From Bacteroidota bacterium (GTDB lineage: Bacteria > Bacteroidota > Bacteroidia > Flavobacteriales_F > PHOS-HE28), in contig JAFEAI010000004.1 of assembly GCA_018266475.1 (NCBI GenBank), positions 1 through 36,460 on the forward strand: a stretch of DNA of 36,460 nt, read 5' to 3'. Both the position numbers and the translations under genes were made by a program. Below the pieces are notes generated by a model. The model was not told the DNA's origin and did no database searches. It saw only the letters and a list, made by a program, of their open reading frames with translations. The number at the start of each line of letters is the position of its first letter. Within the stretch, counting starts at the first letter, position 1. Positions 1 to 36,460 of this stretch are shown one piece after another.

Positions 1-22
1 CCACACCGCATCACCCACCACC

Positions 23-1612
23 ATGGCCGCCACAGGCAAGCACCCCAAGGGCCTCTACGTGCTCTTCTTCACCGAAATGTGGGAACGCTTCGGCTACTAC
101 CTCATGCTGGGCATCTTCAGCCTGTACATGCTGGACGGATGGGAGAGCGGCGGCATGGGCTTCAGCGCACTGAAGAAGAGCGACATCTACGGCACCTACC
201 TGGGCCTGGTGTACCTCACGCCCTTCGTGGGCGGCCTGCTGGCGGACCGGCTGCTGGGCTTCCGCAAGAGCATCCTGCTGGGCGGCCTGCTGATGGCGGC
301 AGGCTACTTCACCCTGGCCATCCATGATGCCACCGCCTTTTACATCGGCCTGCTGCTGATCATCCTGGGCAACGGCTTCTTCAAGCCCAACATCAGCACC
401 CTGGTGGGCAACCTGTACAACGACGACCGCTACCGCGCCAACAAGGATGCCGGCTACAACATCTTCTACATGGGCATCAACATCGGTGCCTTCGTATGCA
501 ACTTCGTGGCGGCCTACATGCAGATCAAGTACGGCTGGGGCCATGCCTTCGCCGCAGCGGGCGCGGGCATGCTCATCGGCGTACTGATCTTTGCCGGCGG
601 CCAGCGCTGGGTGAAGCATGCCGACGTGATAAGGCCGGTGCAGCCCGGTGACATGGGCACGGCCAAGATCCTGCTGAGCACGCTTGCGCCCATGTTCGCC
701 TTTGGCGTGCTGGGCTACCTGATCCCCGGCAACGTGCTCGGCTCCGACACCAACGACGCCTTCATCTTCGGCTGCATCCCCGTGGTGTACTTCTTCGTCC
801 GCCTGTACCTGAAGGCCAATGCGGAGGACAAGCGGCCCATCGGCGCCCTGCTGGCGGTATACGGCTGCTTGGTGATCTTCTGGGCCGTGTTCCACCAGAA
901 CGGCGATGCCCTCACCGTATGGGCCCGCGACTACACCGACCGCGAGATGCCGGCAGCCATTTCCGGCCTGGCCGACCGGGCCAACCTGGCCGAGACCGTG
1001 ACCAACAACGGCCCCGCGAGCAACGCCGCCAGCAAATCCTACTTCAGCAACATCCCGCCGGGGCAGCAGCCCGGGCAAGGGCAAAGCATGAAGCTGTACG
1101 CCACCCAGCTCTACCAGAGCATCAACCCCTTTTGGATCATCCTCCTCACCCCGGTGATCGTAGGATTTTGGGGGTGGATGCGCGCGCGGGGCAAAGAACC
1201 GGCCACCCCCACCAAGATCGCGATCGGCTTAGTGATCACCGCCCTTTCGGCCTTGGTGATGGTGGGTGCCGTGGAGGCCAGCAACAACCTGGCCTCAAAG
1301 GCCAGCAGCTGGTGGCTGATCGCCAGCTACGGCGTGATCACCGTGGGCGAGCTGTGCCTAAGCCCCATGGGCCTCTCCTTGGTGAGCAAGCTCAGCCCCC
1401 CGCGCATCACCGCGCTGATGATGGGCGGCTTCTTCCTGAGCACCTCGGTGGGCAACAAGCTCAGCGGCATGCTTAGCGGCCTGTGGGAAAGCTTCGACCA
1501 CAAGGCGTATTTCTTCGTGATGAACTTCGCGCTGGCCTTGGCCGCCGCCCTGATGCTCTTTGCCCTGCTGCGTTGGCTGAAGGCGGTGATGCGCGAGAAG
1601 AACATCCATTGA
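23..1612 (+). CDS. POT-family proton-coupled oligopeptide transporter
   Basis: Inner-membrane symporter of the proton-dependent oligopeptide transporter (POT/PTR2) family, expected to import di- and tripeptides with protons. The family's ExxER motif is seen as EMWER near residues 18-22 on the first helix. The helix-4/5 signature region reads GYNIFYMGINIGAF. About 12-14 hydrophobic segments are spread over 529 residues, slightly longer than many family members. A hydrophilic insertion at about residues 300-365, rich in N, S, Q and G, lies before the helix beginning INPFWIILL. The start is the ATG at 23; only 22 bases precede it, so its promoter is not visible. A second POT gene follows after about 150 bp in the same direction, so the two are probably co-expressed or arose by duplication. 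Family assignment is secure; the substrate is inferred from the family. Confidence 0.93.
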   Translation: MAATGKHPKGLYVLFFTEMWERFGYYLMLGIFSLYMLDGWESGGMGFSALKKSDIYGTYLGLVYLTPFVGGLLADRLLGFRKSILLGGLLMAAGYFTLAIHDATAFYIGLLLIILGNGFFKPNISTLVGNLYNDDRYRANKDAGYNIFYMGINIGAFVCNFVAAYMQIKYGWGHAFAAAGAGMLIGVLIFAGGQRWVKHADVIRPVQPGDMGTAKILLSTLAPMFAFGVLGYLIPGNVLGSDTNDAFIFGCIPVVYFFVRLYLKANAEDKRPIGALLAVYGCLVIFWAVFHQNGDALTVWARDYTDREMPAAISGLADRANLAETVTNNGPASNAASKSYFSNIPPGQQPGQGQSMKLYATQLYQSINPFWIILLTPVIVGFWGWMRARGKEPATPTKIAIGLVITALSALVMVGAVEASNNLASKASSWWLIASYGVITVGELCLSPMGLSLVSKLSPPRITALMMGGFFLSTSVGNKLSGMLSGLWESFDHKAYFFVMNFALALAAALMLFALLRWLKAVMREKNIH

Positions 1613-1709
1613 GCAGCGTGCCGGCCCGCCCCCGCCAGGCCGGCCTCCTTCCGCCATCACCGTCCGGCAGGGCCAGGCACCGCACCCCTTGCCCCTCCGG
1701 ATTCTTCAC

Positions 1710-1717
1710 TACACTTG
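1710..1717 (+). promoter_or_regulatory. Bacteroidota -7 promoter element, TACACTTG
   Basis: TACACTTG matches the TAnnTTTG consensus at all but one position and lies about 45 bp before the ATG at 1763. Its TTG is the nominal first start codon of the downstream frame, which argues that translation really begins at 1763. Confidence 0.5.
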
Positions 1718-1762
1718 CCTCCGCGAGCGGCCCGCAAAACGGCATCACCGCCCCGGCACACC

Positions 1763-3238
1763 ATGTACACCTTAGCGGAGATCCACGGGTTCAAGGGCAA
1801 ATACCCCAGGCAGCTTTGGCACCTGGCCGGCAGCGAAATGTGGGAGCGCTTCTGCTTCTACGGCATGCGCGGCATGCTCACCGTGTTCATGGTGACCCAG
1901 CTGAAGCTGGACGACATGAAGGCCAACCTGCAATACGGCGCCATCCAGGCGTTCGTATATGCCTTCACCTTTGTGGGCGGCGTGTTCGCCGACAAGGTCC
2001 TGGGCTTCCGCAAATCACTTTTCTGGGGCGCCCTGCTGATGATCGCCGGCGGGTTGGTGATCGCGGTATCGCCCACGGAGTTCTTTTACATAGGCACCTG
2101 CTTTTTCATCATCGGCACCGGCTTCTTCAAGCCCAACATCAGCACCATGGTGGGGCAGCTCTACCCGGAAGGCGACCCCCGGCGCGATGCGGGCTTCAGC
2201 CTGTTCTATTCCGCCATCAACCTGGGCGCGCTCCTGGGCGGCATCCTGATGATCTGGGTGGGCAAATACCACAGCTGGCCGCTGGCATTCGGCTTAGTGA
2301 GCGTGGTGATGACCATCAGCCTGATCAACTTCCTCTTCACCCGGGCGCATTTGGGCCCCATCGGCCTGTCCCCCTTCGGAGCAAATGTGCCCAACACGCG
2401 CAGGCGGCTGTATGAGGGCCTGGTGTACATAGGATCCCTGGTCTCCATCCCCTTTATCCTGAAGATGGTGACCAACACCCGCTACACGGACCTGTTCATG
2501 TACATCATCGGCCCGGCCACGCTGGTATACCTGGCCTGGGAAATGCGCCGCTTCACCACCAAGGAGAACATGCGCATAGGCGCGGCCATGGTGTTCATCC
2601 TCTTCTCCATCATCTTCTGGGCCTTCTTTGAGCAGGCCGGCGGATCGCTCAGCATCTTCGCCCTGAAGAACCTCAACCACAGCCTGCTGGGGATCCCCAT
2701 GGACCCCAACGTGGTGAACAACAGCTCAAATTCGGTCTTCGTGATCGTGTTCGCCCCGCTGGTGGGCCTGCTCTGGCTTTGGTTGGCCAAGCGCAAGCTG
2801 GAGCCCAACTCCGTGGTGAAGTTCGGCCTCGGATTCCTGTTGCTGGCCGGGGCGTTCTACGCCTTTTACGCCACCATCTTCTTCGCCGATGCCGACGGCA
2901 TGACCTCCCTGGACATCTTCACCCTGGGCTACTTCATCATCACCTTCGGCGAGTTGAGCCTGTCGCCGATCGGGTTGTCGCTGATGACCAAGCTCTCCCC
3001 GCAATCCATCCAGGGCCTGATGATGGGCATGTGGTTCCTGGCCAGTGCCTACGGGCAGTACGTGGCCGGCCTGCTTGGCGCAGGCATGAGCACTGCGGAC
3101 CCCAACGCATCAAACTACGCCAAGCTCGTCTCCTACACCTCCGGCTACCATCAATTAGCCTGGTACGCCTTGGGCGCCGGCATCCTGCTGATCGCCATTT
3201 CGCCGGGCGTGCGCAAGCTGATGAAGGGGATCCACTGA
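1763..3238 (+). CDS. POT-family proton-coupled oligopeptide transporter (second copy)
   Basis: Second peptide:proton symporter of the POT family, 491 residues. It has EMWER on helix 1, a GFFKPNIS segment shared with the upstream gene, and an FYSAINLGA signature on helix 5. The C-terminal half holds GELSLSPIGLSLMTKLSP, which parallels GELCLSPMGLSLVSKLSP in the first transporter, so the two are paralogues. It lacks the long hydrophilic insertion of its neighbour. The reading frame is open back to a TTG at 1715, but that TTG is part of a -7 promoter element and the first 16 codons would be charged and non-conserved, so I use the ATG at 1763. Membrane location is clear from the hydrophobic segments; peptide transport is inferred from the family. 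Confidence 0.93.
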   Translation: MYTLAEIHGFKGKYPRQLWHLAGSEMWERFCFYGMRGMLTVFMVTQLKLDDMKANLQYGAIQAFVYAFTFVGGVFADKVLGFRKSLFWGALLMIAGGLVIAVSPTEFFYIGTCFFIIGTGFFKPNISTMVGQLYPEGDPRRDAGFSLFYSAINLGALLGGILMIWVGKYHSWPLAFGLVSVVMTISLINFLFTRAHLGPIGLSPFGANVPNTRRRLYEGLVYIGSLVSIPFILKMVTNTRYTDLFMYIIGPATLVYLAWEMRRFTTKENMRIGAAMVFILFSIIFWAFFEQAGGSLSIFALKNLNHSLLGIPMDPNVVNNSSNSVFVIVFAPLVGLLWLWLAKRKLEPNSVVKFGLGFLLLAGAFYAFYATIFFADADGMTSLDIFTLGYFIITFGELSLSPIGLSLMTKLSPQSIQGLMMGMWFLASAYGQYVAGLLGAGMSTADPNASNYAKLVSYTSGYHQLAWYALGAGILLIAISPGVRKLMKGIH

Positions 3239-3289
3239 CCGTTGCACGCCACAGCCAAAACCCGGCACAGTCCTTGCCCTTTGCACCAC

Positions 3290-3868
3290 ATGAACATGCG
3301 CTTTCCCTACCTCCCCTCCGTAGCCTTCGCCGCCCTGCTGATCCTTGCCGCGCTACCGGCACGGGCGCAATCCGAAGGCGCTTCACCCGTAAAGTGGACC
3401 GACCTGGCCACGGCCCAAAAGGCGGCGAAGAAGGACGGCAAGCCGATCCTGATCGATGTGTACACCACGTGGTGCGGGCCGTGCCGCATGCTCAGCGCGA
3501 ACACCTTCGGCGACCAGCAAACGGCGGACTACATCAACAGCCACTACCATCCGGTGAAGTTTGACGCCGAGGGCAGGGACCCGGTGGTATACAACGGGAA
3601 AACCTATACCAACCCCACGTATGACCCTGCAATGAAAGGGAGCCGCAACGGCACGCACGACCTCACCATGGCCATAGCCCCGGTGAACGGGCGGGTAGCG
3701 TACCCCACCATCGTTTACATGAACAGCGAGGGGCAGGTGCTCGCCCCGGTGCAGGGCTACATGACACCTGAGCAGATCGAGCCCATCCTGGTGTTCTTCG
3801 GCGATGGTGCCTACACCAAGCAGGAGTTCGGTGAGTTCCAAAAGGCATTTACCAGCCGGAGGAAATAG
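3290..3868 (+). CDS. Secreted thioredoxin-fold protein with CGPC active site
   Basis: A 192-residue exported thioredoxin-like protein. An N-terminal signal peptide (residues about 1-27, ending AALPARAQ) is followed by a thioredoxin domain with the active site WCGPC, Cys62 and Cys65, after a beta strand ILIDVYTT. This matches periplasmic DsbD-gamma/thioredoxin_7-like proteins that reduce or oxidise disulfides of exported proteins. An insertion relative to thioredoxin, from about residue 80 to 125, separates the active-site helix from the cis-Pro region (VAYPTIVYMN). The frame extends upstream to a TTG at 3242, but the ATG at 3290 begins the signal peptide directly; an ATG two codons later is an alternative. 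It follows the POT gene by about 50 bp. The partner protein is unknown. Confidence 0.85.
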   Translation: MNMRFPYLPSVAFAALLILAALPARAQSEGASPVKWTDLATAQKAAKKDGKPILIDVYTTWCGPCRMLSANTFGDQQTADYINSHYHPVKFDAEGRDPVVYNGKTYTNPTYDPAMKGSRNGTHDLTMAIAPVNGRVAYPTIVYMNSEGQVLAPVQGYMTPEQIEPILVFFGDGAYTKQEFGEFQKAFTSRRK

Positions 3869-3901
3869 GCGGCACGGGGAACCCGCCGCCGCAGCCCTGC
3901 T

Positions 3902-5191
3902 TTAGAAAACGCCGCGCCAGGTGGCGTGCCCGGCCGGCCAGGCGGCTTGCAGCAGCACCACGCCGGCGGGCATGTTGCCGAACTTCACCACTTGGCCGCC
4001 ATCCGGCTGCGGGGATGTTTCCAGCGGCACCCTGCGCCCATCCGGCAGGAAGGCGCGCAACACAGCACCGGGCGGCAGGCCATGCAGCATCGCCTCGCGC
4101 CGTTCCTTGTCCCACCAGGCAAGTGCAGGCGCATCCCCGGCCGCCACCGCCGTAACAGGTCCGCATTCCACCACGGTGCCCTGCTGGGCGCTGAAGAGTC
4201 CCGATTCCGCGGTCCAGTGCTCCCAGCTGCCGCCACTTCCGGTTTTCCAATCGTTCAGGTTGAACCAATTGCCCCCCTGCATGAGGCCCGGCACCTTGTA
4301 CACCTTAACGGCTTGGCCATCGCGCTGCCAGGTAAGGGGCTGCCCCGGTGCGCACACCTCGGGGGCATTCGGTTCCTGGCAGTTCACCTGCAGGAAGTAG
4401 GCGTACTCCTGGTAGTTCGGCCAATCACCCCACACGTGGGCGATGCCCTGGGGATCCACCGTAACGGCCACATACTCATTGCAGGCAATGCCGCGCGCCG
4501 TCAACCCTGCATCCGTGGCCATCCGCGCCAGGAACACGGTATGCCGTCCCCGGCGGTCGGGGTTGTCGTAGTGCGTATCGGTGATCACGCCGGCCAGGAA
4601 CGGAACCTCCAGGAACGGTGTTCCATCCACGGCAACTGCGGCATTGTACGGGTTGGCCAGCGCGGTGGCGCTGCTTACGGAGCCGTTCTGCGCACTGAAA
4701 TAATAGCTGCCCAGCACGGCCATTCCCGCGCTGGTGCCGCCAATGGCAATGTGCCGCTGCGTGATGGCCTGGTTGATGTGCGCGGCCACCGGCGTGCCGC
4801 GCCAATAGCCCACATAGTTCCATTGGTCTCCCCCTGCGAACCAGATGGCCTCGGCCCGATCGATCCGGTCCAGCACATAGGGAGCGGTGGAGGCATTTGC
4901 ATTGTGGCACACGATGGTCTCCACGGAATTCACCCCGCCCAGCGTGCTGTACATGTAGTTGTTGTACCCGTTGGAGCCGCTGGCGCGCAGCACCAGCACG
5001 TCCCCGCCGTTGGCGCGCGCCAGGAACCAGGCCATGGCCCCGTCGTGCTCCGTGGCACCGCCCATCATGCACGTCCCGCTTAACGGTTCCGGTGAAACAT
5101 CCACGGGATTCCCCGTAAAATAACTGGTGTAGTCCTGCGCCTGTGCGGAAATGAAAACCGCCAGCCCGAAGAAGGTCGATATGCACCGCAT
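3902..5191 (-). CDS. Secreted cyanophycinase-family (S51) peptidase with probable T9SS C-terminal domain
   Basis: A 429-residue exported serine hydrolase of the cyanophycinase/peptidase S51 type (class I glutamine-amidotransferase-like fold). A signal peptide occupies about residues 1-19 (ending AQAQ). The family marks are FAGGDQ near 119-123, the nucleophile elbow GGTSAGM with Ser154, and DTHYDNPDRRGRH with His207, corresponding to the D-x-H-F/Y region of cyanophycinases. The last about 75 residues (…LPDGRRVPL…GNMPAGVVLLQAAW…) look like a type IX secretion C-terminal beta domain. True cyanophycinases cleave beta-Asp-Arg bonds; whether this one uses cyanophycin or another beta-linked peptide cannot be told. 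It is divergent from the gene at 5223 with only 31 bp between the start codons, and converges on the thioredoxin gene. Confidence 0.85.
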   Translation of the reverse strand: MRCISTFFGLAVFISAQAQDYTSYFTGNPVDVSPEPLSGTCMMGGATEHDGAMAWFLARANGGDVLVLRASGSNGYNNYMYSTLGGVNSVETIVCHNANASTAPYVLDRIDRAEAIWFAGGDQWNYVGYWRGTPVAAHINQAITQRHIAIGGTSAGMAVLGSYYFSAQNGSVSSATALANPYNAAVAVDGTPFLEVPFLAGVITDTHYDNPDRRGRHTVFLARMATDAGLTARGIACNEYVAVTVDPQGIAHVWGDWPNYQEYAYFLQVNCQEPNAPEVCAPGQPLTWQRDGQAVKVYKVPGLMQGGNWFNLNDWKTGSGGSWEHWTAESGLFSAQQGTVVECGPVTAVAAGDAPALAWWDKERREAMLHGLPPGAVLRAFLPDGRRVPLETSPQPDGGQVVKFGNMPAGVVLLQAAWPAGHATWRGVF

Positions 5192-5195
5192 GGGG

Positions 5196-5203
5196 CAAAG
5201 ATG
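5196..5203 (-). promoter_or_regulatory. Probable -7 element CATCTTTG for the S51 peptidase gene
   Basis: Read on the minus strand, CATCTTTG ends four bases before the start codon at 5191. It differs from TAnnTTTG at one position. If used, the transcript would be essentially leaderless. The short divergent intergenic space leaves little room for another promoter. Confidence 0.35.
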
Positions 5204-5222
5204 GCTGCGCTACTTTTACCCC

Positions 5223-5981
5223 ATGCGGAAACTGCTTCCGATCTTCCTGCTGGCCGCCTTTCCCCTGGCTGCACAGGTGCAGAACTGGGACCCCGTGCCC
5301 GCCTACGTGAACGGCGGCTTGCGCTTCAATGATGACCTTGATTTCTTCTTGAACGGCTATACCAAGCCGGAGATCAAGGCCATGCGGCACGAAGTGAGCA
5401 TGTGGCACATGAACTTCGACAAGATGATCCGCGCCACGGTGAAGGACATCCAAGCCTACAGCGAAGGGGGCGGCATGGTCCCGGCGATGCACGACTTCAC
5501 GCTGCCCTGCGTGCAAAATGGCAAGCCTTTCCACCTGGCCGCCCAAAGAGGCAAGCTGCGCGCCTTCATGTTCGGCAGCATCAGCAACCCGCCCGCCCGC
5601 GCGCAACTGCCCTTTTGGGACAAGCTGCTGGCGAAATACGACACCTCAAAGGTGGACCTGTTCGTAATCTACGGCAGGGAATTGCACCCCGGTGACAAGA
5701 AGAACTACCGCGCCTTCCCGGCCCCTGCCAGCATGGAGCAAAAAATGAAGTATGCGCAGGAGTTTGCAAAGCTGACCAAGCTCCCCGTGCTGGTTGATGG
5801 CATGGACGACAACGTGTTCACCGCCTATGGGCGCGTGCCGAACGGCGCGTACGTGATCGACGGCGAAGGGCGGCTGATCTTTCGCGGCACGTGGGCCGAC
5901 AGCCGCAAGATCGAACAGGTGCTGGACACCGAACTGAAGTGGGAGGCTGAAGGAAAGCCGAAGCCCAAGGGCCTTCGATAG
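5223..5981 (+). CDS. Iodothyronine-deiodinase-like thioredoxin-fold protein lacking the catalytic Cys/Sec
   Basis: A 252-residue exported protein (signal peptide about residues 1-17, ending AFPLAAQ). From about residue 88 it follows the T4-deiodinase/thioredoxin-like pattern: HDFTLPCVQNGKPFHL, then FMFGSISNPPARAQLPFWDKL, then VDLFVIYGRELHPGD, and a final strand NGAYVIDGEGRLIFRGTW. In deiodinases and bacterial relatives the second block is FGS-x-(T/S)-(U/C)-P, where U/C is the catalytic residue; here that position is Asn122, encoded by AAC at 5586-5588, so a recoded TGA is ruled out. The redox function of the family is therefore doubtful. The first about 80 mature residues are an extra region I do not recognise. 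I chose the ATG at 5223 because it opens the signal peptide; the frame is open back to 5151, overlapping the divergent gene. Confidence 0.7.
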   Translation: MRKLLPIFLLAAFPLAAQVQNWDPVPAYVNGGLRFNDDLDFFLNGYTKPEIKAMRHEVSMWHMNFDKMIRATVKDIQAYSEGGGMVPAMHDFTLPCVQNGKPFHLAAQRGKLRAFMFGSISNPPARAQLPFWDKLLAKYDTSKVDLFVIYGRELHPGDKKNYRAFPAPASMEQKMKYAQEFAKLTKLPVLVDGMDDNVFTAYGRVPNGAYVIDGEGRLIFRGTWADSRKIEQVLDTELKWEAEGKPKPKGLR

Positions 5982-6020
5982 CCGGCCGCAAAGCCGCGCA
6001 GGGCGCGGACCTGCACCGCT

Positions 6021-6036
6021 GTTAAACTTTGGTTAA
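6021..6036 (+). promoter_or_regulatory. Conserved upstream motif, copy 1 (GTTAAACTTTGGTTAA)
   Basis: A 16-bp motif with TTAA at both ends, found again at 6573-6588 (15 of 16 identical) upstream of the paralogous gene. In both places exactly 28 bases separate it from an AACCTTTG/CACCTTTG element. It may be an operator or a distal promoter element. Confidence 0.5.
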
Positions 6037-6064
6037 TCACCCTTGCCGCCCAGGGCAACGGCCC

Positions 6065-6072
6065 AACCTTTG
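6065..6072 (+). promoter_or_regulatory. Probable -7 element AACCTTTG for the first DUF1573 gene
   Basis: AACCTTTG resembles TAnnTTTG and lies 33 bp before the ATG at 6106, with a TTG 19 bp upstream (6043-6045), which fits the -33/-7 spacing of Bacteroidota promoters. Confidence 0.4.
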
Positions 6073-6105
6073 CCATCCATAGCAGTAAAAACCCGACCCC
6101 CGCAG

Positions 6106-6567
6106 ATGAAAAAGCTCTTTGCAACCCTCAGCCTGGCCGCCCTTGCGTTGGGCACCTTTGCGCAGGACAACACGCGCACCGTGGGCGGAAGCGGCCCCAT
6201 GATCACCTTGGACAAGGAGGTGCATGACTACGGCACCATCGACCAGGGCGCCAACGGCACCTGCGAGTTCAAGGTGACCAACACCGGCGACCAGCCCCTG
6301 ATCATCAGCAGCTGCAAGGGTTCCTGCGGATGCACCGTGCCCAAGTGCGACCTGGCCCCCGTGGCCCCTGGCGGCACCACCATCATCACCGTAAAGTACG
6401 ACAGCAACCGCACCGGTCCCATCAACAAATCGGTCACCATCACCAGCAACGCCGTGAACGCCCCCACCAAGATCGTCCGCATCAAGGGCGAGGTAAAGGC
6501 ACCGGCCGATGCCACGCCCACCTCACCGGTGAAGGCCACCAGCCCCATGGCGCCCACAAGCAACTAA
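6106..6567 (+). CDS. DUF1573 secreted protein, copy 1
   Basis: A 153-residue exported protein. A signal peptide (residues 1-20, ending LGTFAQ) is followed by a DUF1573 immunoglobulin-like domain: EVHDYGTIDQGANGTCEFKVTN, PLIISSCKGSCGCTVPKC with the family's CGCT core, then an APGG…ITVKYD strand and …IVRIKGEV. A Pro/Thr/Ser-rich tail of about 20 residues closes the protein. The biochemical role of DUF1573 is unknown; the domain is common in exported Bacteroidota proteins and resembles ASH/MSP-like beta sandwiches. The four Cys residues in CKGSCGCTVPKC could form disulfides or bind metal. A near copy lies immediately downstream. The frame is open back to 6043, but the ATG at 6106 begins the signal peptide. 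Confidence 0.88.
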   Translation: MKKLFATLSLAALALGTFAQDNTRTVGGSGPMITLDKEVHDYGTIDQGANGTCEFKVTNTGDQPLIISSCKGSCGCTVPKCDLAPVAPGGTTIITVKYDSNRTGPINKSVTITSNAVNAPTKIVRIKGEVKAPADATPTSPVKATSPMAPTSN

Positions 6568-6572
6568 GGCCT

Positions 6573-6588
6573 GTTAATCTTTGGTTAA
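6573..6588 (+). promoter_or_regulatory. Conserved upstream motif, copy 2 (GTTAATCTTTGGTTAA)
   Basis: Second copy of the 16-bp motif at 6021-6036, just after the stop codon of the first DUF1573 gene and 28 bases before CACCTTTG at 6617-6624. The conserved spacing implies that the duplication carried its control region along. Confidence 0.5.
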
Positions 6589-6616
6589 AGCCACGGCTTG
6601 GCCCATGATCTGGCAT

Positions 6617-6624
6617 CACCTTTG
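6617..6624 (+). promoter_or_regulatory. Probable -7 element CACCTTTG for the second DUF1573 gene
   Basis: Lies 36 bp before the ATG at 6661 and at the same distance from the conserved 16-bp motif as its counterpart at 6065. It differs from TAnnTTTG at the first position. Confidence 0.4.
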
Positions 6625-6660
6625 AAAAGCACACTGAAACCACAACCATCAAGCAACCAC

Positions 6661-7122
6661 ATGAAGAAGCTCATTGCCACCCTCAGCCTCAGCGCCCTGT
6701 TCCTGGGTGCCTTTGCCCAAGAGAACACCCGCACCGTGGGCGGAAGCGGTCCGATGATCAGCCTGGACAAGGAAGTGCATGACTACGGCACCATTGACCA
6801 AGGGGCCAACGGCACCTGCGAGTTCAAGGTGACCAACACCGGCGACCAGCCGTTGATCATCACCAACTGCCAAGGTTCCTGCGGTTGCACCGTGCCCAAG
6901 TGCGACACGGCACCCGTGCCCCCCGGCGCCACCACCATCATCACGGTGAAGTACGACACCAACCGCGTGGGACCCATCAACAAGTCGGTCACCATCACCA
7001 GCAACGCCACCAATGCCCCCACCAAGGTGGTGCGCATCCAAGGCGAGGTGAAAGGCGCTGAGAACCCTGCCCCCACCTCACCGGTGAAGACGGCGAGCCC
7101 CATGGCTCCCAGCACCCACTAA
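6661..7122 (+). CDS. DUF1573 secreted protein, copy 2
   Basis: Paralogue of the preceding gene with the same length of 153 residues. The signal peptide (residues 1-20, ending LGAFAQ) is followed by an almost unchanged mature start ENTRTVGGSGPMISLDKEVHDYG and the Cys-rich core CQGSCGCTVPKC. Differences from copy 1 concentrate in the signal peptide, the APVPPGATT segment and the Pro-rich tail (…NPAPTSPVKTASPMAPSTH). The upstream control region is also duplicated, so both copies are probably expressed. A strong terminator follows at 7144. No function can be assigned; retention of both copies with an intact core argues that both are used. Confidence 0.88.
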   Translation: MKKLIATLSLSALFLGAFAQENTRTVGGSGPMISLDKEVHDYGTIDQGANGTCEFKVTNTGDQPLIITNCQGSCGCTVPKCDTAPVPPGATTIITVKYDTNRVGPINKSVTITSNATNAPTKVVRIQGEVKGAENPAPTSPVKTASPMAPSTH

Positions 7123-7143
7123 ACGCATTCGCCCCTGCTATGC

Positions 7144-7171
7144 AAAAGGGCCGCAGCAATGCGGCCCTTTT
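7144..7171 (+). terminator. Rho-independent terminator after the DUF1573 pair
   Basis: AAAAGGGCCGC (7144-7154) pairs perfectly with GCGGCCCTTTT (7161-7171) around a six-base loop AGCAAT. The stem ends in a T run, and the flanking A run makes it symmetrical. Confidence 0.85.
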
Positions 7172-7303
7172 CATGTACAAGCCGCATCCCCGCCCATGGC
7201 AACCCCTCCTTGCGGGGGCGTTGTTGCGCAGGGCCTGGCCCCGGCCCCGGAAACTGCTTGGAAATAATCGGCAAGCAAGGACCGATGCAAGGCCGCGATC
7301 CGT

Positions 7304-7311
7304 TAATTTCG
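7304..7311 (+). promoter_or_regulatory. Probable -7 element TAATTTCG for citrate synthase
   Basis: TAATTTCG matches TAnnTTTG at all but one position and lies 43 bp before the ATG at 7355. Confidence 0.4.
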
Positions 7312-7354
7312 CGCACGATTTCAATCTCCGACCCCTATTACGGCAAGCAACAAC

Positions 7355-8644
7355 ATGAGCGAGACGGCGAAGATCATTGTGGAGGGCAAGACCTACGAGT
7401 TCCCCATCATCACCGGCAGCGAGGGTGAAAAGGCGATCGACATCAGCAAGCTGCGCGCGGAGACCGGGCTGATCACCTTGGACATCGGCTACAAGAACAC
7501 CGGGGCCACCACCAGCGCCATCACCTTCCTGGACGGCGAAAAGGGGATCCTCCGCTACCGCGGCTACCCCATTGAACAGCTTGCCGAGCAGGCCAGCTTC
7601 ACAGAGGTGGCCTACCTGATCCTCAACGGGGAACTTCCCAACGCCAAGCAGCTCCAGGAGTTTGAAGGCAACATCCGCTACCACTCGCTGGTACACGAGG
7701 ACATGAAGCGGTTCTTCGAGTACTATCCGAGCAACGCCCACCCCATGGGCATCCTCTCGGCCATGGTAAGCTCGCTGAGCACCTTCTATCCCAAGAGCCA
7801 AACGCCCAACCGGCCCAGCAAGGACGTGGAGCGCACCATCTACCGCCTGATCGCGAAGATGCCCACATTGGCCGCCATCAGCTACAAGTACACTTTGGGG
7901 CACCCCACCATGTACCCCAACAACAAGCTGGGCTACGTGGAGAACTTCCTGCACATGATGTTCGGCCTGCCCACGGAGGACTATGTGCCGGACCCTGTCA
8001 CGGTGGACGCATTGAACAAGCTGCTGATCCTGCACGCCGACCACGAGCAGAACTGCAGCGCCAGCACCGTGCGCATGGTGGGCAGTTCGCAAGCCAACCT
8101 GTACAGCGCCATCTCCGCCGGCATCGCCGCCCTGTGGGGTCCGCTGCACGGCGGCGCCAACCAGGAGGTGATCGAGATGCTTGAGACCATCCGCAACGAC
8201 GGCGGCGACATCCGCAAATGGGTGGACAAGGCCAAGGACAAGAACGACCCCTTCCGCCTCTTCGGTTTCGGGCACCGGGTGTACAAGAACTTCGATCCCC
8301 GGGCGCAGATCATCAAGAAGAGCAGCGACCAGATCCTCAAGCGGCTGGGCGTGAACGACCCCGTGCTGGATATCGCCCGGCAGCTGGAGGAAGTGGCCCT
8401 GAAGGACGAATACTTCATCGAGCGCAAACTGTACCCGAACGTGGATTTCTACAGCGGGATCATCTACAGGGCCATCGGCATCCCCACCCGCATGTTCACG
8501 GTGATGTTCGCCTTGGGCCGCCTCCCGGGCTGGATCGCCCAGTGGAAGGAAATGGTTGGCGACAAGGAGCCCATCAGCCGCCCCCGCCAGGTCTACATCG
8601 GTGCAAACAAGCGCGACTATGTGCCCATGGCAAACCGGCACTAA
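7355..8644 (+). CDS. gltA: Citrate synthase
   Basis: Condenses oxaloacetate and acetyl-CoA to citrate, the entry step of the TCA cycle, in the cytoplasm. The 429-residue length matches the type II, hexameric bacterial enzyme. Active-site residues are all visible: His265 in GPLHGGANQEV, His307 in GFGHRVYKNFDPRA, and Asp364 in YPNVDFYSG. Near the end, RPRQVYIG supplies the conserved Arg region. The N-terminal 60-residue beta domain typical of type II enzymes is present (KIIVEGKTYEFPIITGSEG). It is transcribed alone, between a terminator at 7144 and a short membrane-protein gene. A large antisense frame covering this region is only a shadow of this gene. Confidence 0.97.
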   Translation: MSETAKIIVEGKTYEFPIITGSEGEKAIDISKLRAETGLITLDIGYKNTGATTSAITFLDGEKGILRYRGYPIEQLAEQASFTEVAYLILNGELPNAKQLQEFEGNIRYHSLVHEDMKRFFEYYPSNAHPMGILSAMVSSLSTFYPKSQTPNRPSKDVERTIYRLIAKMPTLAAISYKYTLGHPTMYPNNKLGYVENFLHMMFGLPTEDYVPDPVTVDALNKLLILHADHEQNCSASTVRMVGSSQANLYSAISAGIAALWGPLHGGANQEVIEMLETIRNDGGDIRKWVDKAKDKNDPFRLFGFGHRVYKNFDPRAQIIKKSSDQILKRLGVNDPVLDIARQLEEVALKDEYFIERKLYPNVDFYSGIIYRAIGIPTRMFTVMFALGRLPGWIAQWKEMVGDKEPISRPRQVYIGANKRDYVPMANRH

Positions 8645-8682
8645 GCCCGGCACCCATCGCGTCATCCAATTGGACTTCCTGC

Positions 8683-8690
8683 TTACTTTG
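8683..8690 (+). promoter_or_regulatory. Probable -7 element TTACTTTG
   Basis: TTACTTTG lies 20 bp before the ATG at 8711. It supports the small membrane-protein gene having its own promoter rather than being read only from gltA. Confidence 0.35.
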
Positions 8691-8710
8691 GCCCAGCATT
8701 CCGGCAACCC

Positions 8711-8917
8711 ATGAACAAACGCAGAATACTCGGATACGTCATTTGGCTTGTGGCCTTCCTGGTGCCCTTGCAATTCTCCATCATCAGCACGGACGGCATC
8801 AGCAACACCAAGGGAATCGTCAGCTTCGTGGTGCTGGTGGTGCTGGTGTTCCTGGGCTACTTCCTGGTGGATGGGGCCAGGGATGAGAAGAAGCAGGCTG
8901 AACAGCACGGCCATTAG
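8711..8917 (+). CDS. Small two-helix membrane protein
   Basis: A 68-residue protein that I do not recognise. It starts with basic residues MNKRRILG, has one hydrophobic helix at about residues 8-26, a short polar loop (STDGISNTKG), and a second helix at about 36-55 that is almost pure V/L/F. It ends in a charged tail DGARDEKKQAEQHGH. The likely topology has both ends in the cytoplasm. A -7 promoter element is present 20 bp upstream and codon use matches the neighbours, so I regard it as a real gene. It lies between gltA and tRNA-Ser; nothing in the context points to a function. Confidence 0.65.
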   Translation: MNKRRILGYVIWLVAFLVPLQFSIISTDGISNTKGIVSFVVLVVLVFLGYFLVDGARDEKKQAEQHGH

Positions 8918-8971
8918 TGGTGGTGCCCGGTGCGGTCCGCTGTGCCGTATGCGCCGCTTGATCGTTTTTTA

Positions 8972-9061
8972 GGAGAGGTGCCGGAGTGGTCGATCGGGTC
9001 TGTCTCGAAAACAGAAGTGCCCGCAAGGGTACCGGGGGTTCGAATCCCTCCCTCTCCGCCA
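8972..9061 (+). tRNA. tRNA-Ser (anticodon CGA), CCA encoded
   Basis: Class II tRNA. The acceptor stem GGAGAGG (8972-8978) pairs with CCTCTCC (9051-9057), followed by discriminator G and an encoded CCA (9059-9061). The anticodon arm is TCTGT-CTCGAAA-ACAGA, anticodon CGA at 9006-9008, decoding UCG. The long variable arm GTGCCC-GCAA-GGGTAC and the T arm GGGGG-TTCGAAT-CCCTC are intact. The last 18 bases before the terminal A recur twice downstream at 159-bp intervals. Confidence 0.95.
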
Positions 9062-9168
9062 ACGCCGCCCGCGCAGCGGGCGATGACGCAAGGCTGAAGG
9101 GTGCGGAGCTTGCTCCAAGCACCCTTCAGCCTTGTGGCATCACAGGCCGCGAAGCGGACTGTAGCGTT
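9061..9168 (+). ncRNA. Multi-arm fold, unit 1 of the tRNA-linked array
   Basis: Outer stem AACGC (9061-9065) with GCGTT (9164-9168). Arm 1 is CGCCCGC-GCA-GCGGGCG (9066-9082). Arm 2 has a perfect 16-bp core, 9089-9104 with 9119-9134, and an inner GGAGC-TT-GCTCC; including the flanks at 9083-9088 and 9135-9140 it pairs almost fully. Arm 3 is ACAG-G-CCGC-GAA-GCGG-A-CTGT (9142-9162). Read as RNA this is a four-way junction. Whether it is transcribed separately is not known. Confidence 0.5.
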
Positions 9169-9219
9169 GAAGCCCCCCCTCCGGGAAAGCCCGCCTCGGG
9201 CAATCCCTCCCTCTCCGCC

Positions 9220-9325
9220 GATCTGCCCCGCGAAGCGGCGGCAGGAATGGCAAAGGCCGCGGGCAAGCTCGCTTGGCAAGCGGGCGTTGACATTCCTGCG
9301 GGACCTGCGAAGCAGGTCGCAGATC
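9220..9325 (+). ncRNA. Multi-arm fold, unit 2 of the tRNA-linked array
   Basis: Different sequence, same architecture. The outer stem is GATCTGC (9220-9226) with GCAGATC (9319-9325). Arm 1 is CCGC-GAA-GCGG (9228-9238). Arm 2 is GCAGGAATG (9241-9249) with CATTCCTGC (9291-9299), enclosing a further imperfect stem. Arm 3 is GACCTGC-GAA-GCAGGTC (9302-9318). The tail carries GCGCG-CCT-CGCGC (9348-9360), where unit 1 has GCCCG-CCT-CGGGC (9189-9201). Confidence 0.5.
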
Positions 9326-9378
9326 GAAGCCTCCCCCCTCCGGGAAAGCGCGCCTCGCGCAATCCCTCCCTCTCCGCC

Positions 9379-9486
9379 AACGCCGCCCGCGCAGCGGGCG
9401 ATGCCAAAAGCCTGGGCGGTGCGGAGCTTGCTCCAAGCACCGTTCAGGCTTTTGGCATCACAAGCCGCGAAGCGGACTGTAGCGTT
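9379..9486 (+). ncRNA. Multi-arm fold, unit 3 of the tRNA-linked array
   Basis: Outer stem AACGC (9379-9383) with GCGTT (9482-9486), and arm 1 identical to unit 1. Arm 2, 9400-9422 with 9437-9459, pairs over all 23 positions including two G.T wobbles, although its sequence differs from unit 1 at many sites. Arm 3 contains CCGC-GAA-GCGG (9465-9475). The block after 9487 is degenerate. Confidence 0.5.
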
Positions 9487-9571
9487 GAAGCCTCCTTTAC
9501 GAAAGCGCGAAGCCATTCTCCGGCAACGCGGCCAATCACGTTTCCTCCTTGTCCGTTTCCTTTGCAGCACC

Positions 9572-10900
9572 ATGGCCGCAACACATCCCCTTGACCATTT
9601 CCGCAACTGGTGCCCATTGCTGCTTGCCCTGGCTTCCTGCACAGCTTCACAACCGGCCATCAGCAGCAGCCAGGATTACTACTCCACCAAGGAGATCCAG
9701 TACAACGACCGGGTGTATGTGCCCACCATCCACACGGTGCAGTTGTTCAAAAAGGGGTTCGAGCTCTCACCGGCCATCATCGCCTTGGGCGGCGAGGAAC
9801 CTTTGGTGCTGCGCTTCGACGACTTCAGCCCCGATGCCCAAAGCCTGAGCTACACCGTGGTTCACTGCAACGCGGACTGGCAACCCAGCGACCTGTCCGC
9901 AAGCCAGTACATCCAGGGCATGCCCACGGATTTTGTGCCCACCCCGCGGCAAAGCTTCAACACCTTGCAACCCTTCCTGGAATACGAGCTTGAATTCCCC
10001 AATGACATGATGCGCCCCACGGTGGCGGGCAACTACCTCATGAAGGTGTTCCGCGGCACCGATCAGGAAGACCTGGTGCTCACCCGGCGCTTCCTGGTGT
10101 TCGAGGACCGCGTGCAGATCGATGCTTCCATCGTACCCACGCGGAACGTGGAGCGCCGCGACATGGACCAACAGCTCGACCTCACCCTCCGCTATGCCGG
10201 CATCACGGTGCCGGACCCCTTCAGCGACCTGCACGTAACGGTGCTGCAGAACAACCGCTGGGACGATGCCCGCACGGGGTTCAACCCGAAATTCATCCGT
10301 GACGCGGAGCTGATCTATGACCAGCCCAAGGAGGGATTGTTCACCGGCAACAACGAATGGCGCGGCGTGGACCTGAAGAACCTGCGGTACGCCACCCTGC
10401 ACGTAAGCCGCTACGCCACCTCGCCGGAAGGGTTGGTGGAAGCCTTCCTGCTCCCCGACGAAAAGCGCGAGTTCAAGGTATACCTGGACCTGCCCGACAT
10501 CAACGGCAAGTACCTCGTGAAGAACGACCTGACGCCTGGGGATCCCTTGGGCGCGGACTACATCTACGTGGACTTCACCCTGCCACGCACCACCGAGCAG
10601 GCCAATGGTGACGTGTACGTGTACGGCGGCATCAGCGACTTTCAATGCAAGAAGGAATTCCGCTGTGCCTGGGATGAACAAAAAAAGGCCTACTCGGCGC
10701 GGGTCCTGCTGAAGCAAGGCTACCTGGACTACGTGTACGCATTCCTTCCGAACGGGTCCACCGTGCCGGACCTGAGCTTGCTGGAAGGCTCGCACTTCCA
10801 GACCGAAAATGACTACCTCGTGCTCGTTTACGTCCGCGACTACCAGCTGCGGTGCGACCGCTTGATGGGCCTGCGTTTCCTGAACAGCCGCAAAGGCTGA
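9572..10900 (+). CDS. Type IX secretion system plug-family lipoprotein (DUF5103)
   Basis: A 442-residue DUF5103 protein. The family includes the Plug protein that seals the SprA translocon of the type IX secretion system in Flavobacterium. A short N-terminal hydrophobic stretch ends in LALASC, a lipobox with Cys23, so the protein is probably a lipoprotein. The first domain, with LRFDDFSPDAQSLSYTVVHCNADWQPS, is typical of the family. Later come YELEFPND and a second domain that includes YVDFTLP…VYVYGGISDFQCKKEFRC. The same frame is open upstream to 9101 through the tRNA-linked repeats, but that part has no protein character; I use the ATG at 9572. TTCCTTTG at 9557-9564 could be the -7 element. 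ApaG follows after 64 bp. It fits with the two T9SS cargo candidates in this window. Confidence 0.85.
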   Translation: MAATHPLDHFRNWCPLLLALASCTASQPAISSSQDYYSTKEIQYNDRVYVPTIHTVQLFKKGFELSPAIIALGGEEPLVLRFDDFSPDAQSLSYTVVHCNADWQPSDLSASQYIQGMPTDFVPTPRQSFNTLQPFLEYELEFPNDMMRPTVAGNYLMKVFRGTDQEDLVLTRRFLVFEDRVQIDASIVPTRNVERRDMDQQLDLTLRYAGITVPDPFSDLHVTVLQNNRWDDARTGFNPKFIRDAELIYDQPKEGLFTGNNEWRGVDLKNLRYATLHVSRYATSPEGLVEAFLLPDEKREFKVYLDLPDINGKYLVKNDLTPGDPLGADYIYVDFTLPRTTEQANGDVYVYGGISDFQCKKEFRCAWDEQKKAYSARVLLKQGYLDYVYAFLPNGSTVPDLSLLEGSHFQTENDYLVLVYVRDYQLRCDRLMGLRFLNSRKG

Positions 10901-10964
10901 TCCCGGGCGCTGGTTCCGCGCACAACGATCCGCCCCGGTTGTTGATTTTCCCGACCCGCAGCCC

Positions 10965-11351
10965 ATGCCGGCCTCCGTTTCACATAACATCCGCGTGAGC
11001 GTACTGGCGCGGTATGAACCCGCGCAGAGCACGCCCGGGGAGGCACGCTTCATCTTCAGCTACCGCATCACCATCGCCAATCTCGGCCCGCACACCGTGC
11101 AGCTGCTGGCACGCCACTGGGTGATCACGGACAGCCTGGCGCCGCGCACCGAGGTGGAAGGGCCGGGCGTGGTGGGCGCGCAACCCGTGCTGGCGCCGGG
11201 TGAGCAATACACCTACACCAGCTTCTGTCCGCTTCGCAGCGGCATGGGGCGCATGGAGGGCACCTACAGGATGCGTGACCTGGAAACCGGCAGGGAGTTC
11301 CTCGCGGAAATCCCCCCCTTTGGCCTGCACCTGCCCCACGCGGCCAACTGA
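10965..11351 (+). CDS. apaG: ApaG domain protein
   Basis: A 128-residue single-domain ApaG protein with a fibronectin-III-like beta sandwich. Family features are the N-terminal VSVLARYEPAQS, FSYRITIANLG, VQLLARHWVITDS, GVVGAQPVLAPGE and the closing segment FCPLRSGMGRMEGTYRM…FGLHLP. ApaG genes were linked to cobalt/magnesium tolerance in enterobacteria, and the same domain occurs in eukaryotic F-box and POLDIP2 proteins, but its biochemical role is not settled. The ATG at 10965 gives the usual length. It lies between the T9SS plug gene and pruA, in the same direction; pruA has its own promoter. Confidence 0.93.
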   Translation: MPASVSHNIRVSVLARYEPAQSTPGEARFIFSYRITIANLGPHTVQLLARHWVITDSLAPRTEVEGPGVVGAQPVLAPGEQYTYTSFCPLRSGMGRMEGTYRMRDLETGREFLAEIPPFGLHLPHAAN

Positions 11352-11370
11352 ACGGCGCTGGCAGCGGCGG

Positions 11371-11378
11371 TATCTTTG
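11371..11378 (+). promoter_or_regulatory. Bacteroidota -7 element TATCTTTG for pruA
   Basis: Perfect match to TAnnTTTG, 37 bp before the ATG at 11416. Confidence 0.6.
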
Positions 11379-11415
11379 CGCCCGCGCAATCCATTCCTTG
11401 CCGCATTATCCAGCC

Positions 11416-13044
11416 ATGAGCAACGCCATATTCACCCCTCCCGCGCCCCATAACGAACCGGTAAAAAGCTATGCGCCGGGCAGCCCCGAACGCAAAAGCG
11501 TACAAGCCGAATATGACCGCCGCCTGAAGACCCTGACCGATGCGCCGATGTGGATCGGCGGCATGGCGGTGGAGACCAAGGACAAGCGGCGGATGACCAT
11601 GCCGCACGACCACCGCCACCTGCTTGGCATGAGCCACCACGGGGATGCCAAGCACGTGAAGGCCGCCATAGATGCCGCCCTGAAGGCCAAGCGCGACTGG
11701 GAGCACATGCCCTGGCACGAACGTGCCGCCATCTACCTGAAGGCCGCCGACCTGGTGAGCGGACCCTATCGCGACGCCATCAATGCCGCCAGCATGATGG
11801 CCCAAAGCAAGAACGTATACCAGGCTGAAATTGATGCGGCGTGCGAGTTCGCCGACTTCCTGCGGTTCAACGTGGCTTACATGACGCAAATCTACCGCGA
11901 TCAGCCACAAAGCGCCGCAGGCACGTGGAACCGCCTGGAATACAGGGCACTGGAAGGATTCGTCTTCGCGCTCACCCCGTTCAACTTCACCAGCATCGCG
12001 GGCAACCTGCCCAGCGCGCCCGCCCTCATGGGCAACACCGTGGTGTGGAAATGCGCCAACACGCAGATCTACTCCGCCCAGGTGATCATGGACATCTTCC
12101 GCGCCGCCGGGCTGCCGGACGGGGTGATCAACCTGATCCACGTGGACGGCCAAATGGTGGGCGACACGATTTTCCGCCACCGGGATTTTGCAGGCGTGCA
12201 CTTCACCGGCAGCACCAAGGTGTTCCGCACCGTGTGGGGCGAGATCGGGCAACACATTGGAAACTACCGCAGCTACCCGCGCATCGTAGGTGAAACCGGC
12301 GGCAAGGATTTCGTGGTGGCACACCCCAGCGCGGACCCGGTGGCCGTGGCCACGGCGCTCAGCCGCGGCGCCTTTGAGTTCCAAGGGCAAAAATGCAGTG
12401 CCGCAAGCCGTGCCTATATCCCGGACAACCTGTGGCCCCAGGTGAAGAAGGCCCTGCTGGAAGACCTGGCCGCCATGAAAATGGGATCCCCGCGCGACTT
12501 CGCCAACTTCATCAATGCCGTGATCGACGAAAAGGCGTTCGACAAGATCAGCGGCTACATCGCTTCAGCCAAAAAGGACAAGACCAACATCAAGCTGGTT
12601 GCCGGTGGCAAGTACGATAAATCCAAGGGGTGGTTCATCGAACCCACCGTGCTGGAATCAAAAGACCCGAAGAGCATCACCATGTGCGAGGAGATCTTCG
12701 GGCCGGTGCTCACCGTGTACGTGTATGGCGCCAATCGCTGGACGGACACCCTGAAGCTGGTGGACGCCACGGGCGAGTATGCGCTCACGGGCGCCATCTT
12801 CTCCCAGGACCGCGCCGCTATCCTGCAGGCCACCGAGGCGCTCCGCCATGCGGCAGGCAACTTCTACATCAACGACAAGCCCACCGGGGCCGTGGTGGGG
12901 CAGCAGCCCTTTGGCGGTGCGCGCGGCAGCGGCACCAACGACAAGGCGGGCAGCTACCTCAACCTGGTCCGCTGGACCAGCGCCCGCACCATCAAGGAAA
13001 ACTTCGTGCCCCCTACCGACCACCGCTATCCCTTCCTGGGCTGA
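11416..13044 (+). CDS. pruA: L-glutamate gamma-semialdehyde (P5C) dehydrogenase
   Basis: Oxidises L-glutamate 5-semialdehyde, in equilibrium with 1-pyrroline-5-carboxylate, to glutamate with NAD+, the second step of proline breakdown. The length of 542 residues fits the monofunctional enzyme of Bacteroidota and eukaryotes rather than the PutA fusion. Catalytic residues of the aldehyde dehydrogenase fold are visible: Glu293 in GETGGKDF and the nucleophile Cys327 in FQGQKCSAASRAY. FALTPFNFTSIAGNLP marks the cofactor-binding region, and the C-terminal PFGGARGSGTNDKAG is characteristic of P5C dehydrogenases. The frame is open upstream to 11200 inside apaG, but a perfect -7 element at 11371 and the conserved N-terminus support the ATG at 11416. 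The proline dehydrogenase gene is not in the window. Confidence 0.97.
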   Translation: MSNAIFTPPAPHNEPVKSYAPGSPERKSVQAEYDRRLKTLTDAPMWIGGMAVETKDKRRMTMPHDHRHLLGMSHHGDAKHVKAAIDAALKAKRDWEHMPWHERAAIYLKAADLVSGPYRDAINAASMMAQSKNVYQAEIDAACEFADFLRFNVAYMTQIYRDQPQSAAGTWNRLEYRALEGFVFALTPFNFTSIAGNLPSAPALMGNTVVWKCANTQIYSAQVIMDIFRAAGLPDGVINLIHVDGQMVGDTIFRHRDFAGVHFTGSTKVFRTVWGEIGQHIGNYRSYPRIVGETGGKDFVVAHPSADPVAVATALSRGAFEFQGQKCSAASRAYIPDNLWPQVKKALLEDLAAMKMGSPRDFANFINAVIDEKAFDKISGYIASAKKDKTNIKLVAGGKYDKSKGWFIEPTVLESKDPKSITMCEEIFGPVLTVYVYGANRWTDTLKLVDATGEYALTGAIFSQDRAAILQATEALRHAAGNFYINDKPTGAVVGQQPFGGARGSGTNDKAGSYLNLVRWTSARTIKENFVPPTDHRYPFLG

Positions 13045-13097
13045 TGCTTGTACACGATCGATCGTTGATGCATGCAATGCGGCGGCGCTGAACGGCG

Positions 13098-13112
13098 TTG
13101 CACCTGGTGCAA
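13098..13112. promoter_or_regulatory. Perfect palindrome TTGCACCTGGTGCAA
   Basis: Two 7-bp arms, TTGCACC and GGTGCAA, around a single T, ending 9 bp before the ATG of the DivIC-like gene at 13122. The size, symmetry and position fit an operator for a dimeric repressor. The regulator is unknown. Confidence 0.4.
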
Positions 13113-13121
13113 TTTCACCCC

Positions 13122-13430
13122 ATGAAGGAGAAGGTGCTCCGCTTTGTGCCCCGTGCCTTGCGCAACCGCTATGGTGCGGCACTGCTCGCCATGGCGCTTT
13201 GGATCTGCCTGTTTGCGGACTATGACCTGTACACCATGCTCAAGCTGCGCCACCAATTGGGCCAGATGAAGCAGGAACGCGACCGCTATTCCGCGCAGAT
13301 CGCAAGCACCCGCGAGCAGCTGCACGAGATCAACAGCAACCAGGCGCTCCTGGAAAAGTTCGCCCGGGAACAGTACCTCATGAAGCGTGAAAACGAGGAC
13401 ATCTTCGTGCTGGTGCCCAAGGCCAAGTGA
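13122..13430 (+). CDS. DivIC/FtsB-type septum formation initiator
   Basis: A 102-residue bitopic division protein of the FtsB/DivIC family. It has a basic N-terminus, one transmembrane helix at about residues 17-35 (ALLAMALWICLFADYDLY), then a coiled coil over about residues 40-75 (LRHQLGQMKQERDRYSAQIASTREQL broken as heptads). The end reads LLEKFAREQYLMKRENEDIFVLVP, the characteristic FAREQY-M family segment. It is expected to sit in the divisome with FtsL and FtsQ equivalents and help activate septal wall synthesis. The frame is open to a TTG at 13098, but that TTG is part of a palindrome; the ATG at 13122 is preferred. It follows pruA by 77 bp. Confidence 0.88.
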   Translation: MKEKVLRFVPRALRNRYGAALLAMALWICLFADYDLYTMLKLRHQLGQMKQERDRYSAQIASTREQLHEINSNQALLEKFAREQYLMKRENEDIFVLVPKAK

Positions 13431-13469
13431 GCGTTAGCCCTCGCCGATGCGGCGTGCGCCCGCCCACGG

Positions 13470-13940
13470 TCAATGGTGATGGCCTCCTGGGCCGTGTACA
13501 TGGCCATGGGCCAGCTCTTCTGCCGTAGCGGGCCGCACATCCCGTACCTCCACATCGAAATGCAGCGTAACGCCCGCCAACGGATGGTTGGCGTTCACCA
13601 ACACATCCGTGCCGGTCACTTCCTCCACGGTCACCACGCCGTGCTCTCCCGCTTGGAATTGCATGCCCGGCTCCACTGCCTGCCCGCCAAACCGGTCCAA
13701 GGGCACCCGTTGCAGGAGCTGCTCATCAAAATCACCGTACCCCTGGCCCGGCGGCACCACGGCCTTGAACTTGGCGCCTTTGCCCTTTCCTTCCATCTGC
13801 ACTTCCAGCCCCGGCACGATCATTTGGCCGCCGTGCAGGTAAGTGAAGGCTTCCTGGCCTTCCGAACTGTCCAGCACGTCGCCTTGGTCGTTGGTGAGCG
13901 TGTAGTGGAAGGAAACCACGCAATCCTTGGTGATGTTCAT
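13470..13940 (-). CDS. slyD: SlyD-type FKBP peptidyl-prolyl cis-trans isomerase
   Basis: A 156-residue cytoplasmic proline isomerase and chaperone of the SlyD type. The FKBP half begins VVSFHYTLTNDQGDVLDSSEG and includes YLHGGQMIVPGLEVQMEG. The inserted flap (IF chaperone domain) sits between, with VPPGQGYGDFDEQLLQRVPLDRF, and the FKBP fold closes with HPLAGVTLHFDVEVRDVRPAT. The short His-rich tail HGHVHGPGGHHH resembles the metal-binding tail of SlyD, which supplies nickel to hydrogenase maturation in E. coli. The frame is open to 14018, but a -7 element at 13963 supports the ATG at 13940. It is convergent with the DivIC-like gene and downstream of the Rrf2 regulator on the same strand. Confidence 0.92.
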   Translation of the reverse strand: MNITKDCVVSFHYTLTNDQGDVLDSSEGQEAFTYLHGGQMIVPGLEVQMEGKGKGAKFKAVVPPGQGYGDFDEQLLQRVPLDRFGGQAVEPGMQFQAGEHGVVTVEEVTGTDVLVNANHPLAGVTLHFDVEVRDVRPATAEELAHGHVHGPGGHHH

Positions 13941-13962
13941 CGGGTGTTGTGAAATTGCGGGG

Positions 13963-13970
13963 CGAATGTA
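13963..13970 (-). promoter_or_regulatory. Probable -7 element TACATTCG for slyD
   Basis: On the minus strand TACATTCG lies 22 bp before the ATG at 13940 and differs from TAnnTTTG at one position. It helps to decide the start. Confidence 0.45.
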
Positions 13971-14014
13971 GTACCCTGGCGGTCTTCCGGCCTGGTGATG
14001 GCGAAGGGCCGCGT

Positions 14015-14479
14015 TCAATTTTCCGTTTGGCCTTGCCGCTTTGCCGCCAAGGTTTTGTATTCCGCTCCTTGCTCCAATGCCTGCACAAAACCATGCACGT
14101 ATGTGGTGTCCAGTACATGGCCCAGCTCCTGTTTGATCCGCTCAAATGAATGGTGCATGGGGCAGGGGTCGGAGGCCTTGCAATCACCCAGCCCCATCAC
14201 GCACGCATTATCCTCAGGCCCGCCGCCCACCGCATCCATTACCATGCGGAGGTTGATCCGCCGGGCGTGGGCGGGCGGAAGGTCGAACCCTCCATTGGGC
14301 CCGCGCTGTGACATGATGATGCCCGCCCTGGCCAGGTCTTGCAGCACCTTGGCGGTAAATGCCTTTGGCGCGCCGATCCGTTGTGCAACCACCGGCATGG
14401 TCAGGCGTTCACCGGCCCAAGAGGCCCGGGCCAGCTCCACCGTGGCCCTGAAGGCATATTCGCAGGTTTTGGAGAACAC
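14015..14479 (-). CDS. Rrf2-family transcriptional regulator with three conserved Cys
   Basis: A 154-residue DNA-binding regulator of the Rrf2/IscR family. A winged helix-turn-helix occupies about residues 1-65, starting [16 protein letters not shown], with the recognition helix near [12 protein letters not shown] and the wing at QRGPNGGF. Cys93, Cys100 and Cys106 in [14 protein letters not shown] match the spacing of the Fe-S cluster ligands of IscR-type members, so it probably senses iron-sulfur status, oxygen or nitric oxide. The frame is open to a TTG at 14500, but a perfect -7 element spans 14498-14505, so I choose the GTG at 14479, which gives the usual family N-terminus. It is divergent from the methylmalonyl-CoA mutase gene. 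Confidence 0.9.
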
Positions 14480-14497
14480 GGGCAGGAAAGTCTGCCG

Positions 14498-14505
14498 CAA
14501 AGGTA
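14498..14505 (-). promoter_or_regulatory. Bacteroidota -7 element TACCTTTG for the Rrf2 gene
   Basis: Perfect match to TAnnTTTG on the minus strand, 18 bp before the GTG start at 14479. It overlaps the alternative TTG start at 14500, which it therefore makes unlikely. Confidence 0.6.
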
Positions 14506-14613
14506 CTTGCCCCGCACATCAGCCCTGGGAACGGCATGCAGCCACCACTGGAAGGAGTCTGCACACGCGTTGGCAGGCATCAATGGCCGAGCTTTGGCGG
14601 AATACCGGAAAAG

Positions 14614-14631
14614 CCCGATCATGCCATCGGG
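14614..14631. promoter_or_regulatory. Inverted repeat CCCGAT-N6-ATCGGG upstream of the mutase gene
   Basis: Six-bp arms at 14614-14619 and 14626-14631, 38 bp before the mutase ATG, in the 190-bp region shared with the divergent Rrf2 gene. It could be an operator; this is inferred from position and symmetry only. Confidence 0.3.
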
Positions 14632-14669
14632 ATTATTGCGGTCCGCCTCCGATACCGAACTTCGCCACG

Positions 14670-17948
<3,279 letters not shown>

Positions 17949-18043
17949 TCGGGGGGGCCTGCTATCCTAGGTGCTTTACACATTGCGTTTTGCATGGATG
18001 TTTTTAAGCATCTTTATATGCATTAGTTGAACATAACGATGCT

Positions 18044-18052
18044 TCGTACAAT
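18044..18052 (+). promoter_or_regulatory. Possible HipB operator half, TCGTACAAT
   Basis: First of two direct copies of TCGTACAWT, 40 bp apart (18044 and 18084), in the AT-rich region before hipB. HipB-type antitoxins autoregulate by binding repeated sites upstream of their operon; assignment to this HipB is inferred. Confidence 0.35.
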
Positions 18053-18083
18053 CATTATTGCAAAATATCAAATTAAAAAAGTA

Positions 18084-18094
18084 TCGTACATTTG
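18084..18094 (+). promoter_or_regulatory. -7 element TACATTTG overlapping the second TCGTACAWT copy
   Basis: TACATTTG (18087-18094) is a perfect TAnnTTTG match, 37 bp before the hipB ATG. It overlaps TCGTACATT at 18084-18092, so a repressor bound there would block the promoter. Confidence 0.5.
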
Positions 18095-18131
18095 TAGCCG
18101 GGAACTCACATTGTGGCATTGGGAAGCAATT

Positions 18132-18503
18132 ATGACAGCTACAAACATCATTGATTGGAACCTGCTCTCTGACCAGCAGGCCCTTTCCCATATTGGGAAA
18201 GAACTTCGCCGCATGCGGCTGGAGCGCAACCTGAGCCAAGCCGAAGTGGCCAAGCGCGCAGGGTTGGACCGCACCACCATCGTGAAGCTGGAGGCGGGCC
18301 GGGCCGCCACCCTTCTTACCACGGTACAGGTACTGCGCGCCATCGGCAAGCTGGATGTATTGAACGCATTCCATGAGGAACCCCAGCCCACCCCCTACCA
18401 GCTAGTGGAGCAACAAGCAAAATACCAGGTCAGGCAGCGTAAACGCGCCTCGCGGCACAAGGCCGCCATGGTTCCCCCTAAGCCCAGGAAAAGCACATGG
18501 TAA
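18132..18503 (+). CDS. hipB: HipB-like XRE-family antitoxin
   Basis: A 123-residue DNA-binding antitoxin. A helix-turn-helix of the XRE type lies at about residues 20-75: IGKELRRMRLERNLSQAEVAKRAGLDRTTIVKLEAGR. A basic C-terminal tail (RQRKRASRHKAAMVPPKPRKSTW) is longer than in E. coli HipB. The protein ends in Trp, as E. coli HipB does, where the terminal Trp contacts HipA. It would neutralise the downstream kinase and repress its own promoter. The frame is open to 18027, but a -7 element at 18087 places the start at the ATG at 18132. The last 7 bases overlap hipA. The upstream 130 bp are distinctly AT-rich compared with the rest of the window, a sign of acquisition. Confidence 0.88.
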   Translation: MTATNIIDWNLLSDQQALSHIGKELRRMRLERNLSQAEVAKRAGLDRTTIVKLEAGRAATLLTTVQVLRAIGKLDVLNAFHEEPQPTPYQLVEQQAKYQVRQRKRASRHKAAMVPPKPRKSTW

Positions 18504-19807
18504 CCCACGCAACAGTGAAGATTTGGGGCCAAACCGTAGGCCTCGTGGTATGGGATGACAAGGAGCACCGCGCCCGCTTCCAGTACGACCGCGCCTTCGT
18601 ACACAGCGGCCTGGACGTGGCCCCCCTGATGATGCCCTTGAAGGATGCCGGTGGCGGCGACCGCGTGTTCGCGTTCGGCAGTTTGAAGGATGAGACCTTC
18701 CGCGGCCTGCCCGGCCTGCTGGCCGACAGCCTTCCCGACCGCTTCGGCGAACAACTGATGAATGCGTGGCTGGCCGGGCAGAACCGCCGTGCCGGCACTT
18801 CAAACCCCGTGGAACGCCTTTGTTACACGGGTTCGAGGGGGATGGGCGCGCTGGAGTTCGAGCCTGCGCACCACGAACTGGAGGCCAGCAGCGAGGCCTT
18901 GCACGTGGATGCCTTGGTGCGCATGGCCACAAATGTGCTGTATGACCGGGCCTCCTTCAAGACCAGCAAGGCCAAAGGGAAGGATGCCGCCCTGGTGGAC
19001 ATCATCCAGGTGGGCACTTCGGCAGGCGGTGCGCGCGCAAAGGCGATCGTGGCCTTCAATGCCGGCACCGGCGAGGTGCGCAGCGGACAGGTGGACGGAT
19101 TGCACGGCTTCACCTACTGCCTGATCAAGTTCGACGGGGTGACCAACGCCAAGCTGGGCGACCCCCAAGGCTACGGGCGCATCGAATATGCCTACTACCT
19201 GATGGCCACGGCCTGCGGGGTGGAGATGATGCCCAGCCGCCTCCTGGAGGAGCATGGGCGCGCGCACTTCCTCACCCAACGCTTCGACCGGGTGATCGAC
19301 GCCGCAGGCCGCACCCACAAAATGCACATGGCCACGCTCTGCGGCATCGCGCATCTGGACTACAACGACCCGCTGGCGTACAGTTACGAGGACGCCTTCC
19401 AGGTGATGCGCCTGCTGGGCCTGCCCTACCCTGATGCCGCCCAGCTTTTCCGCAGAATGTGCTTCAATGCCGTCGCCCGCAACTGCGATGACCACACCAA
19501 GAACATCTCCTTCCTGATGGACCCGCAAGGCGACTGGCACCTGTCACCGGCCTATGACGTCACCTTTGCCTATCATCCGGACAGCCTTTGGCTGCGGCAG
19601 CACCAAATGAGCATCAACGGCAAACGCGATGGGATCTCGCGTGAAGACCTGCTGGCGGTGGCCAAGGCCATGAACATCAAGAAGGCCGGTGCGATCATTG
19701 ATGAGGTGGTGGCCGGGGTGAAGAAGTGGAAGACCTTCGCCAAGAAGGCCGGGGTGGCCCCAAACCAAGTGGCGGCGATCGCAGGGCTGCATGTGCTGAA
19801 GACCTGA
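18497..19807 (+). CDS. hipA: HipA-like Ser/Thr kinase toxin
   Basis: A 436-residue kinase of the HipA family. In E. coli, HipA phosphorylates glutamyl-tRNA synthetase and causes dormancy. Visible features: an N-terminal subdomain (LKDETFRGLPGLLADSLPD…FGEQLMN), the ATP-loop region GTSAGGARAKAIVAFN, and the catalytic NCDDHTKN around Asp331/Asp332 with the Mg-binding Asp in SPAYDVTF. All core residues appear intact, so the toxin should be active unless bound by HipB. It begins inside the last codons of hipB and is followed by the Smr gene after 7 bp. The target in this organism is unknown. Confidence 0.92.
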   Translation: MVTHATVKIWGQTVGLVVWDDKEHRARFQYDRAFVHSGLDVAPLMMPLKDAGGGDRVFAFGSLKDETFRGLPGLLADSLPDRFGEQLMNAWLAGQNRRAGTSNPVERLCYTGSRGMGALEFEPAHHELEASSEALHVDALVRMATNVLYDRASFKTSKAKGKDAALVDIIQVGTSAGGARAKAIVAFNAGTGEVRSGQVDGLHGFTYCLIKFDGVTNAKLGDPQGYGRIEYAYYLMATACGVEMMPSRLLEEHGRAHFLTQRFDRVIDAAGRTHKMHMATLCGIAHLDYNDPLAYSYEDAFQVMRLLGLPYPDAAQLFRRMCFNAVARNCDDHTKNISFLMDPQGDWHLSPAYDVTFAYHPDSLWLRQHQMSINGKRDGISREDLLAVAKAMNIKKAGAIIDEVVAGVKKWKTFAKKAGVAPNQVAAIAGLHVLKT

Positions 19808-19814
19808 ACACCCC

Positions 19815-20069
19815 ATGGGCAAGCACAAGCTCGACCTGCACGGCATCTTCAACAAGGGCGATCAGATCGACCTGGCGTTGAACGAAGCGATGAACCACTG
19901 TGCCGACCGGCGCATCCCCTTGCTGGAGATCATCCCCGGCAAAGGCAGCGGCCAGTTGAAGAAAAAGGTGCTGCGCTTTCTTGACCAGCCGCACATCAAG
20001 CGGATGTACCACCGGATCGACAAGGACCGCGACAACCACGGGCGGCTGTTCGTGCATTTCAGGCATTGA
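19815..20069 (+). CDS. Small stand-alone Smr-domain protein
   Basis: An 84-residue protein that consists almost entirely of an Smr domain, a fold found at the C-terminus of MutS2 and in stand-alone proteins with DNA- or RNA-nicking or binding activity. The diagnostic DLHG is at residues 7-10, and IIPGKGSGQLKKKVLRFL provides the second motif (family pattern G-x-G-x-x-x-L). The C-terminal HGRLFVHFR completes the fold. Its start is 7 bp after hipA and its stop codon is immediately followed by the ATG of the next gene, so the four genes from hipB form one operon. A link of the Smr activity to the toxin is speculation. Confidence 0.82.
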   Translation: MGKHKLDLHGIFNKGDQIDLALNEAMNHCADRRIPLLEIIPGKGSGQLKKKVLRFLDQPHIKRMYHRIDKDRDNHGRLFVHFRH

Positions 20070-20828
20070 ATGGCGTGCGCACAACAACCTCCCCCACCGG
20101 TGGCTTCCGGATGGCGTGCCCGGGCCCGGGTCCTGCGCAACCGCTTGGCCATGCTGTGCAGGGCAGCTGCCCTGGCCTTGGGCGGCATCTCCCTGCTGAT
20201 GCTCACCCTTGCCTTCACCCCGCTGCCCTTCACGCTGCACCGCTGGCTGGGCACGGCGGGGGGGCTTGCCGGCAGCGGCACGGAGGTGATCCTGGTGCTC
20301 TCAGGCAGCGGCATGCCTTCCGGCGACGAGCTGATGCGCTGCCACGAGGCGGCATTCCGAGCAAGGGAGCATCCTTCAGCAGACGTGCTGCTCGCACTGC
20401 CCAACGACACGGCCCTGGCGCGCGCAATGGTGGACGAACTTGCCCTAAGAGGCCTGCAGCGCGCACGGATCACCCTGCTCATGCACGGAAGGAACACGCG
20501 CGAACAGGCCTTGGACATGGCCGCCGCCCTGCCCGGGTGGAAAGGCCGCCCCATTGCCCTGGTCACCGCGCCCGAGCACATGCTCCGCAGCCTGCTCACC
20601 TTCCGCAAGGCCGGCTTCCACAGGGTGGCCGGTGCCCCGGCCTTTGACCATGCGCTGTTCAGCAACCTCGCTTACCGGCACGGCCGCATAGGCGGCAAGG
20701 CGTGGGTTCCCGATGTTTCCGGCCATACAAGCCTGCGCTATAACTTCTGGAACAACCTGAAGCTGGAGATCACCTGCCTGCGGGAATGCACCGCATTGGC
20801 TTACTATAAAATGAACGGTTGGACCTGA
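20070..20828 (+). CDS. DUF218 (YdcF/ElyC-like) membrane protein
   Basis: A 252-residue protein with one transmembrane helix at about residues 30-55 (LCRAAALALGGISLLMLTLAF) followed by a DUF218 domain. The domain is recognised by EVILVLSGSGMPSGDELMRC, the GRNTREQALDMAAAL segment, which corresponds to the family's NT-x-E-x-A block, and IALVTAPEHMLRSLLTFRKAGF. Relatives such as ElyC and SanA act in envelope biogenesis in enterobacteria, with no settled biochemical activity. The start ATG immediately follows the TGA of the Smr gene, so translation is probably coupled. It closes the hipBA operon. The domain call is good; the function is unknown. Confidence 0.78.
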   Translation: MACAQQPPPPVASGWRARARVLRNRLAMLCRAAALALGGISLLMLTLAFTPLPFTLHRWLGTAGGLAGSGTEVILVLSGSGMPSGDELMRCHEAAFRAREHPSADVLLALPNDTALARAMVDELALRGLQRARITLLMHGRNTREQALDMAAALPGWKGRPIALVTAPEHMLRSLLTFRKAGFHRVAGAPAFDHALFSNLAYRHGRIGGKAWVPDVSGHTSLRYNFWNNLKLEITCLRECTALAYYKMNGWT

Positions 20829-20877
20829 TCCGTGGATTCCTGATCGAACACTCACCCGTTGATAACCGGATAGGGGC

Positions 20878-20885
20878 TATCTTTG
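20878..20885 (+). promoter_or_regulatory. Bacteroidota -7 element TATCTTTG
   Basis: Perfect TAnnTTTG match, 36 bp before the ATG at 20922; a TTG at 20859-20861 lies upstream. Confidence 0.6.
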
Positions 20886-20921
20886 GCCATTGAAGACTTA
20901 ACCCCCTCACAACATCGAGCA

Positions 20922-22583
20922 ATGAAAAGAACCCTACTCGCATGTGGCTTGGCCCTCTCCGCATGGGCGGCCAACGCACAGATCGCCACCTACGTACTGC
21001 AACCCCCCAGCATCTCCGGGCCGTTGACCTTTATGGCAGCGGACAGTTGGGGCGCGCTGCCGGACCTGAGCCTGCCCGCCAACCGCGTACAAGGCTACGC
21101 CGCCATTGTACGCGACGGCTCGGCGGCGGATTCCCTGGGGTGCGGCACGCTTACCAATGCCGCGCAGATCGCGGGCAAAATTGCCATCGTATACCGCGGC
21201 ACCTGTGAGTTTGGCGCCAAGGCGCTGAATGCGCAGACTGCAGGTGCCATTGCCGTGGTGATCGTGAACAATGCCGGAGGCCCCGTGGGCATGGCCGGCG
21301 GTGCCAGCGGCAGCCAGGTGCATATTCCCGTGGTGATGATCGGTCAGGCCGACGGAGCGCTCATCCATGACCAGGTGATGGCCGGCAACGTGGAACTGCT
21401 GATCGGCACCGTGCTGAACATGTTCCCCAACAACCTGGCGATGGAGAAATCCAAAACGCTGATCCCGGAGCAGGCCGCACGCCCGGCATTGGTCTCCGCC
21501 AACGAAAACGAATTCAGCGTGCAACTGGGCGCCTGGGTCTACAACTATGGAACGGCAGCGCAGGATGGAGCCACCTTGAAGGCGACCGTTACCCATGGCG
21601 GCACCACCGTCTATGATGAAACCAGCAGCCCGGCCAGCATTCCCTCGGGTGATAGCGTGTACTTCACGCTGCCCACGTTCGCCCAGGCAGGATATTCCGG
21701 CCGCTACGCGCTTACCTATACCGCACAGCTTACCACCACCGACGATTTTGCTGCGGACAACACCTATGCCACCACGCTGACCGTGGACACCCTGCTCTCC
21801 TACTCCCCCGAAGGCACCGACGGCCTGCCCCAGCAGATCGGCTTCTACAAGCCGAACAGCACCTACCAATCCTACGGTATCTGCGCCTACTTCCAGGATG
21901 CCAACGCCCACCGCCTGCGGGCAGAGGGCATCTATGCCGCCGCCTCGGTGAATTCACCCCTGAAGATCACCGACCGCCAGCTGACCATACGCATGCTCGA
22001 ACTCAACAGCGATGGCACCACCAACGAGGTGATGAGCGGAGAGTACGTGTATACGGATTCCACCCTGAACAGCCAAGTGGTGTACATCCCCTTCTTTGAC
22101 CCCACGGTGCTGGTGGACGGCCAGGAATACATGTTCTGCGCCAACGCCAGCGACCTTGACATGTTCTTGGGCCATACCAACACGGTAAACTATGAAGAAA
22201 CCGAGGCCACCACGGGTGTAGTCACCACGCGCCTCTCCATTGATGATGCCTGGAGCCGCTGGACCACCGGCGAAGTACCCGCATTGGGCGTGAAAATGCG
22301 CAGTGCCACCGTGGGCATCAATGAAATCAACAACGTGGAGATTACGCCGTACCCCAACCCCACTGCCAACCGCATCAGCATTCCTGTGGCCGGCCAGTCC
22401 GGCAAGGCAACGGTGCAGGTGTTTGACGCAAAAGGCGCCAAGGTTGCGGATGAACAGGTTACCGTGGGCGGAAACAACATCCTTTCCATGGACCTGGGCA
22501 GCCTCACCAATGGCCTCTACACGTTCCACCTCGTCTTCAACAGCGGAACCCAATCCAGCTTCCGCGTGGCCGTGAGCAAGTAA
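20922..22583 (+). CDS. Secreted PA-domain protein with type IX sorting domain
   Basis: A 553-residue exported protein. The signal peptide covers about residues 1-20 (ending AANAQ). A protease-associated (PA) domain lies at about residues 60-170, with AQIAGKIAIVYRGTCEFGAKALNAQTAGA and PVVMIGQADG as its hallmarks; PA domains usually bind peptides or modulate access to a hydrolase. No protease domain is attached. The middle, about 200-460, is beta-rich and unrecognised. The last about 80 residues, with ITPYPNPTANRISIPV and a final LTNGLYTFHLVFN, form a classical type A T9SS sorting domain, so the protein is exported to the cell surface or medium. It has its own promoter and is followed by a terminator. 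Confidence 0.87.
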   Translation: MKRTLLACGLALSAWAANAQIATYVLQPPSISGPLTFMAADSWGALPDLSLPANRVQGYAAIVRDGSAADSLGCGTLTNAAQIAGKIAIVYRGTCEFGAKALNAQTAGAIAVVIVNNAGGPVGMAGGASGSQVHIPVVMIGQADGALIHDQVMAGNVELLIGTVLNMFPNNLAMEKSKTLIPEQAARPALVSANENEFSVQLGAWVYNYGTAAQDGATLKATVTHGGTTVYDETSSPASIPSGDSVYFTLPTFAQAGYSGRYALTYTAQLTTTDDFAADNTYATTLTVDTLLSYSPEGTDGLPQQIGFYKPNSTYQSYGICAYFQDANAHRLRAEGIYAAASVNSPLKITDRQLTIRMLELNSDGTTNEVMSGEYVYTDSTLNSQVVYIPFFDPTVLVDGQEYMFCANASDLDMFLGHTNTVNYEETEATTGVVTTRLSIDDAWSRWTTGEVPALGVKMRSATVGINEINNVEITPYPNPTANRISIPVAGQSGKATVQVFDAKGAKVADEQVTVGGNNILSMDLGSLTNGLYTFHLVFNSGTQSSFRVAVSK

Positions 22584-22594
22584 TACCAATGTAA

Positions 22595-22626
22595 CCTTCG
22601 GATCGCCCATTGGGCTGATCCGAAGG
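22595..22626 (+). terminator. Hairpin terminator of the PA-domain gene
   Basis: CCTTCGGATC (22595-22604) pairs with GATCCGAAGG (22617-22626), with GCCCA-TGGGC nested inside. It lies 12 bp after the stop codon. It has no clear T run, so it may act with Rho. Confidence 0.6.
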
Positions 22627-22806
22627 TCTGCAGTGGTGCATGCCGTGTGTACAACCAAATGGCCAGTTGATGTGATACCATTGTGACTTTCCGCATTCCC
22701 AACAGGCGTGCAGGAAGGCTACAGTGACAAATCGCGGAGGCGGTACAAGGCCGGGATTGGACCCTATTGTTTGTCACAGCGGCATACTTGCCCGCTCCCA
22801 AAAAGG

Positions 22807-22838
22807 AAAGAACCCGCCGACGATCCGGCGGGTTCTTT
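22807..22838. terminator. Orphan terminator hairpin
   Basis: A perfect 13-bp stem, AAAGAACCCGCCG (22807-22819) with CGGCGGGTTCTTT (22826-22838), and a six-base loop. T-rich sequence follows on the minus strand (TTCTTTCCTTTTT), so it may act in either direction. No coding gene ends at it on either side. Confidence 0.7.
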
Positions 22839-23066
22839 CGCGTTGAGCCTCCTCCCCGCTTTCAGCCACTATACCTCCACGGCCAATTCCTTGGCGGACA
22901 GCCGCACTGTGAACACGTTTAGGAAGCATCCCAAAGAATTCCGCATCACCGCCAACCTGGCACGCCGCAAAGTCCAATCCTGTCATTTTGTTAGCATACC
23001 ATAAAATGAGCATGGTTCGGCATCCCTTGGCATGATATTGCCTGTGCTCCAAGAAAAAGAACCGAG

Positions 23067-23228
23067 ATGCCACGCAAAAAGAAAGAGATCATTCTAACGC
23101 AACCGGTGCGCAAAGGCTTGCATGCGATCAAGGTCCGGTTGGACCAACGTACCGTTATCACCTTGTCCGACCTGAAGAAGCTCGCCTTTTGGAAGGAGCG
23201 CTATCCACAGGCGGAGGTGATCGGCTAA
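23067..23228 (+). CDS. Small basic protein of 53 residues, unknown function
   Basis: A short frame starting MPRKKKEIILTQPVRKGLHAI… in pieces of coding quality: a Lys/Arg-rich N-terminus, an amphipathic middle (KVRLDQRTVITLSDLKKLAFW) and an end ERYPQAEVIG. I do not recognise a named family. The alternation of hydrophobic and charged residues and the complete ATG-to-TAA frame argue for a real small gene. A hairpin with stems GGCTGCA (23272-23278) and TGCAGCC (23290-23296) follows and may end its transcript. It precedes the YajQ gene by about 145 bp. Confidence 0.55.
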   Translation: MPRKKKEIILTQPVRKGLHAIKVRLDQRTVITLSDLKKLAFWKERYPQAEVIG

Positions 23229-23349
23229 CGTGATAGGGGCCGGGGAGGCATTTCCCCAACCCGTTCCGGCAGGCTGCATCCATGTGCGGTGCAGCCGTGC
23301 TCATCGGCATGAACCGGTGGTGTGGCAATCCGGATTCGACCGCAACGCG

Positions 23350-23357
23350 TAAACTTG
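23350..23357 (+). promoter_or_regulatory. Probable -7 element TAAACTTG for the YajQ gene
   Basis: One mismatch to TAnnTTTG, 17 bp before the ATG at 23375. It supports that start over the upstream extension of the frame to 23282. Confidence 0.45.
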
Positions 23358-23374
23358 TCGAAATACCGAGCACG

Positions 23375-23866
23375 ATGCCGAGTTTTGATATCCTCTCCAA
23401 GGTGGACCAGCAAATGCTGGACAACACGGTGAACACGGTAAAGCGCGAACTGGAGAGCCGCTATGACCTGCGCGGCACCAACAGTGCCGTGGAATTTGAC
23501 AAGAAGGCGCTCACCATCAAGCTTTCCACCGAAGACCATCTGAAGTTGGACGCCATTTTGGGCATTCTCTTGGAACGCAGCACCAAGCAGAAGGTGGACG
23601 TAAAGAGCTTCGACCTCTCGGAGGAGCCCGCACCGAGCGGCAAGTTGCTCTACCGCTCGGTGAAGGTGAAACAGGGCATCGACCGTGAGACGGCCAAGAA
23701 GATCGTGAAATCGATCAAGGACACGGGCCTGAAGGTGCAAGCCCAGATCATGGACGACCTGGTACGCGTAACCGGGAAGAAGATCGATGACCTGCAAGCC
23801 GTGATGGCCCATTTGCGGGGTGCGGACTTCGAACTGCCGCTGCAGTTTGACAACATGAAGAGCTGA
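23375..23866 (+). CDS. yajQ: YajQ-family nucleotide-binding protein
   Basis: A 163-residue cytoplasmic protein of the YajQ family, two similar ferredoxin-like half-domains. The typical start MPSFDILSKVD is present, with LESRYDLRGTNSAVEF, LSTEDHLKLDAILGIL and the second half KVKQGIDRETAKKIVKSIKDTGLKVQAQIMDDLVRVTGKKIDDLQ. The length fits the family exactly. A Xanthomonas member was described as a cyclic di-GMP-binding effector, and E. coli YajQ binds nucleotides; the role in Bacteroidota is unknown. The start is fixed by family conservation and by a -7 element at 23350. The reductase gene follows after 18 bp, so the two may be co-transcribed. Confidence 0.95.
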   Translation: MPSFDILSKVDQQMLDNTVNTVKRELESRYDLRGTNSAVEFDKKALTIKLSTEDHLKLDAILGILLERSTKQKVDVKSFDLSEEPAPSGKLLYRSVKVKQGIDRETAKKIVKSIKDTGLKVQAQIMDDLVRVTGKKIDDLQAVMAHLRGADFELPLQFDNMKS

Positions 23867-23884
23867 GCCGGCACGTGGGCAAGC

Positions 23885-24607
23885 ATGGAAGACGCAGCGG
23901 AAACAGCACCATCGGGATTTGATATTTCCACGAAACCCGCGCCCACTTACGGCTGCACCATCCTGGATACGGCCTTCATCACCCACAACGTCAAGCGCTT
24001 CAAGCTCACCCGGCCAAAGGGCTACACGTTCACCCCTGGGCAGGCCGCACGGGTGGCATTGAACAAGCCTGGCTGGACCGACCGTTCGGGCCCGTTCTCC
24101 TTCACTTCACTGCCCGGTGCAAGGACGCTGGAGTTGATCGTGAAGATCTACGATGAGCGCCAAGGGCTGACGCACCAGATGGGCCTTGCCCACAAGGGGG
24201 ACGAGCTGCTGATCGGCGATCCGTTCGGCGCGATCACCTATCAAGGCCCGGGATACTTCTTTGCAGGCGGCACGGGCGTAACGCCCTTCATCTCCATCCT
24301 GCGGGAATTGCACAAGGAAAAGAAGCTCCTGGGCAACACCTTGGTCTGCTCCAACCAAACCGCTGCGGACGTGATCTTGGAAGAGGAGCTTGCCGGCATG
24401 CTCGGCAGGAACTTCCTCAACATCTTCACCCGCCAGCAAGTGATCGGCTTCACCGAGCGCCGCATTGACCGCAACATACTGGTAACCCTGGTACAGAACT
24501 TCGACCAGCACTTCTATATCTGCGGGCCAAAGCGCTTCGTGAACGACCTGGGCGCCCTGCTGCAGGGATTGGGTGCTTCCGCCCACTCCATCGTCATTGA
24601 GCACTAA
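23885..24607 (+). CDS. Ferredoxin-NADP reductase-like flavoprotein
   Basis: A 240-residue flavoprotein reductase of the FNR superfamily, without an attached ferredoxin domain. The FAD-binding barrel comes first, with the signature DRSGPFSFTSLP (family R-x-Y/F-S/T pattern) at about residues 66-77. The NAD(P)-binding domain follows, beginning FFAGGTGVTPFISILRE at about 127-143, the GTGxxP motif. The end, …FYICGPKRFVNDLGALLQGLG, contains the conserved C-G-P. It should transfer electrons between NAD(P)H and a flavodoxin, ferredoxin or other acceptor. It lies 18 bp behind yajQ and ends in a terminator. Confidence 0.87.
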   Translation: MEDAAETAPSGFDISTKPAPTYGCTILDTAFITHNVKRFKLTRPKGYTFTPGQAARVALNKPGWTDRSGPFSFTSLPGARTLELIVKIYDERQGLTHQMGLAHKGDELLIGDPFGAITYQGPGYFFAGGTGVTPFISILRELHKEKKLLGNTLVCSNQTAADVILEEELAGMLGRNFLNIFTRQQVIGFTERRIDRNILVTLVQNFDQHFYICGPKRFVNDLGALLQGLGASAHSIVIEH

Positions 24608-24634
24608 CCCGGCCTCAACGGGAATGAAACACGA

Positions 24635-24656
24635 AACGCGCCTTACGGGGCGCGTT
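24635..24656 (+). terminator. Hairpin terminator after the reductase gene
   Basis: AACGCGCC (24635-24642) pairs with GGCGCGTT (24649-24656) around a six-base loop TTACGG, 27 bp after the stop codon. The gene beyond it is on the other strand, so it may serve both. Confidence 0.55.
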
Positions 24657-24794
24657 CCGAATTTCCTGGCTGCGTAGCTTACGGGCTTCGTTGGGGAGGC
24701 TTCCGCCTTCCAAGGCCAGGCCTAAGTTCGCAGGGTGTTACGCAGGATTCGCACAAAAGGTTGCCCGCCTGCGCTTCAATTTGCCCGGCACCGT

Positions 24795-25100
24795 TCAGAA
24801 CACCCGCCCCTCGGGCAGGAACATCACGAAGATGAAGGTCATCAAAAAGTGATGCACCAGCAGGAGCATGGCCCCCAGGGCCAGCATCCGCTTGAGCGGC
24901 TTCTCCAAAGCCGGAAAAAGTTTCTTGTCGTTCACCGCAATGATCGGCAGGGGCACGGTGGCCATAAGGAAGCACACGGCCAGTGCCCTGAACAACCAGG
25001 CGCTGTAGACCATGCCCAGAAAAAGGTGGGCGTAATAGAACCCAAGGCCCACCAAGGAAACAAGGGCAAGCCGTGTGAACGTGCGGGAAGTGGTTACCAT
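24795..25100 (-). CDS. Small multi-helix membrane protein, unknown function
   Basis: A 101-residue hydrophobic protein with about three transmembrane helices: residues 10-30 (LALVSLVGLGFYYAHLFLG), 36-55 (LFRALAVCFLMATVPLPIIAV), and 74-96 (ALGAMLLLVHHFLMTFIFVMF). A charged loop NDKKLFPALEKPLKRM lies between the second and third. Two adjacent His in LLLVHHFL could bind metal, but that is only an observation. I do not recognise a family. It is convergent with the reductase gene. About 190 bp without a gene separate it from the ZIP transporter; I see no tRNA or clear hairpin there. Confidence 0.6.
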   Translation of the reverse strand: MVTTSRTFTRLALVSLVGLGFYYAHLFLGMVYSAWLFRALAVCFLMATVPLPIIAVNDKKLFPALEKPLKRMLALGAMLLLVHHFLMTFIFVMFLPEGRVF

Positions 25101-25294
25101 GTGCAGGATAGTGATGCGCAGCGTCTTCCTCCATGTGCCATTCCCGCAACGCGCAGGAACCGGCGCAGCTTATACGTGCATCCACCGGCCACGGTTTCCG
25201 CCTGCACTATGCAGAAATAGCAGCTATCGCCGCGCGCAGGTGCTGGCTGCCCTGCCGGAGAAGGCCCGCCCTTGCCCCTTCGGCCCCGTTGCGC

Positions 25295-26011
25295 TCAATG
25301 GCCGGTAAGGATGGCCAACAGCGCACCTGCCAGCACCGTAATGAAGCGCCTGGCATTAAAGCGGTGGTCCGGGGTGCTCTCGAAGATGATGGTGGTGCTG
25401 ATGTGCAGCAGCATCCCGATGGCCAGTGCCAAGGCGGCGGTAAGGAAATCCTCGCCCATTTGCGTGCCGAACAGGTGGCCGAACAGGATGCCCAGCGGTG
25501 CAGCAAGGGCAAACAGGGCCAAGGTGGCCCAGGAGCGTGCGGTGCCCACGCCCGATCGCTGCAGCACCGTGGCCAATGCAATGGCCATGGGCAGCTTGTG
25601 CAGCAGCACACCGGCCACAAAGGCGGTATCACCGCCCACGCGCGGGTCCGCGAAGGGCATGCCTTCGGTGAAGGAATGGATGAACAAGCTGGCCAGGGTG
25701 AGCATGGGCAAGGCCCGGTGGGCCCCGCGCGCATCGTGATGAACATGCACGTGCCCGTGCTCTATGCCTTGGCTGAAAAACTCCAGTACCACCTGCAGCA
25801 TGAAGCCGCCGAGCACCCACAACCCCACCGCATGGCTGCCGCGCTCATAGAGCTCCGGCAGCATGTGCAGCACCGTAACGCCCAGCAGGAAGGCTCCGCT
25901 GAACGCCAACAGCAGCTTTACATGCAGCGGGTCCGTGGTTTTGAACCGCACCCACGCCCCCGCCGCCAGCGGCAGCGCAAGGAAAAGGCCGATCAGCAAG
26001 GGCAGGCTCAT
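25295..26011 (-). CDS. ZIP-family metal transporter
   Basis: A 238-residue inner-membrane transporter of the ZIP family, which brings zinc, iron or other divalent metals into the cytoplasm. It has about 8 hydrophobic helices. The metal-binding helix 4 contains HSFTEGMPF (family HSxxEG) and helix 5 contains HKLPMAIALA (family HExPxxxA with Lys instead of Glu). The loop before them is His-rich (EHGHVHVHHDARGAH), as in many ZIPs. The start overlaps the stop of the methyltransferase gene by ATGA, so the two are translationally coupled. The substrate is probably zinc but cannot be decided. Confidence 0.87.
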   Translation of the reverse strand: MSLPLLIGLFLALPLAAGAWVRFKTTDPLHVKLLLAFSGAFLLGVTVLHMLPELYERGSHAVGLWVLGGFMLQVVLEFFSQGIEHGHVHVHHDARGAHRALPMLTLASLFIHSFTEGMPFADPRVGGDTAFVAGVLLHKLPMAIALATVLQRSGVGTARSWATLALFALAAPLGILFGHLFGTQMGEDFLTAALALAIGMLLHISTTIIFESTPDHRFNARRFITVLAGALLAILTGH

Positions 26012-26733
26012 GATGGCTTTCGGGCCCAGACCACCATTTGTTCCGAGCGCAGGACATCAAACCCGTGCACGGCGGATCCATCGGTGACGTCGAAAATTTG
26101 AAGGCCGGCCTTGCGGACCATGGCCTCCACCTCCGGCAACGCCCAGGCATGCACGCGCTCCTGGAACTCCTCCACCCCACCGTCATGCTCCACACGCACG
26201 TGCTTAATGATACCGGGGCCTTCCAGCGTGCGCCGTACTTGGAAACGCACCCCTTCCACCGCAACGGATTCCCGCTCCACCAGGTGATCGGCCGCAAAGC
26301 GCCCGTTGATCAGGTCCAGCACGTACAGCCCCCCGGGCTTCAAGGCCATGGCCGCAGCATCCACGGCGCGCTGATCATCCTGTGCCTCCCCGGTGTAGCC
26401 CAAGCTGGTGAAAAGGCACACGGCGGCATCAAAGCCCCCGTCGGCAAACGGTTCCCGCATGTCAAACACTTCAAACCGCGCCTGCGGCACAAGGCGTTTG
26501 GCCTCCCGAATGCTTTCCACCGACAGGTCGATCCCGGTAACGTGCAGGCCCTTGCTGCTGAGCACTTGCGCATGCCGCCCGCGCCCGCAGCCCATGTCCA
26601 GCACACGCTGGCCGGGCAGCAACCCGCCCTTGGCGATCAAGGGCAGCACCAGGTTGGCTGCATCCTGTTCATCGCGATGGCTGTACAGCATGGCATACCA
26701 CCGGGTGCTGAACCATCCATTGAAACAGGCCAT
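26008..26733 (-). CDS. Class I SAM-dependent methyltransferase
   Basis: A 241-residue methyltransferase with a Rossmann fold. Motif I for SAM binding is RVLDMGCGRGRHA at about residues 43-55, motif II contains VTGIDLS, and AVCLFTSLGYTGEAQDD gives the post-II/III region. The last third (VRRTLEGPGIIKHVRVEHDG…EEFQERVHAW) resembles proteins annotated as methyltransferase domain 25 with an unknown small-molecule substrate. It is the first gene of a two-gene unit with the ZIP transporter. A TATTTTTCG sequence about 16 bp upstream (26749-26757, minus strand) may be its -7 element. The substrate is unknown. Confidence 0.85.
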   Translation of the reverse strand: MACFNGWFSTRWYAMLYSHRDEQDAANLVLPLIAKGGLLPGQRVLDMGCGRGRHAQVLSSKGLHVTGIDLSVESIREAKRLVPQARFEVFDMREPFADGGFDAAVCLFTSLGYTGEAQDDQRAVDAAAMALKPGGLYVLDLINGRFAADHLVERESVAVEGVRFQVRRTLEGPGIIKHVRVEHDGGVEEFQERVHAWALPEVEAMVRKAGLQIFDVTDGSAVHGFDVLRSEQMVVWARKPS

Positions 26734-26907
26734 TGTGCTGAAGGGGGGCGAAAAATACTCCGTAGAGGCAGTTCATCCGGAAAGCAGGCCAGGGCCATCG
26801 GGTCTCGATCCCTTTCCTTGCGCGGGGCCTTGCACCGCCACCCCGGATAACACGGAAGAGATTCCGGAGCAGGGGCAGGCTGCCACTAGGGCCAAACGCC
26901 CGGCATT

Positions 26908-26941
26908 ATCCCGGCCCTACGCTCACGCGTAGGGCCGGGAT
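26908..26941. repeat. Perfect 15-bp-stem palindrome
   Basis: Arms 26908-26922 and 26927-26941 pair fully around the loop TCAC; the core reads GGCCCTACGC / GCGTAGGGCC. First of three neighbouring hairpins. Confidence 0.85.
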
Positions 26942-26959
26942 GCCAAATGCGCGATCGCC

Positions 26960-27014
26960 AGGGCTGAAGGCCCGGCCTCATCGCCAGGTGCGGTAAGGTC
27001 GGGCCTACAGCCCT
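26960..27014. repeat. Imperfect 18-bp-stem palindrome
   Basis: Arms 26960-26977 and 26997-27014 pair except for one A.A mismatch and one G.T pair: AGGGCTG with CAGCCCT and AGGCCCG with CGGGCCT. The loop is 19 bases. A GCTGAAGGC-type sequence similar to the left arm recurs inverted at about 27064-27085. Confidence 0.75.
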
Positions 27015-27029
27015 CCCCGATGACAAGGC

Positions 27030-27067
27030 GCATCGCTGCCCAACGCTTGCGCGTTGGGCAGCGATGC
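27030..27067. repeat. Perfect 17-bp-stem palindrome
   Basis: Arms 27030-27046 and 27051-27067 pair fully around the loop TTGC; the core reads GCCCAACGC / GCGTTGGGC. Outer AAGGCGC (27025-27031) and GCGCCTT (27072-27078) could add another stem. Confidence 0.85.
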
Positions 27068-27319
27068 GGTCGCGCCTTCAGCGCTCATCAGGGCCTTTCC
27101 TATCAAGACAAGGAGACCCGATAGGCCTGGAAAGCGGGTCACCTGCTTGCGGAAACCGATCGCACCGCGACGCTTCCATGGGCCGCGCTCCCCCTCCGTA
27201 TGCATACTTGCCGGAGCGAGCCTCCCCGGGCCCCCACCGCCCCCCTTTGCGCTGCCGCAGGTTCACAATTCCGTGGATAACTCCGCCGCCCTTTTCCATC
27301 ACGTGCGGTTTTGGCGGTC

Positions 27320-27327
27320 TTATTTTG
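27320..27327 (+). promoter_or_regulatory. Probable -7 element TTATTTTG for the siaB-like gene
   Basis: Resembles TAnnTTTG and lies 33 bp before the ATG at 27361. Confidence 0.35.
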
Positions 27328-27360
27328 CCCTGTGCCCATCTCCGACCATTCACCTTCATC

Positions 27361-27954
27361 ATGGTGAACCGCATTTTCGACCTGTACGACGACCTTGAAA
27401 AGGACCGGATCATGCTCTCCTTCACGGGGGCGCTTTCAACCGGCCTGATCGCGGCCATCCTGAACCTTGTGGAGCGGAAACTGGAGCATAGCGAGCACGC
27501 CCCCGCAGTGCGCAAGCGGGTGTTCAACGTGGTGATGGAATGCCTCCACAACCTGTTCCACCACAACAAGCACCGGGCGGCGGCGGACAGTTCGTCCGGG
27601 CATGGCGAAGGCGGCCAAGGCGTAGTGGTGATCGCACACGACGGGCGCGGCTATTCGGTGTTCACGGGCAACGCCATGGCGCAATCGGAAGTGGATGCCC
27701 TGAAGCAACGGCTGGACCTGCTGAACGGATGCGGGCCCGATGAACTGCGCGAGCTGTACAAAAACACGTTGAACAATGGTACCTTCAGCCCCTCGGGCGG
27801 CGGAGGGTTAGGCTTGATCGACATGGCCCGCAGGAGCGGGCGCAAACTGGAATACGGGTTTATTCCCTTGGACAATAACAATACCTTCTTCAGCCTCAAC
27901 GTGAACATAGCTCCCAAGAACCACCCATTGCATCATGAACGACATTCTCCTTGA
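27361..27954 (+). CDS. SiaB-family protein kinase
   Basis: A 197-residue protein of the SiaB family, small GHKL-type kinases. In Pseudomonas, SiaB phosphorylates SiaC and SiaA dephosphorylates it, switching the diguanylate cyclase SiaD and aggregation. Here the N-box-like helix reads VVMECLHNLFHHN at about residues 57-69, VVIAHDGRGYSVFTGN follows, and the G-box-like GGGGLGLIDMARRSG lies at about 147-161. The next gene overlaps by 20 bp and encodes the SiaC partner, which strongly supports the call. The frame is open to 27064 through palindromic repeats, but MVNRIFDLYDDLEKDRI at 27361 is the natural start. SiaA and SiaD are not in the window. Confidence 0.85.
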   Translation: MVNRIFDLYDDLEKDRIMLSFTGALSTGLIAAILNLVERKLEHSEHAPAVRKRVFNVVMECLHNLFHHNKHRAAADSSSGHGEGGQGVVVIAHDGRGYSVFTGNAMAQSEVDALKQRLDLLNGCGPDELRELYKNTLNNGTFSPSGGGGLGLIDMARRSGRKLEYGFIPLDNNNTFFSLNVNIAPKNHPLHHERHSP

Positions 27955-28327
27955 AGGAAGCCCCAAGACCCCTACGGTCCACTTCAACAGCACCACGGGC
28001 CTGCTGGAGCTGCGCGGCCGCTCCATCCCGGAAAACTCCATTGAGTTCTACCGCCCCTTGATCGATTGGATCGACCAATATGCACAGGCACCCAAGGCAA
28101 AGACCCTGTTGCGGGTGCAGTTGGAATACTTCAACACCAGCAGCAGCAAGTGCATCCTGGACCTGTTCAAGAAACTGGAGCAGGTGCGCAACGCCGGGCA
28201 TGCCGTGGAGGTGCATTGGCACTACGAGGTGGATGATGAGGACATGCTGGAGGCCGGGGAAGATTACCAGGCCATCATCAGCCTGCCCTTCAAGATGATC
28301 CAAGTGGAGGAGGTGGACGACAAATAG
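27935..28327 (+). CDS. SiaC-family regulatory phosphoprotein (DUF1987)
   Basis: A 130-residue DUF1987 protein. The Pseudomonas SiaC is phosphorylated on Thr68 by SiaB and in the unphosphorylated state activates SiaD. Here the matching segment LEYFNTSSSKCILDLF places a Thr at position 68 as well. Other family features are the N-terminal GSPKTPTVHFNSTTGLLELRGRSIPENS and the closing EDYQAIISLPFKMIQVEEV. It overlaps the kinase gene by 20 bp, so the two are translated together. The downstream target in this organism is unknown. It converges on the ABC transporter gene, 21 bp away. Confidence 0.9.
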   Translation: MNDILLEGSPKTPTVHFNSTTGLLELRGRSIPENSIEFYRPLIDWIDQYAQAPKAKTLLRVQLEYFNTSSSKCILDLFKKLEQVRNAGHAVEVHWHYEVDDEDMLEAGEDYQAIISLPFKMIQVEEVDDK

Positions 28328-28348
28328 GCACGTGGCCCGGTGCCGGCA

Positions 28349-31300
28349 TCACACGGCCTGTTCCTGCTGGCGGCCCATGCGGCCCACCAGCCAAGGGAAG
28401 AAGTTCCATTTCAGCGCCAGGGCCAGCAGCAGGGTCATGCCCCAGAGCAGGAGCACGTTCGCCCACAAGGTGGGCACCATGCGGCCCAGCACGGGCTTTA
28501 CGGGGGCGTAGAAGTGCGCGCCGAAGAACCCGCCTTCGGCAGGCACTTGGTATACGGGATCGCTTTTCTGCACCAGTTCCCCGTTTGCTTCCACGATCAT
28601 GTTCACGTCGTTGGCATTGGTGACGAACGTGGCCAGCTGGTCGTTCCGCTGGTGGTCCAGCAGTTGGAAATAGGCCTGCTTCAGGGCCGGCGTGGCGGTC
28701 ATTTCCGCAATGCGCGCCTCCTTGGCCCGCTCCGCCTGGCGGTACACATTGCGGTAGTGCTGCGTGAGCGTCTCCAGCACCCGGTCGAGTTCATCCAGCA
28801 CCGCAGCGTTCACTTGCCCGGGCACGAGCTTGTCCAACATGGGGAACTGCAGGCCGCGCAAATTGCGGACCTCCTTGGCCATCTCATCATGTACCAGGGC
28901 CAGGTCCTTGGCCATGGCCTGCCCGTCAGCGGACGCTTCCAATTGGCGGCGCAGTTGGATGCTGCGGTCCCTGATCTCACGCAACCAAAGGTCCTTCTTC
29001 CAATTGGCGGTCTTCATCCGGCGGTCCAGCTCGTAGAAGGAGCGCTCGTAAGCATTGCCGGTGAATTGCGCCACGGCGAGCCCCTCGTAGGCCCAGCGGC
29101 TGGCCATGATGTCGCCCACCCAGGGCACGCTTCTCTCCGAGGCGAACCAGGGATGGAGCTTATCGAAGCGGACGATGATCCCGCTGAACATCAGCTGGGG
29201 GATGATCAGCACGGGGATCATCATGTAGATCACCTTGGCGCTGTTGAAGCTGGCGCTCACATTGAGGCCGAGCACATTGGCGAAGCACGCGGTGGAGAAG
29301 AGCACCGCCCAATGCAGCAGGCCCATTCCGTGGATGCCCAGCACGGCATTGCCCACCAGCACGAACAACCCGGTTTGGAAGGCGGAGATCAGGAACAGGA
29401 GGCCGGCCTTGCTCATCAGGTAGCTGTCCCTGCTTAATGCGAGGAACTTTTCGCGCTGCAGGATCTTGCGGTCGCGCAGGATCTCTTCGGCGGCCACGGA
29501 AAGGCCCAGGAAGAGGGAGATGATGACGGCGATGAACAGGTACTGCGGGATATTGTCGTTCTGGCGGTACACGTAGGCTTCCTTGGCGCCGAGTGCGGCA
29601 TCGCGGTAGCGCAGGAAGAAGGCCATGAAAAAGGCCAGCACCGGTGCTTCCAGGAGGTTGATAAGGACATACTGGCGGTTGGCGAGCTTTGAAAGCACAT
29701 CCCTGCGGAAGAAGACGGCCATTTGCTTGAGCCTTCCCGGCGCCTTGAAGGTGCTGCGGGGGATCAAGTGCTCATCGGGCACCTTGGCCACGCGCACCTC
29801 CATTTGGGCGCGGAACACCTCGTTCCAGGCATCGGGGCCGATGCGGCGCTGGTCGGTTTCGTTGCCGTATTCGTCCACGAGGCGGGCCTCCAGGATGTTG
29901 AAGATCTGCTCCGGGTTCACGTTGCCGCAGACTTCGCACTGGCCCTGTTCACTGTCGGCCTGGCCGGTCACTTTCCTGAAGTAGACCACCGCTTCCACGG
30001 GGTCTCCGTAGTACACGGGGTTGCCCTCCTGGTCCATGAGGAGCAGGCGGTCGAAGAGCTTGAAGATGTCCGAGGAGGGCTGGTGGATCACGGTGAAGAT
30101 GATGCGTCCCTTGAGGGCGAGCTCTTTCAGCAGGTCCATGATGTTGTCCGAATCCCTGCTGCTGAGGCCGCTGGTGGGTTCGTCCACGAAGAGCACGCTG
30201 GGTTCACGGATCAGCTCCAGGGCGATGTTCAGGCGCTTGCGCTGGCCGCCGCTGATGGTTTTCTCCAGGGGGCTGCCCACCTTCAGGTCCTTGATCTCGT
30301 AGAGGCCCAGGTCCTGCAGCATGGCCAGCACGCGGCGTTCGATCTCGGGTTTTTCCTTGTCGCCGAAGCAGAGCTTGGCGTTGTAGAAGAGGTTTTGGTA
30401 CACGGTAAGCTCCTCGATCAGGAGGTCGTCCTGGCTGATGTATCCGATCACTCCGCGGATGCGGTCGGCCTCGGCATGCACGTCCACGCCGTTGATGGTG
30501 ACCCTTCCCCTGCTGGGCCTGAGGTTGCCGTTGAGCACGTTCAGCAGGGTGCTTTTTCCGCTGCCGCTGCCGCCCATGATGCCGATGAGCTTGCCGCCGG
30601 TTTCGGCCAGGTGGAGCTGGTGCAGGCCGGTGCGTCCGTTGGAGAAGCGGTATTCGATCGCATCCGCGCGGAACACGATGCGGCCGGCTTCCTGGTTGCG
30701 GAAGAAGCGGGCCAGGATCTCGCTGTAATACACGGGCTGGCCGTGTGACGGCTTCAGGGAAGCGCCGTTGCCCAGCATGTACACCTGGCCGGGCTGCACG
30801 GCCTTGCCGTTTAGGCGCAGGTCACCGCTGCCCATGAACCGCATCAGGTAGAGGTCGGGGCCGGGCACTTGCAGTACGCGCACCTCGCCATTGATCCCGT
30901 GGGCGTGCAGGTGCTTTGCATGCTGCAGCCCGGCGCGCTGGCCTGCATCAATGTACAGGAGGTCCTCCAGGTCTTCACGCGCCCCGCTACCGGCCAGCAT
31001 GAAGGCCCTGCACCGCTCAAAGCGTGCGCGGTCGATGTTGAAGGCTTCCGCCACCGTTTCGAGGAACTCCTGCTCCTGGGGCAGCAGGTTTCCGCCTCCG
31101 CATACCAGTTCAAGCAAGTGTACCAGCACGATGAATTTCTGGCCCTGGGTGAGTTCCTCGTTCACCTCGGCGCAGATCTTCAGCACCTTCACCGAATTCA
31201 CGCTGGTGCGCTTGCGGCTGCGGTCGCTGCGGCCGCCGCTGCTGTGGAAGGCCTCCACGTACGCCTCGAACATGGCCATGTGCTCGCGCACCACCGGGGT

Positions 31301-31423
31301 GCTGAACTGCCGGGCCAGGAAGCGCATGACGGCCTGGTGGCCCGTGGGCGCACCATCTTCCCGCTCGGTCTTCGCAATGATGGCGAAGAGCTGCAATAAG
31401 GCCTTTAGGATCTTCTCGGTCAT
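28349..31423 (-). CDS. ABCG-type half transporter with N-terminal TerB-like region
   Basis: A 1024-residue membrane ATPase. Residues about 1-150 are helical and resemble a TerB-like domain (LLQLFAIIAKTERED…KFIVLVHLLELVCGGG…LLPQEQEFLETVAEAF). Residues about 180-240 form a small beta-rich unit, perhaps FHA-like. The ABC domain follows: Walker A GGSGSGKST at about 284-292, Q-loop in GYISQDD, signature ISGGQRKR at 391-398, Walker B VLFVDEP at about 410-416 and the switch His in VIHQPS, all of the ABCG (White) type. CEVC at 496-499 may bind metal. Transmembrane helices lie at about 590-605, 627-645, 673-695, 703-722, 732-750 and 984-1003; about 800-975 is a long soluble, partly coiled-coil loop. 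Substrate unknown. Confidence 0.85.
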   Translation of the reverse strand: MTEKILKALLQLFAIIAKTEREDGAPTGHQAVMRFLARQFSTPVVREHMAMFEAYVEAFHSSGGRSDRSRKRTSVNSVKVLKICAEVNEELTQGQKFIVLVHLLELVCGGGNLLPQEQEFLETVAEAFNIDRARFERCRAFMLAGSGAREDLEDLLYIDAGQRAGLQHAKHLHAHGINGEVRVLQVPGPDLYLMRFMGSGDLRLNGKAVQPGQVYMLGNGASLKPSHGQPVYYSEILARFFRNQEAGRIVFRADAIEYRFSNGRTGLHQLHLAETGGKLIGIMGGSGSGKSTLLNVLNGNLRPSRGRVTINGVDVHAEADRIRGVIGYISQDDLLIEELTVYQNLFYNAKLCFGDKEKPEIERRVLAMLQDLGLYEIKDLKVGSPLEKTISGGQRKRLNIALELIREPSVLFVDEPTSGLSSRDSDNIMDLLKELALKGRIIFTVIHQPSSDIFKLFDRLLLMDQEGNPVYYGDPVEAVVYFRKVTGQADSEQGQCEVCGNVNPEQIFNILEARLVDEYGNETDQRRIGPDAWNEVFRAQMEVRVAKVPDEHLIPRSTFKAPGRLKQMAVFFRRDVLSKLANRQYVLINLLEAPVLAFFMAFFLRYRDAALGAKEAYVYRQNDNIPQYLFIAVIISLFLGLSVAAEEILRDRKILQREKFLALSRDSYLMSKAGLLFLISAFQTGLFVLVGNAVLGIHGMGLLHWAVLFSTACFANVLGLNVSASFNSAKVIYMMIPVLIIPQLMFSGIIVRFDKLHPWFASERSVPWVGDIMASRWAYEGLAVAQFTGNAYERSFYELDRRMKTANWKKDLWLREIRDRSIQLRRQLEASADGQAMAKDLALVHDEMAKEVRNLRGLQFPMLDKLVPGQVNAAVLDELDRVLETLTQHYRNVYRQAERAKEARIAEMTATPALKQAYFQLLDHQRNDQLATFVTNANDVNMIVEANGELVQKSDPVYQVPAEGGFFGAHFYAPVKPVLGRMVPTLWANVLLLWGMTLLLALALKWNFFPWLVGRMGRQQEQAV

Positions 31424-31466
31424 CTTCCCGTCCCCGGTACACGGGGGCTGGTGCTGGAAACACCAA

Positions 31467-31490
31467 CGGCCCGCTTCTACGTGCGGGCCG
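31467..31490 (-). terminator. Hairpin between the small secreted protein gene and the ABC transporter
   Basis: CGGCCCGC (31467-31474) pairs with GCGGGCCG (31483-31490) around eight bases. It lies 24 bp after the stop of the secreted protein gene on the minus strand. A T run is weak, so its efficiency is uncertain. Confidence 0.5.
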
Positions 31491-31513
31491 CTGCAATGTT
31501 GCCGGGAAGGGCC

Positions 31514-31942
31514 TTATTTCTTGAAACCGATAAGCAGTACGGCACAGCCGCTGCTCGCCTTGGCCGGGTCCAGCTCGGCGTTGATGGTGACGTCCATGGT
31601 GTTGGCCACCACGAAATCCCAGTAGGGATCGTTGTTGTATTCCTTGTTGGTGAACAGCAGGTTGTGCTCCTTGTCGTACATGCTGAAGATGAGGTTGCCG
31701 TCGCTTGTTCCGCTGCACGCGGCCACGCGGTAGGTGGTGCCGCCGAAGAGGGTGAGGTCGAACTCGGCCATTTCATCCTCGCGCAGCAGGGCGCGGTAGA
31801 ATTGGCCGTCCGGGATGTATGCGGCGGTGATGTTCTTTTCGCACAGCGTGGCGATGGTGTCGCACTGGGCAAAAGCGCCAAGACCTGCAAGCAGCAGGCC
31901 CGCGGAAAGCATGAGGGGGCGGAAGGTCCTTGACATGTTCAT
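31514..31942 (-). CDS. Small secreted protein, unknown function
   Basis: A 142-residue exported protein. A signal peptide covers about residues 1-25 (MSRTFRPLMLSAGLLLAGLGAFAQ after two extra residues). The mature part begins CDTIATLCEKNIT and has four Cys in all, enough for two disulfides. It alternates beta-like strands (EFDLTLFGGTTYRVAAC, NLIFSMYDKEHNLLFTNKEY, WDFVVANTMDVTINAELD) and ends GCAVLLIGFKK. That pattern suggests a compact beta sandwich, but I recognise no family. Its start overlaps the stop of the lipoprotein gene by ATGA, so the two are translationally coupled and probably work together at the cell envelope. Confidence 0.7.
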   Translation of the reverse strand: MNMSRTFRPLMLSAGLLLAGLGAFAQCDTIATLCEKNITAAYIPDGQFYRALLREDEMAEFDLTLFGGTTYRVAACSGTSDGNLIFSMYDKEHNLLFTNKEYNNDPYWDFVVANTMDVTINAELDPAKASSGCAVLLIGFKK

Positions 31943-32829
31943 GCGGTAATGGCCGTACGGATGGCCTTGACTTTGGTGATGATGGCCTGGAGGACTTCGG
32001 GGGCCACTTGCGCGGTGGTCGTGCTGTTCAGGTAGGTGGTCCTGTTGGCGGCATCTTGCTTGGGCGCCACGTATTTGTAGGTGGTGCCCACCTGGGCGTA
32101 GCTGCCGGCCAGGTCCTTCAGCTGGGCCAGCAGTTCGGTGGAGCCTTCATGCTGGGCGAGCAGGGCGATCAGGTTGTCCAAGGTGCGCCGCTGCTCGGCC
32201 ATGCGGGCGGTTACGCGGGGATCGAGCTTATCGCCACTGGCACCCAGGGTGAGGTACAGGCCCTCTATCCAGCCGCCGGCCAGCACCCATGCGGACACCT
32301 CGTCGCGCTGTTCATTCTTCAGGTACCTGTCCGCCGAGCGGAAGGCCTTCCCGGTAAGCCGCAGCAGGCTGTCCTGGTTGTTGATGTTCTTCTTGAAGGC
32401 ATCCATCTCCTCCTTGCTGAAGGCGTTGGAAAGGTTGAGCTGTCCGCTGAGCTGCTCCAAGGTTTTCAGGGTCTTCAGCGCCCGCTGCCCGTCCTTGTAG
32501 GCTACGGCGTAGGCCATGTCCGCGCCATATACGCCCAGGGCCAAGGCTTGTTTCTCCTTGGTGGCGAAGCGTGTTGCATTTTCCGTGGGCAAGGCCAGGC
32601 CGTTGGCATAAGGCACTTTCATTTCGCTGACCAGCATCACCGTTTGGATGGGCGACGGGATGCTGAAGAGCTTGCCGCCCACCTTCACCACGGCATCGGA
32701 TTCCTGCTTTACGGCCAACGTATCGGTGGCGGGCAGTTGGGTGGCGGACTGGTCCGCCCCGCCGCAGGAGGCAAGGCCCAGGCCCAGTGCCAGCACGGGG
32801 GTCCAGCGGAACGATTTACACAAGGTCAT
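31939..32829 (-). CDS. Lipoprotein of unknown function, helical
   Basis: A 296-residue lipoprotein. The signal ends in LGLASC, a lipobox with Cys22, followed by GGADQS. The mature region is helical and rich in A, K and Q (ATKEKQALALGVYGADMAYAVAYKDGQRALKTLKTLEQLSGQL). The pattern YGADMAYA recurs in Bacteroidota lipoproteins of unknown role. The frame is open to 32943, but a TACATTCG element at 32866-32873 lies inside that extension and the lipobox signal begins at the ATG at 32829. It is the first gene of a pair with the small secreted protein. Confidence 0.75.
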   Translation of the reverse strand: MTLCKSFRWTPVLALGLGLASCGGADQSATQLPATDTLAVKQESDAVVKVGGKLFSIPSPIQTVMLVSEMKVPYANGLALPTENATRFATKEKQALALGVYGADMAYAVAYKDGQRALKTLKTLEQLSGQLNLSNAFSKEEMDAFKKNINNQDSLLRLTGKAFRSADRYLKNEQRDEVSAWVLAGGWIEGLYLTLGASGDKLDPRVTARMAEQRRTLDNLIALLAQHEGSTELLAQLKDLAGSYAQVGTTYKYVAPKQDAANRTTYLNSTTTAQVAPEVLQAIITKVKAIRTAITA

Positions 32830-32865
32830 CGGGAGAAAGTTCAGGTGTTCAGCTATGCACAGGGC

Positions 32866-32873
32866 ACGAATGT
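32866..32873 (-). promoter_or_regulatory. Probable -7 element TACATTCG for the lipoprotein gene
   Basis: On the minus strand, 36 bp before the ATG at 32829, identical to the element before slyD at 13963. Confidence 0.45.
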
Positions 32874-32985
32874 AGCCCTCTGGCCGGGGATTGCCCCCCG
32901 GGGTTCCGGTAGTTTTCAACACGCCGCCGCCTATAGCGGCCACGGGGCACGGTACCTTTCCCCATTCCGGGCGGATCCCGCCCCG

Positions 32986-32993
32986 TAAACTTG
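32986..32993 (+). promoter_or_regulatory. Probable -7 element TAAACTTG for priA
   Basis: One mismatch to TAnnTTTG and identical to the element before yajQ. It ends 9 bp before the GTG at 33003, giving a nearly leaderless transcript. It includes the TTG at 32991, the first in-frame start-like codon. Confidence 0.4.
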
Positions 32994-33002
32994 CACATCC
33001 CT

Positions 33003-35459
33003 GTGCCCATCTACGCCGACATCATTCTTCCCCTGGCCGTTCCGGGCACCTTCACCTACGAAGTGCCGGAGCACCTGGTTTCCCGTGCCCGGCCGGGCGT
33101 GCGGGCCGTGGTGTCCTTCGGAAAAAGCGGCAAGCTGTACAGCGGACTGGTGCTGCGGTGCCATGGAACCCTCCCGCCGGGCATGCAGCCCAGGCCGCTC
33201 GGGGAGATCCTGGACGACGCCCCCGTGGCCGCGCCGGAGCAACTGGCCTTGTGGCAGGCCATCAGCGACCACTACCTGTGTACCCTTGGCGAGGTAATGC
33301 TGGCCGCCATGCCCTCCGCGCTGGTGCTCACCAGCAGCACGCGCTTAGTGGCGGCGCCGGACACCTCCCCGGCATGGACCGGCGACAACCGGCGGAACAT
33401 CCTGCTGGACGTGCTGGAGCGCAAGCACGAGCTCACCTTGGAGGAAGCCGGCAAGCTCATCGGGCTGAAAGACCCCATGCCGGTGATCCGCAAGCTGCTT
33501 GCCGACGGCGCACTGCAGGTAGCGCAGGAACTGGAAGCGGACTGGAAGCCGCGCATGCAGCAATACGTGGTGGCCGGCCCGCAGGCACAGGGTGAAACGG
33601 CACTGCACCACTGGTTCGACGAGCTGGAGCGGGCACCGAAGCAGCTGCACCTGCTGATGCGGTACATCGAGCTGAGCCGCTGCTTGGGCGACGACCCGCG
33701 CGAAGTGCGGCGCGAGGAACTGCTCAAGCGCAGCGGCACCACCGCGGCCGAGCTCAAGCGCCTGTGCGAAAAGGGCGTGTTCGCCATCGAGGAGCGCCCT
33801 GCCGGGATCCCTTCGGCCACTGCGGCCGCCAAGGCTTCACCGGCCCTCTCGGCCGCGCAGCAGCAGGCCCTCCATGAGGTGCGGGCGGGCTTTGCCGCCA
33901 AAAGCACCGTGCTGCTGCACGGCGTTACCGCCTCGGGCAAGACCGAACTGTACATGGAACTGGTGCAGGAAGTGGGGGCACGCGGCGGCCAAGTGCTGTA
34001 CCTGCTGCCGGAGATCGCCCTCACCACGCAGATCATCGCACGGCTACGTGCCCGCTTCGGCCCGGGCGTGGCCGTGTTCCACTCGCGGCTCAGCCAGCGC
34101 GAACGCACCGACCTGTGGATGCGCATGCTGGCCAACCCCGCCGCGCACCCCGTGGTGGTGGGCGCACGCTCGGCGCTCTTCCTGCCCTTCAGCAAGCTGG
34201 AGCTTGTGATCGTGGACGAGGAGCACGACCCCAGCTACAAGCAGCACGACCCCGCCCCGCGCTACAACGCGCGCGACATGGCCCTGGTGCTGGCCGGGCT
34301 GCACGGCGCCAAAACCCTGCTGGGCAGCGCCACCCCCGGCATGGAAAGCCTCTTCAACGCGCGCAACGGAAAATACGGCTATGCCGCCCTGCGCGTGCGC
34401 TACGGCGATGCCAAGCTGCCCGCCATCGTAAAGGTGGACCTGGCCGACCAGCTGAAGCGCAGGAAAATGCGCGGCAGCTTCTCCGAACCCCTCACCGAAG
34501 CGCTGCAGCAGGCCCTGGCGCGCAAGGAGCAGGCCATCATCTTCCAGAACCGGCGCGGCTACGTGCCCGCATGGCAGTGCGACACCTGCGGATGGATCCC
34601 CGAGTGCGCCCACTGCGACGTGAGCCTCACCTACCACAAGCAGGACCACAGCCTGCGCTGCCACTACTGCGGCCGCCGCTACGAGCCGCCCGTGCGCTGC
34701 GCCGCCTGCGGCAGCAACCGCCTCCGCATGGTGGGCCTGGGCACCGAAAAGGTGGAGGAGGAACTGGCCCTGTTGCTGCCCGAGGCCAAGGTGGCCCGCA
34801 TGGACCAGGACACCACGCGCGGCAAGCACGGCCTGCAACGCCTGCTGGACCGCTTCGGGCAAGGCGACATAGACATCCTTGTGGGCACCCAGATGGTCAC
34901 CAAGGGGCTCGACTTTCAGCAGGTCACCGTAGTGGGCATCCTGAATGCCGACAGCCTGATGCGCTTTCCCGACCTGCGCGCCCACGAACGCGCCTTCCAG
35001 CTGATGGCCCAGGTGGCGGGCCGCAGCGGCCGCAAGAGCGACCCCGGCACCGTGTACATCCAGGCGCGCGACATCCACCACCCCATCATCGACCTGGTGG
35101 CGCACCACGACGTGGACGGCATGTACGCCCGCGAGCTGCCCCTGCGGCAGGCCCACGGCTATCCGCCCTTCAGCCGCCTGGTGCGCCTAGTGCTGCGCCA
35201 CCGCGACCAGGGCCAGGTGCAGGAAACCGCCCAAATGCTGGCAGACCACCTGCGCACCGCCTGGGCCGACCGCGTGCTGGGGCCCGAGCCGCCCACGGTG
35301 GCCCGCGTGCGCGACAAGCACCTGCGCGTGATCCTGCTCAAGCTGGCCCGCGCCCACTACCGCCCTGAAAAGGAATTCCTGCGCGAAACCATCGACCGGC
35401 TTTTTGCCGAAAAGCCGCACCGCGCCGTGCAGCTGCAGATCGACGTGGACCCGATGTAG
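33003..35459 (+). CDS. priA: Primosomal protein N' (replication restart helicase PriA)
   Basis: An 818-residue superfamily 2 DNA helicase that recognises stalled replication forks and reloads the replisome. The N-terminal DNA-binding domain begins YADIILPLAVPGTFTYEVP. The helicase core has Walker A GVTASGKTELY near residue 307, the DEEHD box in LVIVDEEHDPSYKQHD, and GSATPGMESL. The zinc region lies at about residues 525-575, with CDTCGWIPECAHCD, CHYCGRRY and CAACGS giving eight Cys for two zinc ions. GTQMVTKGLDFQQV and GRSGR complete helicase motifs V and VI. Start choice: a TTG at 32991 lies within the -7 element, so I use the GTG at 33003, which begins VPIYADII. It is divergent from the lipoprotein gene. 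Confidence 0.96.
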   Translation: MPIYADIILPLAVPGTFTYEVPEHLVSRARPGVRAVVSFGKSGKLYSGLVLRCHGTLPPGMQPRPLGEILDDAPVAAPEQLALWQAISDHYLCTLGEVMLAAMPSALVLTSSTRLVAAPDTSPAWTGDNRRNILLDVLERKHELTLEEAGKLIGLKDPMPVIRKLLADGALQVAQELEADWKPRMQQYVVAGPQAQGETALHHWFDELERAPKQLHLLMRYIELSRCLGDDPREVRREELLKRSGTTAAELKRLCEKGVFAIEERPAGIPSATAAAKASPALSAAQQQALHEVRAGFAAKSTVLLHGVTASGKTELYMELVQEVGARGGQVLYLLPEIALTTQIIARLRARFGPGVAVFHSRLSQRERTDLWMRMLANPAAHPVVVGARSALFLPFSKLELVIVDEEHDPSYKQHDPAPRYNARDMALVLAGLHGAKTLLGSATPGMESLFNARNGKYGYAALRVRYGDAKLPAIVKVDLADQLKRRKMRGSFSEPLTEALQQALARKEQAIIFQNRRGYVPAWQCDTCGWIPECAHCDVSLTYHKQDHSLRCHYCGRRYEPPVRCAACGSNRLRMVGLGTEKVEEELALLLPEAKVARMDQDTTRGKHGLQRLLDRFGQGDIDILVGTQMVTKGLDFQQVTVVGILNADSLMRFPDLRAHERAFQLMAQVAGRSGRKSDPGTVYIQARDIHHPIIDLVAHHDVDGMYARELPLRQAHGYPPFSRLVRLVLRHRDQGQVQETAQMLADHLRTAWADRVLGPEPPTVARVRDKHLRVILLKLARAHYRPEKEFLRETIDRLFAEKPHRAVQLQIDVDPM

Positions 35460-35769
35460 CCCCGCTCCATGAATTGTTGGCGCAGATCTGCGATCCGTGC
35501 CATTGTCCATTGTTGGCGCGGATCTGCGATCCGTGCCATTATTCTTTACATTGTTGGCGCGGATCTGCGATCCGTGCCATTATTATTTACAATTGCTGGC
35601 GCGGATCTGCGATCCGTGCCATTGCCCTCGATGAGGCCCTATACCATTATGACCAACAATAAGTGCGATTCCAGCTTCGCACCATTCCGACCATTTGCTT
35701 GTACACACTGCATTTACCACTGTAGGCATTCAAATCGTCCATTGGACTGACCTGCATGTCACACTGGGA
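35460..35769. other. Intergenic region with short palindromic repeats, no gene seen
   Basis: Between the convergent priA and RluA-family genes. It holds the four repeats at 35474-35623 and then about 140 bp with no recognisable feature. Frames across the repeats give peptides such as GADLRSVPL, a known sign of translated repeats rather than a gene. Confidence 0.6.
35474..35623. repeat. Four interspersed palindromic repeats of about 30 bp
   Basis: Copies begin at 35474, 35510, 35551 and 35593. Each contains CGGATC-TGC-GATCCG (AGATC in the first), flanked by TTGTTGGCG and TGCCATT; including a G.T pair the stem is 9 bp. The spacers are only 6-12 bp and AT-rich, so it is not a CRISPR array. It may double as a bidirectional terminator. 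Confidence 0.85.
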
Positions 35770-36429
35770 TTACTTGCCGGCAGAAGGATCCATCAGCTTG
35801 GCCCAAATGCCGCCGCCGGGCGGTGCCGCCTCCGCCAGCACTTCCGCGCCGGTAGCGGGGTGGGCAAACCGCAGGCGCCATGCGTGCAGGGCGATGCTGC
35901 GGTCCTTTTCGCCGCGGCGCGCGCAGTATTTCACATCCCCCTTGATCGGGTGGCCCGCTGCGGCCAGCTGCGCCCTTATCTGGTGGAACGCGCCGCCCTC
36001 CGGCCTCACCTCCAGCAGGCTGTAGCGGTCGCCCTGTGTCCGCACCCGGTAACGCACCCGCACCGCATGCCCCTCTCCTGCTGCGGCCACCGTCGCTTTG
36101 CGCGTGCCGCCTGCATGCACCAACCGGTGCTCCAAGGTTCCCTCCTGCTCCAACCGCCCCTCCACCACGGCCAAATAGACCTTCTCCACCTGCCGCTCGC
36201 GGAACAGGGTATCCATGCCGCGCAACGCAGCTGCGGACCGTGTGAACACCACCAACCCGCCCACGGGCCTGTCCAGGCGGTGGGGCGAGCCGATGTGCTC
36301 CCCCGGAAAAGCCGCCTGCACCCGTTGCAGCAGGCTTTCATCGCCGCTGCGATCAGGTTGCACCGCAACGCCCGGCGGCTTGTTCACCACCACCAACTGC
36401 GCATCTGCGTACACCACGTCCAGCTCCAT
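35770..36429 (-). CDS. RluA-family RNA pseudouridine synthase
   Basis: A 219-residue pseudouridine synthase of the RluA family, converting a uridine in rRNA or tRNA to pseudouridine. The start is VVYADAQLVVVNKPPGVAVQPD. The catalytic motif is SPHRLDRPVGGLVVFTRS, with the nucleophilic Asp in HRLD; the usual Ser of the SGL that follows is Gly here. The C-terminal part holds LEVRPEGGAFHQIRAQLAAAGHPIKGDVKY, the conserved H-Q-I-R block. It lacks an N-terminal S4 domain, as in short RluA/RluC-like Bacteroidota proteins. The ATG at 36429 gives a complete protein. The target uridine cannot be deduced. Confidence 0.92.
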   Translation of the reverse strand: MELDVVYADAQLVVVNKPPGVAVQPDRSGDESLLQRVQAAFPGEHIGSPHRLDRPVGGLVVFTRSAAALRGMDTLFRERQVEKVYLAVVEGRLEQEGTLEHRLVHAGGTRKATVAAAGEGHAVRVRYRVRTQGDRYSLLEVRPEGGAFHQIRAQLAAAGHPIKGDVKYCARRGEKDRSIALHAWRLRFAHPATGAEVLAEAAPPGGGIWAKLMDPSAGK

Positions 36430-36460
36430 CGGCGATCACTTGTTCCGTGCATTCAACCCG

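Follow-up and report, generated by a model that had tools for sequence, protein, structure and literature searches.

The tyrT/tyrV locus of Escherichia coli, with its rtT RNA (rttR; Rfam RtT), is the closest known system to the DNA element described in this work. For the Salmonella rtT RNA, a difference in the copy number of a 175-bp tandem repeat has been tabulated (PMC2658671). Both in E. coli tyrT and in the element, tandem units follow a tRNA gene, and each carries the 3' end of the tRNA from position A58. Folded or palindromic repeats are known in other settings as well. Integron attC sites, like folded-ssDNA phage attachment sites, are recombination sites set by the folded strand, and REP/BIME sequences are short, non-coding, palindromic hairpin repeats, often clustered, which are moved by RAYT transposases.

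The array behind tRNA-Ser(CGA) and its fold

The window, a stretch of 36,460 nucleotides from a Bacteroidota bacterium (assembly GCA_018266475.1, contig JAFEAI010000004.1), carries three units of the element behind a tRNA-Ser(CGA) gene (Table 1). The element is a non-coding unit of about 150 bp made up of a four-way cloverleaf (stem P1 and hairpins P2, P3 and P4), the linker GAAGCCUCCCCC and a terminal hairpin, P5. P5 ends in the 3' end of the host tRNA, from T-loop position A58, and often runs into a copy of the tRNA end. In the window units P1 starts directly at the tRNA end, the linker reads GAAGCC(T)CCCCC, and P5 has the form GGGA-AA-[hairpin]-AA-TCCC, its 3' strand being the start of the next tRNA-end copy.

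Table 1. Features of the array; positions are those of the window
Feature	Positions	Strand	Basis
tRNA-Ser(CGA); T-arm GGGGGTTCGAATCCCTC, acceptor 3' strand CCTCTCC, then GCC(A)	8972..9061	+	ARAGORN; Rfam RF00005
Unit 1 cloverleaf; P1 9061-9065/9164-9168, P2 9067-9081, P3 9082-9141 (apex GAGCTTGCTC, with AA bulge), P4 9142-9162	9061..9168	+	CM match 9061-9207, 155 bits; fold; covariation
Unit 1 linker, GAAGCC plus C-rich run	9169..9182	+	sequence; phylum-wide conservation
Unit 1 P5 terminal hairpin (GGGA..AATCCC), imitation of the host T-arm	9183..9207	+	
tRNA-Ser 3' end, copy 2, A58 to C75	9202..9219	+	
Unit 2; P1 GATCTG/CAGATC, GAAGCCTCCCCC 9326-9337, P5 9342-9366	9220..9366	+	CM match, 108 bits
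tRNA-Ser 3' end, copy 3	9361..9378	+	
Unit 3; cloverleaf intact (P1 3' strand ends 9486), linker and P5 decayed	9379..9530	+	CM match, 128 bits
tRNA-Ser 3' end, copy 4, decayed (ATTCTCCGGCAACGCGG)	9515..9531	+	direct reading

A sequence-only reading of the window had pointed to the tRNA-Ser end recurring at 9202 and 9361 with a period of 159 bp, and to a decayed fourth start near 9516. Both observations hold: the 18-mer AATCCCTCCCTCTCCGCC, located at 9043-9060 in the tRNA, is found again as two exact copies, at spacings of 159 and 159 bp, and the fourth, altered copy lies where it was expected. The blocks between the copies, described there as structured, proved to be so, as the RNA of tRNA plus array folds at -305 kcal/mol, against -250 +/- 7 kcal/mol for shuffled sequences (z = -7.6). 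Speaking of 159-bp repeat units is correct as to the period, but not as to the alikeness of the units. Units 1 and 3 are 91% alike over 135 nt, whereas unit 2 is another sequence with the same fold. Similarly, the repeated tRNA end is present, but does not make the essence of the element, since single-copy loci fold alike and keep the cloverleaf without a full tRNA-end copy. A protein-coding role was rejected, as open reading frames cross the array by chance, and the fold is kept through a free turnover of unit sequences. The possibility of an assembly artefact was likewise discarded, since named isolates also carry the element, the complete chromosome of Pedobacter sp. PAMC26386 among them, as does a one-contig genome of the source genus. 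Two other tandem repeats occur in the window, one of 15 bp (CGTGAGTCTATGAGT, 4.5 copies) at 17226-17293, within the large methylmalonyl-CoA mutase ORF (13995-17948), the other of 41 bp (3.8 copies, 91% match) at 35473-35624, close to the contig end.

The cloverleaf fold is real. The fitting of alignments A5 and A7 to the structure biases the counts in favour of the fold. Of the cells in the 54-row genus alignment, 91.4% are paired, and double changes number 757 against 229 after shuffling; in the cross-genus alignment (88 rows, with loci almost all from genera other than the source genus) 89.8% of cells are paired, against 54.6% in shuffled and 42-51% in slid alignments, and double-change cells number 1566 against 439 after shuffling. 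That this bias does not alone account for the pairing is seen from the slid controls, paired at 37-51% over the two alignments, and from how far the sequences have diverged. Run unguided on the 88-row alignment, RNAalifold predicted 50 pairs, with compensatory changes in each. The spots of primary sequence conserved across families are few: the P3 apex, which reads AAGCUUGCUU, the P4 loop, of the form G-N-A, and the stretches UUG-A-GCCUC-CCCC and GGGAUCA...UAAUCCC. Pairing of P1 to P4 could also be maintained via templated repair of palindromes. In the tRNA-Ser GCT elements of two genomes, G000 and G004 (L023, L097), a block of adjacent bases near the P3 apex has changed on both arms together (AATGC/GCATT in one, ATCAC/GTGAT in the other), pointing to templated (template-switch) change besides selection.

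In most families the 5' strand of P3 opens with a T-run right after P2 (U 0.73-0.91 in successive columns), and the 3' strand has a matching A-run ahead of P4. P2 and the T-run make an intrinsic terminator on the tRNA strand, P4 and the A-run the same on the opposite strand. In the source genus several types and many copies have lost the T-run, which is absent from all three units of the window. With terminators facing each other, transcripts begun on either side should end short of the second half, and a full-length RNA cloverleaf should be rare. P3 pairing extends 10-15 bp past the T-run, and since this is not needed for termination, it favours folding of the DNA strand. That folding matters in DNA is more likely than that it matters in RNA, though this is an argument and not a proof.

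Distribution and match to the host tRNA

In the source genome (3.57 Mb) the element resides behind all four tRNA-Ser genes, and is thus no peculiarity of one tRNA. Next to the CGA gene of the window, the TGA gene is followed by three units, the GGA gene by one, which has no full tRNA-end copy, and the GCT gene by one full and three 5'-shortened units. A dispersed repeat of the REP kind was rejected, as the P5 pattern and the P3-apex motif occur in the source genome only at the four tRNA-Ser loci. The same loci hold every exact copy of GAAGCCTCCCCC, always on the tRNA strand.

By BLAST with the TGA array, matches were obtained in 20 of the 22 other species of the genus, and in none of 16 genomes of other families in the class. 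tRNA-Ser loci were extracted from 15 genomes of the genus, and most host the element; a terminator alone, or nothing clear, was found at all four loci of G010 and at several in G042 and G044. Missing at tRNA-Ser genes, the element is present in G010 at tRNA-Pro. Tandem units fall into two types, A, whole cloverleaves headed by the tRNA 3' end, and B, 5'-shortened units which begin near the P3 apex. Both types terminate in GAAGCCTCCCCC and P5, while single-unit loci terminate in AATCCCTCC. Of the 54 genus units, 34 have their nearest neighbour in another species at the same tRNA, and 20 have it at a different tRNA; judging from these counts, inheritance within the genus is mostly vertical, accompanied by exchange of units among tRNA-Ser genes. 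The Ser(GCT)-Pro(TGG)-Arg(TCT) cluster is without the element in G041 (176-nt gap) and G044, and is occupied by one unit in G017 (244-nt gap) and by an array in G059 (569-nt gap). The 'empty' clusters may host decayed elements rather than being virgin, since the terminator resembles the left half of the element, and no pair of filled and empty loci with an exact junction was obtained.

A covariance model, R1, was built from 12 units, including units 1 and 3 of the window but not unit 2, and without tRNA sequence. Searched against 345 genomes of the class, it matched seven genomes outside the genus. A tRNA immediately precedes six of these loci (tRNA-Ser five times, tRNA-Pro once), and a 3' fragment of tRNA-Ser the remaining one; all seven follow the same plan, and GAAGC[AC]TCCCCC and GGGAT..AATCCC recur in several. 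A second model, R2, to which the out-of-genus sequences had been added and which is likewise free of tRNA sequence, matched 97 of 395 genomes of the class, belonging to 57 of 196 genera, as well as genomes in two families from other classes of the phylum. Copies per genome range from one to seven. At 96 of 114 examined loci the element follows a same-strand tRNA, with 0-14 nt between the two. The host tRNA is Ser at 60 of them, Pro at 11, Val at 7, Met and Cys at 4 each, Arg at 3, Asp and Leu at 2 each, Gln, Lys and Gly at 1 each, a count which includes array units and several loci of one genome, so that the loci are not fully independent. Most of the remaining 18, inspected by eye, lie behind a tRNA 3' fragment or an in-array copy of the tRNA end. 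An independent pattern (linker plus P5), defined by sequence alone, was scanned over 84,980 species genomes, and gave 53 matches in 46 stretches, 45 of them in Bacteroidota records. For 41 of the 53 matches a tRNA was found upstream, in all cases tRNA-Ser, and isolates of Pedobacter, Sphingobacterium, Olivibacter and Parapedobacter are among the species hit. One exact pattern had zero matches in viral contigs, and the plasmid search returned tRNA-Ser genes only.

Elements at seven loci (L225, L226, L265, L277, L278, L300, L177) stand behind lone tRNA 3' fragments, which start from the anticodon arm or the T-arm, and look like the far ends of genomic islands that carried the element and the tRNA 3' end. 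In G195 (L203, L195) a separate array of irregularly spaced GCTTCCGAAGGAAGC palindromes lies just downstream of the tRNA-Ser elements, and in G309 and G286 (L209, L252 region) many copies of CCACGCATGGCNATGCGT-like palindromes are found near tRNA-Ser elements.

P5 resembles the T-arm of the host tRNA, whichever precedes the element. Behind tRNA-Ser it reads GGGAT...ATCCC, behind tRNA-Val CTGGAT...ATCCAG, behind tRNA-Cys GCGGAT...ATCCGC, and behind tRNA-Pro CAGGAT...ATCCTG, TTGGA...TCCA or GAGAT...ATCTC. Measured over 35 non-Ser loci, the longest repeat of the host tRNA's segment from A58 found downstream is 6.8 nt on average, against a mean of 1.7 nt and a maximum of 3.6 when tRNAs were permuted. 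The match is seen even in a single genome, G334, in which the element sits at several different tRNAs and P5 is matched. A copy of 16-19 nt, reaching the end of the tRNA, occurs at no fewer than 13 loci, mostly in other families, and incomplete copies occur elsewhere. Right after the last tRNA-end copy an ordinary terminator was found at 15 of 30 loci with a long right-hand copy, some of these terminators being the start of another unit; a terminator in this position is expected if the element was inserted ahead of the own 3' flank of the tRNA.

The array of the window is hence not a local by-product, but one locus of a phylum-wide family residing behind at least 11 kinds of tRNA. Local tandem duplication was rejected as a full account, as the same fold recurs at four tRNA-Ser genes and across families. 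The search of relatives for homologous arrays, which the sequence-only reading had called for, thus revealed the element across the genus and in many Bacteroidota genera. Its statement that no such array was known behind a Bacteroidota tRNA-Ser agrees with Rfam, which gave chance matches only, mostly to eukaryotic miRNA models, with no RtT at E < 5 in the window, and with a limited literature search for the element, in which nothing relevant was found. A known RNA family was discarded on the Rfam result, and the element is apparently undescribed so far.

Explanations of the element

Taken together, tRNA association, the tracking of the host tRNA by P5, covariation, insertion-like anatomy and varying occupancy suggest a selfish, non-autonomous element specific for tRNA 3' ends, a reading to which a probability of about 0.5 may be assigned and in which mobility is what we infer. 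The mostly vertical inheritance, the 'empty' loci, which may be decayed, and the absence of viral-contig matches to one exact pattern weaken it. According to this reading, the element would be copied or moved at low frequency between tRNA 3' ends, while one DNA strand is folded. Events would occur in hairpin loops: those in the T-loop, at A58, would yield type A units headed by the tRNA end, those at the P3 apex the 5'-shortened units of type B. The host would tolerate the element because its left half still terminates the tRNA transcript. The array in the window would have formed by stacking of such copies, unit 2 being of a type seen at other tRNA-Ser genes. Of what had been proposed from the window, it is a 'trace of repeated integration at the tRNA end' that lies nearest to these findings, again with the reserve that we infer mobility.

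The element might alternatively be a trailer RNA with a function for the host. A read-through transcript would fold and be processed to a small RNA that would act as a sponge, or as a decoy, for RNase P, RNase Z or the CCA enzyme, in line with a proposal made for rtT RNA. The strand-specific site behind tRNAs is compatible with this, as are the compensatory changes by which copies differ, the stable loops of CUUG and GNRA type and the imitation of the T-arm by P5, and the loss of the T-run in many copies of the source genus makes read-through conceivable. Yet, in most families the T-run after P2 would end transcription before two thirds of the element are made, and presence is patchy even among the tRNA-Ser genes of one genome. 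Host tRNAs also differ widely, and a trailer RNA seems unlikely. A decoy for tRNA 3'-end enzymes, also envisaged in the sequence-only reading, is a possible role, and the full element should rarely be transcribed where terminators are intact.

Hardly better or worse placed, and to be regarded as improbable too, is a bidirectional terminator of tRNA genes which duplicates in place, with no mobility and no further function. Selection would preserve the two facing terminators, palindrome repair would maintain the likeness of the arms, and microhomology of AATCCC in T-arm and P5 would give rise to tandem copies. It would account for the T-run and the A-run on the two strands of P3, for single-unit loci ending in AATCCCTCC, which is the microhomology required, and for inheritance being mostly vertical. 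It leaves unexplained the linker GAAGCCUCCCCC, the apex AAGCUUGCUU, the P3 pairing past the T-run, and the same plan at 11 tRNA kinds, with P5 matched to each.

More doubtful still is a bolder version of the mobile element, a folded DNA strand which addresses itself. Base pairing between the P5 strand and the T-arm of the tRNA, and not the specificity of a protein, would pick the site, and E. coli rtT would be a distant relic. If sites were chosen by base pairing, one element family could occupy many different tRNA genes. Last, scars of ordinary tyrosine-integrase islands having the tRNA 3' end as attB, tRNA genes being the usual targets of integrases (PMC4383910; PMC9897764), would explain the direct repeats of the tRNA 3' end and the partial tRNA 3' halves at some loci, but are very improbable and largely refuted by covariation. 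No island lies between repeats about 150 bp apart, the P5 loop is without the T-loop sequence that an attR should retain, and a conserved cloverleaf is not expected from unrelated islands.

By the present analysis, an oddity known apparently from one enterobacterial locus becomes a widespread family with a precise anatomy, the function, spread and mechanism of which are made testable in cultured Bacteroidota. Should the element prove mobile, it would rank with the smallest that are site-specific, and the rule for its targets could be read off its own sequence. Should it have a function, dozens of genera would have a conserved structure, missing from current RNA libraries, joined to their tRNA genes.

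Comparison with known systems

As in genomic islands and satellites that tyrosine integrases insert at tRNA genes, a copy of the tRNA 3' end stands displaced on the far side of the element, the boundary falls in the T-loop region, and the tRNA is left intact. In this the element behaves like a displaced attachment site of such islands. It differs in its length of 150 bp, too short to encode an integrase, in carrying no gene, and in its conserved single-strand fold. Nor is the sequence at the boundary identical, as in the overlap of attachment sites, the T-loop TTCGAAT being replaced by GGATCA-hairpin-TAAT or variants. attC sites also have a variable terminal structure within a short stem, as seen in P5. 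By inspection, the consensus boxes RYYYAAC/GTTRRRY of attC are absent from the element, the P5 stem being GGGAT/ATCCC or the host variant, and the element sits only at tRNA ends. With REP/BIME repeats the element shares being short, non-coding and palindromic.

The parallel with E. coli tyrT, drawn already in the sequence-only reading, was a good one: the K-12 copy likewise begins at A58, with a T-arm-like hairpin (GAAGG...CCTTC) closing it. In K-12 (NC_000913.3:1286000-1288200) each repeat ends in an imitation of the tRNA-Tyr T-arm, in which a hairpin replaces the T-loop (GAAGG[..GAGCGAAGCGAC..AATAAT]CCTTCCCCCACCACCA), before the copy of the 3' terminal 19 nt of the tRNA. This imitation, apparently not described before, comes from one homologous set of units, and could be due to chance. 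The E. coli system differs in being confined to one tRNA-Tyr locus, in its unit of about 178 bp, and in being devoid of the cloverleaf, of the GAAGCCUCCCCC linker and of the AAGCUUGCUU apex. Since R2 had zero matches at E < 1 in the E. coli tyrT locus, and no RtT was found in the window, the Bacteroidota element is not called rtT RNA.
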